From positions 3,599,001 through 3,663,000 of the forward strand of contig NZ_CP132910.1 in NCBI RefSeq assembly GCF_030846775.1: DNA of 64,000 nt, written 5' to 3'. Shown here one piece after another: positions 1 to 64,000 of the stretch. Within the stretch, counting starts at the first letter, position 1. The number at the start of each line of letters is the position of its first letter. The translations under genes were made by a program, and so were the position numbers. The stretch is from Geothrix sp. 21YS21S-2. GTDB lineage: Bacteria > Acidobacteriota > Holophagae > Holophagales > Holophagaceae. The notes under the pieces were generated by a model. That model did not search any database. It worked only from the letters and a program-made list of their open reading frames with translations, and had not been told where the DNA came from.

Positions 1-1415
1 GTCCGGTCGGCCAAACGACGAGGAAGCACGATCCCCTTGAGGTTGGTGAACTGGGCCGTGCGGGGCAGGCCGTCCCGGGTGCCCGGGTTGCCGGGCTGGC
101 CGGCGAAGGTGGAGACCCGGCCGGACAGGTCCAGCCTGCGCACCGCCGCGTTGCCCTGGTCCGCGATGTACAGAGTCGCGTCCAGCCGGTTCCAGGCCAG
201 GCCCAGCGGCGTGCTGAAGCGGGCCAGGCCCGGGTCGTCGGCGGCATTGGCATGTCCCGCTTCGCCGGGCATGCCCGCGAGGGTTCCGACGGTGCCGTCG
301 GCCGCCACGGTCCGGATGACGTGGTTGCCGCTGTCGGCCACCAGCAGGCGCCAGGGCATGTCCCCCCAGGCCATCCGGGCCAGGGTCAGGAAGGTGGGCC
401 GGTTGAACCGGACGGGACCCTTCCGGGCCCCCGTCAGGAAGGCCAGCGCGCGGCCCAGGCAGCTCCGGGCCACGGGCGAGTCCAGGTGGCCCGGCTGGCC
501 CGGTTCCCCGCACCAGGTCCGAACCTCGCCCTCCCCGTCCAGGACCCGCAGGACATGGTCCCCGGCATCGGCCACCAGGGCGGCGCCCTGGGGGCCGTGA
601 CCCGGCTTCAGGGCGGCCAGGCCGGAGGGCTCGCTGAACCCGGCCGAGGGGGTTTCAGGGCGGCCCGGCCAGGGGAACAGGCCCCGGGGAAGGAGGGGCC
701 GGGTTTCCACGCAGCTGGCCCAGGCCGTGTCCGGGTCCGGGACGAGCGACTCCACCCGGCACAGGTCGGCCCAGGCGTTCAGGGTGAGGACCGCCCGGTC
801 CTGCCCGGAGACGTCGCGCCGCACGGTCTCCGCGCCCTGCCGGCAGGTGAGCAGCGTGCCGGCAGAAACCGGGCGGGGCTTCCACGTGAGCTGCGCGGGC
901 AGGCCATAGCCCACCTCCAGGGGCTGGGCCCGGATGGTGTCCCGCATGGGAAGCGCCGCGCCGGGACGCCGGCGGGTGTCCCAGTCCATGAAGGGCAGGG
1001 CGGCGGTGTAGGGGGACGCCCAGTCGGGGCCGAGCACCTGCCCCACAAGGTCCACGGGGACTTCGGGCAGGGGGAGGGACGTCACCACGGCCTCCCCCCA
1101 GATGTCCGGGCAGCCCGCGAGGGTGGCGCGGACCCGCGTGCGGTGGGGCCGCCCCTCGGCCGGCGCCATGAAGACGCCCCGCCCGTCGAGGGTGCCCCGG
1201 CCCCCGTCCGGGAGCGTCCAGCGCCACTGGGAGGGATCCTGGGCCGCCCGGGCCCAGGACGGGGACCTGGTTGGCACGGCGCCGGGGGCCTGGGCCAAGG
1301 TGGCCCGGAAGGCGCAGGTCTGGCCGGATCCCAGCACCACCGCCGGCGGGGTCACCTGCACCTGGGCCAGGCCCGGAACCCCGGCCAGGACCGCGCTTGC
1401 GAGCGAACGCCTCAA
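1..1415 (-). CDS. Exported NHL-repeat protein (3' end outside window)
   Basis: The minus-strand frame stays open from about 1415 to the left edge, so only the N-terminal 471 residues are seen. I place the start at a TTG (1415). It follows a GGAGG Shine-Dalgarno by about six bases, and an in-frame TAG lies 18 bases upstream, so no earlier start is possible. The N-terminus, MRRSLASAVLAGVPGLAQ, is a signal peptide. A roughly 110-residue Ig-like segment follows. The C-terminal half visible here has NHL beta-propeller blades, including LLVADSGNHVIRTV and LYIADQGNAAVRRL, each followed by a TFAG/TLAG-type strand. NHL propellers are usually binding or scaffold domains, and the ligand is unknown. The gene lies 47 bases after the DUF3187 gene, probably in one operon. 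Confidence 0.8.
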   Translation of the reverse strand, partial: MRRSLASAVLAGVPGLAQVQVTPPAVVLGSGQTCAFRATLAQAPGAVPTRSPSWARAAQDPSQWRWTLPDGGRGTLDGRGVFMAPAEGRPHRTRVRATLAGCPDIWGEAVVTSLPLPEVPVDLVGQVLGPDWASPYTAALPFMDWDTRRRPGAALPMRDTIRAQPLEVGYGLPAQLTWKPRPVSAGTLLTCRQGAETVRRDVSGQDRAVLTLNAWADLCRVESLVPDPDTAWASCVETRPLLPRGLFPWPGRPETPSAGFSEPSGLAALKPGHGPQGAALVADAGDHVLRVLDGEGEVRTWCGEPGQPGHLDSPVARSCLGRALAFLTGARKGPVRFNRPTFLTLARMAWGDMPWRLLVADSGNHVIRTVAADGTVGTLAGMPGEAGHANAADDPGLARFSTPLGLAWNRLDATLYIADQGNAAVRRLDLSGRVSTFAGQPGNPGTRDGLPRTAQFTNLKGIVLPRRLADR

Positions 1416-1462
1416 GGCCCACCTCCGTGCCGTCTAGGTGTGGCCTCCGGGATGCGGGTTCC

Positions 1463-2416
1463 CTACGGCCTGAAGGTGACGAACCCCGTGATCTCCGGGG
1501 TGGCGAAGGTCCCTCCCTTTTCCGTGAAGCCGAAGCGCCAGCGGGGCAGCCGCTCGTGGCTGAAGACCCAGGTCTGCTGCAGCCCGTACTTGTCCACCCG
1601 CGTGAGGTGGGTGCGGTAGGGGGTCTCGTTGTACGCGAAGGAGAGGTCCAGGCCGAAGCCCTTCCAGAAGGAGCCGCCCGGGCCCTGCCAGGCCAGGCCG
1701 GCCCACGCCCGCCAGAACTGGCCGCGGGTCACCACCGTGCGCAGGGGGCTGTGCCGCGGGAGGCTGATCCAGATCTCCTCGCCCTGGGCCCAGGCGCGGA
1801 AGGGACCGAAGGACGTCCAGGCGGCAGCGCCGGCCAGGAAGTTGGTGCCGCCGCTGCTCTGCAACTCGGAGGCGTGCCCGGTGGGCACCTGGGCGGTGAG
1901 GCCGGCGCGTCCGCCCCGGCGGCGGTCCCCCCAGGGCAGCACGTAGCCCAGGTCCACGCCCTGCACCTGCAGCCGGGGCCTTTCCAGGTCGAAGACCGTG
2001 ACCCCGTTGCGCTCCAGGTGGTAGCGGTCGTCGAAGGTGGGGTCCTGGTCCCGGCCGCCCTGCTCCACGCCCAGGAGGTCGTGCCAGTTCATGATCGCCC
2101 GGGAGGCGAGGCCCGAGGAGCGGTAGACCAGGCGGGTCCGGACATTGAAGCGCCCGGGGCCCAGCCCCCCGGCCAGGTCCGACGTGAGCTGCCATTCCTC
2201 GCCCTGGAGATGGGCGTGGGTGGTCCCGTTGTTCGTGATGTCCCGGCGGTCGGACCGCAGGAACTGGTTGGTGGCCTCCAGCGAGAACTGGGTGACCCCC
2301 TCGGGCAGGGGCTCCGGGAAGATCATCAGCCAGGCCAGCCGGTTGGGGTGGGGCGTCTCCTGGGCCTGGAGCGGGAGGAGGAGGGCGAGCAGCGCGGCCC
2401 AGCGTCGCGGATGCAT
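1463..2416 (-). CDS. DUF3187-type outer-membrane protein
   Basis: This is a 317-residue protein with a signal peptide (MHPRRWAALLALLLPLQAQ). The mature chain is rich in aromatic residues and alternating strands and ends in phenylalanine-rich FVTFRP, as expected for an outer-membrane barrel. The segment HDLLGVEQGGRDQDP matches the fhd-G-x-x-q-x-GRd pattern I associate with DUF3187 proteins. The function of that family is unknown. A GAGGAG ribosome site lies five bases before the ATG. It sits between the PilZ gene (11-base gap upstream) and the NHL-repeat gene (47 bases downstream), so the three are probably cotranscribed. The family call rests on recalled pattern similarity and is moderately secure. 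The outer-membrane location is inference. Confidence 0.7.
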   Translation of the reverse strand: MHPRRWAALLALLLPLQAQETPHPNRLAWLMIFPEPLPEGVTQFSLEATNQFLRSDRRDITNNGTTHAHLQGEEWQLTSDLAGGLGPGRFNVRTRLVYRSSGLASRAIMNWHDLLGVEQGGRDQDPTFDDRYHLERNGVTVFDLERPRLQVQGVDLGYVLPWGDRRRGGRAGLTAQVPTGHASELQSSGGTNFLAGAAAWTSFGPFRAWAQGEEIWISLPRHSPLRTVVTRGQFWRAWAGLAWQGPGGSFWKGFGLDLSFAYNETPYRTHLTRVDKYGLQQTWVFSHERLPRWRFGFTEKGGTFATPEITGFVTFRP

Positions 2417-2426
2417 GGCGGCTCCT

Positions 2427-3752
2427 CTACTTCAAGGTGACCTGCTCGCTCAGCAGGGCGGAGAACGTGGCGTCCAGCGCGTAGGGCCTCACCACCAGCT
2501 GCGCCACGCCGTTCCTGCGCGCGGCCAGGACGATGGCGGTGGAGATGTCCTCCGCCGCCAGGACGATGGGCGGCAGGTCCTCGCAGGCCCCCTGGAGGCG
2601 CTTGACGAACTCCAGGGACTCCACGACCGACATGTTCCCGTCCAGGAGCAGGACCCCCAGGTTGGGCTGGCGCAGGAGCTCGAAGACCTCCTCCGGGAAG
2701 GTCGTGGTGAGCACCCGCCCGTAGCCGTCCTCCTGGAGGAAGCTCCTGAGGATGTCGTCGAAGGCCGCGGTGCGCGAAAGGGCCACCACGGCCCGGCTGC
2801 GCTTCTTCAGGCGCACGAGGCTGTCGCTCTTGGCGGCGGGCTGGGCCTCCTCCTCGGGGGGCGGGGGTTCCGGGGCCTTGGGGGCCTCGGCCTTGGGCGC
2901 CTCGGGCTTGGCCTCCACCGGCCTGGGCCTGGGCTCTTCCGGGGGCCTGGGGCGCACCAGGGGTTCGTCCGCGAGCGCGCCGGAGGCCGCGGCCTCGGCC
3001 TTGCGCCGGGACTTGGCCGGCAGCGACGAGGGGACCGAGGAGGTGCGGGAGGCCACCAGGCCCCGCAGGGCCGCGGCCACGTCCGCCTTGGGCCGGGAGA
3101 ACGAGAAGCCCATGGTCAGTCCGCCGCCGCCGGCGTCGAGGTAGACGGCCTTCCCTTCCAGCTCCATGGCTGCCGGGCACTTGGGGAGCTTGTTGAGCTT
3201 GATGAGCATGAAGGGCTGGCCCACCGGCACCAGCGCCGTGCCCAGGGGCAGCCGCTTCTCGCCCTTGATGGCCATGCCCTTCTCCACCCGCACCCGGGCG
3301 CCCGTCTCGGAGATGTTCTCGATGACGCCCGTGATGCCCACGCCGTCGAAGAGCCCCGTGAGGGCCGTGATCGTGGCGCCCTCCTTGGGGTTGAGCCGGG
3401 CCCGGGGCGCGCCCCGGCGCTCCTTCAGCTCCAGGGCGTCGGGCAGTTCCAGGACGGCCACGCCGCTGCGGGTCTCCAGGAGGCGGGCCGAGCCCCCGAT
3501 GCGCAGCCCTTCCTGGATGAAGATCAGCTCGACGGCGTTGCCCTTCTCCGCGATCAGGGGCCCGGTGGTCTGGAAGGTGGCCGTGCCTTCGGATTCGTCG
3601 ATGCCCTGGAGGATGGCCGACACCTCCGCCTTGCGGGGCCCGGACAGCGTGAAGGGCGCCCGCACGCGCTGGGCGTCCTCCAGATAGGCCAGAACCAGTT
3701 CCTGGGAACCCCCGCCGTCCTTCTTGTCCTTGCCGAAGCCAAAAATGGCCAT
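2427..3752 (-). CDS. PilZ-domain protein with C-terminal receiver-like domain
   Basis: The protein has 441 residues. Residues 15-105 resemble the YcgR-type N-terminal beta domain. The PilZ domain spans about 108-230 and keeps both c-di-GMP contacts: RxxxR at R113-R117 and NxSxxG at N146-G151. A Pro/Ala/Glu-rich linker (about 240-315) leads to a response-regulator-like fold (about 320-441). That fold keeps an aspartate at the end of the third strand (VLLLDGNM) but lacks the usual acidic cluster and ends without a DNA-binding domain. It probably reads c-di-GMP and passes the signal to motility, pilus or envelope machinery. It heads the three-gene minus-strand run with the DUF3187 and NHL genes and is divergent from hflX. 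The domain calls are firm; the output is unknown. Confidence 0.85.
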   Translation of the reverse strand: MAIFGFGKDKKDGGGSQELVLAYLEDAQRVRAPFTLSGPRKAEVSAILQGIDESEGTATFQTTGPLIAEKGNAVELIFIQEGLRIGGSARLLETRSGVAVLELPDALELKERRGAPRARLNPKEGATITALTGLFDGVGITGVIENISETGARVRVEKGMAIKGEKRLPLGTALVPVGQPFMLIKLNKLPKCPAAMELEGKAVYLDAGGGGLTMGFSFSRPKADVAAALRGLVASRTSSVPSSLPAKSRRKAEAAASGALADEPLVRPRPPEEPRPRPVEAKPEAPKAEAPKAPEPPPPEEEAQPAAKSDSLVRLKKRSRAVVALSRTAAFDDILRSFLQEDGYGRVLTTTFPEEVFELLRQPNLGVLLLDGNMSVVESLEFVKRLQGACEDLPPIVLAAEDISTAIVLAARRNGVAQLVVRPYALDATFSALLSEQVTLK

Positions 3753-3845
3753 ATGCCCTCACGGTTTCCTGATGCTAGCATCGGCCCGCCGGAACCTGCC
3801 CTTGAACTGAAGTGAACTCAGAAATTGATGGTAACCTCGTTGCCT

Positions 3846-4982
3846 ATGCCAGAGCTCATTCCCCGATGTTTCCTGATCGCCCACCAAGGACCCCAGGACC
3901 GGGATAATGATATCGAAGTGCATCTGGCCGAACTGGAAGAACTGGCCCGGGCCTGCGAGCTGGAGCCCGCGGGGCGCGAGCGCCTGAAACGGGCGACGGT
4001 GGAATCCCGGACCTTCTACGGCAAGGGCCAGATCGAGGCGGTGGCCCAGAAGGCCCGGAACCTGGGCGCCACCCTGCTGCTGTGCGACAACGACCTCTCC
4101 GGAAGCCAGATCCGCAATCTGGAAAAGGCCACCGGCATGACCTGCCTCGACCGCACCGGTCTGATCCTGGCCATCTTCGAGCAGCGGGCCCAGACCCGGG
4201 AGGCCAAGGCCCAGGTGGAGCTGGCCCGGTACGAGTACGAGCTGCCCCGCCTCAAGGGCGCCTGGACCCATCTGGAACGCCAGGTGGGCGGCGTTGGGGT
4301 CCGGGGCGGCGCCGGCGAGACCCAGATCGAGGTGGACCGCCGCATGACCCGCCTGCGCATCAGCCAGCTCAAGAAGGAGCTGGAGCACCTGCAGCGGGTC
4401 CGGAAGACCCAGGGCCAGGGCCGCAGCCCCAAGGCCCCCCGGGTGGCCCTGGTGGGCTATACCAACGCCGGCAAGACCAGCATCCTGAAGGCGCTGACCG
4501 GGGAGGGGGAGCCCCGGGACATGCTCTTCGCCACCCTGGACACCACCACCCGCAAGGCCTGGCTGGGCGTGGACGAGACCACCGGCGAGCCCCGGCAGGC
4601 CCTGGTCTCGGACACCGTGGGCTTCATCCGCAAGCTGCCCCACCAGCTCGTGGCCGCCTTCCGGTCCACCCTGGGCGAGGTGCGCACCGCCGAGGCCCTC
4701 CTGGTGGTGGCCGACGCCTCCAGCCCGGACCTGGAGGAGCACCTGAAGGTCGTGGGCGCCACCCTCAAGGAGATCGGGTGCGAGGACCATGCGCGGCTCC
4801 TGGTGCTCAACCAGGCCGACCGCCTCACCCGTCCCCGGCGCCTGGACCTCAAGCGCGCCCACCCCGAGGCCGTCCTCACCTGCGCCCTCACCCGGGACGG
4901 GGTGGAGGAGATCCGCGAGTGGCTCCTGGAACTGATTCCCGGCCCCCCCCGGCCCCGCACCCCCGAGGCGTGGGAGCTCTGA
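3846..4982 (+). CDS. hflX: GTPase HflX (ribosome-associated)
   Basis: This is the HflX GTPase, which splits stalled ribosomes and binds the 50S subunit. The N-terminal HflX domain is followed by a coiled segment and the glycine-rich linker VGVRGGAGETQIEVDRR. The G domain shows G1 GYTNAGKTS, G3 DTVGFIRKLP and a G4-like NQAD in place of the common NKAD. Length is 378 residues from the ATG at 3846. In-frame TTG (3825) and ATG (3828) starts are possible but, like 3846, lack a clear Shine-Dalgarno, so the exact start is uncertain. The usual partner hfq is absent. The gene converges on the S53 protease gene with a strong shared hairpin between them. Confidence 0.95.
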   Translation: MPELIPRCFLIAHQGPQDRDNDIEVHLAELEELARACELEPAGRERLKRATVESRTFYGKGQIEAVAQKARNLGATLLLCDNDLSGSQIRNLEKATGMTCLDRTGLILAIFEQRAQTREAKAQVELARYEYELPRLKGAWTHLERQVGGVGVRGGAGETQIEVDRRMTRLRISQLKKELEHLQRVRKTQGQGRSPKAPRVALVGYTNAGKTSILKALTGEGEPRDMLFATLDTTTRKAWLGVDETTGEPRQALVSDTVGFIRKLPHQLVAAFRSTLGEVRTAEALLVVADASSPDLEEHLKVVGATLKEIGCEDHARLLVLNQADRLTRPRRLDLKRAHPEAVLTCALTRDGVEEIREWLLELIPGPPRPRTPEAWEL

Positions 4983-4989
4983 AACGGGA

Positions 4990-5020
4990 CCGGCCCCCGG
5001 TCCAGGGGACCGGGGGCCGG
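4990..5020. terminator. Perfect 14-bp stem, probable bidirectional terminator
   Basis: Two 14-base arms (4990-5003 and 5007-5020) are perfect inverted repeats with a 3-base AGG loop. They lie between the convergent ends of hflX (4982) and the S53 protease gene (5035). There is no T-run, so it could work by a non-canonical mechanism or mainly protect 3' ends. Confidence 0.6.
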
Positions 5021-5034
5021 GGCGGGGCCGCCTT

Positions 5035-6873
5035 TCAGTGGCGGCGCTTGTTGATGAGGCCTTCGAGCCGGGTCACGTCCAGCGTGCCGATGCCGGAGGC
5101 CGGGTTGTAGTCGGGAATGGCCTTCCAGTAGAGGTTGTCGCCGGTGGTGATGGCGTTGAAGGGGCTCCTGGCGCCGTAGCCGTGCTTCTTGTAGATATCG
5201 TAGAGCTGCGGGTTCAGGAAGCCGATGCGGTGGCCTGCGGCCTGGGTGAGCAGGGACGCGATGCCGTTGAGCTGGGGCGCCACGAAGCTGGTCCCGCCAT
5301 TGCCGGCATAGAAGAGGCCGCCCTCGCAGGTGATGTAGCCCGTGAAGGGGTCGGCGTTGAGCGAGACGTCGGGCAGGTTGCGGCCTGCGTAGCCGGGGTC
5401 GATGGTGAGCAACAGCTCGGCGCCGGTCTGGCTGGGGTAGCTGGGGTAAAAGAAGAGGCTGTTGAAGGCCGCGGGCGTGCGCTGCCTGCCGGCCAGGCCA
5501 TGCTGGTAGTGGGGAGCCTCGAAGTAGCAGCTCACGCCGCCGCCGCCGCCCACGGGGAACAGGTTGTAGTCGTAGTAGAACTGGCCGAACCACTTGACGT
5601 AGTACTCCTCGAGGTAGTTCCAGGCCCACGGCCGCTCCTGGGGCACCGTCACGGTGCCGTGGGCGCGCGGGATGACCACGGCCTGGGTGGTGCCGCCTGC
5701 GGCCGTGACGTAGGGATCGGACGCGGGGTGGTTCACGGAGTTGATGGGGGAGTAGTAGGGGGTGAACCAGTTGCGGTTCAGGTCGAAGGCGCCCGAATCG
5801 CCCGAGGAGGCGATGACGGGGATGCCCTGGGCCGCGGCCTGCATCATCACCTGCTTGTAGGCGGTGGCGGTGTCGCCGTCCAGGTAGACCTCCGCGGAGC
5901 CCCAGCTCACGGAGAGGGAGTCCACCTTGTTGTCGGAGACGGCCTTGTAGAACAGGTCGATGAAGCCGGAGGTGGTGTTGGGGGCCTCGTAGACCAGGAT
6001 CCTGGCCATGGGGGCGATGCCGCCGGACTGCTGGACGTCGAGGGTCGTCTCGCCGGAGCCGTCGGTGCCGGTGCCGCCGTCCAGGGGGATTTCCGTGATG
6101 CGGTTGGCCAGCACGGGCAGCCCGATGGCCGACCAGTATTTGTAGGCGTCGGCCTGGTTGAAGGTCGCCAGGGTGGCGATGCCCAGGGTCGTGCCCTTGC
6201 CGGTGATGTTGCGGGCATAGAGGGGGTTGATGTTGTAGAAGTTGGCCACGTCGCCCACGGTGTAGCTGCCGGGCGTGTTGGTGGCCAGGGTGCCGGGAAC
6301 GGGCATCACCAGGGGCGTGGCAGCCTCGCCCATGGCGGCGTCCTGGGCCCGGGCGGTCGTGACGGTGTGGGAATGCACGGCGGGCTCGGTGTCCAGCCCC
6401 GCGACGATCAGCACGATGTCCCCGATCTCCTTGGGGACCTTCGGCCTGCGGGTGGGCCGCTGATAGCGGTGGCGGCCTTCCTTCCAGGTCACGAGGTCGG
6501 TGGACAGGAGGGCGCTGAACTGGGAGGCGGTGCCTGTGGCTCGCACGATCATGTGGCTGTCGTAGATCTCGTTGATGGTGATGCCGTTCTTCTTCATGAA
6601 GGCGAGCACCTCGTGGAACTGCCAGTCCAGAGGTCCGAAGTTTTCTGCGAACTCACGGGTGGAGAGGAAATGGCGGAAGCCCCAGTGGTCGGGATCGACG
6701 CTGTTTTCGATGAAGCGTTCGAGGAGCTGGGTGTTGCGGAGCTTGAAGACCAGGGAGACCGTCTGGGGTTCCTCGGGGGCGACTGCGACCGGGGTGTCGG
6801 CCAGGACGGGGATGCTGCCGGCGCCCAGGATCAGGGCGAGGCCGGCAAGCGAGAGGTGGTGGCGAAGACGCAT
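5035..6873 (-). CDS. Secreted S53 (sedolisin/kumamolisin) serine-carboxyl peptidase
   Basis: This is a 612-residue prepro-protease. A signal peptide covers residues 1-25, a Pro-kumamolisin activation domain about 36-170 and the S53 catalytic domain about 205-610. The family triad is visible as E275 and D279 in GETTLDVQ and the nucleophile S529 in GGTSFVAP. The oxyanion aspartate is D359 in SSGDSG. The C-terminal stretch with GYG...DYNPASGIGTLD is the usual calcium-binding end. Sedolisins are acid-active endopeptidases made as zymogens that self-cleave outside the cell. An excellent GGAGG site lies five bases before the ATG. It is monocistronic, divergent from the chemoreceptor, and likely serves extracellular protein degradation. 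Confidence 0.93.
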   Translation of the reverse strand: MRLRHHLSLAGLALILGAGSIPVLADTPVAVAPEEPQTVSLVFKLRNTQLLERFIENSVDPDHWGFRHFLSTREFAENFGPLDWQFHEVLAFMKKNGITINEIYDSHMIVRATGTASQFSALLSTDLVTWKEGRHRYQRPTRRPKVPKEIGDIVLIVAGLDTEPAVHSHTVTTARAQDAAMGEAATPLVMPVPGTLATNTPGSYTVGDVANFYNINPLYARNITGKGTTLGIATLATFNQADAYKYWSAIGLPVLANRITEIPLDGGTGTDGSGETTLDVQQSGGIAPMARILVYEAPNTTSGFIDLFYKAVSDNKVDSLSVSWGSAEVYLDGDTATAYKQVMMQAAAQGIPVIASSGDSGAFDLNRNWFTPYYSPINSVNHPASDPYVTAAGGTTQAVVIPRAHGTVTVPQERPWAWNYLEEYYVKWFGQFYYDYNLFPVGGGGGVSCYFEAPHYQHGLAGRQRTPAAFNSLFFYPSYPSQTGAELLLTIDPGYAGRNLPDVSLNADPFTGYITCEGGLFYAGNGGTSFVAPQLNGIASLLTQAAGHRIGFLNPQLYDIYKKHGYGARSPFNAITTGDNLYWKAIPDYNPASGIGTLDVTRLEGLINKRRH

Positions 6874-6949
6874 TGCTCCCTCCTTCGGTGGGGAAATGGC
6901 GTGGAAATGGGCTGAAAGGCGTTCCGGACGCCCGGTTGGGATTTAGGTC

Positions 6950-6978
6950 ATGATTGGCGTTTGCAAAACCCGGGTCAA
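6950..6978 (-). promoter_or_regulatory. Candidate promoter of the S53 protease gene
   Basis: Reading the minus strand, TTGACC (6978-6973) and AATCAT (6955-6950) are separated by 17 bases. They match the sigma-70 consensus at five and four positions. This is the AT-rich part of the protease/chemoreceptor intergenic region. A start near 6943 would leave a 5' leader of about 70 bases. Confidence 0.4.
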
Positions 6979-7043
6979 GATATGAATTGTTAAAAAACAT
7001 TAAGCCGAGAAAGGGCTATCGGCCTGAACCAATTCCGTAGTTC

Positions 7044-7057
7044 AATAGTCAACTATT
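7044..7057. promoter_or_regulatory. 14-bp palindrome AATAGTCAACTATT, candidate operator
   Basis: Two 6-base arms (AATAGT/ACTATT) flank a CA centre, 47 bases before the chemoreceptor start. The position suits an operator or promoter-overlapping site for the divergent genes. No regulator is assigned. Confidence 0.3.
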
Positions 7058-7103
7058 TTCCGCTCCGAACCGATCAGGAAGCAGGTTCCACGGAGTCCCC
7101 GCG

Positions 7104-8630
7104 ATGAACAACACGAAGTTGTCCTTCAAGATCTTCCTGTCGGTGGGGGTCGTCCTGGCCCTGGTGGTCCTGGTGGCGGCCTGGGTGGTGGGCTCCCAGG
7201 AGTCCACCCTCATGGAGCGGGCCTTCGACGACAACCTCACCACCATGTCCGTGGCTTCCCGGAACATGTTCCACGCCACCGCCCAGGCCTACTGCGCGGC
7301 CCACGGCATGGCCTACCACCGGGTGGAGCCGGGGCGCTACGCCCCGGGCGTCGCGGGCGACTTCGAGCGGGCGTCCATGGACGCCTTCGCCGCCGACCCC
7401 GGCCTCGAGCTGCGCAAGGGGAACCTGAAGGAGGACGGGAAGGACTTCAAGTACACCCTCGCCCCCGCGCGCCTGAAGGAGGAGTGCATCCTGTGCCACG
7501 GCGCCGTGGGCATGGACGCCTTCAAGGACCGCAAGCCCGGCGACCTGGTGGCGGCCTTCGGCGTCTCCGTGCCCACCGGCGACCTGGAGCGCAGCGTGGC
7601 CCGCACCCGGCTGGTGACCGCGGCGGCCGGTCTGGCCCTCCTGGCCGTCGTGAGCTGGATGGTCACCTTCTCCGTGCGGCGCAACGTCCTGACGCCCCTC
7701 CTGGGGCTCTCGGCCGCCTTCGGGCGCATGGCCGGGGGGGACCTCACCGCCCGGGCCGAAGTGCTTACGGGGGACGAGATCGGGCAGCTGGCAGGGGCCT
7801 TCAACCGCATGGCCGGAGAACTGAACCGGGCCCTTCTGGACGTGAACCTGGCCTCCCAGCGGGTGGCTTCCGGGAGCATGGAGCTGGCGGCCAGCGCCGA
7901 GCAGATGACCCAGTCCGTGGGGGAGGTGGCCCATGTCAGCGCGGGCCTGAGGGACGCCGGCCGCGGCGTGCAGGATGCCCTGCGGATCCTGGACGAGAAC
8001 GCCGAGACCATGGCCGCCCAGTCCAGCCACACCGGCACCGAAGCCGGCGCGGCCGTGGAGGACACGGACAAGGGGGCCCGGGAGGGCCGGGGCACCGCCG
8101 AAGGGATGCGGGCCATCCAGGAGGCCACCACCCGCATCGTGACCGCAGTCCAGGCGATCCAGGGCATCGCCCGGCAGACCAACCTCCTGTCCCTGAACGC
8201 CGCCATCGAGGCCGCCAAGGCCGGCAACGCCGGCAAGGGGTTCGCCGTGGTGGCCGAGGAGGTGCGCAAGCTGGCCGAACGCAGCGCCCAGGCCGCCCGG
8301 GAGATCGAGGGGATCCTCCGCCTCACGGAGGAGGCCGTGGCCGGAGGCGGCGCCAGCGTGAAGGTCACGCTGGAGCACCTGGAAGCGGTGCGCGCCCGCA
8401 TTTCCGGCATCGCCGGCCGGATCGGGACGATCGGCACGCTGAGCCGGGAACAGGCCCAGACCAGCGGCCGCGTGGGCCAGCTCATGGACACGACGGCCCG
8501 CCAGCTGGACCAGAACGCCACCGCGGCCCACCAGCTGTCCACGGCGGTGGGGGAGGTGGCGAGGACCTCGGACGACCTGGCCTCCGTGGCGGAAGGCCTG
8601 AAGAACCTCGTGAGCAGGTTCAAGCTGTAG
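7104..8630 (+). CDS. Methyl-accepting chemotaxis protein with c-type-heme sensor domain
   Basis: This 508-residue chemoreceptor has TM1 at about 9-30, a periplasmic domain to about 170, TM2 at about 172-190, HAMP at about 195-250 and a methyl-accepting/signalling domain to the end. The conserved hairpin tip ([20 protein letters not shown]) is near residue 360. The periplasmic domain resembles the Tll0287-like (DUF3365) fold and carries CILCH at residues 128-132, a canonical CxxCH covalent heme c site. Such receptors can sense redox state, oxygen or small gaseous ligands. No C-terminal CheR-binding pentapeptide is seen. GGAG lies eight bases before the ATG. No che genes are in the window, so it must act on a chemosensory array encoded elsewhere. 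Confidence 0.92.
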
Positions 8631-8640
8631 CCCATTCTTC

Positions 8641-8777
8641 CTCGGCGTACCTCGGCCCCTCGGCTACCTCGGCGATGCATTCAGTTTCTTGACCTTGCGG
8701 CGCATTGAACGGTTGCGCCGCAGGTTTTGGGAAAAGAAGGCATCGCCGAGGTAGCCGAGGGGCCGAGGTTCGCCGAG
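8641..8777. repeat. Large inverted repeat with nested hairpin
   Basis: The inner 29-base arms (8650-8678 and 8740-8768) are exact reverse complements. Extending outward gives 38-base arms (8641-8678 and 8740-8777) with one mismatch. The 61-base interior contains another hairpin, TGCGGCGCA (8696-8704) against TGCGCCGCA (8714-8722). The arms are built from repeated CCTCGGC/GCCGAGG units. It lies between the convergent chemoreceptor and DUF4149 genes. A degenerate second copy is at 28686-28813. It may be a REP/BIME-like element, a small non-autonomous mobile element or a bidirectional terminator. Confidence 0.8.
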
Positions 8778-8785
8778 AAAAGAGC

Positions 8786-9310
8786 TCAGGATTCCTTGGC
8801 TTCCCTGGGCAGCCAGGCCACTCCGGCGGCCAGGCCGAGGGCCAGCAGCAGGCGAATGAACATCAATTGCCGGGAGATCCCGTGGGCCTTCTGGTAGGCC
8901 ACCCGGTCGGGATGGTCCTTCGCCAGGGCCTCCACGGGGCCGTCCATGCGGGCCTTGATGCGTTCCAGGCCGGGGCTGACGATGAACTGGCTGGTGAAGC
9001 ACATGAGCAGGGTCACCAGGAGCGTGGCGGCCCAGAGGCGCTGGGGGCCCACGGGCTGATCCTCGCGGATCTCCTTCAGCCAGCGGGGGAAGAGCACCAG
9101 GGCGCCGGCGGCGCCGAAGGCGGCCCAGGCCATCCAGTCCAGGCGGCCTACCACACGACCGGCGATATGGCCGGCCACGTCCCGGCTGGGGAGGATCGAG
9201 AAGAGCAGAGGGGCGACCAGGAAGGCGAAGCCCAGGACCATGCCGGTCCAGAGGATGAGAATGCCGGCGGCTGCGGCGTCGGTGCGGACCAGGGGTTTCA
9301 TGCTCACCAT
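8786..9310 (-). CDS. DUF4149-type integral membrane protein
   Basis: This small protein of 174 residues has four predicted transmembrane segments (about 14-38, 57-77, 92-112 and 147-165). It carries the FxxxPLLF motif in the first and a polar loop containing SPGLERIKARMDG before the last. The pattern fits the DUF4149/TMEM205-like family, whose function is unknown. Its ATG (9310) overlaps the TGA of the pseudopilin gene (9306-9304), so translation is probably coupled. A second ATG at 9301 would give a product shorter by three residues. It is the last gene of the run starting with rimP. Confidence 0.75.
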   Translation of the reverse strand: MVSMKPLVRTDAAAAGILILWTGMVLGFAFLVAPLLFSILPSRDVAGHIAGRVVGRLDWMAWAAFGAAGALVLFPRWLKEIREDQPVGPQRLWAATLLVTLLMCFTSQFIVSPGLERIKARMDGPVEALAKDHPDRVAYQKAHGISRQLMFIRLLLALGLAAGVAWLPREAKES

Positions 9311-9693
9311 TCGTTATAGGGGATCTGGTTCTCGCCCAGGTCCTGGGACCCGCTGCGGATGCGGAAGATGCCCACCTCCGCGTCGGGGCTGTCGGTGTCG
9401 GGGGTCTCGAACTCGGTCACCCAGGTGTCCTTGGACTGGGTCATGGGGTCCACCGGGATATCCCGGATGTAGCCCTGGGTCCGCAGCATGTCGAGGGCGG
9501 TGGGATACTTGCCCTTGTCCGCCCGGAACTGCTCCAGGCAGTGGTTGAGCTGGAAGAGGTCCTCCTTGAGGACGGCTTCCTTGGCGGCCTTGGTGTGACG
9601 GCGGTAGCCCACGATGCCCACCGTGGCCAGCATGGCCAGGATGGTCATCACCGTGAGAAGTTCAAGTAGCGTGAAGCCGCGCTGTTTTCGCAT
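9304..9693 (-). CDS. Prepilin-type protein (type II secretion/type IV pseudopilin)
   Basis: The 129-residue protein begins MRKQRGFTLLELLTVM, a class III prepilin leader. The peptidase site lies between G6 and F7, followed by Glu at mature position 5 and a hydrophobic helix to about residue 28. The rest (KGKYPTALDML..., PVDPMTQSKDTW) matches GspG/PulG-like pseudopilins, including the conserved proline/aspartate turn. It would be processed by PilD-type peptidase and built into a pilus or secretion pseudopilus. No other pilus genes are nearby. It sits 53 bases downstream of infB, which is an unusual neighbour. Confidence 0.88.
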   Translation of the reverse strand: MRKQRGFTLLELLTVMTILAMLATVGIVGYRRHTKAAKEAVLKEDLFQLNHCLEQFRADKGKYPTALDMLRTQGYIRDIPVDPMTQSKDTWVTEFETPDTDSPDAEVGIFRIRSGSQDLGENQIPYNEW

Positions 9694-9746
9694 GGATGGA
9701 CCCTACCAGGATTGTGCGCCGATCGGCATCCAGGTTCAGGACAATT

Positions 9747-12700
9747 CTAGCCCAGGCTGGTGGCGGCGAACTTCTCCCGGGTGAAGAACTCCAGGAGGTC
9801 GCCTTCCTTCAGGCCCGTGTAGCCGTCCAGGTCGATGCCGCAGTCCAGGCCGTTCTTCACTTCGTGGACGTCGTCCTTGAAGCGCTTGAGGGTCTTGATG
9901 CCGCCTTCCCAGAGGGTGTCGGGGCCGCGCTTGACGCGGACCTTGAAGGGCTTCTGGACCTTGCCTTCCGTGACGAAGGAGCCGGCGATGACCGACTTGC
10001 CCACGCGGAAGATCTGCCGGACCTCGGCGAGGCCCTGGATGGTCTCGCGCTCCTCGGCGTCCAGCAGGCCCATCATGGCCGCGGTGATCTCCTCCGTGAC
10101 CTTGTAGATGATCTCGTGGAACCGGATGTCCACGCCCTCTTCCTGGGCGAGTTCCTCGGTCTTGCGCTCGGCCTTCACGGAGAAGGCGATGACCGTGGCC
10201 TTGGAGGCCTCGGCCAGCAGGACGTCGTTCTCGGTGACGGTGCCGGCGGCGGCGTGGATGATGCGCACGCGCACCTTCTCGGTGGAGAGGCGCTCGAGGC
10301 TGCCCACCAGGGATTCCACGGAACCCGAGGTATCGGCCTTGATGATGAGGGGCAGTTCCTTGATCTGGCCGTCCTTGAGGGTGGAGAAGAGGTTCTCCAG
10401 GGTGACGCGCTGCTTGATCTGCGCGGCCGCCTTGGCCTTCTCCTGCCGGAAGGACACGATGTTGCGGGCCTTGGCCTCGTCCTCGACCACCTGGAGGTTG
10501 TCGCCGGATACCGGCACGGCCTCGAAACCGAGGATCTGCACGGCCATGGAGGGGGTGGCTTCCGTCACCTTCTCGCCGCGGTCGTTGAACATGGCCCGCA
10601 CGCGGCCCATGGTGGCGCCGGCCACGAAGATCTCGCCGGCGTGGAGCGTGCCCTGCTGCACGAGGACGGTGGCCACGGGGCCCCGCCCGCGGTCGAGCCG
10701 GGCTTCCAGGATGGAGCCGGCCGCGGCGCACTCGTAGACGGCCTTGAGGTCCTTGAGGTCGGCCACCAGGAGGAGGGTCTCCAGCAGGAGATCCAGGCCT
10801 TCCTTGGTCTTGGCGCTCACCTTGACGCAGGGGATCTCGCCGCCGAAGGCCTCGGTCTGGATGCCGTACTGCAGGAGCATCTGTTCGACCTTCTCGGGGT
10901 TGGCGCCGGGCTTGTCGATCTTGTTGATGGCCACGACCATGGGCACGTCGGCGGCCTTGGTGTGGTTGATGGCCTCGATGGTCTGGGGCATGACGCCGTC
11001 GTCCGCCGCCACCACCAGGATGACGATGTCGGTGACCTTGGCGCCCCGGGCGCGCATCTTGGTGAAGGCCTCGTGGCCGGGCGTGTCGATGAAGACCACC
11101 TGGCGGCGGGCCCCTTCGGTGCCGTCCTTGACGTTGACGTGGTAGGCGCCGATGGCCTGGGTGATGCCGCCGGCTTCGCCCGCGGCGATCTTGCTCTTCC
11201 GGATGGCGTCGAGCAGCGACGTCTTGCCGTGGTCGACGTGGCCCATGATGGTGACGACGGGAGGCCGGGGAAGCTTCTCGCCCTGCACGTCGCTGCCCTC
11301 TTCGGCGGCGATCTGCACGTCCTCCTCGAAGGAGACGATGTCGGCCAGGTACCCGAACTCCCGGGCGATCTCCTTGGCCAGCTCCGTGTCCAGGGGCTGG
11401 TTGATGGTCGCGAAGATCCCGCGGTGCAGGAGCTTGGCCACGACGTCCTTGGCGGGGCGGTTGCACTTCTCCGCCAGTTCCTTCACCGAGACGCCTTCGG
11501 ACAGCATCACGATGCCGATCTCGTCGTTCACGTACTCCGTGGCGATCTGCTGGGCGCGGCTGCGGGGCTGCCTGAGCTTGAGCTCGAGCTCCTCGGCGAG
11601 GCGCTCGGCCTTGCTGCGCTTGTCGTCCTTCTTCTTGCCGGTGAAGTGGCCGCCGCGGCCCGGGCCCTTCTGGGCGTTGGGGTCGATGGCGGTGGTGGCG
11701 GGCAGCGAGGGGCCGCGGCCGGGGCCGCCGGGCCTGCCGGGACCTCCGGGACGGGGACCGCCGGGGCCGCCTGGGCGGGCTCCGGGACCGCCGGGACGGG
11801 AAGGTCCGCCCATGCCGGGACGGGAGGGCCCGCCCATGCCGGGCCGGGAAGGACCGCCGGGACGCGCGCCGGGGCCGCCGGGGCGGGGGGCGCCGCCCGC
11901 GGGACGGGCCTGCGGGAGCTGGATGTACCGGGCCGGCTCGGTGGTCTTGGGGGCCGGGGCCGGGGTGTCGGACATCTTGATGCGGGTGAAGCCGCCTTCG
12001 GGCCGCAGCTCGGTGATCGAGGGCGGGATGAAGGGACGCCGGGAGGGGGCGGGGGCCGTGGGCTCGTGGCGGATCTCGCCCTTCCCGGTGTTGGTGGCCA
12101 TGGGCAGGACGGTCTTCTCAGGCTGCGGCTGGCCCGAGCGCTGCACCTGGGGCTGCTGGCCGGGGCGCTGGATCACGGGCCGGGCGCCGGCTTCCGGACG
12201 GATCCGGGGCGGGGCGGGCTGGGGCAGCTGGATGTAGCGGGCGGGTTCCTGGGCCTTGGCCACGGGGGCCGGGGCCTGGGAGACGCGCAGACGGCTGAAG
12301 GTCTCCTGGGCGGGGGCCTTGGCGGGCTCGGCGGCAGGCTCGGAGGCGCGCACTTCCACCGGCACGGGGGCCTGGGCGGGCGATTCCGCGGGGGCGGGCG
12401 GCTGAACGGCAACGGGCGCCGGCTCGGCCACGGGAGCGGGAACGGCGGGCTCGGCCTTCTTGATGAGCACGGCCGGCGCCGGGGGCGGCGGAGGGGGGAC
12501 GGGAGCGGGGGCCGGCGTCACGGACTTCACCACCCGCACGGGCGTCTGGATCACGGGGCGCGGCTGGACCGCGGGCTCCTCGTGGGTCCGGGGCTTGTTC
12601 TCAATGACGCGACGCACCGACTGGACCTGGTCGTCCGTGAGGTTGGAGCTGTGGCTCTTGCCCTGGATGTTCAGGCGCTTTTCGAGGGCGTCGATCACTT

Positions 12701-12749
12701 CGTGATTACTCACGCCAAGCTCTTTTGCTAATTGGTTGATGCGCAGCAT
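9747..12749 (-). CDS. infB: Translation initiation factor IF-2
   Basis: This is IF-2, the GTPase that delivers initiator fMet-tRNA to the 30S subunit and promotes 70S joining. It has 1000 residues. The IF2_N domain ([15 protein letters not shown]...) occupies about 1-50. A very long Pro/Ala- and then Gly/Pro/Arg-rich linker (about 55-360) contains tandem GGPSRPGM units. The second IF2_N motif precedes the G domain near residue 500, which has [17 protein letters not shown] and NKIDK. Domains II-IV follow and end ...[10 protein letters not shown]. The linker explains the above-average size. It lies 60 bases after nusA in the classic rimP-nusA-infB order. Confidence 0.98.
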
Positions 12750-12809
12750 GAAGGGGCTTACCTCGATAGGTGGAAGGGGCGGAGGAGATAACCGGGAGGG
12801 GCCCAGGGT

Positions 12810-14123
12810 CTACTCTCCGAACCGGGCGTGCACGGCGTCGATGAGACGGAAGGCCAAGTCCTGATCCATGCCTTCGATGGCGAGCAGTTGCTCTACGGTC
12901 ATAGTGTACAGGGATTTGATATCCAGATGACCGGCGGCGGCGAGGTTTTCCACGATGGCCTCGGTGAGGCCTTCGACTGCTCCCAATTCTTCGGGAATCT
13001 TGGACTTGGGAGCCTCCTCCACAAGGGGGGCCTCGGAGAGGGCCTGCCCCATGGCGGCCTCGGTGTCGCGGCGCTTCTCGGCCTCGCTGCGAACGTCGAT
13101 GTTCCAGCCAGTCAGCTTGGCGGCGAGGCGAACATTCTGGCCCCGCTTTCCGATGGCGATGGAGAGCTGCTCGTCGTCCACCACCACTTCCACCCGGCGG
13201 TGCTCCAGGTCGGTGACGGTGACGCGCAGGGCCTTGGCCGGGTTGAGGGCGTTGGCGATGAAGCGGCTGCTGTCCTCGTCGAAGCGGACGATGTCGATCT
13301 TCTCGTTCTTGAGCTCGCGGATGATGGCCTGGACGCGGCTGCCCTTGAGGCCCACGCAGGCGCCCACCGGATCCACGTCGGGGTCCAGGGAGTGCACGGC
13401 GACCTTGGCGCGGTCACCGGCTTCCCGCACGCAGGAGCGGATGACCACCGTGCCGTCGTGGATCTCGGGGACCTCCTGGTCGAAGAGCTTGATCAGGAGC
13501 CGGGGATCGGTGCGGCTCACCTGCACCTGGGGGTCCTTGGCGGACTTGTCCACGGCGGAGATGACGACCTTGATGCGCTGGCCCTTGTCGAAGCGGTCGC
13601 CGCGCAGGGCCTCGGAGCGCCGGAGCATGGCCTCCACCCGGTCCACTTCGAGGATGATGGCGCTCTTCTCGAAGCGCTTGACCTCGCCGACCACCACCTC
13701 GCCGATGCGGTCGGCGAAGTCGGTGAAGATGCGGTCGCGCTCGGCCTCGCGCACCTTCTGCACCAGGACCTGCTTGGCGGCCTGCGCCGCGATGCGGCCC
13801 AGCTGGCTCGTGTCCTGGGGCAGCCAGAGGGTGTCGCCCTCGGCGGCGTCGGGGTTCAGGGCCTGGGCCTCCTCGAGGCTGATCTCCAGGTCCTCCTCCT
13901 CGACGATGGGCACGACCATCTTGAGGGCGTAGACGTGGAACTCGCCGGTCTCCCGGTCCATCTGGGCCTGGAAGTTGCCGTAGAAGTCGAAGCTCTGGAA
14001 GTACTTCTCCGCGGCCTTGACGAGGGACTCCTCCACCGCCTTGAACACGTCCTCTTCAGGAATGCCCTTCTCGGCGGCGATCATCTTCACGGAATCGAAG
14101 AAACTGGTTGCTACGAGTGCCAT
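12810..14123 (-). CDS. nusA: Transcription termination/antitermination protein NusA
   Basis: This 437-residue NusA has an N-terminal RNA-polymerase-binding domain (MALVATSFFDSVKMIAAEKG...), an S1 domain at about 135-200, then KH1 and KH2 (GACVGLKGSRVQAI and IAIGKRGQNVRLA). A single C-terminal helix-hairpin-helix-like module (VEGLTEAIVENLAAAG...) ends the protein. The ATG at 14123 is chosen because AGGAG lies five bases upstream. The open frame extends much further 5' but there it overlaps rimP out of frame. NusA modulates pausing, termination and antitermination. Its first 13 bases overlap the end of rimP, so the two are probably translationally coupled. Confidence 0.97.
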   Translation of the reverse strand: MALVATSFFDSVKMIAAEKGIPEEDVFKAVEESLVKAAEKYFQSFDFYGNFQAQMDRETGEFHVYALKMVVPIVEEEDLEISLEEAQALNPDAAEGDTLWLPQDTSQLGRIAAQAAKQVLVQKVREAERDRIFTDFADRIGEVVVGEVKRFEKSAIILEVDRVEAMLRRSEALRGDRFDKGQRIKVVISAVDKSAKDPQVQVSRTDPRLLIKLFDQEVPEIHDGTVVIRSCVREAGDRAKVAVHSLDPDVDPVGACVGLKGSRVQAIIRELKNEKIDIVRFDEDSSRFIANALNPAKALRVTVTDLEHRRVEVVVDDEQLSIAIGKRGQNVRLAAKLTGWNIDVRSEAEKRRDTEAAMGQALSEAPLVEEAPKSKIPEELGAVEGLTEAIVENLAAAGHLDIKSLYTMTVEQLLAIEGMDQDLAFRLIDAVHARFGE

Positions 14124-14677
14124 GCGGTCTCCTTGCCGGCGCTTTTCTCTACGCGGGCAGCTGTCGGTTGTTCCGGCACGTGCCGGGGTTTGGGGGCCTT
14201 GTCCTCGTCGAAGGGAGCGAGGCGGGCCTTCTGGACGGACTCGAAGGGCACGGTCTTGAGGGCGTTGTCCTCTTCCAGGACGACGGCCTCCTCCGTGACT
14301 TCGGTGATCCATCCCTTGAAGCGCTTCTGGCCGTTGATGGGGCTTGCGGTCTGCACGCGGCAGAGCCTGCCCAGGAACCGGCGGAAGTGGTCGGGTTTGG
14401 TGAGGGGGCGTTCGATGCCCGGGCTGGAGATCTCCAGGTTCATGGTCTCCCGCAGGTTGGGGAACTCCACGTCCAGCCAGGTGACGAGCCCGTCGTTGGC
14501 GGCCACGCAGTCGTCGAGCGTGATGGCCCGGTCGCCCTCCGGCCCCCGGTCCAGGTGGTCGATGTAGAGGCGCAGGATGTCGTCCCGGCCTTCCTTGGCG
14601 GTCTCCAGGCACACCAGCTCGAATCCCAGCAGCGCCAGCTGCCGTTCGACGGGGTCCTTGAGTTTTTTCACATCCAT
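14111..14677 (-). CDS. rimP: Ribosome maturation factor RimP
   Basis: RimP assists 30S maturation. The 188-residue protein has the alpha/beta N-terminal domain (LGFELVCLETAKEGRDDILRLYID) and the LEISSPGIERPL signature. An Sm-like C-terminal barrel follows, with KRFKGWITEV and a charged tail. It starts the rimP-nusA-infB operon and overlaps nusA by 13 bases. The minus-strand sequence just before the ATG is C-rich with no strong Shine-Dalgarno. Confidence 0.95.
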   Translation of the reverse strand: MDVKKLKDPVERQLALLGFELVCLETAKEGRDDILRLYIDHLDRGPEGDRAITLDDCVAANDGLVTWLDVEFPNLRETMNLEISSPGIERPLTKPDHFRRFLGRLCRVQTASPINGQKRFKGWITEVTEEAVVLEEDNALKTVPFESVQKARLAPFDEDKAPKPRHVPEQPTAARVEKSAGKETAWHS

Positions 14678-14810
14678 GGGGGGGAAACCTTAAAAGCTGT
14701 TGGGGCGGGCTGAACCCACCCGACAAGGCTCTCCAAAGCTCTGGGTGCAGCGGCCGGGTTCCACCGATTGCCCTGGAGCCCGGAAAAATCCAGGCCGAAT
14801 TCAACGGAGA

Positions 14811-14839
14811 AGAATATCGTCCTTCGTGCCGCATAACAA
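14811..14839 (-). promoter_or_regulatory. Candidate sigma-70 promoter of the rimP-nusA-infB operon
   Basis: On the minus strand TTGTTA (14839-14834) and TATTCT (14816-14811) are 17 bases apart, four of six matches each. A start near 14804 gives a leader of about 125 bases before rimP. That leader contains a GC-rich imperfect hairpin (about 14703-14722) that could be an autoregulatory target, as NusA operons often are. Confidence 0.45.
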
Positions 14840-14922
14840 GCGAAATATCCTTGAGGCACAAACCATCCCGCCCCAAGACAAGGTCGCCGATTGAGGGCAC
14901 CATGGATTCCGGGAGCGCCATC

Positions 14923-15834
14923 ATGACCACGATTCTCGACGGAAGGGCCCATGCGGACCGCATGCTGGGCGAGGTGGCCTCGGCCGTGGAGGCCCGGGCG
15001 GCCCGGGGGCTGCGCGCCCCCTGCCTGGCGGTGGTGCTGGTGGGCGACGATCCGGCCAGCCAGGTCTACGTGCGTGGCAAGGTGGCCGCCTGCGCCCGCA
15101 CCGGCATCCGCTCGGTGGAGCGGCGCCTCCCGGAGGGCGTCTCCCAGGAGGAGCTGGAGGCGGTGGTCGCCGGGCTCAACCGGGATCCCCTGGTGGACGG
15201 CATCCTGGTCCAGCTGCCCCTCCCGGCGGGACTGGACGCGCGGCGGGCCACCCACGGAATCGATCCCGCCAAGGACGTGGACGGCCTGCACCCCCTGAAC
15301 CAGGGCCTGCTCCTGGAGGGCCTCCCCGGGCTCCGCCCCTGCACCCCCTCAGCCTGCATGAACATGCTCGCGACCTACGGCATCGACCTCAAGGGCATGC
15401 GCGCCGTCGTCCTGGGCCGCAGCGAGATCGTCGGAAAGCCCATGGCGCTCATGCTCCTGGAGCGGCACGCCACCGTCACCATGGCCCACAGCCGCACCCG
15501 GGACCTGCCCGCGCTCTGCCGGGAGGCCGATCTGCTGGTGGCCGCCGTGGGCCGGCCCGGAATGGTGGAGGGCTCCTGGATCAAGCCCGGGGCCGTCGTC
15601 CTGGACGTGGGCATCAACCGCGTGGAGGACCCGGCCCTGGGCGAGGCCATCTTCGCGGCGGACCCCGGCAAGCTCCGGATCCTGAAGGAGAAGGGCGGCG
15701 TTCTCTGCGGGGACGTGCGCTTCGCGGAAGCCGCGGCCGTGGCCGGCGCCATCACGCCCGTGCCCGGCGGCGTGGGGCTCCTCACCATCGCCGGCCTCAT
15801 GGCCAACACCCTCCAGGCCTGCGAGGCCCGCTAG
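14923..15834 (+). CDS. folD: Bifunctional methylenetetrahydrofolate dehydrogenase/cyclohydrolase
   Basis: FolD interconverts 5,10-methylene-THF and 10-formyl-THF in one-carbon metabolism. The 303-residue product shows the catalytic YVRGK lysine motif, DGILVQLPLP, KDVDGLHP, GRSEIVGKP of the nucleotide-binding fold, and DVGINR. I choose the ATG at 14923 because GGGAG precedes it by seven bases and the resulting protein begins at the usual family position. In-frame starts at 14902 and 14851 are less likely. It is divergent from rimP and 28 bases upstream of the aminotransferase gene. Confidence 0.95.
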   Translation: MTTILDGRAHADRMLGEVASAVEARAARGLRAPCLAVVLVGDDPASQVYVRGKVAACARTGIRSVERRLPEGVSQEELEAVVAGLNRDPLVDGILVQLPLPAGLDARRATHGIDPAKDVDGLHPLNQGLLLEGLPGLRPCTPSACMNMLATYGIDLKGMRAVVLGRSEIVGKPMALMLLERHATVTMAHSRTRDLPALCREADLLVAAVGRPGMVEGSWIKPGAVVLDVGINRVEDPALGEAIFAADPGKLRILKEKGGVLCGDVRFAEAAAVAGAITPVPGGVGLLTIAGLMANTLQACEAR

Positions 15835-15862
15835 AATCACCCTTCACCTTCACGGAGCCGTC

Positions 15863-17050
15863 ATGTCCTATGTCCGCAGGGAGGCGTTCCTCCCCTTCAC
15901 CCGGCCCATGGTGGGCCAGGAGGAGATCGCAGAGATCATCGATTCCATCGAGTCCGGCTGGATCACCACCGGGCCCAAGTCGGGCCGCTTCGAGGAGGCC
16001 CTCCAGGAGTACAACGGCGTTCCCCACTGCCTCGTCATGAACAGCGCCACCACCGCCCAGGAGATCACCATGCAGTGCCTGGGCATCCGGCCCGGGGACG
16101 AGGTCATCACCACGGCCCTCACCTGGGTGTCCACGCTCAGCACCGTCCTCCTGCAGGGGGGCGTGCCCGTGCTGGTGGACATCGACCCGGTCACCCTGAA
16201 CCTGGATCCCTCCAGGCTGGAGGCGGCCATCACCCCCCGCACCCGGGGCATCATCCCCGTGCACCTCACGGGCCTGCCGGCCCCCATGGACGAGGTGTGG
16301 CGCATCGCCCAGGCCCACGGGCTCTGGGTGGTGGAGGATGCGGCCCAGGCCATGGGCGCCGCCTACCGCGGGCGCAGGATCGGCTCAGACCCCCGCTCCG
16401 TCTTCTCCGTGTACAGCTTCCACCCCAACAAGAACATGACCACCGGCGAGGGCGGAGGCATCGCCTTCCACGACGGCTCGTTCGAGGCCCGCATCAAGCG
16501 CCTTCGCTTCCACGGCATCGAGCGCGACGCCTGGAAGCGCCAGTCCAAGGAGGGCAGCCCCCACTTCGACGTCACGGAACCCGCCCGCAAGGCCAACTTC
16601 ATGGACCTGCAGGCCGCCATGGGCCTCCACCAGATCAAGAAGCTGGACGGCTTCAACCAGCGCCGCGGCGTACTCTTCCGCCGCTACCTCGAGCTGCTCG
16701 GGGACGTGGAGGCCCTCGTGCTCCCCGTGCCCGGGGACGAGGTCCACCAGCACTGCTTCCACCTGTTCGTCGCGCGGATCCGGCCCGAAGTGGCCGGCAT
16801 GGACCGCGACGCATTCGTGGCCCGGCTCAAGGACGAGAACATCGGAACCGGCATCCACTACCGCCCCGCCCACGTGCACAGCTTCTACCGGGACTTCTAC
16901 CGGGAGCACGCCCACGCCCTGCCCGCGGAGGGCCTGCCCCACACCGAGTGGAGCGGCGAGCGCCTCATGAGCCTGCCCCTCTGGCCCGGCCTCACCGAAG
17001 CGGACCAGGACCAGGTGGTGGCGGCCATCCGGCACGTGCTGGCAAACTAG
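15863..17050 (+). CDS. DegT/DnrJ/EryC1/StrS (ArnB-like) sugar aminotransferase
   Basis: This is a PLP-dependent aminotransferase of 395 residues. The internal aldimine lysine is K190 (HPNKNMTTGEGG) and the PLP-pyridine aspartate is D159 (VVEDAAQAMG). FLPFTRPMVGQEEI, ESGWITTGPK and the C-terminal TGIHYRPAHVHSFYR with NTEWS-like LPHTEWSGER closely follow ArnB. ArnB makes UDP-4-amino-4-deoxy-L-arabinose for lipid A modification. No other arn, LPS or nucleotide-sugar gene is nearby, so the substrate could instead be another UDP-4-keto sugar. CGGAG precedes the ATG. The family is certain; ArnB function is inference. Confidence 0.88.
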   Translation: MSYVRREAFLPFTRPMVGQEEIAEIIDSIESGWITTGPKSGRFEEALQEYNGVPHCLVMNSATTAQEITMQCLGIRPGDEVITTALTWVSTLSTVLLQGGVPVLVDIDPVTLNLDPSRLEAAITPRTRGIIPVHLTGLPAPMDEVWRIAQAHGLWVVEDAAQAMGAAYRGRRIGSDPRSVFSVYSFHPNKNMTTGEGGGIAFHDGSFEARIKRLRFHGIERDAWKRQSKEGSPHFDVTEPARKANFMDLQAAMGLHQIKKLDGFNQRRGVLFRRYLELLGDVEALVLPVPGDEVHQHCFHLFVARIRPEVAGMDRDAFVARLKDENIGTGIHYRPAHVHSFYRDFYREHAHALPAEGLPHTEWSGERLMSLPLWPGLTEADQDQVVAAIRHVLAN

Positions 17051-17080
17051 GCCGAACGACCGACAATCTGGGAGATGGCC

Positions 17081-18121
17081 ATGTTTCCAGCGCTCCTCCT
17101 CTCCGCCGCCCTGTCCCTCCAGCCCGCCCCCTCCGCCCGCCCCGACTGGGTGGGGCGGCTGCCGGAGGCACCCGGTCGCCTGTACGCCATGGGCACCGCC
17201 GACCTGGGCGCCCGGGAGGGCCAGTCCATCACCCGGGCCTCGGACCGCGCGCGCCTGGAGGTGGTGACCCGCCTCCGGGCCACGGTCAAGGGGCAGACCA
17301 GCGTCGCCACCCGCACCGCCGAATTGAAGCGGGAAGGCCTTGCGACCGTGGGGTCAGGCGAGCGTGTGGTCCGGGACGACGTGAGCGTGGGCGCCCGGGC
17401 GGAGGATCTGCCCGGCCTGGTGGTGGAGCAGACCTTCACCGACCCCGGCGCCCGTACCGTCTATGCCCTGGCCTACCTGGACCTGTCGCTGGCCCGCACC
17501 ACCCTGGCCAGCCGCCTGGACCGGGTCGGGCAGAGCCGCGCCCGCCTGGGCCGGGAGCTGAGCCGCAAGGCCCTGTGGAAGTTCCGGAAGATGACCCTCG
17601 ACCTGGACAGGCTGGACGAGTCCATCGCCCTCCTGGCCGTGACCGGGGTGGGGGCGGACCTCCGGCCAGCCCTCCAAGCCGAGCGCGCGGCCGTCGACCT
17701 CCGCATGGACCAGCTGAACCAGGCGGACCTTCCCCCCGTGGACTTCTCGAAGACGGCCATGTCCGTCCGCTCCAACGTGGACCTTCCCCTGGGGGTGGAG
17801 TCCTACCTGAAGACCCAGGTGACCGCCTGCGGGCTCATCGCCCGGGAGATGGACCCGGATCTGGTGCTGGACCTCGCCTTCGCGGGCGGCGCCAGGGGGC
17901 CGGAGTTCATCTTCACGGACCTGGACATCTACAGCGGCGTGACCTACCGCATGGAGGCCAAGCTGACCCTCACGGAAGGGGGCGGCGCCCCCCTGACCCG
18001 CACCGTGCCCATCGTCATCGTCCAGGGGGATTCCCCGGAAGGCATGGTGAACCAGTTCCGCCGGCAAATCGAACGCTGGCTCCCGAGGCTTCTGGGAGAG
18101 TTCAAGGCCGAGATGCAGTAG
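17081..18121 (+). CDS. Exported LPP20-like protein
   Basis: The protein (346 residues from the ATG at 17081) has a signal peptide, MFPALLLSAALSLQPAPSA. The start is set by GGGAG six bases upstream; an ATG at 17075 overlaps that site. After PDWVGRLPEAPGRLYAMGTA comes an alpha/beta domain with R/E-rich helices that resembles LPP20 lipoprotein-type domains, which also begin with a P-D-W segment. No lipobox cysteine is present. It is probably periplasmic or envelope-associated, of unknown role. It ends two bases before the convergent XRE regulator gene. Confidence 0.6.
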   Translation: MFPALLLSAALSLQPAPSARPDWVGRLPEAPGRLYAMGTADLGAREGQSITRASDRARLEVVTRLRATVKGQTSVATRTAELKREGLATVGSGERVVRDDVSVGARAEDLPGLVVEQTFTDPGARTVYALAYLDLSLARTTLASRLDRVGQSRARLGRELSRKALWKFRKMTLDLDRLDESIALLAVTGVGADLRPALQAERAAVDLRMDQLNQADLPPVDFSKTAMSVRSNVDLPLGVESYLKTQVTACGLIAREMDPDLVLDLAFAGGARGPEFIFTDLDIYSGVTYRMEAKLTLTEGGGAPLTRTVPIVIVQGDSPEGMVNQFRRQIERWLPRLLGEFKAEMQ

Positions 18122-18123
18122 CC

Positions 18124-18576
18124 CTACTCCAGGACCACCCAGACGCGCCGGCTGTCCTTGACGCCCTGGACGAGGCTCATCATGGCTTCGGACAGCTGCT
18201 TGCCCTTGGAGGACCCGTCGGCCAGATCCACGACCATCACCACATCCTCGCTGCCGGCGGGGAGGCTGACGCTCCGGGGGAATTCCCGGTCCACCTTGGC
18301 GGATTCGGGATGGGACGGGGGATCGGGGATGCGGAACCCCGTGCCCTCCTCCAGGGCCTCGGTGCTGGTTCGGAAAAGGGAGGCCAGGGCCACGATGGCG
18401 GACCCGGACGGCTTGATCTTGTCCCGCTCCCAGAAGGAGATGGAGGCCTGATCAACGCGCAGGGCCTCGGCCATCTCCTCCTGCGACCATCGCCAGGTGA
18501 GACGAACCGCCTTGATGCGGTCTCCCAAGGAGGAGACGGAGAGTGGGGCGTCGGAATTTGAATCGAATCGCTTCAA
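18124..18576 (-). CDS. XRE-family helix-turn-helix regulator
   Basis: A helix-turn-helix of the Cro/CI type lies near the N-terminus (SLGDRIKAVRLTWRWSQEEM...DQASISFWERDK). It is followed by a short unrecognised C-terminal domain with PAGSEDVVMVVDLAD. I favour the TTG start at 18576 (150 residues), eight bases after AGGAG. A GTG at 18585 abuts that site. The 130 bases upstream are AT-richer than the surroundings and probably hold its promoter. The target genes are unknown. Confidence 0.8.
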   Translation of the reverse strand: MKRFDSNSDAPLSVSSLGDRIKAVRLTWRWSQEEMAEALRVDQASISFWERDKIKPSGSAIVALASLFRTSTEALEEGTGFRIPDPPSHPESAKVDREFPRSVSLPAGSEDVVMVVDLADGSSKGKQLSEAMMSLVQGVKDSRRVWVVLE

Positions 18577-18705
18577 TTGGATCACTCCTACTGTCGTCCT
18601 AAGATTGACTTAAATGCCCCACAATATGCAACGGCACGACCCTTTGATGAAAAGAGATGGAGCTTTGTTCCAAGGCCGGCCAGGAACGTGACTGTGAAAA
18701 AGAAG

Positions 18706-20178
18706 TCAGATCCGTTCGTGCGGGAGTGTCGGCACCGGTGCATAAAGAGCCGTAGAGGGATCTACCAGGTACAGATTACTGATTCGCCCGGTATATGCGC
18801 AAGCATACGTTTGAATTTGATCCGCGAAACGGGTTTGTTCATACCCATCGCGGAAAATGGACCCCCATCGGGCATTGAAGGTGGATTCCAGCCGGGCATC
18901 CAGACTTGCGATTTCCAGGGCCTGGGCCTGGGTGGCGGTTCGTGAAGCGTCAATTTCGTCTTTCATGGCCCTGGCTTCCAAGTCCAAGGCTTGGAGGGCT
19001 TCATGGGAAACCCGGGGGGCCAGGAGGTGCCGATGTTCCCTATTTCTTTTATATAAGTTCTCAAGGAGGGAGGCCCGAATCTCCGATTTCCGCCGGGCGG
19101 ACTCCAGACGAAGGAAATCCTGCAATTCGGTTGCCTGTTCTTCCAGTTGCTCAAGCTGCCAGGCCAGCTCCGGAATGAGCAGCATGGTGTGCCAGGAAAC
19201 ATTCTTTTTGGACCGGAGGATATCGCCGTAGATATGGTCCCCCACGTAGAGGATTTCCTCCCCCCTGGCGTCCAGCAACTCCTCCATCCATAGCGCATTA
19301 CCCCCCGAATAGGCGGCCTTTTGCCCGGGGAGCGGCTCGGCGGGGGGCGTTTCCAGGAAAAAAACGGGCTTCCGGGAGCTGACGACGACCAGGTCGAAGT
19401 AGTCGGTCCAAAGGGGGCGGGCAGGATCCTGCCCGTCCAGGAGGAAGCTGAGCACCCCCTCCGTGAAGCTCCATTCGCTGTTGCTCACCACGAACAGCTT
19501 CTTGCCCGCCCGTTTCCAGCGGTCCAGCGCGGTGGGAAGGTCCGGGTCCCGGAGGATGAAGAGTTCCCGGTTGGCCAGGATCTCCGCCTTCATGACCCCG
19601 TTGCGGTGGGCGGAGTCGATGGCCCAGCGCACGTCCTGGAAGACCTGGAGGTAGTCCCGCCCCGGGAGCTCTCCCCCGTCCAGGGCGTCCACCAGCACGG
19701 CGTAGAGGTGGCACTCGGGGATCTCGAACAGGGTGTCGATGCTCCGGAAGGCCCCGGCGCGGGACACCAGCCGCCTTCTCCCGTAGATGGCGTCCACCTC
19801 CTCCCGCCCAAGGGGCCGGCTGCCGTGGCAGGCCCGCACCACCTGCCGGGCGCTGTCCAGCTTGAGGAGGTTGCCCCGGGAGCCGTCCAGCACCAGACCG
19901 CGGATGGCGAAGGCGGGATCGAAGTGGGTGTCCAGGAGCCGGGCCGGGTAGCCCTTTTCGGTCACCAGGAGGCGTACGGAATGGCAGTAGGCCAGTTCCT
20001 CGATCTCCGGGGACTTGTAGTGGCTCAGCGTGTAGTCCATGTCGAACCCCACCGCCCGCACGTCCCGGAAGTGGATGTTCCGCAAGGGGAAGACCTTCCG
20101 GGCATGGGGCAGCCGGACCTGCTCCCCCTGTTCGATGAAGCGCGGAATGGGGAGCAGGGACGGGATGATGTTCTTCAT
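18706..20178 (-). CDS. HAD-IG family 5'-nucleotidase (NT5DC-like)
   Basis: This 490-residue protein belongs to the cytosolic 5'-nucleotidase group of the HAD superfamily. Motif I is FDMDYTLSHY with nucleophile D46 and D48. Motif II is LFVVSNSEWSF, and the acidic motif is ILYVGDHIYGDIL. The cN-II-type insert with YLQVFQDVRWAID lies between. The C-terminal third is a predicted long helix rich in Glu/Arg. Substrate is probably a purine nucleoside monophosphate (inference). Its ATG overlaps the SPOR gene stop by one base (TGATG). The 3' part of the gene is visibly less GC-rich than the 5' part. Confidence 0.85.
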   Translation of the reverse strand: MKNIIPSLLPIPRFIEQGEQVRLPHARKVFPLRNIHFRDVRAVGFDMDYTLSHYKSPEIEELAYCHSVRLLVTEKGYPARLLDTHFDPAFAIRGLVLDGSRGNLLKLDSARQVVRACHGSRPLGREEVDAIYGRRRLVSRAGAFRSIDTLFEIPECHLYAVLVDALDGGELPGRDYLQVFQDVRWAIDSAHRNGVMKAEILANRELFILRDPDLPTALDRWKRAGKKLFVVSNSEWSFTEGVLSFLLDGQDPARPLWTDYFDLVVVSSRKPVFFLETPPAEPLPGQKAAYSGGNALWMEELLDARGEEILYVGDHIYGDILRSKKNVSWHTMLLIPELAWQLEQLEEQATELQDFLRLESARRKSEIRASLLENLYKRNREHRHLLAPRVSHEALQALDLEARAMKDEIDASRTATQAQALEIASLDARLESTFNARWGSIFRDGYEQTRFADQIQTYACAYTGRISNLYLVDPSTALYAPVPTLPHERI

Positions 20179-20735
20179 CAGTCCACCTTGATGGCGAAAG
20201 GCTTGAACCCGTGGTTCTTCAGCTTCTGCATGGAGACGTCGGCGGCGTCGCGCTTCGTGGCGGTGGCCAGGCGGACCTTGAAGAGGCCCTTCTCGGAAAG
20301 GGTCTCGGTCTTGAAGCCCGCGGCCTTGGCTTTGCCCGCGACCGTCCGGGCCTCGGCGGCGTCGGGCGTGGAAACCAGCTGGAGGGTCCAGCGGCCGTCC
20401 TCCTTCTTCGGGGGCTCGGGCTTCTTCGCCTCGGGCTTGGGAGGCTCGGGGGCCTTGGCCTTGGGGGCTTCAGGGGCCTTGGGCTCCTGCGGCTTCTCGA
20501 AGCCGGCGCCGGAGCCGGACTGCTCGAGGGCCTTGAGCTGTTCGGCCATGGTGGCGGGGAGTTCCTCCAGCTCCTCCCCGGTGTCCCGGGACAGGGGCCG
20601 TCGGAGGGCGGCGCTCTGCTTGCCCACCTGGACCCCCAGCACGTAGCACAGGGTCAGGAGGCCCACGCCCACCGCGGTCACCAGGAGGATGGCCTGACGG
20701 CTCAAAACGACGGTCTGGGAATCGCGGACGGCCAT
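20178..20735 (-). CDS. SPOR-domain membrane protein
   Basis: The 185-residue protein has one transmembrane helix (LLVTAVGVGLLTLCYVLGV, about 16-34), a Pro/Lys/Ala-rich periplasmic spacer (about 70-115) and a C-terminal SPOR domain (WTLQLVSTPDAAEARTVAGK... to the end). SPOR domains bind denuded peptidoglycan at division sites. I choose the ATG at 20735 (MAVRDSQTVV) because the upstream extension of the frame has no membrane or domain logic and runs into the nuoA promoter region. It is the first gene of a two-gene unit with the nucleotidase. Confidence 0.8.
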   Translation of the reverse strand: MAVRDSQTVVLSRQAILLVTAVGVGLLTLCYVLGVQVGKQSAALRRPLSRDTGEELEELPATMAEQLKALEQSGSGAGFEKPQEPKAPEAPKAKAPEPPKPEAKKPEPPKKEDGRWTLQLVSTPDAAEARTVAGKAKAAGFKTETLSEKGLFKVRLATATKRDAADVSMQKLKNHGFKPFAIKVD

Positions 20736-20820
20736 GGGGGGGATTATAACGAGTACCGGAGCCAATATCCGGAGGATGACGCTATGATCTCTGAGGCGCC
20801 ACGCCGCCCCGGAACCCACC

Positions 20821-21204
20821 ATGACCGAACCCGTATCCTATTTCCTGCCGATCCTGCTCCTGCTCATCCTCTCGGCCATCGTGGGGGCGGCGATCCTCGT
20901 GGTGTCGGGCTGGATCCTGCCCGGGCTGATGAAGCCCGACAACCCCAAGGGCCACAAGCTCACCCCCTACGAATGCGGGGCGCCCCCCCTCCAGGCGGGG
21001 GCCCGGCACCGCTACAGCGTCAAGTTCTACCTGGTGGCCATGCTCTTCATCCTGTTCGACGTGGAAGCCGCCTTCCTGCTGCCCTGGGCGGTCCAGTACA
21101 AGGCGCACCTCTGGACCTTCTGGGCGGGGGTTAGCTTCGTGGGGACCCTCCTGGTGGGCTACGTCTACGCCTGGGGCAAGGGCGCCCTGGACTGGGAGCG
21201 CTGA
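20821..21204 (+). CDS. nuoA: NADH-quinone oxidoreductase subunit A
   Basis: NuoA is a small membrane-arm subunit of respiratory complex I. The 127-residue protein has three transmembrane helices (about 7-30, 65-85, 93-112) and the conserved loop [11 protein letters not shown] between TM1 and TM2, plus [22 protein letters not shown]. It starts a tightly packed nuoABCD run with a 1-base gap to nuoB. It is divergent from the SPOR gene, with 85 bases for promoters. Confidence 0.96.
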
Positions 21205-21205
21205 C

Positions 21206-21814
21206 ATGGCGGCCATCAACCTCGACGATACGGTGATGACCACCCGCCTGGACGCGGTGGTGAACTGGGCCCGCAAGAACAGCCTCTGGCCGCTGCCCTT
21301 CGGGACGGCCTGCTGCGCCATCGAATTCATGTCCATGATGGCCTCCCGCTACGACTTCTCCCGGTTCGGGGCCGAGGCCCTGCGCTTCTCCCCCCGGCAG
21401 TCCGACATGCTCCTGGTGCTGGGCACCATCACCAACAAGCAGGCCCCCATCCTCCGCCAGGTCTACGCCCAGATGGCCGAACCCAAGTGGGTGGTCTCCG
21501 TGGGCGTGTGCGCCTCCTCGGGGGGGATGTACCGCACCTACGCGACCCTCCAGGGCATCGACCGGGTGGTCCCCGTGGACGTGTACGTCCCCGGCTGCCC
21601 CCCCCGTCCCGAGTCCATCATCTTCGGCGCCATGCAGCTCCAGAAGAAGATCGAGAAGGAGACGCTCATGGGCCGCCGGGAGCACATCGAGCAGTTCTAC
21701 GCGTCCATGGACCGGCAGGAGAAGCTCCAGCTGGAACGCGGACTCACCAACTTCCAGGTGGTCCGGGAGATGGTGCTGGCGGCCGGCGAGAACGGCGAAC
21801 AGAAGATCTGGTGA
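21206..21814 (+). CDS. nuoB: NADH-quinone oxidoreductase subunit B
   Basis: NuoB binds the terminal iron-sulfur cluster N2 next to the quinone pocket. The 202-residue product has the four ligands C36 and C37 (TACCAIEF), C102 (VGVCASSGG) and C131 (GCPPRP), as expected for an intact N2 site. The C-terminus is a charged helix about 40 residues longer than the minimal NuoB. It lies between nuoA and nuoC with gaps of 1 and 4 bases. Confidence 0.97.
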
Positions 21815-21818
21815 GCGC

Positions 21819-22316
21819 ATGGTGATCGAACGCATCGACGAACAGCTCCCCGGAGCCATCCTTGACCGGCACGCCTTCCGGGGCGACCAGACCATCGTGG
21901 TGGGGCGGGAACGCCTGCTCGAGGTGGTGGACTTCATCTACCGGGAGGGCTTCCAGCAGCTCATGGACGTCACGGCGGTGGACGGCGGGCAGCGGGACCC
22001 CCGCTTCGACGTGGTCTACCACCTGCTGAACCTCGCCAGCCAGGAGCGCCTGCGCCTCAAGGTGCGCGTGGCCGACCAGGAGTCCGTGCCCAGCCTGACG
22101 GCCCGGTTCAAGTCCGCCGACTGGTCCGAGCGCGAGGTGGCCGACATGTTCGGGATCCCCTTCGACGGCCATCCCGACCCCCGGCGCCTGCTCATGTGGG
22201 AGGACTACCCCGGGCACCCCCTGCGCAAGGACTACCCCCTGGACGGCGGCGACGCCTTCTGCAGCCAGGACATCGGCGTGTCCTACGCCCCCGACGCGAG
22301 ATCCCTCAATGGCTGA
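21819..22316 (+). CDS. nuoC: NADH-quinone oxidoreductase subunit C
   Basis: This 165-residue NuoC belongs to the peripheral arm (30-kDa subunit). The signature is ERVADMFGIPFDGHPD-like, here SEREVADMFGIPFDGHPDPR, followed by LLMWEDYPGHPLRKDYPL. NuoC and NuoD are separate genes here rather than the fused NuoCD of enterobacteria. It overlaps nuoD by 8 bases. Confidence 0.96.
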   Translation: MVIERIDEQLPGAILDRHAFRGDQTIVVGRERLLEVVDFIYREGFQQLMDVTAVDGGQRDPRFDVVYHLLNLASQERLRLKVRVADQESVPSLTARFKSADWSEREVADMFGIPFDGHPDPRRLLMWEDYPGHPLRKDYPLDGGDAFCSQDIGVSYAPDARSLNG

Positions 22317-23520
22317 GCTGAACGTGGAACCCACCCGCACCTCCGACAGCGATCGCATGATCGTCAATATGGGCCCCTCCCACCCGGTGACCCACGGCAC
22401 CCTGCACATCGTCCTGGAGCTCGAGGGCGAGATCATCGTCAAGGCCACCCCGCAGATCGGCTACCTGCACCGGGGCGTGGAGAAGCTGGGGGAGAACCTC
22501 ACCTACCAGCAGTTCATCCCCCTCACGGACCGCCTGAACTACTGCAGCTCCCTCATGAACAACGTGGGCTACACCCTCGCGGTGGAAAAGCTCCTGGGCA
22601 TCCAGGATCCCCCCCGGAGCCGCGTGCTGCGCGTGCTCTGCTCCGAGCTGGCGCGCATCGGGGACCACCTGGTGTGCATCGGCATCAACGCCGTGGACAT
22701 CGGGGCCTTCACCGCCTTCCTGTACCTCTTCAAGGAGCGGGAGACCATCTACGACCTGTTCGAGATGATGGCCGGCCAGCGCCTCCACTCCAGCTTCACC
22801 CGCATCGGCGGCCTCTTCCGGGACATCCCGGCGGAGTTCGAGCCCCTGTGCGAGCAGTTCCTGGAGAGCTGCCCCAGGGCCGTGGACGAGATGGAGCGCC
22901 TGCTCACCCACAACCCCATCTGGGCCGACCGCACCAAGGGCGTCGGCGCCATCACGCCCGAGAACGCCATCAGCTGGGGCTACACCGGCCCCTGCCTGCG
23001 CGCCGCCGGCGTCGCCCAGGACCTGCGCGTGGCCCAGCCCTACCTGGACTACGAGACCTACGACTTCGACGTGCCCGTGGGCACCACCGGCGACGTGTAC
23101 GACCGCTACCTGGTCCGCACCGAGGAGATGCGCCAGTCCTTCCGCATCGTCCGCCAGTGCCTGGCGAAGCTCAAGGAGATCGGCCCGGGGCCCGTCATCA
23201 TCGACGACTACAAGATCGCCCTCCCTCCCAAGGAGAAGGTCTACACCCGCATGGAGAGCCTGATCCACCACTTCAAGCTCATCATGCACGGCATCGACAT
23301 GCCGGTGGGCGAGGTGTACAGCGCGACGGAAGCCGCCAACGGCGAGCTGGGGTTCTACCTGGTGTCGGACGGCACCAAGGCGCCGTACCGGATCCACGTG
23401 CGGCCGCCCTGCTTCCCCATCTTCAGCAGCTTCGACGAGCAGGTGAAGGGGAGGCTGATCGCCGATGCTGTATCCATCCTGGGGGCGATGAACATCATCG
23501 CGGGCGAGCTGGACCGGTAG
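22309..23520 (+). CDS. nuoD: NADH-quinone oxidoreductase subunit D
   Basis: NuoD (49-kDa subunit) forms most of the quinone-reducing site with NuoB. The 403-residue protein has MGPSHPVTHGTLHI, GYLHRGVEKL, the conserved LARIGDHLVCIG helix, and the C-terminal PSF/RPPCFPIFSSFD region with a terminal GELDR. All family landmarks are present. The nuo run stops here: the next gene is an MFS transporter on the other strand, ending 16 bases later, so nuoE-N must be elsewhere. Confidence 0.97.
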   Translation: MAELNVEPTRTSDSDRMIVNMGPSHPVTHGTLHIVLELEGEIIVKATPQIGYLHRGVEKLGENLTYQQFIPLTDRLNYCSSLMNNVGYTLAVEKLLGIQDPPRSRVLRVLCSELARIGDHLVCIGINAVDIGAFTAFLYLFKERETIYDLFEMMAGQRLHSSFTRIGGLFRDIPAEFEPLCEQFLESCPRAVDEMERLLTHNPIWADRTKGVGAITPENAISWGYTGPCLRAAGVAQDLRVAQPYLDYETYDFDVPVGTTGDVYDRYLVRTEEMRQSFRIVRQCLAKLKEIGPGPVIIDDYKIALPPKEKVYTRMESLIHHFKLIMHGIDMPVGEVYSATEAANGELGFYLVSDGTKAPYRIHVRPPCFPIFSSFDEQVKGRLIADAVSILGAMNIIAGELDR

Positions 23521-23535
23521 CGGCCCGTCCGTTTC

Positions 23536-24759
23536 TCAGGCCCTGCCTTCGAACTTCCCCGCTGGGAACCGCACGGCGAAGAACCACGCCCCGATCACGC
23601 ATCCGAAGCCCCCCAGCGCCACGGTCGCGGGGGCGCCGATGTGGTTGGCCAGGAGGCCCTCCAGCAGCGCGCCGATGGGCATGGCCGCCGTGAAGACCAT
23701 GGCGTGGAAGGCCATGACCCGGCCCCGCATCTCGTCGGGGATCAACACCTGCACCAGGGTGTTGTTGCTGGTCATGTGGGCCACCATGGCGCCGCCCACG
23801 GGGACGATGAGGACCAGCGACAGCCACAGGACCTTGGAGTAGGCGAAGGCGGCCAGGGCGATGCCGGTGGCGGTGGCGCCCAGGTAGGCGATGCGCTCCA
23901 GGCCGTGGATGCTCCTGCGGCCGGCCAGCACGGCGGCGCCCAGGACGGCGCCCACCCCCGAGCCGCCCATCAGGAGGCCCAGGGCCCTGGGGCCTCCGTG
24001 GAGGATCCCGTCGGCGAAGATGGGCATCAGCACGGCGTAGGGCATGCCCAGGAGGCAGACGACGCCCAGGAGGAAGAACAGGAGCCTGAGCTCCCGGTTC
24101 CCGTGGACGTACCGGACGCCTTCCACGATGTGGTCCAGCACGGGCGGGTGGTCCGTGCGGGAGACCCAGGGGGGCAGGTCCATCATGAGCAGGCCGGTGA
24201 TGGCCGCCAGGAAGCTCACGCCGTTGACCAGGAAGCACCAGCCTTCCCCGATGGCGGCCACCATCAGGCCGGCCACGGCGGGCCCCACCACGCGCGAGCC
24301 GTGGAAGATGGAGGAATTGAGGGCGATGGCGTTGGGCAGGTGGTCCCGGTCCACGGTGCTGGCCACCAGCACCTGGCGGGCCGGGAGGTCGAAGGCGTTG
24401 ACGATGCCCAGGCCCACGGCCAGCACGATGATCTCCCAGGGCCGGACCCGGCCGGCCAGGGTCAGCCAGCCCAGGAGGAAGGCCTGCACCATCTGAAGGG
24501 CCTGGGTGACGACCAGGAGGCGCCGGGGATCCACCCGGTCCGCCAGCACGCCGCCGAAGCTGCCCAGGAGGAAGATGGGGGCCTGGCTGGCGAAGGCCAC
24601 CAGCCCCAGGAGCGTGGCCTGCCCGGTGAGCCGGTACACCAGCCACGACAGGGCGACGCTCTGCATCCAGGTGCCCACCAGCGACACCAGCTGTCCCGTG
24701 AAGAAGAGCCGGAAATTGCGGAACCCCAGGGAGCGGAGCGACTCGGACAGGCGGGACAT
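23536..24759 (-). CDS. MFS transporter (DHA3/EntS-like)
   Basis: The 407-residue protein has about twelve transmembrane helices and the MFS loop 2-3 motif GGVLADRVDPRRLL. NAIALNSSIFHGSRVVGPAVAG and DEMRGRVMAFHAMVF are typical of the MFS_3/EntS-like drug or siderophore exporter group. The substrate cannot be deduced. It converges with nuoD and is divergent from the HlyD-type adaptor gene, with 164 bases between them. Confidence 0.88.
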   Translation of the reverse strand: MSRLSESLRSLGFRNFRLFFTGQLVSLVGTWMQSVALSWLVYRLTGQATLLGLVAFASQAPIFLLGSFGGVLADRVDPRRLLVVTQALQMVQAFLLGWLTLAGRVRPWEIIVLAVGLGIVNAFDLPARQVLVASTVDRDHLPNAIALNSSIFHGSRVVGPAVAGLMVAAIGEGWCFLVNGVSFLAAITGLLMMDLPPWVSRTDHPPVLDHIVEGVRYVHGNRELRLLFFLLGVVCLLGMPYAVLMPIFADGILHGGPRALGLLMGGSGVGAVLGAAVLAGRRSIHGLERIAYLGATATGIALAAFAYSKVLWLSLVLIVPVGGAMVAHMTSNNTLVQVLIPDEMRGRVMAFHAMVFTAAMPIGALLEGLLANHIGAPATVALGGFGCVIGAWFFAVRFPAGKFEGRA

Positions 24760-24923
24760 GGGGCTCCAGGGCGGTGATTCCTAAATTATAGAGTGACGAA
24801 GGTTCCAACCGGGCTTTATTCGGGGGCTCCCCTCCGGGGCAGAACCTGGAGCATGATTAACTAAACGGAAGATGCGGTCCGGGCGTTACCTAGAGGTGGG
24901 CCCTGGTCCAGGAGGACGTATAC

Positions 24924-26141
24924 ATGAAGCCAAAGCAGATGTGGATCCTGGGCGGGGGACTGGCCGTGATCGTGGCCGTGGGCATCGCCGCGAGCCGCGG
25001 CGACAAGGGCGTTCCGGTCCAGGTGGCCACGGTGGCCCGGGAGAACATCCAGGCCAAGGTCAGCGCCAACGGGAAGATCCAGGCGGTGGTCAAGGTGGAC
25101 ATCACGGCCAACGTCATGGGCCAGGTCACGGCCCTCAAGGTCAAGGAGGGGGACGTCGTCAAGAAGGGGGACCTGCTCCTGGAGATCGACAACATCCGCT
25201 CCAAGGCCGCCGTGGAGAGCCTGCGCTCGGCCTCCCAGGCCATGGCCCACGACTTCGAGACCGCCCGGGCCCGCCTGGAGCAGGCCCGCAAGGACTTCGC
25301 CCGGGCCTCGGCCAACCACAAGGCCGGAATCACCTCCCAGAGCGACTTCGACCAGGCCTCCACGGCCCTGCGCACCGCCCAGACCGCCTTCGACAGCGCC
25401 CAGCAGCGGGTGGCCCAGTCCCGGGCCGACCTCGCCGGGGGCCAGGACGCCCTGAACAAGACCCGGATCCTGGCGCCCATGGACGGCGTGGTCACCGCCA
25501 AGCGCATCGAGCTGGGGGAGACGGCCGTCATCGGCCTGCAGAACCAGCCCGGCACCGTCCTGGTCACCATCTCGGACATGAGCCGGGTGGAGGCCGAGAT
25601 GGAGGTGGACGAGGCCTCCATCCCCACCGTGAAGACGGGCCAGGCCGCCCAGGTGCGCATCGACGCCTACCCCAACCAGGTGTTCGACGGCGTGGTCACC
25701 GAGGTGGGCGGCTCCCCCATCGTCCAGACCAACGTCAACGAGGCGATCAAGTTCAAGGTGAAGGTGCAGATCAAGAATCCGCCCTCCACCATCAAGCCCG
25801 GCCTCTCGAACCAGGCCGACATCTTCACCGGGAACCGGGACCAGGTGCTGGCCATCCCCCTCCAGGCCCTGGTCATGCGGGACATCAAGCTGAAGAAGGG
25901 CGAGACCTTCGCGCCGGGCGCCCCCCGGGAGGAGGAGGGCGTCTACGTGATGGAGGGCGGCAAGGCGGCCTTCAGGCCCCTCAAGACCGGCCTCATGGGT
26001 GAGCTGAACGTGGAGGTGATCTCCGGGCTGAAGGGCGGCGAGAGCCTGGTCACGGGGCCCTTCAAGGCCCTGCGCGAGCTCAAGGGCGGCGAGGACATCC
26101 GCGTCGAGAAGAAGAAGAAGACCGACAAGAAGGAAAGCTGA
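24924..26141 (+). CDS. MacA/HlyD-like periplasmic adaptor subunit
   Basis: This 405-residue membrane-fusion protein has an N-terminal membrane anchor (about 6-24). A biotinyl-lipoyl-like half with GQVTALKVKEGDVVKKGDLL follows, then an alpha-helical hairpin (about 90-170) and the second lipoyl half TRILAPMDGVVTAKRIELG. A beta-barrel and a membrane-proximal domain complete it. The C-terminus is a lysine-rich tail. It links an inner-membrane ABC permease to an outer-membrane channel. AGGAGG precedes the ATG. It abuts the first permease gene (0 bases), indicating an operon. No TolC-like gene is in view. Confidence 0.92.
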   Translation: MKPKQMWILGGGLAVIVAVGIAASRGDKGVPVQVATVARENIQAKVSANGKIQAVVKVDITANVMGQVTALKVKEGDVVKKGDLLLEIDNIRSKAAVESLRSASQAMAHDFETARARLEQARKDFARASANHKAGITSQSDFDQASTALRTAQTAFDSAQQRVAQSRADLAGGQDALNKTRILAPMDGVVTAKRIELGETAVIGLQNQPGTVLVTISDMSRVEAEMEVDEASIPTVKTGQAAQVRIDAYPNQVFDGVVTEVGGSPIVQTNVNEAIKFKVKVQIKNPPSTIKPGLSNQADIFTGNRDQVLAIPLQALVMRDIKLKKGETFAPGAPREEEGVYVMEGGKAAFRPLKTGLMGELNVEVISGLKGGESLVTGPFKALRELKGGEDIRVEKKKKTDKKES

Positions 26142-27368
<1,227 letters not shown>

Positions 27369-27380
27369 GAGGGGCCCAGG

Positions 27381-28673
27381 ATGGACTTCATCAGGAACAG
27401 CGCCCTCGTCCACGCCCTAGGCAAGGAGAACATGCTCTTCGCCTTCCGGGCCATCATCACCCAGAAGCTGCGGAGCTTCCTGACCCTGCTCGGCATCGTG
27501 GCCGGCGTGGCCACCGTCATCGCCATGGTCAGCTTCGTGGCGGGCTTCAACGAGGCCATCACCGGCGCCTTCTCCACCTTCGGCACCACCCTCGTGCAGT
27601 TCCAGAAGTTCGAACCGCGCTTCGGCGGGCCCCCCGAGCTGATCCCCGAGGAGCAGCGGCGCCGGCGAAACCTCACCCTGGACGACGCCGCGGCCCTGAA
27701 GCGCCTGGCCACCCTCGCCGCCGCCGTGTCCCCGGAGCGCTACCTGGGCGCGGCCACCGCCACCACCTCCGTGAAGAACCGCGAGGGCGCCGAGGCCAAC
27801 GGCCCCACCATCGCCGGGGTGGTCCCGGACTACCTCCTGGCCAACAACTCCACCCTGGAGGACGGCCGCTTCTTCTCGGAAACCGACGTCTCCCACGCCT
27901 CCCACACCTGTGTGATCGGGTACGACGTGGTCAAGGCCCTCTTTCCGGGACGGGATCCGGTGGGCCGCGAGGTCCTGCTCCAGGGCGTCCCGCTCCACGT
28001 CATCGGGGTGCTGGAGAAGAAGGGCTCCCAGATGGGCGGCAGCGCCGACAACTTCCTGCTCATCCCGCTGTCGGTCTTCGACGAGATGTTCCCAGAGGTG
28101 AAGAACGGCAACGGGGACACCCTGCACATCGCCACGGTGCCCAAGGACCCGGCCTTCGTGCACGACATGACCGACCAGGAGGTGGCCATCCTCCGCCAGC
28201 ACCGGGGGCTGCGGGCCCACCAGGCCAACGACTTCGCCATCTTCACCAGCGAGGAGACCCTCCAGACCTTCCAGCAGGTCACGGGATCCATCGCCATCGC
28301 CATGATCTTCATCGCCGGCATCGCGCTCCTGGTGGGCGGGGTGGGCATCATGAACATCATGCTGGTGAGCGTGACCGAGCGCACCCGGGAGATCGGCGTG
28401 CGCAAGGCCATGGGCGCCACCCGCAAGGACATCGCCGCCCAGTTCCTGGTGGAGGCCGTGACCCTCACCTGCTGCGGCGGAGCGCTGGGCATCGCCACGG
28501 GCTTCGCCGTGGCCTTCCTGGTGCGCTTCACCTTCGACTTCCCCGCCGCTGCCCCCTTGTGGAGCGTGGTCCTGGGCTTCGGCATCAGCACCGCCATCGG
28601 CCTGGGCTTCGGCATGTGGCCCGCGCTCAAGGCCGCCAAGCAGGACCCCATCGAGGCCCTGAGGTACGAATAG
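27381..28673 (+). CDS. MacB-like ABC transporter permease (FtsX fold), second copy
   Basis: The architecture matches the preceding gene: ITQKLRSFLTLLGIVAG at the first helix, a periplasmic MacB_PCD domain, then MNIMLVSVTERTREIGVRKAMGATRKDI and two more helices. It has 430 residues. The two permeases are clearly diverged paralogs and may assemble as a heterodimer. Neither has a nucleotide-binding domain and none follows. The 3' end is 13 bases before the second copy of the inverted-repeat element. Confidence 0.92.
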   Translation: MDFIRNSALVHALGKENMLFAFRAIITQKLRSFLTLLGIVAGVATVIAMVSFVAGFNEAITGAFSTFGTTLVQFQKFEPRFGGPPELIPEEQRRRRNLTLDDAAALKRLATLAAAVSPERYLGAATATTSVKNREGAEANGPTIAGVVPDYLLANNSTLEDGRFFSETDVSHASHTCVIGYDVVKALFPGRDPVGREVLLQGVPLHVIGVLEKKGSQMGGSADNFLLIPLSVFDEMFPEVKNGNGDTLHIATVPKDPAFVHDMTDQEVAILRQHRGLRAHQANDFAIFTSEETLQTFQQVTGSIAIAMIFIAGIALLVGGVGIMNIMLVSVTERTREIGVRKAMGATRKDIAAQFLVEAVTLTCCGGALGIATGFAVAFLVRFTFDFPAAAPLWSVVLGFGISTAIGLGFGMWPALKAAKQDPIEALRYE

Positions 28674-28685
28674 CCAAATCGTCAT

Positions 28686-28813
28686 CTTCCTCGGCCACCT
28701 CGGCGATGCCTCTTGTTGCATGCCACTTCCGCGAATTGTAATCCATGCGCCGCAAGAGCAATGAGAAGAACGGCCTCGCCGGGGTGGCCGAGAGGCCGAG
28801 GTTCGCCGGGGAA
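28686..28813. repeat. Degenerate second copy of the 8641-8777 inverted repeat
   Basis: The left arm (TTCCTCGGCCACCTCGGCGA at 28687-28706) and right arm (about 28772-28810, with GGCCGAGGTTCGCCG) correspond closely to the arms at 8641-8777. The interior shares GCGCCGCA and GAGAAGAA-type blocks. The left arm has lost one CCTCGGC unit, so the arms no longer pair perfectly. Like the first copy, it lies between convergent genes (permease and amidase). Confidence 0.7.
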
Positions 28814-28833
28814 GGACCCGAGGCATTCCCCTT

Positions 28834-29628
28834 CTAGGGCAGCCTGGCCCCCTCCACGGAATTCCGCCTGGGCGTGCCGTCGGCGCCGGCGAAATAGTGG
28901 CGCACGCCCTGGGTGATGGCCTGCGCCGCCTTGCGCAGGAAGGCGGGGTCCCTCAGCTTGACCTCCTCCCTGGGATTCGAGATGAAGACCGTCTCCACCA
29001 GCACCGCGGGCATGGCGGCGCCCCGCAGCACCACGAAGGGGGCCTGCTTGACGCCCCGCTGCTTGATCCCGCCCAGCTTGTTGAGCTGGCCCTGGATGGC
29101 CACGGCCAGACGCTCGGAGTCCCGCAGGAAGGCCTCCTGGCTGAGCGTGTCCAGGATGCCGGCCACCACGTTGTCCGGGTTGGCGTGGCCGGCGCGGGCC
29201 TCGGGTCCGTTCTCCTGGGCGGCGATCTCCGCCGCTTCCCCGTCCCCTGCTCCCAGGGTCAGGAAATAGACCTCGGACCCCTTGGCCTGCCGGGCCCGGG
29301 CGGCGTTCAGGTGGAGGCTGATGAAGAGGTCGGCCCCGGCCTGGTTGGCGATGCGGGCCCGGTCCCAGAGTCCCACGAAGGTGTCGTCCCCGCGGGTGAG
29401 CCGGGCCTCCATGCCGCACTGCTCCAGTTCCTTCACCAGGGCCTCCGCGAGGTCCAGCACCGCGTCCTTCTCCTTGAGCCCCTTGGCCCCCTTTGCGCCC
29501 ACGTCCTCGCCGCCGTGGCCCGGGTCCACGTAGACCAGGAGGCGGCCCTCCCCGGAAGGAAGCTTGGGAGTTTGCGCCAGTGCCAGTAGGCTAGGAAAGA
29601 GAAGCGGCAGGATTCCGTGGAGTTTCAA
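28834..29628 (-). CDS. N-acetylmuramoyl-L-alanine amidase (AmiA/B/C type)
   Basis: This zinc amidase cleaves the MurNAc-L-Ala bond of peptidoglycan. The Amidase_3 domain shows YVDPGHGGEDVGA (first His), a Glu ligand in LKEKDAVLDLA, FISLHLNAA (second His) and VLVETVFISN (catalytic Glu). A signal peptide (KLHGILPLLFPSLLALAQ) makes it periplasmic. A TTG at 29628 gives 264 residues and leaves one base to the divergent hisS start. An upstream in-frame GTG at 29652 would overlap hisS. Neither has a good Shine-Dalgarno. There is no AMIN domain or SPOR domain. Confidence 0.92.
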   Translation of the reverse strand: MKLHGILPLLFPSLLALAQTPKLPSGEGRLLVYVDPGHGGEDVGAKGAKGLKEKDAVLDLAEALVKELEQCGMEARLTRGDDTFVGLWDRARIANQAGADLFISLHLNAARARQAKGSEVYFLTLGAGDGEAAEIAAQENGPEARAGHANPDNVVAGILDTLSQEAFLRDSERLAVAIQGQLNKLGGIKQRGVKQAPFVVLRGAAMPAVLVETVFISNPREEVKLRDPAFLRKAAQAITQGVRHYFAGADGTPRRNSVEGARLP

Positions 29629-29629
29629 G

Positions 29630-30883
29630 ATGGCCCAATCCGTTAAAGGCACTCGTGATCTGTTTGGTGGCGAACTGGACTGGTTCCAGCGTATCGAGGA
29701 TACCGTAAGGCGGTCGTTCCACCGGCACGGCTATTCCGAGATCCGGACCCCCATCCTCGAGGAGATCGAGGTCTTCAAGCGCAGCGTCGGCGAGAGCAGC
29801 GACATCGTCCACAAGGAGATGTACGACTTCTTCGACAAGGGCAAGCGCCACGTGGCCATGCGCCCCGAGAACACCGCCGGCGTGGTGCGGGCCGTGATCC
29901 AGCACCAGCTCCTGGCCACCAGCGACCCCCAGCTCCTCTACTACATCGGCCCCATGTTCCGCTACGAGCGGATGCAGGCGGGAAGATACCGGCAGTTCTG
30001 GCAGATCGGCGCCGAAAGCTTCCAGGTGTCCACCCCGGAATCCGAGGCCGAGTCCCTGGTCATGCTCTACGACTTCCTGCGGGAACTGGGCCTGGCCCAG
30101 CTGACCTTCAGCATCAACTCCGTGGGCACCCCCGAGTGCCGGCCGGCCTTCCACGAGGCCTTCCGGGCCTTCTTCCGCACCCGCGAGGCGGAGTTCTGCG
30201 AGGACTGCCACCGCCGCATCGAGGAGAACCCCCTGCGGGTCCTCGACTGCAAGAACGCCCGGTGCCAGGCCGCCCTGGAGGGCCACCCGGTCCTGGTGGA
30301 CTTCCTGGACCCGGCCTCCCTCGAGCACCACGTGCGCCTGAAGGAGATCCTCACCACCCTGGGGCTTCCCTTCGAGGAGAACCCCCGGCTGGTGCGGGGC
30401 CTGGACTACTACACCCGCACGGCCTTCGAAGTCCTCTCCACGGATCTGGGGGCCCAGTCGGCCCTCCTGGGGGGCGGGCGCTACGACGGCCTGGTCAAGC
30501 AGCTGGGCGGCCCCCAGGTGGCGGCCTTCGGCTGGTCCATCGGTCTCGACCGCCTGGTGACCCTCATGCAGCAGCTGCACGGCAAGGCCCCCCGGCAGGC
30601 CCCGCCCGTCCTCATCCCCCTTGGCCCGGTGGCGACCCTCAAGGCCCTGGAGCTGGCGCGCGGCTGGTGGGCCGCCGGTCTCGACGTGGTCCTGGAGACC
30701 CGGGGGGTGAAGCTCAAGACCGCCCTCACCACCGCCAACCGCCAGGGGGCGCCCCTGGCGCTGATCCTGGGCGACGGGGAGCTGGACCAGGGCATGGTGG
30801 CGGTGAAGGACCTGACCGCCGGAACCCAGGAGACCTGGGCCCTGGACACGGTCCAGGAGCGTCTGGCGGACCTCCGCGGCTGA
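29630..30883 (+). CDS. hisS: Histidine--tRNA ligase
   Basis: The product is a class II aminoacyl-tRNA synthetase of 417 residues. SVKGTRDLFGGE at the N-terminus, motif 2 (GPMFRYERMQAGRYRQF), the HisA signature LVRGLDYYTRTAFE and motif 3 (GGRYDGLVK...FGWSIGLDRL) are all present. An anticodon-binding domain covers the last 90 residues. The ATG at 29630 is preceded by GGAG at a 7-base spacing. That site lies inside the 5' end of the divergent amidase gene, so the promoter must lie within the amidase coding sequence. Confidence 0.97.
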   Translation: MAQSVKGTRDLFGGELDWFQRIEDTVRRSFHRHGYSEIRTPILEEIEVFKRSVGESSDIVHKEMYDFFDKGKRHVAMRPENTAGVVRAVIQHQLLATSDPQLLYYIGPMFRYERMQAGRYRQFWQIGAESFQVSTPESEAESLVMLYDFLRELGLAQLTFSINSVGTPECRPAFHEAFRAFFRTREAEFCEDCHRRIEENPLRVLDCKNARCQAALEGHPVLVDFLDPASLEHHVRLKEILTTLGLPFEENPRLVRGLDYYTRTAFEVLSTDLGAQSALLGGGRYDGLVKQLGGPQVAAFGWSIGLDRLVTLMQQLHGKAPRQAPPVLIPLGPVATLKALELARGWWAAGLDVVLETRGVKLKTALTTANRQGAPLALILGDGELDQGMVAVKDLTAGTQETWALDTVQERLADLRG

Positions 30884-30929
30884 CGCCGCACCCAGCGCCC
30901 GAAGGAATGGCAGGTTAATTGTCACAATG

Positions 30930-31300
30930 GGGCACGCCGGAGGCCCGGGAAGGTCCTCGCCTCGAATTGTTAAATTTTGTTAAATAAAAAATTTATTAAA
31001 TAATATAGACATATCGCGATTTCAACATTCGTGCCACCCGTTGGCCGGGAGGTCGCATGAGTTTTGCAAAATGAAATATTCTAAAAATTACATTAGATAT
31101 GAGACTCAATATTAATCAAAAGCGCCTGGACATAGCACTAGGCAATCCAAAATAGTTTGTTAATCATTGTTAATTTCAATATGGTTAATGCTCTTTGTGA
31201 TTTTGGCCATGAGACATTCTTGCGATTCGGGTAAAATTTGTCATTAAAATTTCATTGACAAGGCTTCGTTTGGGAAGACAATTTACTACGTTGGATCCCT
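30930..31300. other. AT-rich island with 10-bp-phased TTGTTAA pairs
   Basis: This 370-base stretch is far more AT-rich than the rest of the window and has no credible gene. It holds two pairs of TTGTTAA: 30967 and 30977, then 31157 and 31167. The copies in each pair start exactly 10 bp apart, one helical turn. A GGTTAA follows at 31183. It ends in the MarR promoter. Likely roles are a regulator or nucleoid-protein binding region; horizontal acquisition is an alternative. Confidence 0.7.
31255..31283 (+). promoter_or_regulatory. Candidate promoter of the MarR-family gene
   Basis: A perfect TTGACA -35 box is at 31255-31260. The -10 is unclear: ACAATT at a 17-base spacing or TTTACT slightly further down. 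GGGAGG then precedes the MarR ATG at 31322 by eight bases. Confidence 0.4.
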
Positions 31301-31321
31301 CATCAACGGGAGGTTTGGGAA

Positions 31322-31846
31322 ATGTCTAACTCATCGGAAGTCGGATTGGCGGTTTCAAATATCGGAATGCTGATCGTGGCGGCCAGACGCTCCATCCGAC
31401 AGCTCGTGGCGGGCAAGGTCGTTCCCCTCGATCTGACTCCGCACCACTTCTGGATGCTCCTGGTCATCTCCAAGGCGGCGCCCTTGTCCCTGGGCGAACT
31501 GGCCCGGGCCATGTGGATGGACAACCCCACCGTCTCCCGCATGGTCCAGCAGATGACCCAGCGGGGGTACCTCGTGGTCGGACCCGACCCCAACCATGGC
31601 CGGCGGATCCGCATCCGGCTGACTCCGGAGGGCGTCACCCTCTGCGAGAACCTCGCGGGCATCGGCGAGGGGCTCCGCGCCCAGGCCGAGGGGAACATGA
31701 CCGAGGAGGAGACCTCCGCTCTGCGGGAATTGCTCTGCAAGTACATGCGGAACCTGGACGTGATGGTCGCCAACGACCTGCCCGGCGTACCCATCCGGCC
31801 CCAGCACGCGGTCGAAGGGCCCGGGAAGCTCCCCTCCGTCTCGTAG
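31322..31846 (+). CDS. MarR-family transcriptional regulator
   Basis: This 174-residue winged-helix regulator has SLGELARAMWMDNPTVSRMV as recognition helices and the wing RGYLVVGPDPNHGRRIRIRL, followed by dimerisation helices. A proline-rich tail extends beyond the usual MarR end. The start is supported by GGGAGG eight bases upstream. It follows the AT-rich island, where it may autoregulate, and is 45 bases before an MBL-fold hydrolase gene. That hydrolase is a plausible target. Confidence 0.9.
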   Translation: MSNSSEVGLAVSNIGMLIVAARRSIRQLVAGKVVPLDLTPHHFWMLLVISKAAPLSLGELARAMWMDNPTVSRMVQQMTQRGYLVVGPDPNHGRRIRIRLTPEGVTLCENLAGIGEGLRAQAEGNMTEEETSALRELLCKYMRNLDVMVANDLPGVPIRPQHAVEGPGKLPSVS

Positions 31847-31891
31847 TCCCCCGCCTCCGGACCGGCTTATAATGGCCGCTCCGGAGGCGTT

Positions 31892-32770
31892 ATGCGATTC
31901 GCGACCCTTTGGGCCCTCGTGGCGGCCCTGGCTTTCGTCCCCCTGATAGCGGCCGAGCCTGCGCCCCAACGGGTGGAAAAGCTCACGGACCATGCCTACG
32001 CGATCTTCGGGGAAGGGGGCAACGTGGGCCTCTTCGTGGCCGCCGACGCGGCCCTCCTGGTGGACGGCCGCTTCGAGGCCGGCGCGCCCGGGCTTCTGCA
32101 GGCCGTGCGCACCGTCACCGACAAGCCCGTCCGGTACCTCGTGAACACCCACGTCCACCGGGACCACGTGGGGGCCAACGCCTGGATGGAGAAGCAGGGG
32201 GTGACCCTGGTGGCCCACGCCAACGTCCGGGCCCGGCTGGCCAGGACCCAGCAGGCCGGGCTGCCCGCCATCTGCTACGGCGAGGAGAACCCGGCCCTGC
32301 GCGCCCGCATGGACCTGCACCTGGGCGCCTCGGAGTTCCATCTGCTCCACCTGGCCCCGGGCCACACGGACGGGGACACGATATTCGGCTACCCCCAGGA
32401 GCTGGTGCTGGCCATGGGGGACCTCTTCTTCAACGGGGCCCTCCCCTTCATCGACACCCAGAGCGGCGGGAGCCTGGACGGCCTGGTGGCCACCCTGGAC
32501 AACCTCGCGACCTGGTTGCCGGACGGCACGAAGATCATCCCCGGCCACGGCCCCGTGGCGGCGAAAAAGGACCTGCTTCGCCTGCGGGACTTCCTCCGGG
32601 CCCTCCAGGCCCATGTGAAGGCCCATCCCGACCTGGCGCCGGCGGCCCTGGCGGCGGGCTTCGACACGGCGGCCTGGGCGGACTTCAAGCCCAGCCCGGG
32701 CTTCGTATCCTGGGAATCCCTGTTCGCGGGGGCCAGCGGCAAGGGGCCGGGGCGCGTACCCAAGCCTTGA
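31892..32770 (+). CDS. Exported metallo-beta-lactamase-fold hydrolase
   Basis: The protein has 292 residues with a signal peptide (LWALVAALAFVPLIAAEPA). The dinuclear metal site is intact: THVHRDHVG (HxHxDH), the third-histidine loop PGHTDGDT, a GD aspartate in LAMGDLFFNG and the last histidine in IIPGHGP. The family includes beta-lactamases, glyoxalase II and lactonases. The sequence resembles quinoprotein relay- or SoxH-like exported members more than true beta-lactamases. The substrate is unknown. It lies between the MarR regulator and aspS. Confidence 0.85.
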   Translation: MRFATLWALVAALAFVPLIAAEPAPQRVEKLTDHAYAIFGEGGNVGLFVAADAALLVDGRFEAGAPGLLQAVRTVTDKPVRYLVNTHVHRDHVGANAWMEKQGVTLVAHANVRARLARTQQAGLPAICYGEENPALRARMDLHLGASEFHLLHLAPGHTDGDTIFGYPQELVLAMGDLFFNGALPFIDTQSGGSLDGLVATLDNLATWLPDGTKIIPGHGPVAAKKDLLRLRDFLRALQAHVKAHPDLAPAALAAGFDTAAWADFKPSPGFVSWESLFAGASGKGPGRVPKP

Positions 32771-32803
32771 GAAACCGGGCTCCGGGTGCGATTCTAGTAG
32801 GCT

Positions 32804-34750
32804 ATGAAACTCGATCGGCTCGGCGACTTCCAACGTACCCACCGCAACGGCGACCTGCGCCTCCCGGACGCAGGCAGGCAGGTGCGGCTCCTGGGCTGGT
32901 GCAAACGGGTGCGGAACCTGGGCTCCCTGGTCTTCCTCGACCTGCGGGACCGCTGGGGCCTCGTGCAGCTGGTGGCCAACGAGACCGAGGTGCCCCCCGA
33001 GCTCCTGGCCCGCCTCAAGGAGGTTCGCAGCGAGTTCGTCCTGGCCGCCGAGGGCGTGGTGGCCGAACGGGAGCAGAAGAACCCCAACATGCCCACCGGC
33101 GACATCGAGGTGCGGCTCACCAGCCTGCGCATCCTCAACACCGCCCAGACCCCGCCCATCCCCCTGGACGACAGCGCGGAGGCCAACGAGGACCTGCGCC
33201 TGAAGTGGCGCTTCCTGGACCTGCGCCGGGAGAGCCTCCAGCGCAGCCTGATCCTGCGCAGCGAGGTCACCCAGATCGTCCGGTCCTACTTCCGCAGGAA
33301 CGACTTCGTGGAAGTCGAGACCCCCATCCTGGGCAAGTCCTCTCCGGAAGGGGCCCGGGACTACCTGGTCCCCTCGCGGGTGCACCCGGGCGAGTTCTTC
33401 GCCCTCCCGCAGTCCCCCCAGCTCTACAAGCAGCTCCTGCAGGTGGCCGGCTTCGAGCGCTACGTGCAGATCTGCCGCTGCTTCCGGGACGAGGACCTGC
33501 GGGCGGACCGCCAGCCCGAGTTCACCCAGGTGGACGTGGAGATGAGCTTCGTGCGGGCCCAGGACATCCAGGACATCATGGAGCCGCTCCTGGTGGAGCT
33601 GGCCGCCCTGGTGGGCCGCAAGGTGGAGGCCCCCTTCCCCCGGCTGCCCTACAAGGACGCCATGGAGTGGTACGGCTCCGACAAGCCCGACACCCGCTGC
33701 AAGGTGCGCATCCAGGACGTGACGGCGCTCTTCGCGGAGAGCGGCTTCAACCTCTTCCGGGCGGCCTCCGAAAGCAATGGGCAGCGCCGCGTGCGGGCCC
33801 TCTTCTTCGAGGGGCCCCAGGCGGGCGCCTACAGCCGCAAGCAGCTGGACGAACTGCAGGACGTGGCCAAGCACCTGGGCGCCGGCGGCCTCCCCTACGC
33901 CAAGTGGGGCAAGGACGGCTTCGGCTCCAGCTTCAAGAAGTTCGTGGACCCCGCCCAGGAGGAGGCCCTCAGGTCGGCCCTGGGCGTCACGGGCGAAGGC
34001 CTGGCGGTTTTCGCCGTGGGACCGGACGACCAGACTTCCAAGGTCCTGGGCGAAGTGCGCCTGCGCCTGGCCCGGGCCCTGGAGCTCATCGACGAATCCA
34101 AGTTTGAATTCCTGTGGGTGGTGGACTTCCCCCTGCTGGAGTGGAGCGAGGAGGCCGGCCGCTTCATCGCCTGCCACCACCCCTTCACCAGCCCCCACCC
34201 CGACGACCTGGACCTTCTCGAAACCGATCCCGGCAGGTGCCGGGCCCAGGCCTACGACGTCATCCTCAACGGCTTCGAGCTGGGCGGCGGCTCCATCCGG
34301 ATCCACGACGCCGAGACCCAGAGCCGCATGTTCAAGGCCATCGGCATGAGCGTGGAACTGGCCCAGGAGCAGTTCGGCTATCTGCTCAACGCCCTGTCTT
34401 TCGGCGCCCCGCCCCACGGCGGCATCGCCCTGGGCCTGGACCGCCTGGTGATGCTCCTGGTGGGCGCCTCCAACATCCGGGAGGTCATCGCCTTCCCCAA
34501 GACCGCCCAGGCCCGCTGCCTCATGACCAGCGCACCGTCCCCGGTGGACCCCCGCCAGCTCAAGGAGCTGCGCATCCAGATCGAGCAGGCCCAGCAGTGG
34601 AAGGCCGGCGTCATGTTCTTCGAGAGCGTGCCCGCCGAATACCAGGCCCCCCTGGGCGCCCTGCGCACCCTCACGGCCAACGCCCCCACCTCCACCAGCA
34701 CCCTGGTTCTGGACGGCGAAGTGGTCAAGGTCGAGACCACCCGCCTCTGA
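32804..34750 (+). CDS. aspS: Aspartate--tRNA ligase
   Basis: This bacterial-type AspRS has 648 residues. An OB-fold anticodon domain (about 20-130) is followed by the catalytic core with motif 2 (CRCFRDEDLRADRQPEFTQ), the bacterial GAD insertion (about 290-410) and motif 3 (GGIALGLDRLVMLL). After SAPSPVDPRQLKELRI, where most bacterial AspRS end, there are about 55 further residues with no recognised domain. No gatCAB genes are nearby, so whether it is discriminating is unknown. It starts 33 bases after the MBL gene. Confidence 0.96.
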   Translation: MKLDRLGDFQRTHRNGDLRLPDAGRQVRLLGWCKRVRNLGSLVFLDLRDRWGLVQLVANETEVPPELLARLKEVRSEFVLAAEGVVAEREQKNPNMPTGDIEVRLTSLRILNTAQTPPIPLDDSAEANEDLRLKWRFLDLRRESLQRSLILRSEVTQIVRSYFRRNDFVEVETPILGKSSPEGARDYLVPSRVHPGEFFALPQSPQLYKQLLQVAGFERYVQICRCFRDEDLRADRQPEFTQVDVEMSFVRAQDIQDIMEPLLVELAALVGRKVEAPFPRLPYKDAMEWYGSDKPDTRCKVRIQDVTALFAESGFNLFRAASESNGQRRVRALFFEGPQAGAYSRKQLDELQDVAKHLGAGGLPYAKWGKDGFGSSFKKFVDPAQEEALRSALGVTGEGLAVFAVGPDDQTSKVLGEVRLRLARALELIDESKFEFLWVVDFPLLEWSEEAGRFIACHHPFTSPHPDDLDLLETDPGRCRAQAYDVILNGFELGGGSIRIHDAETQSRMFKAIGMSVELAQEQFGYLLNALSFGAPPHGGIALGLDRLVMLLVGASNIREVIAFPKTAQARCLMTSAPSPVDPRQLKELRIQIEQAQQWKAGVMFFESVPAEYQAPLGALRTLTANAPTSTSTLVLDGEVVKVETTRL

Positions 34751-34753
34751 CCC

Positions 34754-34782
34754 TTGCGGGTCATGACCTCCCCGGTCATACT
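34754..34782 (+). promoter_or_regulatory. Weak candidate promoter of the proline operon leader
   Basis: TTGCGG (34754-34759) and CATACT (34777-34782) are 17 bases apart, with three and four consensus matches. A start near 34789 would make the leader-peptide ATG (34790) leaderless, which would explain its missing Shine-Dalgarno. Confidence 0.3.
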
Positions 34783-34789
34783 TCCGTCC

Positions 34790-34864
34790 ATGCGATCCTT
34801 CGCCTTCAACCCCGCCCATTCCCCGCGCCCTATCGAGGCGGGTGATGGCCATGGGGCCGGCTGA
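34790..34864 (+). CDS. Putative leader peptide of the proC-proB-proA operon
   Basis: This 24-codon frame starts ATG CGA TCC and ends TGA at 34862-34864. The peptide contains the cluster NPAHSPRP, with proline codons 8, 12 and 14 (CCC, CCG, CCT). Proline codons just ahead of proline-biosynthesis genes, followed by alternative hairpins and a terminator, match the logic of amino-acid attenuators. No Shine-Dalgarno is seen. Chance occurrence cannot be excluded, since the peptide is short and also contains other residue types. Confidence 0.45.
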   Translation: MRSFAFNPAHSPRPIEAGDGHGAG

Positions 34865-34919
34865 ACCGCAACCCCAACCGCTTTCCACCCGCCCCCGGCC
34901 CAAACCCCGGGGGCTTTTT
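34837..34919 (+). terminator. Rho-independent terminator and competing stem ahead of proC (candidate attenuator)
   Basis: The terminator stem is GCCCCCGG (34891-34898) paired with CCGGGGGC (34907-34914), followed by five Ts. It ends 17 bases before the proC ATG. A competing pairing is GGCGGGTG (34837-34844) with CACCCGCC (34886-34893), which shares three bases with the terminator's left arm and would weaken it. GGCGGGTG lies inside the putative leader peptide, so ribosome position could decide between the two. The terminator could simply end aspS transcripts, but its closeness to the proC ribosome site argues for a regulatory role. Confidence 0.6.
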
Positions 34920-34936
34920 CGTATCCGGAGGGAATC

Positions 34937-35746
34937 ATGACGACCCAGCTTGCCGTAATCGGCTTCGGGACCATGGGCCAGGCCATCACCGGCGGGCTGG
35001 TGGAGGCCGCGGGCTTCCCTCCGGGCGCGATCGTCACCACCGACAAGGGCAAGGGCACCCGGGCCCGGGCCCAGGCCATGGGCGTCGGCTGGGCCGCCAC
35101 CGCCGCCGAGGCCGCGAGCCGGGCCGAGGCGGTCCTGCTGTGCGTCAAGCCCAAGGACCTGGGCCCGCTCCTGGAGACCCTGGCCGCCGCCGGGGCCCTG
35201 GACCACAGGCCCCTGGTGGTGTCCATCGCCGCCGGCACCGACCTGGCCTTCCTGGAGGCCCGGGTCCCCGCGGGCACCCCGGTCATCCGGGCCATGCCCA
35301 ACACGCCCTGCAGCATCCGCATGGGCACCATCGTCCTGGCGCCCGGCGCCCACGCGGGGGACGAGCACCTCGCCCTGGCCCGCACCTTCTTCGAGCCCCT
35401 GGGCGCCGTGCTGGACCTGGAGGAGCACCACTTCGACGCCGTCACGGGCCTGTCGGCCAGCGGTCCCGCCTTCATCTTCGTGATCCTCGAGGCCCTGGCC
35501 GAGGGCGGCGTGCAGTGCGGCCTGCCCCGGGGCGTGGCGGTGGAGCTGGCGGCGCGCATGACGGTGGGCGCCGCCTCCATGGTGCTGCAGACCGGGCGCC
35601 ACCCCGCGGCCCTCAAGGACGAGGTGACCACCCCCGCCGGGTGCACCATCGCCGGCCTCCTGGCCCTGGAGGACGGGCGCATCCGCTCCGTCATCGCCCG
35701 GGGCATCGAGCGCGCCTCCCAGGTGGCCAGCGGGCTGGGCCGATGA
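34937..35746 (+). CDS. proC: Pyrroline-5-carboxylate reductase
   Basis: ProC performs the last step of proline synthesis, NAD(P)H-dependent reduction of P5C. The 269-residue protein begins with the Rossmann motif VIGFGTMGQAITGGL. Later it has RAMPNTPCSIRMG, the substrate/dimer helix SASGPAFIFVILEALAEGG and the C-terminal DEVTTPAGCTIAGL signature. GGAGGG precedes the ATG by six bases. Its stop overlaps the proB start (ATGA). Placement of proC first in a proCBA operon behind a terminator suggests coordinated control of the whole pathway. Confidence 0.96.
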   Translation: MTTQLAVIGFGTMGQAITGGLVEAAGFPPGAIVTTDKGKGTRARAQAMGVGWAATAAEAASRAEAVLLCVKPKDLGPLLETLAAAGALDHRPLVVSIAAGTDLAFLEARVPAGTPVIRAMPNTPCSIRMGTIVLAPGAHAGDEHLALARTFFEPLGAVLDLEEHHFDAVTGLSASGPAFIFVILEALAEGGVQCGLPRGVAVELAARMTVGAASMVLQTGRHPAALKDEVTTPAGCTIAGLLALEDGRIRSVIARGIERASQVASGLGR

Positions 35747-36585
35747 AAAGGGCGGCCCCCCAGCGCATCGTGGTCAAGGCCGGCACCCAGGTGCTGCTTT
35801 CCGGGGACGGCTTTCCCTCCCTGGGGCGGATCTTCGCCCTGGTGGAGTCCCTGGCGTCCCTGCGCCGCCAGGGCCGGGACGTGCTCCTGGTCAGTTCGGG
35901 CGCCGTGGGACTGGGGGCCCGGCGCCTGGGGCTCCCCACGCGGCCCGGCACCCTCTCCCTCCAGCAGGCCTGCGCGGCGGTGGGGCAGGGGGAGCTCATG
36001 GCCCTCTACCAGTCCGCCTTCGGGCGCCTGGACACGGTCTGCGCCCAGGTGCTCCTCACGCAGGAGGACTTCTCCGACCCCGAGCGCCGCTCCAACCTGC
36101 GCGCGACGCTGGAAAAGCTCCTGAAGATGGGCGTCATCCCCATCATCAACGAGAACGACACCGTGGCGACGCTGGAACTGGGCCGCATGAAGGTCTTCGG
36201 GGACAACGACAAGCTGGGGGCCCTGGTGGCCGCGGGCCTGGGCGCGGATCTGCTGCTGATCCTGTCGGACGTGGACGGCCTCCACGAGCGCAATCCCCAG
36301 CACGACCCCGAGGCGCCGCTCCTGCGGGAAGTTGCGGCGATCACCCCGGAGATCCTGGCCCGGGCCCAGGGTTCGGGCGCCCGGGGCCGGGGCGGCATGG
36401 CCACCAAGCTGGAATCGGCGCGCCTTTGCATGGAGTCCGGCGTGGCCGTGGTCATCGCCCGGGGCGAAGGGAGCGGCACCCTGGAGCGCGTGGTGTCGGG
36501 CGAGGCGCAATGCACCCGCTTCCTGGCGGGTCCCCGGCCCAAGGGCGATCCCCTGGGCCCCTGGCTCAAGGAGAAGCGGCCATGA
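35743..36585 (+). CDS. proB: Glutamate 5-kinase, short form without PUA domain
   Basis: ProB phosphorylates glutamate, the committed and usually feedback-inhibited step. From the ATG at 35743 the protein is 280 residues, and the amino-acid-kinase fold is complete: VVKAGTQVLL, LVSSGAVGLGARRL, PIINENDTVA, FGDNDKLGALVA and the GGMATKLESA loop. The C-terminal PUA domain found in many ProB proteins is absent. A longer open frame upstream overlaps proC and is not the real start. It overlaps proC and proA by ATGA junctions. Confidence 0.95.
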   Translation: MKRAAPQRIVVKAGTQVLLSGDGFPSLGRIFALVESLASLRRQGRDVLLVSSGAVGLGARRLGLPTRPGTLSLQQACAAVGQGELMALYQSAFGRLDTVCAQVLLTQEDFSDPERRSNLRATLEKLLKMGVIPIINENDTVATLELGRMKVFGDNDKLGALVAAGLGADLLLILSDVDGLHERNPQHDPEAPLLREVAAITPEILARAQGSGARGRGGMATKLESARLCMESGVAVVIARGEGSGTLERVVSGEAQCTRFLAGPRPKGDPLGPWLKEKRP

Positions 36586-37889
36586 CCACCGTGCGCGACA
36601 AGGCCCGGCGGGCCCGGGCCGCCTCGAACCTCCTGGGCGCCGCCTCCGTCCAGGCCCGCAACGGGGCGCTGCGGCGCGCCGCCGCGGACCTGCGGGCGGC
36701 GGGTCCCGCCCTCCTCGCGGCCAACGCCCTGGACCTGGATGCGGCCCGCGCCCTCCTGGCCGCGGGCGGACTGGACGCCTCGGCCTTCCAGCGCCTGAAG
36801 CTGGACGCCGCCAAGGTGGAGGAGATGGCCCTGGGACTGGAGGCCGTGGCCGGGCTCAAGGACCCCCTGGGGCGCGTGGACCTGCGCAGGCTCCTGGACG
36901 AGGGCCTCCTCCTGGAGCGCGTGAGCGTGCCTCTCGGCGTGCTGGCGGTGATCTTCGAGAGCCGGCCCGACGCCGCCGTGCAGATCGGCGCCCTGGCCAT
37001 CAAGAGCGGCAACGCCGCCCTCCTCAAGGGGGGAAGCGAGGCCGCCGCGTCGGTGGGCGCGCTGGTGGGGCTCCTGCGCGGGGCCCTGGAGGCCGGGGGC
37101 CTTCCCGCCGACGCCCTGCAGCTCCTCCAGGGCCGGGCCGACGTGGACGAACTCCTGGCGCTGGACGCGGACGTGGACCTGGTCATCCCCCGGGGGTCGT
37201 CCGCCCTGGTGCGCTCCATCAAGGCGCGCACCCGCATCCCCGTGCTGGGCCACGCCGAGGGCATCTGCCACCTCTTCATCGACGCCGCCGCGGACCCCGC
37301 CATGGCCGTGGCCCTGGCCCGGGACGGCAAGCTCCAGTACCCCGCCGCCTGCAACGCCGTCGAGACGGTGCTGGTGCACCGGGCCTGCGCCCCCGGCATC
37401 CTGCCCCTCCTGGCCCGCAGCCTGCCGGAGGCCGAGCTGCGCGGGTGCCCGCGCTGCCTCGCCCTCGTTCCGGACCTGCTCCCCGCCACCGAAGCGGACT
37501 GGGACGCGGAGTACGGCGCGCCCGTCCTCGCCCTGCGGATCGTGGACGATCTGGACGCCGCCCTGGCCCACATCCGCGCCCACGGCAGCGGCCACACCGA
37601 GGCCATCGTCACGGAGGACCCGGAGGCGGCCGAGCGTTTCCTGCGCGAAGTGGACGCCGCAGGCGTCTACCACAACGCCTCCACCCGCTTCGCGGACGGC
37701 TACCGCTACGGGTTCGGCGCCGAGGTGGGCATCAGCACCTCCCGCATCCACGCCCGGGGCCCGGTGGGCATCGAGGGCCTGGTCACCGTGAAGTACCTCC
37801 TGCGCGGCAGCGGCCAGGTCGTGGCGGACTACGCGGGGCCCGGCGCCAGGCCCTTCCGCCACGAGGACCTCTTCAGTCCAGGGGGATGA
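36582..37889 (+). CDS. proA: Gamma-glutamyl phosphate reductase
   Basis: ProA reduces glutamyl phosphate to glutamate semialdehyde. The 435-residue aldehyde-dehydrogenase-fold protein carries VPLGVLAVIFESRPDA, LKGGSEA, DLVIPRGSSALV, the catalytic cysteine in YPAACNAVETVLVH and the C-terminal FGAEVGISTSRIHARGPVG. The start at 36582 overlaps the proB stop. The 3' end overlaps the convergent GYF-domain gene by 17 bases. Confidence 0.96.
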   Translation: MTTVRDKARRARAASNLLGAASVQARNGALRRAAADLRAAGPALLAANALDLDAARALLAAGGLDASAFQRLKLDAAKVEEMALGLEAVAGLKDPLGRVDLRRLLDEGLLLERVSVPLGVLAVIFESRPDAAVQIGALAIKSGNAALLKGGSEAAASVGALVGLLRGALEAGGLPADALQLLQGRADVDELLALDADVDLVIPRGSSALVRSIKARTRIPVLGHAEGICHLFIDAAADPAMAVALARDGKLQYPAACNAVETVLVHRACAPGILPLLARSLPEAELRGCPRCLALVPDLLPATEADWDAEYGAPVLALRIVDDLDAALAHIRAHGSGHTEAIVTEDPEAAERFLREVDAAGVYHNASTRFADGYRYGFGAEVGISTSRIHARGPVGIEGLVTVKYLLRGSGQVVADYAGPGARPFRHEDLFSPGG

Positions 37890-38721
37890 CCTTCACGTAC
37901 CAGGTGGAGCCCGCGACCGGGTGCTTCAGGCGCACCGCGCCGCCCAGCATGCCGGGCTGGCGCTCCGCGGGGAGCTGCACGACGTAGGCGCATTCCCCCA
38001 GGGCGCCGCCCGCGGCCCGGGCGGCCTCCTTGAAGCCGTCCCCGTCCTGGCCGCCCACCACCTCGACGGCGTAGGTGAATGCGGGCCCCTGGGGGCTCCA
38101 GGGGTTCCGGGAGGCGTCCCTGCGCAGGGCGGCCTCCAGGCCGGCCTTGACCTCCTGGGGAGAGCGGCCCTTGAGCAGGTCGCACTCGCCCGCGAGGGCG
38201 TACAGTCCGGAATTCAGGTTGGCGACGGCGCCCTTGTCCCGGGCCCGGTCCCGCTGGCCGAGGAAGGCCGGGATGGCGATGGCGCTGGCGATGCCGAGGA
38301 CCGCCAGGAGGGGGAGGATGGCCAGGGCGATGATGGCCATCACCAGCCCGCCGCTGCCCGGCTTCAGGTAGGCGCCGGGGTTCTCCCGCGCCAGGCGCTG
38401 GGCCTTCTGGTTCTGGACGATGGCCGCGACGCCCAGGCCGAGGGCCACGGGAAAGCAGAGGAACATGCTGAGCAGGGACCACAGGCCGCAGTGGAACGCG
38501 GCCCGGGCCCCCGGCGCGGGGGACGGGGCGGCTTCGGGGATGGGCGGCGGCGCCGGGGCGTCGAGGAGGGTCGCCGCCGGGACCCAGCCCGCGAGATGGG
38601 AGGCCCACAGCAGGCTTGTGGGGCCGATGACGCCGCTGCGGTAGGCGGCCTCGATGTCCGCCCAGGCCACCGGGCCCGTCCTGTCCTGCCCTCCGGTCGA
38701 GTAGTACCATGCCACGTCCAA
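37873..38721 (-). CDS. GYF-domain membrane protein with pilin-like segment
   Basis: The TTG start at 38721 follows AGGAGG by five bases; a GTG six bases downstream is possible. The 282-residue product begins with a GYF_2-type domain (VAWYYSTGGQDRTGPVAW...SLLWASHLAGW). A Pro/Ala linker and a hydrophobic helix (about 78-102) come next, then a second hydrophobic region (about 125-150) that runs into AIPAFLGQRDRARD, resembling the helix of type IV pilin-like proteins. The C-terminal domain has no match I recognise. GYF_2 with DUF4190/pilin-like segments occurs in many bacteria with unknown function. It is the last gene of a three-gene cassette. Confidence 0.7.
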   Translation of the reverse strand: MDVAWYYSTGGQDRTGPVAWADIEAAYRSGVIGPTSLLWASHLAGWVPAATLLDAPAPPPIPEAAPSPAPGARAAFHCGLWSLLSMFLCFPVALGLGVAAIVQNQKAQRLARENPGAYLKPGSGGLVMAIIALAILPLLAVLGIASAIAIPAFLGQRDRARDKGAVANLNSGLYALAGECDLLKGRSPQEVKAGLEAALRRDASRNPWSPQGPAFTYAVEVVGGQDGDGFKEAARAAGGALGECAYVVQLPAERQPGMLGGAVRLKHPVAGSTWYVKVIPLD

Positions 38722-38746
38722 GCCGGCCTCCTGGAGGAGATGATAG

Positions 38747-39250
38747 CTAGAACCGGTACGTGAAGCCCATGCCAAGCGTGCGCGCCTTGATGTCCTGGCT
38801 GAGCGGGGAGTAGCTGTACCGGCCCTCCCACCCGAGCGAGGCGGTGACGCGCACGCCCGCGCCCAGGGACAGGCCCAGCCGGGTGGTGTCCCCGGAGCCC
38901 ATGCCCACGGTCTGCGTCGACCAGCGCAGGACGGAGGCCCCGCCCACCAGGTAGAACGAATCCAGGCGCCCCGGGAGGTGGTGGAGGTAGTCGCAGCCCA
39001 GGCCCAGGCTGGAGTATCTGTTCTCGATTCCCGCCAGCTTGAGCACCGGGAAGAAGCTCAGGTCGGCCCGGGGCCGCAGGGTGTCGCCGTTGACCAGGGC
39101 GATCTCCGTGTGGACGCCCAGGCCGTAGCCCAGCCGTCCTCCGGCCACGTCCCTGAGTCCGCCCTGGGGTGAGCTCACCTGGAGCTGCACCCTCAGGTCC
39201 GCTCCCGCCAGGGTGGCGGCGCAGGCCAGTGCGATCATCGTCTTGCGCAT
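38747..39250 (-). CDS. Small outer-membrane beta-barrel-like protein
   Basis: This 167-residue protein has a signal peptide (MRKTMIALACAATLAGA) and alternating hydrophobic strands (LGYGLGVHTEIALV, LGLGCDYLHHL, LGLSLGAGVRVTASLG). It ends in MGFTYRF, a terminal aromatic residue as recognised by the BAM machinery. The size suggests an 8-stranded barrel. GAGGAG precedes the ATG by seven bases. It is 11 bases downstream of a lipoprotein gene and 25 bases upstream of the GYF gene. The function is unknown. Confidence 0.65.
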   Translation of the reverse strand: MRKTMIALACAATLAGADLRVQLQVSSPQGGLRDVAGGRLGYGLGVHTEIALVNGDTLRPRADLSFFPVLKLAGIENRYSSLGLGCDYLHHLPGRLDSFYLVGGASVLRWSTQTVGMGSGDTTRLGLSLGAGVRVTASLGWEGRYSYSPLSQDIKARTLGMGFTYRF

Positions 39251-39261
39251 GCCCAAGCTCC

Positions 39262-39759
39262 TCAGCCCATGACCTTGTAGCGGTGGCCCTTGTTGTCCGT
39301 GGCGACGCCCATGATCCCGGCCCGGTCGCCGCGGAAGAGGAACACCCCGTCGATGACCGTGCCCTTGCTGCCGTAGAGGAGGAACATGCCGTAGTTCCCC
39401 GCCAGGGACTCCAGGTCCACGCCGTAGCTCGCGCCCCAGCTCCACCGGGCCGCGAGCGCGTCGCCCGAGGTGGAGGGCAGGGAGGCCCAGGCGCCGGTGG
39501 CCTTTTCCGCGGTGCGGGCCATGGTGACCCACTCGCCCTGGAACTTCTCTCCGCCGGGTGCGCTGCACTGCAGGATGCCCCGGGTGCGCCCCGGGTCCCG
39601 CGTGATGGACTCGCAGCGCATGAGGTTGGAGCCGGAGAGATCGTAGATGTTGATGGTCGCGGGCACCGGCAGGGCGCACCCCGCCAGGACCATGAGCGGC
39701 CCTGCGATGCCGGCACGATGCAAGGCCCTCCTGGGGCCAGTTCCTGTGCGCCTTTCCAT
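39262..39759 (-). CDS. Predicted lipoprotein
   Basis: The N-terminus has positive residues, a hydrophobic stretch and the lipobox LAGC (C27 would be acylated), then PVPATINIYDLSGSNLM. The remaining 130 residues form a predicted beta-rich domain (FQGEWVTMAR, YGMFLLYGSKGTVIDG, GVATDNKGHRYKVMG) with no family I recognise. GAGGAG lies eight bases before the ATG. It is the first gene of the lipoprotein/barrel/GYF cassette and may bind the barrel in the outer membrane (inference). Confidence 0.65.
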   Translation of the reverse strand: MERRTGTGPRRALHRAGIAGPLMVLAGCALPVPATINIYDLSGSNLMRCESITRDPGRTRGILQCSAPGGEKFQGEWVTMARTAEKATGAWASLPSTSGDALAARWSWGASYGVDLESLAGNYGMFLLYGSKGTVIDGVFLFRGDRAGIMGVATDNKGHRYKVMG

Positions 39760-39916
39760 GTTCCCATCTCCTCAAGCGGAGCGCGGCTCCTGTCCCCTTT
39801 CCAGCAAGGGGCCTGCCACGCCCCCGGGACTCCGGGCGGGCCCCCGCCCAGCGGCGCGCGGGGGATGGCGGACGTCACGGGAGGGAGGGTGAACGTTCCG
39901 GCGGCCGCCGAACGGC

Positions 39917-41368
39917 TCAGGCGCGGGACGCGCCCCGCGACATTTCCCCGACACCCGCTTCACGCGGCCGGTGCCCGGTCATGCCGGCCCCGGCATCGGC
40001 CGGGAGGCGCGCGCACACGGGGGCCGCAAGGAAGGAGAGGGCGGTCACCGCCAGGAACGCCGCGGAGAAGTCCGACAGCTGCGGACCGGCGTGGCCCGAG
40101 ACGCGGATGGACAGGGCCAGCGCGGCCGACGCGATGCAGATGCCCATGGAGAGCATCAGCTGCTGGAAGGTGGAGTAGAAGCTGGTGGCCGCGCTCATGC
40201 GCGCCTGGGGGATGTCGGCATAGGCCACCGTGTTCAGCGCGGTGAACTGCAGCGACTGGAAGAACCCCCCCGCCAGGAGCACCGCGTTGATGCAGAGCAC
40301 GGGCCAGCCGGGGCGGAAGGTGGCGCACACGGCCAGGAAGGATGAGGCGATCATGGCGTTCCAGGTGAGGGTCGCCCGGAAGCCGAAGCGGCGCAGGATC
40401 CGCGGCGTGACCATCTTCATGAGGATGGAGCCCGCGGCTGTGCAGAAGGTGATGAGGCCGCTGCGGGCCGCGGAGAGGCCGAAGCCCAGCTGGAGCATCA
40501 GGGGCAGCAGGAAGGGCAGGGCCCCGCTGGTGATGCGCGTCAGGGAACCGCCGACGACGGAGATGCCGAAGGTGCGCACCCGCATCAGGGAGACGTCCAG
40601 GATGGGGTGGGAGGCTCCGGCCGCGTGGCGCAGGTAGGCCGCCCCCGCGAGCACGCCCGCGGCCAGCGCGGCGGCCGTTCCGGGCAGGGCCGTGCCGCCG
40701 CCGCGGCTCCCCGCCTCCAGGCCGAACATGAGGCAGGAGAGGGCGACGCAGGAGAGCAGGAACCCGCCCAGGTCGAAGGGCCCCGGGGGTTCGTCGCGCA
40801 CGTCCCGGATGTAGCGCGTGACCAGGGAGATGCCGAGGATCCCGATGGGCACGTTGAGGTAGAAGATCCAGCGCCAGGACGCGAAGGTGACGAGGAACCC
40901 CCCCAGGGGCGGGCCCACCACGGGCCCCAGCAGGGCCGGGACCGTGAACCAGGCCATGGCCGCCACCAGGTCCTCCCGGGCCACGGTGCGCAGCAGCACG
41001 AGCCGGCCCACCGGGACCATCATGGCCCCCCCGAGGCCCTGGAGGAGCCGCGCGGCCACCAGGAACGGGAGGTTCGGGGCCTGGCCGCAGAGCATCGAGC
41101 CCAGGGTGAAGACGGCGATGGCCGCCCGGAACATCCGCCGCGCCCCGAAGCGGTCCGCGAACCAGCCGCTGGCGGGGATGAACATGGCCAGGGCCAGCAG
41201 GTACGATGTGAGGGCCGCGCTCATGTGCAGGGGCGGCACGCCGAAGCTCCGCGCCATGGCCGGAAGGGCCGTGGTGAGCACCGTGGCGTCCAGCTGCTCC
41301 ATGAAGAGCGCGCTGGCGATGATGACCGCGGTGACCCGGAAGCCGGGAGCGGGCCGAACCGACGACAT
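39917..41368 (-). CDS. DHA2-family drug efflux MFS transporter (EmrB/QacA-like)
   Basis: The protein has 483 residues with fourteen predicted helices. Motif A is GWFADRFGARRMF. The DHA2 motif in helix 1 is LDATVLTTALPAM, and motif C is VPALLGPVVGPPLGG, the antiporter signature. It probably exports hydrophobic or cationic drugs by proton antiport. The ATG at 41368 gives the standard EmrB-like N-terminus; the open frame continues upstream but there it lies antisense to the LysR gene. It is divergent from the LysR regulator across 60 bases, the usual arrangement for LysR-controlled efflux. Confidence 0.93.
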   Translation of the reverse strand: MSSVRPAPGFRVTAVIIASALFMEQLDATVLTTALPAMARSFGVPPLHMSAALTSYLLALAMFIPASGWFADRFGARRMFRAAIAVFTLGSMLCGQAPNLPFLVAARLLQGLGGAMMVPVGRLVLLRTVAREDLVAAMAWFTVPALLGPVVGPPLGGFLVTFASWRWIFYLNVPIGILGISLVTRYIRDVRDEPPGPFDLGGFLLSCVALSCLMFGLEAGSRGGGTALPGTAAALAAGVLAGAAYLRHAAGASHPILDVSLMRVRTFGISVVGGSLTRITSGALPFLLPLMLQLGFGLSAARSGLITFCTAAGSILMKMVTPRILRRFGFRATLTWNAMIASSFLAVCATFRPGWPVLCINAVLLAGGFFQSLQFTALNTVAYADIPQARMSAATSFYSTFQQLMLSMGICIASAALALSIRVSGHAGPQLSDFSAAFLAVTALSFLAAPVCARLPADAGAGMTGHRPREAGVGEMSRGASRA

Positions 41369-41411
41369 GGAGACTCCTTCCGCACCATTAGGCCCCGGTC
41401 GGGAGTATCTT

Positions 41412-41427
41412 GGAATTGCATAATTCC
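41412..41427. promoter_or_regulatory. Palindrome GGAATTGCATAATTCC, candidate LysR operator
   Basis: Six-base arms (GGAATT/AATTCC) flank GCAT in the 60-base divergent region between the efflux pump and its LysR-type regulator. The site is immediately before the LysR ATG. LysR proteins bind interrupted dyads in this position and repress themselves while controlling the divergent gene. Confidence 0.5.
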
Positions 41428-41428
41428 T

Positions 41429-42328
41429 ATGGATCAATGCATGAAACAGATCAATTTCGAACTCGGCGAGCTCCAGGCCTTCCTGGCGGTGGCGGAGACG
41501 CTGAACTTCATGTCCGCCGCGGAGGGCCTGTTCCTCTCCCAGCCGGCGCTGAGCCGGCGGATCGGGAAGCTGGAGGGGGCCCTGAAGGCCCGGTTGTTCG
41601 AGCGCACCACCCGCCGGGTGGCGCTCACCGAGGCCGGCGCCCACTTTCTCGTCCACGCCAAAACCGTAGTGGAGGAACTTGAGACCGCGATGCGGGGACT
41701 GAAGGAACAGCAGGCTCAGCGAAACGCCCGGGTGACGGTGGCCTGCGTCCACTCCGCGATCCGTCCGCTTTCCCGGATCCTGGCGGCCTTCGCGGCGGAC
41801 CACCCGGAGGTGCGCATCCGGGTCCTGGACGAGGGCGCCCGGGAGGTGCTGGCCCAGGTGGTATCCGGCGCCGCGGAGTTCGGCATCAATTTCCTGGGGG
41901 CCCAGGAGCCGGAAATCCAGTTCAAGGCCATCTCCGAGGCGCCCTTCGTCCTCGTCATGCGCCGGGACCATCCGCTGGCCTCCCGCGGGGCCGTGGCGTG
42001 GGGCGACATCGCCGGAGAGCGCCTGATCGGGGTGGCCTCAGGCAGCGGCAACCGGGCCCTCCTGGACAATGCCCTGGCCCGGGTGCCCCTGCGTCCGGCG
42101 GTCTTCCACGAGGCCAGCCACGTGGCCGGGGCCCTGGCCCTGGTGGAGGCCGGGCTGGGCATCGCGGCCCTGCCGGAACCGGCCCTGTCGCAGACCGGCC
42201 TGGTGGGCGTGCCCCTGGTGAAACCGTCCGTCACGCGCACCCTGGGCCTGATCAGCCGCAAAGGCAGGCGGCTGCAGCCCGCCGCGGACGTTCTCCACCG
42301 GATGGTCGAGACGGGTCTAAAGATCTAG
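41429..42328 (+). CDS. LysR-family transcriptional regulator
   Basis: The 299-residue protein has the LysR winged helix at the N-terminus (LQAFLAVAETLNFMSAAEGL...QPALSRRIGKLEG, RTTRRVALTEAGAHF). A periplasmic-binding-type effector domain follows. ATGs at 41429 and 41441 are both possible and neither has a Shine-Dalgarno. It probably controls the divergent DHA2 pump through the palindrome between them. The inducer is unknown. Confidence 0.92.
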   Translation: MDQCMKQINFELGELQAFLAVAETLNFMSAAEGLFLSQPALSRRIGKLEGALKARLFERTTRRVALTEAGAHFLVHAKTVVEELETAMRGLKEQQAQRNARVTVACVHSAIRPLSRILAAFAADHPEVRIRVLDEGAREVLAQVVSGAAEFGINFLGAQEPEIQFKAISEAPFVLVMRRDHPLASRGAVAWGDIAGERLIGVASGSGNRALLDNALARVPLRPAVFHEASHVAGALALVEAGLGIAALPEPALSQTGLVGVPLVKPSVTRTLGLISRKGRRLQPAADVLHRMVETGLKI

Positions 42329-42374
42329 CGGGAACGGCCGAAACCAGGAGAGCCGGATCTTCCCAGGGGGTGCC

Positions 42375-43118
42375 ATGTTCCGCTTTGCCCTGCTCGCCTT
42401 GTTGTCCCTCCAGCTCGGCGCCCAGGCGCTGCGCATCGACGGCGGTGCCGCCCCCATGGAGAACATCTTCAAGCCCGTGCGCGCGGCCTTCGAAGCCCGC
42501 GCCGGCCTGCGCCTGGAGCTGCAGGAGAACGGCCCCGAAGTGGCCCTGCTGGCCCTGGACAAGGGCGAGGTGGACGCCGCGGCCGCCGGCCTCAGCCCGG
42601 CGTCCTGGTTCGAACTGATGGCCTCCCGGGGCCACAAGGGGATCCGGCAGGAGGCCTTCGTGGCCCGGCGCATCGGCTTCGACAAGATCAACGTCTTCCT
42701 CCATGGGGATCTGGTCCTCTTCGAACTGGACAAGGCCCAGCTCAAGGCGCTCTTCACCGGGAAGGCAACCAACTGGAAGGACGTGGGCGGGCCGGACCTC
42801 AAGGTGGTGGTGATCCTGGGGGAGAAGATGCCGGGGACCAACAAGATCTTCCAGGAGCAGGTGATGGATGGCGCTGCCTATGCATCTGCCGTCCGGTGGT
42901 CCGGCTCTACGCCCGAAGTCATCCAGGCCCTGGCCGCCACCCCGGGCTCCATCGGCCTGGGCCCCCTTTCGGCCCTCAAGGCCGAGAAGCTCACCAGCCC
43001 TTCCACGCCGGAGGTGGGGCGCCCCATCACCCTGCTCACCAAGGGCGCTCCCGGGCCGGGCCTCGCGAAGCTGCTGGCCTTCGTGGAAGGGGAGGGGAAG
43101 GCCCTCACCTCCCGGTAG
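42375..43118 (+). CDS. PstS-like exported substrate-binding protein
   Basis: This 247-residue protein has a signal peptide (MFRFALLALLSLQLGAQA). The fold is of the phosphate/tungstate-binding type: LRIDGGAAPMENIFKPVRAAFEAR, DAAAAGLSP and LKALFTGKATNWKDVGGPDL, the last typical of PstS-like proteins. The phosphate-binding serine/threonine loop is not an exact PstS match and no pst transport genes follow. It could be a stand-alone binding protein for an oxyanion. AGGGGG precedes the ATG. Confidence 0.78.
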   Translation: MFRFALLALLSLQLGAQALRIDGGAAPMENIFKPVRAAFEARAGLRLELQENGPEVALLALDKGEVDAAAAGLSPASWFELMASRGHKGIRQEAFVARRIGFDKINVFLHGDLVLFELDKAQLKALFTGKATNWKDVGGPDLKVVVILGEKMPGTNKIFQEQVMDGAAYASAVRWSGSTPEVIQALAATPGSIGLGPLSALKAEKLTSPSTPEVGRPITLLTKGAPGPGLAKLLAFVEGEGKALTSR

Positions 43119-43259
43119 CGGCGCCTTCAGGGCCTGTGGCGATCAACTGGATCGAGAACCCGTTGTCCACGGGAGGTGGCGTAAAGGCCTCCCATGGCCT
43201 CAGACTGGAGAGGTGACGCGACCCCCCCGCCCGAATCCGCTCCCCGAGGAAAGGCCCCG

Positions 43260-43721
43260 ATGAAAGGCGGTCTGGGCACCCCCATGGACGCGGAAGGCTT
43301 CGCGGAACCGGTCCAACGGCCGGAACCGCCGCGGGTCTCCACCCTCCGCCAGCAGGCGGAGCTCATCCTCCGGCAGGCCGGCTGGGACCTGGCGCCCTGT
43401 CCCATCGTGTGGTCCCCGCGCATGAGCCGCTGCGCCGGCCTTTTCGTCATCGAGAAGGACCGGCGGGGCGTCTGGCGTCCGGAGATCCGCCTGTCCACGC
43501 CCCTGCTGCGCCGCCGGGACTGGCCCTGGCCCGTCCAGGTCTGCGGCTGCAACTGCCGGAACCCCGAGGATGTGGTGCGCCGCATCCTGGAACACGAGCT
43601 CATCCACTACAAGCTCTGGAAGGACGGCGTGGACTGGGGCCACACGGAGCGCTTCCGGGACCTGGCCTGGGCCGCGTTCAACCACCAGAGCATCACCCAC
43701 GGGATCGGGACGGAGGCCTGA
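43260..43721 (+). CDS. SprT-like zinc metalloprotein
   Basis: The core is a SprT-like domain. The zinc motif is HELIHYKLWKDGVDWGH, an HExxH plus downstream His, followed by the helix RFRDLAWAAFNH. A cysteine cluster CGCNCRN precedes it. The ATG at 43260 (153 residues) is favoured by GAGGAAAGG just upstream; an ATG at 43194 would add 22 low-complexity residues. SprT proteins are putative metalloproteases related to SPRTN. The role in bacteria is not settled. Confidence 0.75.
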   Translation: MKGGLGTPMDAEGFAEPVQRPEPPRVSTLRQQAELILRQAGWDLAPCPIVWSPRMSRCAGLFVIEKDRRGVWRPEIRLSTPLLRRRDWPWPVQVCGCNCRNPEDVVRRILEHELIHYKLWKDGVDWGHTERFRDLAWAAFNHQSITHGIGTEA

Positions 43722-43813
43722 GGCTCCGGACTTCCGCCCTGATCGGGTGGCCGGCCCGCATATATTGGAAGTTAATAACCAAATGCCAAGGATCGCGACC
43801 CGGGGGAAGGACC

Positions 43814-43996
43814 ATGCATCATCCGTTCTGGCTGCTCGCGCTGTCCATGGCGCCGCATTGCGCTCCGCCCGTCCGGGCGAATGACAAGGACGGCCTGTTG
43901 CACCGCACCGACACGCTCCACATGCGCGTCCACGGACAGGAGAACCTCCTCCTGAAGCCCTTCGGGGCCATACCCCAGGATGACGTAGCCGACTGA
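43814..43996 (+). CDS. Small predicted exported peptide (60 residues)
   Basis: This short frame has a good Shine-Dalgarno (GGAAGG, three bases before the ATG) and an N-terminus that reads as a signal peptide (MHHPFWLLALSMAPHCAPPVRA). The mature part is about 38 polar residues (NDKDGLLHRTDTLHMRV...). An AT-richer stretch about 45 bases upstream (near 43760-43780) could hold its promoter. I recognise no family. It may be real or a decayed remnant. Confidence 0.45.
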   Translation: MHHPFWLLALSMAPHCAPPVRANDKDGLLHRTDTLHMRVHGQENLLLKPFGAIPQDDVAD

Positions 43997-44470
43997 CAGA
44001 ACTCATGGCGGACGCAAGGACCTTCATCGATGGAGACACCCCGGCCCCGGACCTCCGCGTGGCCATGGCGGCCATGGACAGAGTGGGCGCCTCATCAAGG
44101 TGCGGCAGCGCAACTGGAATGACACCGTCCTCCGGTGCACCGACCTGCCCAATCCTGACCTGGACCTCCCCCGCCTCGACAGGGCCATGCTGAAGCAAGG
44201 GAACGATGTGGACGCCCTCAGGCGGGCCTTGCAGGAAAACCGGAATCTGCCGCACGTAGCTGGCGTCCGTCGCGGGTCCAGCATGTCCAGGATCTGCCCC
44301 CAGGCATACGCCGTCTGAAATGCTCATGGGCACGAGGCCGGGAACAGGACCGCCCGTCCGCCGGAAAGGCGCGAGGCCTGCAGCGCATCCGGGAGTTGAG
44401 TGCGGCCCCCGAAAAGGAGCATAGTGGAAGGATCCCGATAACCCATCGCCCGTGAATGCAAGGAGCTCCC
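43997..44470. other. Region without a recognisable gene
   Basis: No frame here has convincing coding features. A 72-codon frame on the plus strand (44100-44318) contains RQRNWNDTVLRCTDLPNPD and a helix DVDALRRALQENRNL. It starts with GTG, lacks a ribosome site and has no match I recognise. It could be a remnant. The last 60 bases must contain the promoter and leader of the SPFH gene. Confidence 0.5.
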
Positions 44471-46813
44471 TTGGTCATCCCCTTTCCGCTCACCTACCTG
44501 TGGCTGGCTGCCGGCGGCCTGGTCCTGCTCCTGATCCTCCTGAAGTCCTTCACCATCGCCCGGGGCGATCAGATCGTCGTGCTGGAGCGCCGCTGGTTCG
44601 GGCGGCAAATGCCGGACGGGCGCTCCGTGGCCCTGCGCCACGAGGTGGGCGTCCAGGCTCGGGTGCTGGGGCCGGGCTTCCACCTCCTCATCCCCTTCCT
44701 GTACAAGACCAGCAAGCGCGATTTCTGCGTGATCCAGACGAACAAGGTGGGCGTCGTGCGGGCCGTGGCGGGCGCCGCCATCCCTTCGGGCCAGTTCATG
44801 GCCAAGTCGGTGGAGTGCAGCCTCTTCCAGGACGGGGAGGCCTTCCTTTCCAATGGCGGCCAGAAGGGCCCCCAGCTGGCGATCCTGCCCGAGGGCCAGT
44901 ACAAGATCAATCCCCTCCTCTTCGAAGTGGCCATGGTGGACGCGACCATGATCCACGACAACGAGGTGGGCTACGTGGAGTCCATCGCGGGCCAGCCCGT
45001 GACCCGGGACGGGGGCAACTTCGGCTCGCCCGTGGCGTGCGACAGCTTCCAGGACGCCGAGGCCTTCATCAAGAACGGCGGCCAGAAGGGTCCCCAGATC
45101 GCCTTCCTGCCCCCCGGCTACTACCGCATCAACACGATCATGTTCCAGGTCCAGAAGATGCCCATCACCAAGATCCCAGGCGGCCAGGTGGGCCTCGTGG
45201 AAGCCACCGACGGCGCCAAGATCCCCGAAGGCCGCCTTCTGGCGGCCCGGGTCCAGGGGCACGGCAACTTCTTCGACGGAGAGGCCTTCCTCAGGAACGG
45301 GGGAGAGAAGGGCCGGCAGCTGGACGTGCTCATGCCGGGCGTGTACCGCCTGAATCCCAAGCTCTTCAAGGTCATCGACATCGTGGACTGGACCCACATC
45401 GAGGCCGACCAGGTGGGCATCGTCACCATCAACGAAGGCAAGCCCATCATCGATTCCTCCAAGATCGCCGCGGAGGAGCTCCCCATGGGCACCCACGACA
45501 ACTTCCAGGACGCCGACGCCTTCCTCAAGGCCGGCGGGCAGAAGGGCCTGCAGATTCCCGTGCTGCGGGCCGGCAACTACGCCATCAATCCCTGGTTCGC
45601 CACCATCGAGAAGGTGGACATGATCCAGGTGCACATCGGCAACTGCGGCGTGGTCACGAGCTACGTGGGCGCGGACGGGGACGACCTCACGGACGACGCG
45701 GTCAACGCCAAGATCGTGACCAACGGCTGCAAGGGCATCTGGGCCGATCCCCTCCAGCCCGGCAAGCACCCCCTCAACACCAAGATCTGCAAGGTGGACA
45801 TCGTGCCCACCACCCAGATCCTGTTGAACTGGGCCGACAACCGCTCCAGCGCCCACGAACTGGACTCCAACCTGAAGACCATCACCCTGCGCACCGCGGA
45901 CGCCTTCAACGTGAACATGGATGTGAGCGTCATCATCCACATCCCCGTGAAGAACGCCCCCAAGGTCATCGCCAACCTGGGCTCCATCAACAACATGATC
46001 AGCCAGGTGCTGGAGCCGGCCATCAGCAGCCACTTCCGCAACGCCGCCCAGTACATCCAGGCCCTGGATCTGTACACGCGGCGCAAGGAACTCCAGGAGA
46101 AGGCCAAGGAGCACATCGACGCGGTCCTGAAGGTCCACCACATCGATTCCAAGGACACCCTCATCGCGGACGTGGTGCTGCCCCCGGAGCTCACCAAGAC
46201 CGTGACGGACCGCCAGATCGCCGAGCAGGAGAAGAAGACCTTCGCCACCCAGAAGGAAGCCCAGGACGAGCGCCGCAACCTGGAGAACGCCAAGGCCCAG
46301 GCGAACATGCAGCCCAAGGTGGTGGAATCCGAGCGCAACGTGGAGATCCAGAAGAACCTGGCCGAGAGCCACATCAAGGAGGCCGAAGGCTCAAAGCAGG
46401 CGGCCATCCTCATGGCGGAAGGCCAGGCCACGGCCATGCGCCTGGAAGCCGGCGGCCAGGCGGAAGCCACCAAGCTGAACGCCGCCGCCAACGCGGAAGC
46501 CACCCAGAAGGTGGGCAGCGCCGAGGCCGAGATCATCCTGGCCAAGGGCACCTCCACCGCCGAAGCCTACAAGCTGGAAGTGGCCGCCATGGGCCGCGAC
46601 GTCTTCGGGCAGATCCGGGTCATCGACAAGATCGCCTCCAGCAGCCTCAAGCTCATTCCCGAGAACCTGGTCATGGGCGGTGGCGGCGGCGAAGGCAACG
46701 GCATGGTCAATGGCCTGTTCGGCATCGCGCTCCTGGAGAAGCTCACCGGCAGGAGCTTCGTGGTGCGCGAGGCTCAGCCTTCCCCTGGGGAGACCGGCAG
46801 CATCCAGCGGTAG
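44471..46813 (+). CDS. Membrane-anchored SPFH (flotillin-type) protein with tandem N-terminal repeats
   Basis: The TTG at 44471 follows AAGGAG by five bases and is preferred; an ATG at 44456 has no ribosome site. Numbering from 44456 (785 residues), one transmembrane helix lies at 12-29. Four repeats start with FQDGEAFLSNGGQKGPQL-like motifs at 124, 198, 272 and 350, each leading into LPPGYYRINP-like and VGxV strands. A related half-unit precedes them (about 65-105) and another follows (about 424-450). An SPFH/Band 7 domain (about 452-580) leads into an Ala/Glu-rich coiled coil (about 585-715) as in flotillins. Flotillins form oligomeric membrane scaffolds. No NfeD partner is next to it. It overlaps the convergent response-regulator gene by 40 bases. 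Confidence 0.88.
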   Translation: MVIPFPLTYLWLAAGGLVLLLILLKSFTIARGDQIVVLERRWFGRQMPDGRSVALRHEVGVQARVLGPGFHLLIPFLYKTSKRDFCVIQTNKVGVVRAVAGAAIPSGQFMAKSVECSLFQDGEAFLSNGGQKGPQLAILPEGQYKINPLLFEVAMVDATMIHDNEVGYVESIAGQPVTRDGGNFGSPVACDSFQDAEAFIKNGGQKGPQIAFLPPGYYRINTIMFQVQKMPITKIPGGQVGLVEATDGAKIPEGRLLAARVQGHGNFFDGEAFLRNGGEKGRQLDVLMPGVYRLNPKLFKVIDIVDWTHIEADQVGIVTINEGKPIIDSSKIAAEELPMGTHDNFQDADAFLKAGGQKGLQIPVLRAGNYAINPWFATIEKVDMIQVHIGNCGVVTSYVGADGDDLTDDAVNAKIVTNGCKGIWADPLQPGKHPLNTKICKVDIVPTTQILLNWADNRSSAHELDSNLKTITLRTADAFNVNMDVSVIIHIPVKNAPKVIANLGSINNMISQVLEPAISSHFRNAAQYIQALDLYTRRKELQEKAKEHIDAVLKVHHIDSKDTLIADVVLPPELTKTVTDRQIAEQEKKTFATQKEAQDERRNLENAKAQANMQPKVVESERNVEIQKNLAESHIKEAEGSKQAAILMAEGQATAMRLEAGGQAEATKLNAAANAEATQKVGSAEAEIILAKGTSTAEAYKLEVAAMGRDVFGQIRVIDKIASSSLKLIPENLVMGGGGGEGNGMVNGLFGIALLEKLTGRSFVVREAQPSPGETGSIQR

Positions 46814-47493
46814 CCTTCCCGGTCGAGGGTCTGGATGAACGGGGACCGGTCCGTGTCCCCGAGCTTCTTGCGCAGGGTGCCGATGTGCACGTCCACGGTC
46901 TTGGGCATGGGCTTGCCGTCCGGGTCCCAGGCCATGTTGAGCAGTTCCTGGCGGCTGTTCACCCGGCCGGGGTTGGACACGAGCACTTCCAGCAGCCGGA
47001 ATTCCCGCAGCGTCAGGTTCAGGTTGGTGCGCCCGCGGTGCACGTCCAGCTGGAGGAAGTTGATGCGGAAGGGGCCGCTGCGGAGCACCCGGGGCAGGCT
47101 CTCCTGGTTGCGCGTCCTGCGCAGGATGGCCCGGATCCGGGCGATGAGCTCGAGGATGGAGAACGGCTTGCCCAGGTAGTCGTCGGCGCCCTGGGACAGG
47201 CCCTGGATGCGGTCGGCGTCCCCGGTGCGCGCCGTGAGGATGAGGATGGGCACCGGGTCGCGGCGCCGCCGGAGGACGTGGAGCACCTCGAAGCCGCCGA
47301 CCTTGGGCAGCATGAGGTCGAGCACGATCAGATCGGCGGGCTGGCGCTCCTGGATCGCCAGGCCGGCGGCGCCGTCGCCCGCGGCCTCCACCTGGAAGCC
47401 GGCGGCCTCCAGGTTGAGGGTGAGCATCTCGGCGATCTCGGGTTCGTCCTCGATCACCAGGATGCGGTCCGGGGGTGGGGGTTTGGCGGCCAT
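46774..47493 (-). CDS. OmpR/PhoB-family response regulator
   Basis: This is a 239-residue two-component regulator. The receiver domain has the acidic pair in VIEDEPEIAEM, phospho-acceptor Asp in LIVLDLMLPK, Thr in LILTART and Lys in GKPF. The C-terminal winged helix runs from LTLREFRLLEVL to VDVHIGTLRKKLGD...EGYRWML. I take the ATG at 47493 (MAAKPPPPDRIL), with in-frame alternatives upstream. It is divergent from the TonB receptor gene. A histidine kinase lacking an adjacent regulator lies just beyond that receptor, so the two may be a pair. Confidence 0.93.
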   Translation of the reverse strand: MAAKPPPPDRILVIEDEPEIAEMLTLNLEAAGFQVEAAGDGAAGLAIQERQPADLIVLDLMLPKVGGFEVLHVLRRRRDPVPILILTARTGDADRIQGLSQGADDYLGKPFSILELIARIRAILRRTRNQESLPRVLRSGPFRINFLQLDVHRGRTNLNLTLREFRLLEVLVSNPGRVNSRQELLNMAWDPDGKPMPKTVDVHIGTLRKKLGDTDRSPFIQTLDREGYRWMLPVSPGEG

Positions 47494-47629
47494 GATCCCT
47501 GATGGTAGACGCATTGCGGCTGGGTCGCGCGCTTCTTCCGCCCGGAAAAGTTCGCCGCCGGAAGGCCGGCCCCGGGCCTCCAACTGTTCGGTTCGACTGC
47601 AGGCATGATCGTTCCATAACCCATCTATA

Positions 47630-47635
47630 TATAAT
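47630..47635 (+). promoter_or_regulatory. Consensus -10 box in the AT-rich TonB-receptor upstream region
   Basis: A perfect TATAAT lies within the run CTATATATAATAAATG, about 130 bases before the receptor ATG. No convincing -35 is present at 16-18 bases, so activation by a regulator such as the adjacent response regulator would fit. The 274 bases between 47494 and 47767 hold no gene. Confidence 0.35.
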
Positions 47636-47767
47636 AAATGCATACGTCGCGCCGCTTCGTTAAAATTGAAGAATTCCTTTGTCCGCCTTTACTGGACGTG
47701 GTCCTCCCGGAAAGCAAGGATCAGACAAGCCAATTAACCAATCCACAATTCATCCGGGAGCCTTCAC

Positions 47768-50695
47768 ATGACCATACGTCATACAACCTGGGGCACGATG
47801 CGCATCGCCGCCCTGATCGTGGCCTCGTCGGGGCTGCTCTTCAGCCAGAGCAGCGCGGTCGGCAACATCACCGGGACCGTCAAGGGACCCGACGGCAAGG
47901 CCGCCAGCGGCGCCCTGGTCCAGGCCCACACGTCCCGGGGCGTGCAGGAAGCGAAGACCGGCGCCCAGGGCGAATTCACCTTCCGGCAGATGGTTCCGGG
48001 CACCGTCCGGATCAAGGTTTCCAGCAAGGGGGCCGCGGCCTTCGAGGGGGCCCTCACCGTGGTGGCCAACCAGACCAACCGCATGGACATCAAGCTGGGC
48101 GCCCAGGGCATCACCGTGGAAGTGGTGGACAGCCAGGGCCTGGAAGCCATCGACACCGCCCAGGCCACCACCGGCATCGTGATGACCATGAGCGAGATCA
48201 GCGAGCTGCCCATCTACTACATGGGCACCAACCGCCTCACCGCCACCACCTTCCGCGCGCCGGGCTCGGTGATGGACACCATCCACGGCACCGACAGCCA
48301 GCACAACACCTACGTGGTGGACGGCGTGGCGGCCTCGGACGCCAACTACGGCGGCCAGAACGTCTCCCTGAACAACGATTTCATCGACCAGGTGCAGGTG
48401 CTGACCAGCGGCATCTCCGCGAAGTACGGCCGCTTCACCGGCGGCGTCCTCAACGTCACCACCAAGAGCGGCACCAACGAGTTCACGGGCACCAGCCGTT
48501 TCGAGATCACCAACGAGAAGTGGAATTCCAAGTACCGCATGCCCGGCGTGGCGTACTACTACTCCAACCTCTACCACTTCCCCCTCACCTGGTCCCCCGT
48601 TCCCGACCACCACCAGACGGTGCAGAGCTACACCCTCACGGGCCCGATCATCAAGGACAAGCTCTTCTTCGCGGTGGCCTACCAGACCAACAGCCCCGAG
48701 ACCCGCCTCGTCTCCAAGACCCAGCCCTCCATGGGCGCGGAAGTGCCCTATACCATCGTCCGGGACTCCTACCTGCTGGACGCCAAGGTGGACTGGCAGA
48801 TGACCCTCGGACAGCGGCTGTCCGTGGAGCTGAACGAATCCAATTCCAAGGACCTCAACGGCATCTCCAACGGCACCGTCTCGACCCTGGAGACGCTCAG
48901 CGGCCTGACCAAGTCCAAGAAGGGCTACCATTCCCTGGGCTACCTGGCCCAGATCTCCTCGTCCCTGGCCCTGGACATCAAGCTCAACGACGCCTATTCC
49001 AGGAGCGGCGGTCCCGGCACCGGTCCCACCGGCGGCAAGATCCTGCCCACCTGGAAGGAAATGGAATCCAGCGACGTCCTGGACAACGGCTACGGCTCTG
49101 ACAGCCAGGCCGACAGCCACACCAAGACGGGCGGGATCAACCTGACCTGGGTGACGGAAGCCATGGGCACCCACGACGTGGAAGGCGGGTTCCAGTTCTA
49201 CCACTACAACCGCACCGGAGCCGCTTCGCCCACGCCCTCGAACTACGAGATCCTCTTCCGGAACTACGCCGACGGCGCGACGACGCCCAGCCTGGTCAAC
49301 CGCGTCCTCACGCCCCTGAACGCCACGGACACGGTGCTCTACCAGTACTTCCCCACCCAGGGCGAAGCCGACACCAAGGTGAACAGCCTCTACGTGAACG
49401 ACACATGGAAGGTGGATTCGCACTGGTCGTTCAACCTGGGCCTGCGCTTCGACCAGTACAAGAGCGCGAACAATCCCGAGAACATCACCTACTCGTTCCA
49501 GACCTTCGCGCCCAGGCTGGGCGCGAGCTACGACCTCAAGGGCGACAAGCGCCACGTGTTCCATGTGGGCGCGGCCCAGTACTCCGGGATGATCAACCAG
49601 GGCAACCTCGCCGCCGCCACCGTCACCTCCTCGCCCATCACCCGCGAGTACGTCTACATCGGCACCGGCGGCCCCAACCAGGGCAACGGCCTGGACGCGG
49701 TCCTGCCCAGCGGCGCCATCAACTGGGCGGCCTGGGGCAACCACTACGGCCAGACCGGAAGCGCCAACCCCAACCACGTCTCCGATCCCCTCACCGAGCG
49801 CAACATCTTCGTGGATCCCAACATCAAGGCCCCCAGGACCTTCGAGGCCACCGTGGGCTACGCGTACACCGACGAGCGCCAGAACCTCACCGTCACCTTC
49901 GTGCGGCGGTGGAACGACCAGTTCCTGGACGACTTCCACTACGGCAACGGCATGGGCCCGGGCAAGGCCAAGGTGATCATCAAGAACGATCCCGACGCCA
50001 GGCAGCACTACTACGGCCTGGAAATGGCCTACCGCCGCAAGCTGGGCGAGAACCTGCTCGTGGGCGGCAACGCCACCTGGAGCCGCACCTTCGAGAACGC
50101 CGGCACCAACCTGGGCGGCGCCGCCTCCCAGGCCAACGACTTCGGCACCGGCAACATCCCCACCGGCCAGCTGAACCCCATGGGCCCGGCCCCCGGCCTG
50201 GACGTTCCCATCATGGTGAACGCCGATGCCAACTACCGCATCACCCTGGGTTCCGGAACCCTGAACCTGGGCCTCGTGGGCACCTACAAGTCCGGTTCCG
50301 CCGTGGCCTTCCGCTCAGCCCAGGCCAATGTCACCAATGCCCTCCAGGACCAGGGCTACGCCTCCTCCTACAGCCGCTACTTCCCCGAACTCGGGATCGT
50401 GCGCCAGCCGGAAGTGTGGACCATGGACCTCCAGACGGGCTACGAGCAGAAGCTCTACGGCAAGGTCGCGGCCTACGCCAAGATCAATATCATCAACGTC
50501 TTCAACCGGGTCCGGTACATGACCCGGGACACCAGCGGCACCGTGGTCAGCCAGGGGATGACCTTCCCCCACGCGCCGGGGGCACCCGACGGCTCCGTGG
50601 CCAGCAACACGTTCAATCCCAACGAGACCTACGGGCTGGGGCAGGGCAACACCTTCCCCCGCATGGTCCAGGCCGTGCTGGGCTTCAAGTTCTGA
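47768..50695 (+). CDS. TonB-dependent receptor, Oar-like with carboxypeptidase-regulatory N-domain
   Basis: The outer-membrane receptor has 975 residues. A signal peptide (about 1-30) is followed by a carboxypeptidase regulatory-like/CNA-B-type domain (NITGTVKGPDGKAASGALVQ..., about 32-115). The plug covers about 120-240 (STYVVDGV-like NTYVVDGVAASD, SAKYGRFTGGVLNVTTKSGTN), and a 22-strand barrel ends in AVLGFKF with terminal Phe. This architecture is abundant in acidobacteria. Substrates could be oligosaccharides, peptides or siderophores. GGGAG precedes the ATG by eight bases. It is flanked by a response regulator (divergent) and a histidine kinase 17 bases downstream. Confidence 0.93.
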   Translation: MTIRHTTWGTMRIAALIVASSGLLFSQSSAVGNITGTVKGPDGKAASGALVQAHTSRGVQEAKTGAQGEFTFRQMVPGTVRIKVSSKGAAAFEGALTVVANQTNRMDIKLGAQGITVEVVDSQGLEAIDTAQATTGIVMTMSEISELPIYYMGTNRLTATTFRAPGSVMDTIHGTDSQHNTYVVDGVAASDANYGGQNVSLNNDFIDQVQVLTSGISAKYGRFTGGVLNVTTKSGTNEFTGTSRFEITNEKWNSKYRMPGVAYYYSNLYHFPLTWSPVPDHHQTVQSYTLTGPIIKDKLFFAVAYQTNSPETRLVSKTQPSMGAEVPYTIVRDSYLLDAKVDWQMTLGQRLSVELNESNSKDLNGISNGTVSTLETLSGLTKSKKGYHSLGYLAQISSSLALDIKLNDAYSRSGGPGTGPTGGKILPTWKEMESSDVLDNGYGSDSQADSHTKTGGINLTWVTEAMGTHDVEGGFQFYHYNRTGAASPTPSNYEILFRNYADGATTPSLVNRVLTPLNATDTVLYQYFPTQGEADTKVNSLYVNDTWKVDSHWSFNLGLRFDQYKSANNPENITYSFQTFAPRLGASYDLKGDKRHVFHVGAAQYSGMINQGNLAAATVTSSPITREYVYIGTGGPNQGNGLDAVLPSGAINWAAWGNHYGQTGSANPNHVSDPLTERNIFVDPNIKAPRTFEATVGYAYTDERQNLTVTFVRRWNDQFLDDFHYGNGMGPGKAKVIIKNDPDARQHYYGLEMAYRRKLGENLLVGGNATWSRTFENAGTNLGGAASQANDFGTGNIPTGQLNPMGPAPGLDVPIMVNADANYRITLGSGTLNLGLVGTYKSGSAVAFRSAQANVTNALQDQGYASSYSRYFPELGIVRQPEVWTMDLQTGYEQKLYGKVAAYAKINIINVFNRVRYMTRDTSGTVVSQGMTFPHAPGAPDGSVASNTFNPNETYGLGQGNTFPRMVQAVLGFKF

Positions 50696-50712
50696 ACGCC
50701 TACCGGGCTAGA

Positions 50713-52272
50713 ATGATGTCCATGCCCTCCCTCCAGGTCTGCAGACCCAGGCCCCGCCGCTTCCGCTGGCGGTTCCGGCTCCTGCGCGGCTACGGGAAGC
50801 TCCTTTCCCCGCCGGCGCTGCTGGGTCTGTGGGTCCTGGCGGCGGGGCTGAGCGCCTTCCTGCCCGGCGTCTTCATCGGCCACCGCGTGGCGGTGGCCGC
50901 CCAGATCTGGGAGGACCAGGCCCACGAAATGGGCAAGGCCGTGGTCAAGGCCTGGACCCAGCCGCTTCCCCCCGTCGCCTTCACCCGGGGCGACGAGGCG
51001 GAGGTGGGGCGGTGGCTGGAGGGGGATCCGCTCCTCCATGCGCTCGTGGATCCGGCCCGGGGCGACGTGTGGCTCCGGGACGGCCGTCGGCTCCTCAAGG
51101 CGGGCGGGGCCGGGAACGAGGAAAGCGTCCGGCTCCTCGGGTGGGCGCGCCAGGCCCAGGGCTCCGCCCAGGCCACCTGGATCCCGCCTTCCAGGGAGAA
51201 TCCGCGGGCCGTTGACGAGAGCGTGCTGGCGCTGTCCGCGGGGCGCCGGTGGCAGTTCAAGGTCTGGCGCCCCTCCTCCCCGGAGACCGACCTTTTCCTG
51301 GGCCGCTTCATGGACAGCGCAGCCCCCTTCCGGTTCGCGATCACCCGGTACGACCGGAATCCCCAGGCCGGGCGCCAGAACACCGAATCCGGCGCCCTGC
51401 CCCCGAAGAGCCGGTTCTTCCCCCGGGTGAAGGCCCCGCTCGCCTACATGTTCCCTGACCTGAGCCTGGCCTTCGGCGACCCCTGGGTGGCGGGCCTGTG
51501 GGGCACCAAGGCCCAGGCGGACTTCATGGAGCACCGGGTCCGCACCTGGACCCGCATGGCCTGGAGCGCCCACGCCGCCTTCGTGACGCTCCTCGGCCTG
51601 GCCTGCCTGCTGCACATCTACATCAGCCGGCGGGACAAGCTCCGGGCCGACCAGCTGGCCTTCCTGGCCCACAGCCTCAAGACGCCCCTGACGGTCCTGA
51701 AGCTGCGCTGCGACACCGTGCGCAACGCGAACCTCGCCAAGGAGGTCCAGGAGTCCCTGCTGGCCCGCATCGGCGACGAGGTGGACAAGCTCGTGAAGAT
51801 CATCGAGGCCGGCCTGGAAGGGGTGCGGCCCGAGGCCCGGCCGCCCGTTCTCGAGGTCATCGACGCCGCGTTCTTCCTGCGGCTCAAGGAGCAGATGGAG
51901 CCGATCTTCGCGGGGGAGGGCAGGGCCCTGGAGCTGGAGGTGGAGGACCTCGCCTTCCGCGCCTCCGGCCAGGCCCTGCAGCCCGCGCTCAACACCCTGC
52001 TGGAGAACGCCCTGATCCACGGGGCGGGCGCCACCCGGGTCCGGGTTGCGCGGCGCCGGAACCTCGTGGAGATCCTGGTGTGCGACGAAGGCCCCGGCAT
52101 CCCCCCGCACAAGCTCTCCGCCCTGGCGACGCCGGGGCAGGGCGGCGCCCAGGCCGGGCAGGGCGTGGGGATCTTCCTCCTGCGCCAGATGGCCGTGCAC
52201 GAAGGGTGGGGGCTCCGCTTCGATTCCGTGGGCACGGGGGGCTTCGCGGCCGTCCTGGAGATTCCGGCCTGA
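50713..52272 (+). CDS. Membrane sensor histidine kinase
   Basis: The 519-residue kinase has TM1 (about 33-58), a periplasmic sensor region of about 220 residues with no known fold, and TM2 (about 284-305). A HisKA-type helix with AFLAHSLKTPLTVLK (His autophosphorylation site) and a HATPase domain (NTLLENALIHG, CDEGPGIPPHK, GVGIFLLRQMAV) follow. The start is uncertain: ATGs at 50713, 50716 and 50722 all lack a Shine-Dalgarno. It lies 17 bases after the TonB receptor gene, probably cotranscribed. No regulator gene follows, so the OmpR-type regulator at 46774 is the likely partner. Confidence 0.9.
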   Translation: MMSMPSLQVCRPRPRRFRWRFRLLRGYGKLLSPPALLGLWVLAAGLSAFLPGVFIGHRVAVAAQIWEDQAHEMGKAVVKAWTQPLPPVAFTRGDEAEVGRWLEGDPLLHALVDPARGDVWLRDGRRLLKAGGAGNEESVRLLGWARQAQGSAQATWIPPSRENPRAVDESVLALSAGRRWQFKVWRPSSPETDLFLGRFMDSAAPFRFAITRYDRNPQAGRQNTESGALPPKSRFFPRVKAPLAYMFPDLSLAFGDPWVAGLWGTKAQADFMEHRVRTWTRMAWSAHAAFVTLLGLACLLHIYISRRDKLRADQLAFLAHSLKTPLTVLKLRCDTVRNANLAKEVQESLLARIGDEVDKLVKIIEAGLEGVRPEARPPVLEVIDAAFFLRLKEQMEPIFAGEGRALELEVEDLAFRASGQALQPALNTLLENALIHGAGATRVRVARRRNLVEILVCDEGPGIPPHKLSALATPGQGGAQAGQGVGIFLLRQMAVHEGWGLRFDSVGTGGFAAVLEIPA

Positions 52273-52443
52273 CGCTGGCGCCGGATCCGGAAAGTGGCGC
52301 CGCCGATGGGTCCGCGTGGACCTGGGCGGCACGTTAAAACAAGGCGGTTCCCTTTCCAGTCTTGACTGGGCCGCACCTCCGGCCGGGGTGATCCTTGCCG
52401 TGGCAGTCCGGGAATTCCGAACACCCAACCGATGGAGCAAGGC

Positions 52444-53505
52444 ATGCGACGTACCCTTCGAATCGTTCTCCTCTGCGGCTTCGCCGCCCTGGCCGGAAGC
52501 CTGGGCGCGGCCCAGCCGTCCTACCTGAAGATCGGGGACCCCGCCCCCGGCATCGCCTCGGCCGCCTGGATCAAGGGCAAGCCGGTGAAGGCCTTCGAGA
52601 AGGGCAAGCTCTACGCTGTGGAATTCTGGGCCACCTGGTGCGGCCCCTGCAAGGAGGGCATTCCCCACCTCACGGAACTGGCGAGGACCTACAAGGACAA
52701 GGTCACCGTGATCGGCCTGGACATCTGGGAGGCGCAGAAGGCCGGGGGCGGCGACACCCTTCCCAAGGTCAAGGCGTTCGTGAAGGCGCAGGGCCCGAAG
52801 ATGGGCTACCGGGTCGCCGCGGACGGCGCCGACGGCCGCATCGCCGACGCCTGGATGAAGGCGGCCGGCGAGAACGGCATCCCCTGCGCGTTCCTGGTGG
52901 ACCGGGAAGGCCGCGTGGCCTGGATCGGTCATCCCTCGGCCCTGGACGGCGTCCTCAAGGAGGTGCTCGCGGGCACCTACGACCTCGCCGGGGCGCGCAC
53001 CAGGCGCGAGACGGAGCTGGAGATCACCCGCCCCATCGGGGAGGCGATGGCGGCCAAGAACTACCCCGCGGCCGTCAAGGCCATCGACGCGGCCATGGAG
53101 AAGCGCCCGAACCTGAAGTACGGCCTCGCCTACCAGCACCTCGTGGCGCTCTACCACGCGGACCTGGATCGCGGCATCAAGGTGTCCCGGGACATCCTCG
53201 CGGAGTCCAACCACGAGCAGGGCGCCTACTACATGATGCAGGCCGTCTTCGCGGTGGAGACCGACCTGTCCCCCGCCGCCTACGCGTTCGGCAAGGAACT
53301 GGCCAGGGACCTGGAGGCCCGCGGGCTGGGCAACTACATGCTCACGGCCATGAAGGCCGAGCTCTACGCCAACTCCGGTGACCGGCAGGAGGCCATCCGC
53401 CTCGCCGAGGAGGCCCTGGCCGCGGCCGAGAAGGACCCCCACGCCACGGCCGGGAACCTCGCCCTGATCCGGAAGAACCTCGCCCGGCACCGGGAAGGGA
53501 AGTAG
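52444..53505 (+). CDS. TlpA-like thioredoxin-fold protein with helical C-terminal domain
   Basis: From the ATG at 52444 (GGAG six bases upstream) the product is 353 residues with a signal peptide (RTLRIVLLCGFAALAGSLGA). The thioredoxin fold contains WATWCGPCKEG, so both redox cysteines are present, and the cis-proline loop GIPCAFLVD. The C-terminal half (about 180-353) is helical with TPR-like periodicity. It probably reduces or oxidises periplasmic disulfides; a role in haem protein maturation is possible. It is 8 bases upstream of the M16 pair and likely cotranscribed with it. Confidence 0.88.
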   Translation: MRRTLRIVLLCGFAALAGSLGAAQPSYLKIGDPAPGIASAAWIKGKPVKAFEKGKLYAVEFWATWCGPCKEGIPHLTELARTYKDKVTVIGLDIWEAQKAGGGDTLPKVKAFVKAQGPKMGYRVAADGADGRIADAWMKAAGENGIPCAFLVDREGRVAWIGHPSALDGVLKEVLAGTYDLAGARTRRETELEITRPIGEAMAAKNYPAAVKAIDAAMEKRPNLKYGLAYQHLVALYHADLDRGIKVSRDILAESNHEQGAYYMMQAVFAVETDLSPAAYAFGKELARDLEARGLGNYMLTAMKAELYANSGDRQEAIRLAEEALAAAEKDPHATAGNLALIRKNLARHREGK

Positions 53506-53513
53506 GAGCCGCC

Positions 53514-55043
53514 ATGCGGAACGCGCTGTTCGCCCTCCTCCTCGCCGCCGCGCCCCTGCCGGCGCAGACCGTGCCCCTCGTGGAGCGGACCCTGCCCAAC
53601 GGGCTGCGGGTGCTCCTGGTGGAGCGCCACAACCAGCCCAGCATCGCCTGCGGGTGGGTGGCCCGGGCGGGCAGCGCCAACGAGACCGCAGGGGCCACCG
53701 GCATGGCCCACCTGTTCGAGCACATGATGTTCAAGGGCACCGACACCATCGGCACCCGGAACGCCGCCCGGGACCGGGAGCTCAACGCCCTGCAGGACCG
53801 GGTCAGGGCCGGGATCCGGCAGGAGGTGGACCGCCTCCGGGAGCGCCAGCGCCGGGGCGGGCTCGGGAGCCTGGAGGATCCCTCCGCCCGGAGCCCGCGC
53901 CACCAGGAGCTCCTGGACGAATTCAACCGCCTCGTGGCCGAGCAGCGCAGCCTCGTGGTCAAGGACGAGCTGCCCAAGCTCTACGACGAGATGGGGGCCA
54001 CGGACCTGAACGCCAACACGACCCCGGACCGCACCTTCTTCCACATCACGGTCCCCGCCAACAAGCTGGAGCTCTGGGCCTGGCTGGAGTCCGACCGCCT
54101 CAAGAACGCCGTGTTCCGGGAGTTCTACAGCGAGCGGGACGTGGTCCTGGAAGAGCGCCGCCAGCGCACCGACGGGTCCCCCGCCGGGAGGATCATGGAG
54201 GCCTTCGCCGCCCTCTCCTGGGAGGCGCTGCCCTACCGGTGGCCGGTCATCGGCTGGCCCAGCGACGTCACCCAGATCACCCGGGAGCAGGCCGACGCGT
54301 TCTACGCCACCTACTACGCCCCCAACAACCTCTCGCTGATCCTGGTGGGGGACTTCCGCACGGAGGAGGCCTTCGCCCTGGTGGAGCGGTACTTCGGGCG
54401 CCTCGCCGCCAATCCCGCGGGGGTGCCTCCGGTCCTCACCACCGAGCCCCTCCAGGTGGCCGAGCAGCGCATGGTGGCCGAGGCCGACGCCAGCCCCATG
54501 CTGCGGGTGAGCTACAAGACCGTCTCCGGCGTCCACCGGGGCGCCCCGGCCCTGCAGGTGCTGGCGGGCGTCCTCAACGGCGCCTCCGGGCGCCTGCACC
54601 GGGCCCTGGTCCTGCATGACCAGGCGGCCCTCTCCGTGCGCGCCGGCGCCTTCGGCATGCGCTACGGCGGCACCTTCAACGTCATGGCGGAGCCGGCCCC
54701 CGGCCGGGGCCCCGCGGACCTGGAACCCGTCCTCTACCGGGAGCTGGAGCGGATCCGCACCGGAGGGGTCACGGAGGAGGAACTCACCCGGGTGAAGAAC
54801 CAGGCCCAGGTGGCCCTGTTCCGCATGCTGGAGAACAACGGCGGCCTGCGCTACGCGCTGGCCGAGGCCGAGGGCATGGGCACGGCCGCCGACCTCCTGG
54901 ACGCGCCCCGGCGCCTGCGAGAAGTCACCCGGGACGATGTCATGCGGGTCGCCAGGACCTACCTGTCGCCCGAAAACCGCACGGTCCTCCTGCTGAGCCG
55001 GAAGAAGGCTCCCGGGGGCCCGCAGCCCGTGGAGGTCAAATGA
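53514..55043 (+). CDS. M16 family zinc peptidase, active subunit
   Basis: This 509-residue exported protein has the inverted zinc motif HLFEH (H66, E69, H70), as in pitrilysin-type M16 peptidases. A roughly 70-residue charged insertion follows (about 85-155). The second half-domain ends with RTYLSPENRTVLLLS. The N-terminal 18 residues form a signal peptide. M16B enzymes work as heterodimers of an HxxEH subunit and a partner supplying the Arg/Tyr pair. The partner follows with a 4-base overlap. Probable role: periplasmic degradation of peptides taken up or misfolded proteins. Confidence 0.92.
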   Translation: MRNALFALLLAAAPLPAQTVPLVERTLPNGLRVLLVERHNQPSIACGWVARAGSANETAGATGMAHLFEHMMFKGTDTIGTRNAARDRELNALQDRVRAGIRQEVDRLRERQRRGGLGSLEDPSARSPRHQELLDEFNRLVAEQRSLVVKDELPKLYDEMGATDLNANTTPDRTFFHITVPANKLELWAWLESDRLKNAVFREFYSERDVVLEERRQRTDGSPAGRIMEAFAALSWEALPYRWPVIGWPSDVTQITREQADAFYATYYAPNNLSLILVGDFRTEEAFALVERYFGRLAANPAGVPPVLTTEPLQVAEQRMVAEADASPMLRVSYKTVSGVHRGAPALQVLAGVLNGASGRLHRALVLHDQAALSVRAGAFGMRYGGTFNVMAEPAPGRGPADLEPVLYRELERIRTGGVTEEELTRVKNQAQVALFRMLENNGGLRYALAEAEGMGTAADLLDAPRRLREVTRDDVMRVARTYLSPENRTVLLLSRKKAPGGPQPVEVK

Positions 55044-56521
55044 AGATCGGACGCATGGGTCTCATGCTCGCCCTGGCGGCCCCGTTCCTGGCCGCCCAGG
55101 CCATCCCCGCCCGCCCCGAGCAGCTCACCTTCGCCCCCCTGGCCTTCACGCCTCCCCTCGCCGCGGCCCACCAGGCCCGGCTCGCCAACGGCATGGCCGC
55201 GTTCCTCCACCCGGATCCCGCGGGCGTTCCCCTCGTGCGCATCGCGGTGCAGTTCCGGGGCGGCGCCTACCTGGACCCCAGGGGCAAGGAGGGCCTGGCC
55301 GCCCTGTTCGGCCAGGTGCTGCGCAGCGGGGGCACCCGGGGAATGGCGGCGGAGGACCTGGACCGGCGCCTGGATTTCCTGGGCGCGACCCTCTGGAGCC
55401 ACAGCGGGCCGACCTCGGGCGAGCTGGCCCTGGAGGTGCTGGAGAAGGATCTCCCCGAAGGCCTGGCCATGTTCCTGGACGTGCTCACCCACCCCGCCTT
55501 CCGCCAGGACCGGCTGGACCTGGCCCTCAAGGGCGCCCGGCGCGCCATGGAGCGGCGCAACGACGACGCGGATTCCATCGCCGCCTACCAATCCGCCTTC
55601 CTTTTGAACGGCCCGGGCCACTTCACCACGGCCTTCTCCACGAAGCGCAGCCTGGACGCCATCACCCGGGCCGACCTGGAGGCCTTCCACGGGCGGCTCC
55701 TGCACCCCGGCAACCTGGTGGTGACGGTCACCGGCCGCTTCGAGCGGGCCTCCATGCTGGCCCTCCTGGACCGCACCCTCGGTTCCCTGTGCCCGGGCCC
55801 CGCCGCCCTGCCGAGCCCCCCCGTCCCGGCCCCCGCACCGGTGCGAAAACCGGGCCTCTACGTCGTCGACAAGGACCTGCCCCAGAGCCTGGTCCAGCTG
55901 GAGCTGCCGGGCCTGCGCCGGCTGGATCCGGACTGGCCCGCGGCCCTGGTCATGAACCAGGTGCTCGGCGGCGGCGGCTTCACCGCGCGCCTCACCAAGA
56001 AGATCCGCAGCGACGAGGGCCTCACCTACGGCATCTACGCCGGCTTCGACGAAGGGGCCCACTGGAAGGGCGACTGGACCTGCTCCTTCCAGACCCGGAA
56101 CGCCGCGGTGCCCTACGCCCTGCGCCTGACCCTGGCCGAACTGGAGCGCATGCGCAGGGAACCCGTCCCCGCCGCGGAGCTCCGCACGATCAAGGACGGC
56201 CTCATCCAGTCCTTCCCCTCCCAGTGGTCGGATCCCCAGGCCGTGGTGCGCTTCTTCGCCGAGGAGACGTTGAAGGGCTGGCCCCTGGACTATTTCAGGG
56301 ACTTCCGCGCCCGCATCGAGGCCGTCACCGCCGAGGACGTGCAGCGGGCGGCCCGCACCTACCTGAACCTCGACCAGCTGGTGGTGCTCGTCGTGGGCAA
56401 GGCCGCCGAAGCCGAGGCCGGTGAGCCGCGGGACCATCCGGGCCGCCTCAAGGACGTGCTCCCGCTGCCCCTGACGCGGCTGCCCCTGCGGAACGCCATG
56501 ACGATGGAGCCGGGTCCCTGA
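55040..56521 (+). CDS. M16 family peptidase homolog, non-catalytic partner
   Basis: This 493-residue M16 protein has a signal peptide (MLALAAPFLAAQAIPA). The place of HxxEH is taken by GLAALFGQVLRSGG, so the zinc site is lost. The C-terminal substrate-binding pair is retained in FTARLTKKIRSDEGLTYGIYAGF (Arg and Tyr). That division of labour matches known M16B heterodimers. It overlaps the active subunit gene by four bases (ATGA), suggesting equal expression. Confidence 0.92.
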   Translation: MKIGRMGLMLALAAPFLAAQAIPARPEQLTFAPLAFTPPLAAAHQARLANGMAAFLHPDPAGVPLVRIAVQFRGGAYLDPRGKEGLAALFGQVLRSGGTRGMAAEDLDRRLDFLGATLWSHSGPTSGELALEVLEKDLPEGLAMFLDVLTHPAFRQDRLDLALKGARRAMERRNDDADSIAAYQSAFLLNGPGHFTTAFSTKRSLDAITRADLEAFHGRLLHPGNLVVTVTGRFERASMLALLDRTLGSLCPGPAALPSPPVPAPAPVRKPGLYVVDKDLPQSLVQLELPGLRRLDPDWPAALVMNQVLGGGGFTARLTKKIRSDEGLTYGIYAGFDEGAHWKGDWTCSFQTRNAAVPYALRLTLAELERMRREPVPAAELRTIKDGLIQSFPSQWSDPQAVVRFFAEETLKGWPLDYFRDFRARIEAVTAEDVQRAARTYLNLDQLVVLVVGKAAEAEAGEPRDHPGRLKDVLPLPLTRLPLRNAMTMEPGP

Positions 56522-56611
56522 CGCTTCCGGAACCTCCAGGGGCGCCGTCCTGCGAAGGAACGTCTGCCGGATTCGCGCATCAGATCAGGGAAGCATCCTG
56601 AGGTCTTTCGC

Positions 56612-57655
56612 GTGCCGCCTATCCAGAATTCCTATATTTCCCTCTTTTCAGACATCAAGCAACGCATCCAGACAGCCAGATCCCGGGCGGCCCTCGCGGT
56701 GAATGCTGAGCTCATCCGGCTGTACTGGGACATCGGCCGGACGCTCCTCGTGCGCCGGGAAAAGGAGGGCTGGGGGGGGAAGGTCGTCGACAGACTGGCC
56801 GCCGATCTCCAGGCCGCCTTCCCGGGGATGAAGGGGCTTTCCAGGGCAAACCTCAAGTACATGCGCTATTTCGCAGAATGCTGCCCCGACCTGCGAATTG
56901 GTCAGCAGGCTGCTGACCAATTGCCGTGGTTCCACCTGGTGACCTTGTTGACCAAGGTCGACCGGGATCCCGAACGGGAATGGCTGTGCTGCCGGGCCGT
57001 CCAGGAAGGCTGGTCGCGTGCCGCCCTGGAAGCCAACATCTCGAACAGGCTCTTCGATCGCCAGGGGCAGACCGTAAACAATTTCGAAGCCCGGATGCCT
57101 GCCGTGGAAGCAGCGATGGCCAAGGAGGCGTTAAAGGATCCTTACCTTTTCGACTTCCTCGGTATTGGCGAGCAGGCGCAGGAACGGGATATCGAAGATG
57201 CCCTGACCCGGCACATCACACGGTTTCTCCTGGAACTGGGAGCCGGATTCGCGTTTGTCGGAAAACAAGTCCCGCTGACGGTTGGCGGGGACCGGTTCCT
57301 CCTTGACCTGCTCTTCTATCACACGCGTCTGAAGTGCTACGTCGTAGTCGAGTTGAAGGCGAAGGACTTCAAGCCCGAACACGCGGGCAAGCTCAATTTC
57401 TACCTGACCGCCATGGATGCCCAGGTGAAGGCCTCCGACGACCGTCCCACCATGGGCCTCCTGCTCTGCCGGAAGAAGAACCGCATGGTCGCGGAGTATG
57501 CCCTTTCGGGCATGGAGAAGCCTCTGGGCATTTCCGAATACCAGCTGCTCCGGGCGCTGCCCGATCCCCTCGACAGGAACCTGCCGACCATCGAGGACCT
57601 CGAGGAGGCTCTGAGCGGGGAACTGGAACTTCGTGCCTCCGAGGAAGCCGGGTGA
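56612..57655 (+). CDS. YhcG-type PD-(D/E)XK nuclease-domain protein (DUF1016)
   Basis: The GTG start at 56612 follows GAGG by eight bases. The 347-residue protein has the DUF1016 N-terminal domain (RSRAALAVNAELIRLYWDIGR...) and a C-terminal PD-(D/E)XK nuclease core. In the core, FLLDLLFYHTRLKCYVVVELK supplies the Asp and the ExK-like ELK. Homologs are found near mobile elements and restriction systems, and some act in DNA processing or phage defence; the role here is unknown. Wobble positions are less GC-biased than in neighbours, hinting at recent acquisition. A 12-bp perfect hairpin lies inside the gene. Confidence 0.88.
   Translation: MPPIQNSYISLFSDIKQRIQTARSRAALAVNAELIRLYWDIGRTLLVRREKEGWGGKVVDRLAADLQAAFPGMKGLSRANLKYMRYFAECCPDLRIGQQAADQLPWFHLVTLLTKVDRDPEREWLCCRAVQEGWSRAALEANISNRLFDRQGQTVNNFEARMPAVEAAMAKEALKDPYLFDFLGIGEQAQERDIEDALTRHITRFLLELGAGFAFVGKQVPLTVGGDRFLLDLLFYHTRLKCYVVVELKAKDFKPEHAGKLNFYLTAMDAQVKASDDRPTMGLLLCRKKNRMVAEYALSGMEKPLGISEYQLLRALPDPLDRNLPTIEDLEEALSGELELRASEEAG
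56896..56922. repeat. 12-bp perfect hairpin inside the YhcG-type gene
   Basis: AATTGGTCAGCA (56896-56907) and TGCTGACCAATT (56911-56922) are exact inverted repeats with a GGC loop. The segment encodes IGQQAADQL, which fits the family's QQxxxQLPW motif, so it is native coding sequence. It might still act as an mRNA hairpin or protein-binding dyad. Confidence 0.5.
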
Positions 57656-57680
57656 CGTCTTTTGGCGCACGGCCGGGGAA

Positions 57681-58190
57681 TCAGACTCCCGGCAGGCGCT
57701 TCTCATAGCAGAGGAATCGCCGGCCGGGCCTGAAGGCCAATCCGATCTCACCCGCAAGGACGTACCCGAGCTTGGGGAACAGCCGCCGGGTCGCTTCGTT
57801 CTCCGTGTTGGTGTCCAGCCGCAGCGCGGTGATGCCGCGCTCGCGGGCCACCTCCTCCGCCTGCAGCATCAGCGCCTCCGCCACGCCCCGGCCCCGGAAG
57901 GCGGGGTCCACGGCCAGGCGGTGCACCACGATGGCCGGTTCGTCCGGATCCAGGCCGGCGTCGGCGTACTCGGGCTCCTGGTCCTCGGTGATGGCGGCCA
58001 TGCCGGCCACCTGCCCGTCCTCCTCGGCGATCCACAGCTGGCCTTTCGCGGCGTCCCCGGCGAACACCTCCGCGTTGGGGTAGGTGTCGTCCCACTGGAG
58101 GTTGCCGGCCTGGCGCATGAGGGGCACGGCGCGGCGGACCAGCGCCATCACGGGTTCCACATCCTCCGGGTGGCCAAGGCGGACGAGCAT
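57681..58190 (-). CDS. GNAT-family N-acetyltransferase
   Basis: This 169-residue acetyltransferase has the acetyl-CoA loop in VHRLAVDPAFRGRGVAEAL (R/QxxGxG/A type) and the C-terminal strand ALRLDTNTENEATRRLFPKLGY. The ATG at 58190 follows the amgK stop by two bases and falls at the family N-terminus. Substrate is unknown. As last gene of an operon with amgK and murU, a role on an amino sugar or peptidoglycan-derived metabolite is possible. It converges with the nuclease gene. Confidence 0.88.
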   Translation of the reverse strand: MLVRLGHPEDVEPVMALVRRAVPLMRQAGNLQWDDTYPNAEVFAGDAAKGQLWIAEEDGQVAGMAAITEDQEPEYADAGLDPDEPAIVVHRLAVDPAFRGRGVAEALMLQAEEVARERGITALRLDTNTENEATRRLFPKLGYVLAGEIGLAFRPGRRFLCYEKRLPGV

Positions 58191-58192
58191 GC

Positions 58193-59191
58193 CTAGTCGA
58201 TATCCCCGGCCGTCTTGAGCAGGCGCTTCTCCGCCAGGCGCAGCCAGTGTTCCGCGGCCAGGACGCCCTCGCCGTGGTGGATGCGCTGGAAGTGGCCCAG
58301 GAGATGGCGGATGGTGCGGGGGATGGCGGGGGCGAAGTGGGCCTTGCCGCGGTTCACCACCTGGTTGCCGAAGGTGCCCAGGGTCTTGAGGTTGCGCTGG
58401 ATGCCGCTGAGGTTCAGCTCCTCCCACAGGAGGGTCTCGCTCCAGCCGGTCTCCTCCTCCACGCTGCGGATCATGATGGCGCGGGCCTCCTCGGACCAGT
58501 CCCAGTACCCGTCGAAGAGGATGGAGGCCAGGTCGTAGGTGGCGGCGCCCTTGCGGGCGTCCTGGAAGTCGAGGGTCACGAGGCGGTCGCCGTGCACCAT
58601 GAGGTTGCGCACGTGGAAGTCGCGGTGGGAAAGGGAGTGGGTGCGCGACTCCAGGCCGTTGTGCACGTCCTCCATCATGCGGTCCAGCCAGAGGGGGGCC
58701 TCCTTGCCCAGGAAGTCGGCGAAGAAGTGCTGCTTGCAGAACTCCCACTCGAACTGGAACTTGGCGTGGTCGAAGCGGCGCAGCATGAAGAAGGCCCGGG
58801 GCGGGGCACCCTCGGTGAGCAGGCCCAGCCAGGTGGCCAGGAGGCCCCCCACGTCCCGGGCCCAGGCGAGCTCCTCCTCGGGATGCGCGATCAGGCGCAT
58901 CTCCAGCGTGGTGGAGCCCAGATCCTCCACCAGCATGGCGCGCAGCTCGTCGTCGTACTGGATGATGGTGGCCACCCGCACCACCGGGTCCAGGTAGGCC
59001 TGGAGGGCCCGGTACTCGAAGTAGGAATCGTCGGTGCCTGCGGGATCCGCGTTGGGGTAGAGGACCACCAGGGCGCTGCCCAGGTGGGGGTGGTCCACCC
59101 GGAAGTACTGCCGCAGGCCGGCGTCCCCGTTCAGGAGGACCGGGTTCCTGCAGCCCCAGCGATCGAGGACGGACTGGAGTTGAGCGCTCAT
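58193..59191 (-). CDS. amgK: N-acetylmuramate/N-acetylglucosamine kinase AmgK
   Basis: This 332-residue kinase of the aminoglycoside-phosphotransferase fold has the catalytic loop LSHRDFHVRNLM and the metal site VTLDFQDARKG, matching AmgK. AmgK phosphorylates MurNAc (and GlcNAc) at C1 in the anabolic cell-wall recycling route known from Pseudomonas putida. The murU-like gene lies directly upstream (9-base gap), the same pairing as in Pseudomonas, which strongly supports the call. Confidence 0.85.
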   Translation of the reverse strand: MSAQLQSVLDRWGCRNPVLLNGDAGLRQYFRVDHPHLGSALVVLYPNADPAGTDDSYFEYRALQAYLDPVVRVATIIQYDDELRAMLVEDLGSTTLEMRLIAHPEEELAWARDVGGLLATWLGLLTEGAPPRAFFMLRRFDHAKFQFEWEFCKQHFFADFLGKEAPLWLDRMMEDVHNGLESRTHSLSHRDFHVRNLMVHGDRLVTLDFQDARKGAATYDLASILFDGYWDWSEEARAIMIRSVEEETGWSETLLWEELNLSGIQRNLKTLGTFGNQVVNRGKAHFAPAIPRTIRHLLGHFQRIHHGEGVLAAEHWLRLAEKRLLKTAGDID

Positions 59192-59200
59192 CGTTCCAGT

Positions 59201-60031
59201 CTATAGCGCGAGGCGCACAAGGTGTCCCCCTTCCTCGAACCAGAAACCGTCCTGGTCCCGGAAGGCGGGGTGGAGCCGGGCGCCGGGACCCAGCACGCAG
59301 TGCCGCAGGTCCCCGGCCGGCCGGGCCTCCGGATGGACGTAGCAGCCGGGGATCCGGCCCTCGGCCTCCGGGGCCACCCGGGCCGCGGCCTCGATGAGCT
59401 GGTCCGGCGACCCGATCTCGTAGAAGGGGAAGGGGTCCACCACCACCCCGAAGGCCCGGTCCAGGTTGGCCAGGACGTGGACCTTCACGTCGGCGGGCCC
59501 TTCCTCGGGGAGGAGGGCCAGGGCCCGGGGACTCCAGAAGGCGGGGCCCACGAAATGGTAGGGCCCTTCGCCGGTCTGGCCGGGGGGGAGAATGCGGCCG
59601 GTCCGGTCCAGCCACACCGGGTTCCAGGGGCCGCCGGGGTGGGGGATGAGGAGCCAGCTCAGGTCCGAGCCCAGGGCCCGGTGGCGCTCCCGGAACGCCT
59701 CCCAGGGAGGATCGGCCAGGATGTCGCCGTTCCACACCGCCAGTTCGCCGGATGCCCGGTCCCGCACGTGGCGCAGGCCCCCGGCCGTGCCCAGCAGGAC
59801 GGGTTCCGGGCACACCTCGATGCCGGTGCCCCGGGCGGCCTCCCGGATGCGGTCGGGCAGGACGTGGGCGTTGCAGGCCAGGTTCATGATCCCCGCCCGG
59901 CGCAGGCCATCGGCGGCCAGGGCGATGAGCGGGCGGCCGTTGAAGGGCCAGGCCGGCTTGGGCAGCGCCCGGGACAGGGGTCCCATGCGCGTTCCCAGTC
60001 CCGCCGCCAGGATGAACCCGTCAATCGTCAC
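59201..60031 (-). CDS. murU: N-acetylmuramate-1-phosphate uridylyltransferase MurU
   Basis: The 276-residue nucleotidyltransferase has the signature ILAAGLGTRMGPLSRALPKPAWPF and an aspartate in WNGDILAD. It is short, without the left-handed helix of GlmU, as in MurU. MurU converts MurNAc-1-P to UDP-MurNAc, bypassing de novo MurA/MurB synthesis and thus fosfomycin. It overlaps the CNNM gene by 11 bases and precedes amgK. A related mannose/glucose-1-P nucleotidyltransferase is the alternative, but the amgK neighbour favours MurU. Confidence 0.82.
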   Translation of the reverse strand: MTIDGFILAAGLGTRMGPLSRALPKPAWPFNGRPLIALAADGLRRAGIMNLACNAHVLPDRIREAARGTGIEVCPEPVLLGTAGGLRHVRDRASGELAVWNGDILADPPWEAFRERHRALGSDLSWLLIPHPGGPWNPVWLDRTGRILPPGQTGEGPYHFVGPAFWSPRALALLPEEGPADVKVHVLANLDRAFGVVVDPFPFYEIGSPDQLIEAAARVAPEAEGRIPGCYVHPEARPAGDLRHCVLGPGARLHPAFRDQDGFWFEEGGHLVRLAL

Positions 60032-61310
60032 TGGGCTCCCCGGTGGCCACGGGCTTGAGGAGGAACTTCCGGGGGGCCATGCCCCGCATCTCCAGCACCC
60101 GGATCCGCCAGCCCTGGATGCGCAGCTCGTCCCCGGCCCGGAGGATGCGCCCCAGCCGCTCCTGGAACAGCCCGCCCAGGCTCACGGAGCCCTTCTCCAC
60201 CTCCAGGTGGAGGTCCAGGTGGTCCTCCAGCTCCTCCAGGGTGACGTTGCCCTGGGCCAGCCAGGCCCCGCCCCGGGTGCGCCGGAGGTTGATCACCTCC
60301 CGGTCGAACTCGTCCTGGATCTCGCCCACCAGCTCCTCCAGCACGTCCTCCAGGGTCACCAGGCCGTCCACGCCGCCGTGCTCGTTCACCACCAGGGCCA
60401 GGTGCTGCTTCTGCTTCTGGAAGTCCAGCAGCAGGTCCTGAATGAGCCGCATCTCGGGCACCATGAACGCGGCCCGGGCCAGCCTGCGGAAGTCCAGCTC
60501 CGGGCCCTGGTCGTTGAGGGCCCACAGCAGGTCGCGCAGGTGGATGACGCCCACCACGTGGTCCAGGTCCCCGTCGCAGAGCGGCAGGCGCGTGTTGACG
60601 CAGCTCCGGGCCAGGGCCAGGTTCTCCTCGAAGGTGCGCTGGAGGTCGAAGTAGACCACCTGGGCCCGGGGCACCGCGACCTCCTTGACGGTGCGCTTGG
60701 AGAAGTCGAAGAGGTTCTCGATGAGGTCCTTGCGGGAGATCTCCAGCTTGCTCTTCATGAGCATGCGGCGGAACTCGTCCTCGGTGGGGGCGTGGTCCAC
60801 GGCGGGGGGGACCCCCAGGAGCCGCTCCAGTCCGTGGGTGAGGCCGGTCAGGGTCCGGGTCACGGGAGCGATGGCCTGGGACCAGAACAGGAGGGGGCCC
60901 GCGGTGCGCAGGGCCCAGACCTCGGCCGAGCGCAGGGCCACGCCCCGGGGCAGCAGCTCGGCCAGCACCACCTGGAGCAGCGTGATGACCAGGATCCCCA
61001 TGAACGAGCCCAGGACGAGCCCCACCCGGGGCCAGGGCGTGCCCCCGAAGAGCGCCTGGAACCCCTTGACGAAGACGTCCTCCCCGACGGCGCCCAGGCT
61101 GATGGTGAGGAGCGTGATGGCCACCTGGATGCTGGAGAGGTGGCGGTCCAGGTTGCGGTGGACCTCCAGGGCCTGGGCCGCCCGGGGATCGGCGTCCAGC
61201 CGGGCCTCCAGCTGCGTGCTGCGCACCCGCACCGCGGCGAACTCGGCGCAGACGAAGAACCCCGTGGCGAGAATGAGCGCCGGGGTGGCGATCAGGGCGC
61301 TGGTGTGCAT
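60021..61310 (-). CDS. CNNM/CorC-like hemolysin-family membrane protein
   Basis: The 429-residue protein has an N-terminal DUF21/CNNM domain with three to four helices (ATPALILATGFFVCAEFAAV...). A CBS pair (about 195-330) with VPRAQVVYFDL and the acidic VNEHGGVDGLVTLEDVLEELVG follows, then a C-terminal CorC_HlyC domain. Family members are implicated in magnesium/cobalt transport or efflux. The old name hemolysin is misleading. It lies two bases downstream of the FrzS-like gene and overlaps murU, so it is part of one operon. Confidence 0.9.
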   Translation of the reverse strand: MHTSALIATPALILATGFFVCAEFAAVRVRSTQLEARLDADPRAAQALEVHRNLDRHLSSIQVAITLLTISLGAVGEDVFVKGFQALFGGTPWPRVGLVLGSFMGILVITLLQVVLAELLPRGVALRSAEVWALRTAGPLLFWSQAIAPVTRTLTGLTHGLERLLGVPPAVDHAPTEDEFRRMLMKSKLEISRKDLIENLFDFSKRTVKEVAVPRAQVVYFDLQRTFEENLALARSCVNTRLPLCDGDLDHVVGVIHLRDLLWALNDQGPELDFRRLARAAFMVPEMRLIQDLLLDFQKQKQHLALVVNEHGGVDGLVTLEDVLEELVGEIQDEFDREVINLRRTRGGAWLAQGNVTLEELEDHLDLHLEVEKGSVSLGGLFQERLGRILRAGDELRIQGWRIRVLEMRGMAPRKFLLKPVATGEPSDD

Positions 61311-61312
61311 GC

Positions 61313-62950
61313 TCAGCCCTTGGCGAGGTCCAGGGCCTGGCGGGCCTTGTCCCCGAGTTCCGCGAGCACGGTCCCGATCGTGTCCAGGCGGTCCTGGCGG
61401 CCCTGGAGCTCGGCGGCGAGGTCGGCCTTTTCACGGTTCAGCTGGTTGATGCGATCCTGCCCGGCATCCAGATCGGCGTGCAGGCGGCCCAGGTTGGCCT
61501 CCCGCTCCTCGATGCCGGCGAGGAACTCCCTGCGCTGGCTCTCCCCGGCGGCCTCGGCGGTGTCCAGGCGGGCCTGGAGGTCGTTGGCGGCGCGTTCCAG
61601 CTGCTCCCGCAGCCCGCCCAGGGTGTCGCGCTCCTCCCGCAGGTCGCGGGACGTGGCCTCCTGGAGGCTGAGCTTCTCCTGGAGGACGAAGATCTCCCCG
61701 GCCTGCTCCGTCAGCTCGTCGTCCTTGGCGGCGCACTCCGCCTCGAGCTTCGCCCGCGCCTCGGCGAGGTCGCGCTGGGTCTGCTCCTGGAAGGCGACCT
61801 GCTCCCTGGCGGAGGCCAGTTCGGCCTCCAGCTCCGCCACCCGGCCCTGGGCGCCTTCCAGCTCCTGGATGCGGGCCTGCTTCACGGCCGCGTCGGCGCG
61901 CACGCCTTCGAGTTCATGGAGGAGGTCCGAGCTGTGCTGCTCGGCGAGGGCCGCCTGGGCCCCGGCGGTGCGCAGGGTCTCCTGGGTTTCCGAAAGGGAG
62001 GCTTCCAGGTCCTTGACCTTGGCGGCGGCCTCCCAGGCCTCCTCGAGCTGGGCCTGGAGCAGCTGGTGGGATTCCATGAGCTCGGCGTTCTGCTGGTTCT
62101 TCTCGGACAGGAGGGCATTGACCTCGTCGAGCTGTTCCACCAGGCGCTTCTGCTCGTCCAGGGCGTCCTGGAGGTCGCCCCTGAGGCCGTCCTCGGCCGC
62201 CGTGCGCTCCTGGAGCGAATGGCGAAGCGCCTCGGCCTCGCCCTGGCTGTGCTGGATGTCGTCCAGGTTGCGGGTGACGGCGGCGTTGCGCTGGATGAGC
62301 TCCTCGATCTCCCGGGTCTTGCGCTCCAGCTCGTCGTGCTGGGCGGAGAGCTTGAGTTCCAGGTCCTTGACGCGCCACTCCAGGAGCTCGATCTCCCCCT
62401 GGTTGCGGATGGGCTTCTCGGGGGCGGGCGGCGGCTCCGCGGCCCAGCCCGGGATGGGGGCGATGGTCCGGGGCGCCGGGGCCGGCTCGGTCTCAAGCTC
62501 CGTGCGCAGGCTCTCCAGCCACTCGTCGCCCAGGTCGGCCCCGGCGAGGTCGCCCAGGGGGTTGTCCGGATCGTCCTCCTTCATGGGCACCAGCTCGGCC
62601 AGCGCGGGGATGAGGGCGGTGGTGTTGATGGGCTTGTGCAGGTACAGATCGGCCTTGCCCTTGGTGCCGCGGTGCCGGGAATACTCCTCCTCGGACGCCT
62701 TGGCGCTGATGAGGGCGATCTTCAGGTCCGCGTGCATGGGGGCCCTGCGGATGGCCGAACACAGGGCGTAGCCCTTGTTCTCGGACGTCTCCACGCACAG
62801 GAGGATCCCGCCGTACTGCCCCGACTCCAGGCGCGTGAGCGCCCCCTCCGTGGTGTAGAGGAAGTCGACTTCGAAGGCGGATTCCAACGGGGATTTGTGA
62901 TCCTGGATGAATCTCCGATCGCTGTCCACGACGAGGAGACGCTTGCCCAT
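61313..62950 (-). CDS. FrzS-like protein: atypical receiver domain plus long coiled coil
   Basis: The ATG at 62950 (545 residues) follows AAGGA by six bases. Residues 1-120 form a receiver-like domain (KRLLVVDSDRRF...KADLYLHKPINTTAL). Where a true receiver has its phospho-aspartate there is Glu54 (LLCVE), so it should not be phosphorylated. After a Pro-rich linker, residues 185-540 are a nearly continuous heptad coiled coil (Glu/Gln/Leu/Arg-rich). Length and order match Myxococcus FrzS, a polarity protein for type IV pilus motility. It starts a five-gene operon right after the htrA terminator. Confidence 0.8.
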   Translation of the reverse strand: MGKRLLVVDSDRRFIQDHKSPLESAFEVDFLYTTEGALTRLESGQYGGILLCVETSENKGYALCSAIRRAPMHADLKIALISAKASEEEYSRHRGTKGKADLYLHKPINTTALIPALAELVPMKEDDPDNPLGDLAGADLGDEWLESLRTELETEPAPAPRTIAPIPGWAAEPPPAPEKPIRNQGEIELLEWRVKDLELKLSAQHDELERKTREIEELIQRNAAVTRNLDDIQHSQGEAEALRHSLQERTAAEDGLRGDLQDALDEQKRLVEQLDEVNALLSEKNQQNAELMESHQLLQAQLEEAWEAAAKVKDLEASLSETQETLRTAGAQAALAEQHSSDLLHELEGVRADAAVKQARIQELEGAQGRVAELEAELASAREQVAFQEQTQRDLAEARAKLEAECAAKDDELTEQAGEIFVLQEKLSLQEATSRDLREERDTLGGLREQLERAANDLQARLDTAEAAGESQRREFLAGIEEREANLGRLHADLDAGQDRINQLNREKADLAAELQGRQDRLDTIGTVLAELGDKARQALDLAKG

Positions 62951-62987
62951 ATTCGATCCTTGCAAATGGACTTATACGATAACCCAG

Positions 62988-63019
62988 AAAAAAAGCTGCC
63001 GGGAAAGAATCCCGGCAGC
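62988..63019 (-). terminator. Rho-independent terminator of the HtrA protease gene
   Basis: On the minus strand a 9-bp perfect stem (63019-63011 with 63003-62995) closes a 7-base loop and is followed by seven Ts. It begins 18 bases after the protease stop codon and separates it from the FrzS-like operon. Confidence 0.9.
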
Positions 63020-63036
63020 CTTTGTGCTTCCGCCGT

Positions 63037-64000
63037 CTAGCGCGGGGGGATGGCGATCGTAAGCGAGGCGCCCCTGGGGGGCCGCACGAGCAGGAGCAGG
63101 GGCTTCTTGCCCCCCGCCTTCTTGACTTCGGCCTGGAAGGCCGGGAGCCCGTCGATGTCCTTGGGACCCACGGCGGTGATGACCAGGCCGGCCTGGAGGC
63201 CCTTTTCCGCGGCTCCCGACCGGGCCGCCACGAAGGTGATGACCACGCCCTTGACGTCGTTGGGGACGCCGAACTGGTGACGGTTGGCGGGGGACAGGGC
63301 CTCGACGGTGAAGCCGTAGGTCTTCTCGAGGTTCATCTGCTTGGGGTTGTCGGGGTCGGTCCTGGGCGCGGAGTCGTCCTCCTCTCCGTCCTGGGCCTCG
63401 CCCTTCTGCAACTCCTTGCGGTCGCCCAGGGTCACCTTGATGTCCTTGAACGCCCCGTCGCGCCACACCGTGACGGTGACGGACTCGCCGGCCCTTCGGC
63501 CCGCGATGGCGGCCACCAGCTGATCGCCGCTGCGGACCTTCTGGCCATCCACGGCGGTGATGACGTCCAGGCGCTGGATGCCGGCCTTGTCCGCGGGCGT
63601 GCCCCGGTCGACGTTGGAGACCACGGCGCCTTCCTTGATGCCCAGGGAGGACTGGAACTCGTTGTCCAGGTTGCGGGTGCCCACGCCCAGGTAGCCGCGG
63701 CTCACGGGCTTGCCGCTCTCCAGGTCCGCGATGACCCGCTTGATCATGTTCACGGGTACCGCGAAGCCGATGTTCTGGCCGTCGGGGCGGATGGCGGTGT
63801 TGATGCCGACGACCTCGCCCCGGAGGTTGAGCAAGGGTCCGCCGGAGTTGCCGCGGTTGATGGCGGCGTCGGTCTGGATGAAGGACTCGAGGCCGGGGCC
63901 CGTGAGCTGGCGGCCCTTGGCCGAGACGATGCCCTGGGTGACGGTGTGCTCGAGGCCCAGGGGGTTGCCGATGGCCACCACCCACTCGCCGATGCGCATG
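63037..64000 (-). CDS. Do/DegQ-like periplasmic serine protease (5' end outside window)
   Basis: The C-terminal 321 residues of an HtrA-family protease are visible. The trypsin-like domain keeps the catalytic serine in [10 protein letters not shown] and the upstream [21 protein letters not shown]. The catalytic His and Asp would lie beyond the window edge. PDZ1 starts at [10 protein letters not shown] and a diverged PDZ2 at [16 protein letters not shown]. An acidic insert ([18 protein letters not shown]) separates them. HtrA proteases degrade misfolded envelope proteins. The in-frame ATG near 63999 is internal, not the start. Confidence 0.93.

What the first reader, a model, noticed from the sequence alone, without database searches (positions are those of the whole stretch)
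44471..46813. SPFH protein with a vault-like layout: four ~74-residue repeats, SPFH domain, coiled coil
Seen: FQDxEAFLxNGGQKGxQL...LPxGxYxINP...VGxV units recur at residues 124, 198, 272 and 350 (spacing 74, 74, 78), with half-units before and after, then SPFH and an Ala/Glu coiled coil. Known: the eukaryotic major vault protein has tandem beta repeats, an SPFH-like shoulder and a cap helix in that order. Inference: this may be a membrane-tethered, cage- or barrel-forming relative or analogue. No NfeD partner is adjacent, unlike typical bacterial flotillins.
Basis: partly seen in the sequence, partly recalled or inferred. Interest (0 to 1): 0.75.

Follow-up and report, generated by a model that had tools for sequence, protein, structure and literature searches.

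The report
Bacterial membrane-anchored half-vault-like protein
A bacterial membrane protein is built from the same predicted parts in the same order as the subunit of the eukaryotic vault (a giant hollow particle of unknown function), but with a membrane anchor at the end where the vault's two halves meet; it and its many bacterial and phage relatives give a testable lead on where vaults came from.

Summary
The gene (TTG 44471 to stop 46813) encodes one transmembrane helix, four ~74-residue repeats, an SPFH domain and a coiled coil. So there are six stacked SPFH1-type beta-modules, then SPFH2 and the coil. An AlphaFold2 model of the whole protein matches major vault protein (MVP) first among all solved structures (Foldseek E 4e-13, ahead of prohibitin at 1e-7). 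The repeats alone match only MVP at E<=0.001, and single modules superpose on prohibitin SPFH1 at 1.1 A over 45 residues. Sequence profiles find no MVP similarity, so kinship with MVP beyond a shared SPFH1 fold is not shown, and no oligomer was tested. The family is wide: relatives in Acidobacteriota, Verrucomicrobiota, Bacteroidota, Rhizobium and Streptomyces plasmids, huge phages and Vibrio phages carry one to four strong repeats. No NfeD gene was found in the genome. Best reading: a cytoplasmic, membrane-anchored 'half-vault' cage whose wall height depends on module number. A 2026 paper calls MVP domains unique to the vault; this family is a counter-example at fold level.

The parts
44460..44465 (+). 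AAGGAG, Shine-Dalgarno-like, 5 bases before TTG 44471
   Evidence: sequence
44471..46813 (+). gene for the repeat-SPFH protein (780 aa; 785 aa from ATG 44456)
   Evidence: 15-member alignment
44483..44548 (+). N-terminal transmembrane helix (residues 5-26); basic residues follow it, so the body is predicted cytoplasmic
   Evidence: model; charge count
44549..44734 (+). module 1, divergent (residues 27-88)
   Evidence: model; weak unit-profile hits in relatives
44744..44953 (+). module 2 (residues 92-161)
44963..45175 (+). module 3 (residues 165-235)
45185..45400 (+). module 4 (residues 239-310)
45410..45631 (+). module 5 (residues 314-387)
   Evidence: groups with the last pre-SPFH1 unit of the other subfamilies in the unit tree
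45641..45808 (+). module 6, the SPFH1 subdomain (residues 391-446)
   Evidence: unit profile 10.8 bits at 415-450; prohibitins and stomatins align from residue 384; full repeat motif at this position in the Streptomyces homologue, 38.6 bits
45818..46195 (+). SPFH2 subdomain, equivalent of the MVP shoulder (residues 450-575)
   Evidence: Band_7; stomatin and flotillin SPFH matches; model confidence low here (pLDDT 33-69)
46184..46636 (+). long helical / coiled-coil region (residues 572-722), equivalent of the MVP cap helix
   Evidence: 9r86 alignment to chain residue 802; low pLDDT

Best explanation
This is an SPFH-superfamily membrane protein whose SPFH1 beta-module has been duplicated into a stack of six, giving the vault subunit's layout on a membrane anchor. 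Shown (sequence and model): one TM helix, six modules (four strongly alike, two divergent), SPFH2, coil; repeats modelled with the MVP/SPFH1 fold; relatives with fewer modules. Inferred: as in HflK/C, flotillin, prohibitin and MVP, many copies pack side by side into a ring. The TM helices ring a patch of inner membrane, the module stack forms a tall cytoplasmic wall, SPFH2 makes the shoulder and the helices close the dome, like half a vault standing on the membrane in place of its other half. The number of modules sets wall height and so how tall a membrane-bound cargo can be enclosed or shielded. Cargo is unknown; the most likely task is the general SPFH one, segregating and protecting or holding a set of membrane proteins.
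For: Repeats far above chance. Full-length model: Foldseek's top 12 PDB hits are all MVP (E 4e-13 to 3e-10), then prohibitin 1e-7. VIA-align: MVP R1-R7 (3gnf) Z 11.9, 4.5 A over 318 residues; in 9r86 model 11-726 runs against MVP 151-802. Repeats alone: the 14 hits with E<=0.001 are all MVP and the first non-MVP hit has E 1.1; MVP Z 10.2, 4.2 A over 213 residues; one module on prohibitin SPFH1 at 1.1 A over 45 residues. SPFH1 is itself a unit: Streptomyces homologue, 38.6 bits at the SPFH1 position. Units cluster by position across phyla. Strong-unit number varies: 4, 3, 2, 1. K+R 22 before against 225 after the TM over 90 proteins: body in cytoplasm. SPFH relatives form membrane-anchored cages (PMC12624060, PMC13100048).
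Against: No oligomer was modelled or observed. SPFH2 and coil are low-confidence in the model (pLDDT 33-69), and the repeat-only model is weak (mean 59.5). AlphaFold2 was trained on MVP structures and may lean towards them. The unit profile against all PDB sequences finds neither MVP nor a canonical SPFH1 at E<=10. The repeat carries a loop with a short helix (FQDGEAFLxNGGQKG) that is conserved throughout this family. The charge count is partly biased because pre-TM segments are short.
Confidence: 0.68

Rival explanations
1. It is an ordinary flotillin-like raft scaffold: the extra modules only lengthen the arm or bind partners, and assemblies are loose clusters or low-order oligomers, not a tall closed cage.
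For: Pfam calls only Band_7; plasmid relatives are annotated 'flotillin family protein'; genomic context varies, with no fixed partner in most bacteria.
Against: Consecutive modules match the MVP wall over 200-318 residues, which loosely linked domains would not be expected to do; units keep their position-specific identity across phyla, as fixed layers of a wall would; related SPFH complexes of known structure are closed cages (PMC12624060, PMC13100048); FloT model far below its cut-off; no NfeD in the genome.
Confidence: 0.2
2. On ancestry (compatible with the best explanation): the vault-like layout arose independently. Both MVP and this family multiplied an SPFH1 module, so the likeness is convergent and says nothing on vault origin.
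For: No sequence-profile link to MVP; repeat length 74-78 with a family-specific loop; repeat number varies within the family, so modules multiply readily.
Against: Same order and same module fold over most of the chain; MVP sequences could not be placed in a tree here.
Confidence: 0.5
3. It is part of an NAD-linked defence or counter-defence device: a cage that houses or restrains TIR-type NADases in bacteria, or supports NAD salvage in phages.
For: In Streptomyces clavuligerus the gene directly follows two TIR-domain genes; in 22 of 40 huge-phage loci a NAPRTase/NadV-like gene lies nearby, mostly just upstream; vaults contain the TIR-like NADase TEP1 and their shoulder binds ADP-ribose (PMC13174449).
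Against: No such neighbour at the window gene; no shared partner family among the 20 Acidobacteriota regions (these neighbours were clustered, not domain-scanned); PADLOC has no model matching the SPFH proteins; the Streptomyces case is one species.
Confidence: 0.1

Closest known systems
Major vault protein (MVP), eukaryotic vault
   Same: Tandem SPFH1/MVP-type beta-modules, then an SPFH2-like shoulder, then a long helix; best structural match in the PDB.
   Different: Six modules instead of nine, module 74-78 aa with a conserved loop of its own, N-terminal membrane anchor in place of the waist interface, no match to Pfam Vault or MVP_shoulder, bacterial and phage.
Canonical SPFH cages (HflK/C, prohibitin, erlin, stomatin, QmcA, flotillin)
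   Same: Membrane anchor, SPFH1, SPFH2, coiled coil; Pfam Band_7; single-module fold.
   Different: Those described in PMC12624060 and PMC13100048 have one SPFH1; this one has six stacked modules.
'Flotillin family protein' of Rhizobium and 'SPFH domain-containing protein' of Streptomyces plasmids
   Same: Same family, about 30% identity, with two to three strong repeat units.
   Different: Fewer modules; inserted stretch between units in the Rhizobium type; the repeats are not annotated.
Huge-phage and Vibrio-phage relatives
   Same: About 42-46% identity (huge phages) over shared modules, SPFH2 and coil.
   Different: Two strong units (huge phages) or one (Vibrio phages, ~25% identity).

Membership tests
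SPFH superfamily | Band_7/SPFH domain above the Pfam cut-off | tested here: met
   PF01145 91 bits, cut-off 23.6
SPFH superfamily | N-terminal membrane anchor and C-terminal coiled coil | tested here: met
   helices 5-26 and 572-722 in the model; hydrophobic peak
SPFH superfamily | assembles into rings or domes | not testable with these tools
   only monomer prediction available
Flotillin FloT (NCBIfam NF058507) | score above the curated cut-off | tested here: not met
   16.5 bits, cut-off 700
NfeD-linked stomatins/flotillins | adjacent NfeD gene | tested here: not met
   none among the scanned neighbours, none in the genome, control genomes positive
Major vault protein | Pfam Vault repeat PF01505 in the ORF | tested here: not met
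   six-frame search of own genome at E<=10 gives only another place, below cut-off
Major vault protein | Pfam MVP_shoulder PF11978 | tested here: not met
   no match at E<=10
Major vault protein | tandem MVP-fold beta-modules before the shoulder | tested here: met
   predicted structure only:
Major vault protein | nine repeats | tested here: not met
   six modules in the model
Major vault protein | soluble, no membrane anchor | tested here: not met
   TM helix at residues 5-26
Major vault protein | 39-fold half-cages joined at the N-termini | not testable with these tools
   no multimer modelling

The most novel reading that the evidence does not exclude
The family is the prokaryotic source, or sister, of the vault: MVP descends from a membrane-anchored tandem-SPFH1 protein that lost its anchor, so that two half-cages could join mouth to mouth. 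Bacteria and huge phages today still build 'half-vaults' of different heights on membranes.
Probability: 0.25. Interest if true: 0.92.

Novelty: new variant of a known kind. Interest (0 to 1): 0.74.

Why it matters
The origin and function of the vault are long-standing open questions. A 2021 review says prokaryotic ancestry of MVP cannot be decided (PMC7916137), and a 2026 paper calls the MVP domains unique to the vault and stresses that other SPFH proteins make half cages on membranes (PMC13100048). A bacterial and phage family with one to four strong repeats, and up to six modules in all, gives intermediates between ordinary SPFH cages and the vault, and a natural series for testing whether module number sets cage height.

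Tried and rejected
MVP membership by sequence: Pfam Vault and MVP_shoulder, Vault in 396 Acidobacteriota genomes (one sub-cut-off hit), unit profile against PDB sequences: nothing. Conserved operon partner: none in bacteria across fetched loci; three related Acidobacteriota loci share a small upstream gene and two others share another. Defence model: no PADLOC hit for the SPFH proteins. Described family: no NCBIfam model above its cut-off; PHROG 200 'lipoprotein' covers only the SPFH part; no mention of vaults or tandem repeats in the prokaryotic SPFH survey PMC2636767. Repeat-only AlphaFold2 model with 15 sequences has low confidence (59.5); used only as support. Structure search in viral proteins: the best matches are proteins annotated SPFH/Band 7, most of them 250-500 aa; no vault-like one stood out. 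No MVP sequence was used, so no tree with MVP was made.

Full report
What was claimed.

Observation. The open frame is there: 785 codons from ATG 44456, 780 from TTG 44471. TTG has AAGGAG five bases before it, so it is a plausible start. The motif sits at residues 124, 198, 272 and 350 of the 785-aa reading. At offset 74 the best 60-residue self-match scores 167 against at most 39 in 200 shuffles, and no shuffle of 2000 holds even one copy of the motif. Within the protein the four units are 35-49% identical. Pfam finds only Band_7 at 422-598, E 1.2e-25.

Anatomy. In the AlphaFold2 model (residues 30-440 mostly at pLDDT 75-92) a TM helix at 5-26 is followed by six copies of one strand pattern: 27-88, 92-161, 165-235, 239-310, 314-387 and 391-446. 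The sixth is SPFH1: prohibitins and stomatins align from about residue 384 on. The unit profile reaches 10.8 bits there in this protein, about 20-24 bits at that place in many huge-phage relatives, and 38.6 bits in the Streptomyces clavuligerus homologue, whose domain just before SPFH2 still shows the full repeat motif. So the repeats are best read as tandem copies of SPFH1. SPFH2 (450-575) and the long helices (572-722) follow, but these are low-confidence in the model.

Structure comparison. For the whole model the first twelve PDB matches are all MVP (E 4e-13 to 3e-10); prohibitin follows at 1e-7, then HflK/C, erlin, stomatin and flotillin. VIA-align gives MVP R1-R7 (3gnf) Z 11.9, 4.5 A over 318 residues, with prohibitin and erlin chains within 1 Z of it over the SPFH end of the model. 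It also gives an end-to-end alignment of model 11-726 with MVP 151-802 (9r86); the latter's rmsd is large (67 A), so it shows order, not a rigid fit. With the repeats alone, the 14 matches at E<=0.001 are all MVP and the next non-MVP has E 1.1. There MVP reaches Z 10.2 at 4.2 A over 213 residues, and single modules fit prohibitin SPFH1 at 1.1 A over 45 residues. That model has low confidence. AlphaFold2 knows MVP structures, so a bias towards them cannot be excluded. By sequence there is no link to MVP.

Distribution. Close relatives with the same four strong units (57-94% identity) occur in Holophagaceae and Geothrix, Verrucomicrobiota, Bacteroidota and a few IMG/VR contigs. Relatives with three strong units (L023, L025-L027, L050) and two strong units (including a paralogue in the window's own genome near 882 kb) occur in Acidobacteriota. 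Rhizobium plasmids carry two, Streptomyces plasmids three including SPFH1, huge phages two and Vibrio phages one. Units cluster by position across phyla, and the last unit before SPFH1 groups together in all types. The six-module type is one clade on the core tree (support 1.0).

Likely horizontal transfer. The window protein is 73-80% identical to verrucomicrobial proteins, yet the other same-family genomes in the sample, including one of the same genus, show at best the shorter paralogue. Three Holophagales MAG contigs elsewhere do carry the long type.

Topology and context. K and R number 22 in the 15 residues before the TM and 225 in the 15 after it over 90 proteins, which predicts a cytoplasmic body; short N-termini inflate this. 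No NfeD gene is found in the scanned neighbourhood or the genome. Bacterial neighbours are not conserved. In 22 of 40 huge-phage loci a nicotinate phosphoribosyltransferase-type gene lies close, mostly directly upstream. In S. clavuligerus two TIR genes lie directly upstream.

Mechanism. Shown by sequence and model: modules, order, predicted fold, varying number. Inferred from relatives whose structures are known (PMC12624060, PMC13100048): side-by-side packing into a ring, TM helices in the inner membrane, a tall cytoplasmic wall, a shoulder and a helical dome, that is, half a vault on a membrane. Wall height should follow module number. Cargo is unknown.

Relation to MVP. It is built like half a vault in prediction, but it is not filed as MVP: the Pfam features fail, it has six modules rather than nine, and it has a membrane anchor. 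Independent duplication of SPFH1 in both lines remains about as likely as not. In the literature found here, a 2021 review leaves prokaryotic ancestry open (PMC7916137) and a 2026 paper calls MVP domains unique to the vault (PMC13100048). No paper found in these searches describes tandem SPFH1 proteins, but the library holds only open-licence papers.

Verdict. A real, wide, apparently undescribed family with a vault-like layout. The cage itself is unproven.

Noticed in passing
L174:699-4701 (S. clavuligerus plasmid pSCL4): Two TIR-domain genes (the second also with a GUN4-like domain) lie directly upstream of the repeat-SPFH gene on the same strand; possible TIR-cage operon, recalling TEP1 in vaults. 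All 16 Streptomyces plasmid records with the protein are S. clavuligerus.
   Followed up: partly
L066-L105, L061 (viral contigs up to 482 kb; LR756502, 642 kb): Huge phages encode a ~620-640 aa repeat-SPFH protein with two strong units; a NAPRTase/NadV-like gene lies close by in 22 of 40 loci, mostly directly upstream.
   Followed up: partly
L063-L065 (Vibrio phages 207E48.1, SUMAE, Kuja): ~547 aa relatives with one strong unit, annotated as SPFH, hypothetical or membrane protein.
   Followed up: partly
L191:7205-9238 (own genome, 881-883 kb): Own-genome paralogue (678-689 aa) with two strong units and an inserted stretch; this type is the common one in the family's other genomes.
   Followed up: partly
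window:44471-46813: 73-80% identity to verrucomicrobial proteins while most close Acidobacteriota relatives lack this type: probable horizontal transfer.
   Followed up: partly
L180, L183, L184 just upstream of the SPFH gene: A shared 180-230 aa protein of unknown function precedes the repeat-SPFH gene in three Acidobacteriota genomes; a different shared ~165 aa protein lies upstream in L176 and L179.
   Followed up: partly
window genome G000: No NfeD gene found anywhere in a 98.6% complete genome that holds at least three SPFH genes.
   Followed up: yes
window:46774-47643: Convergent response-regulator gene on the minus strand overlaps the 3' end of the SPFH gene by 40 bases.
   Followed up: no
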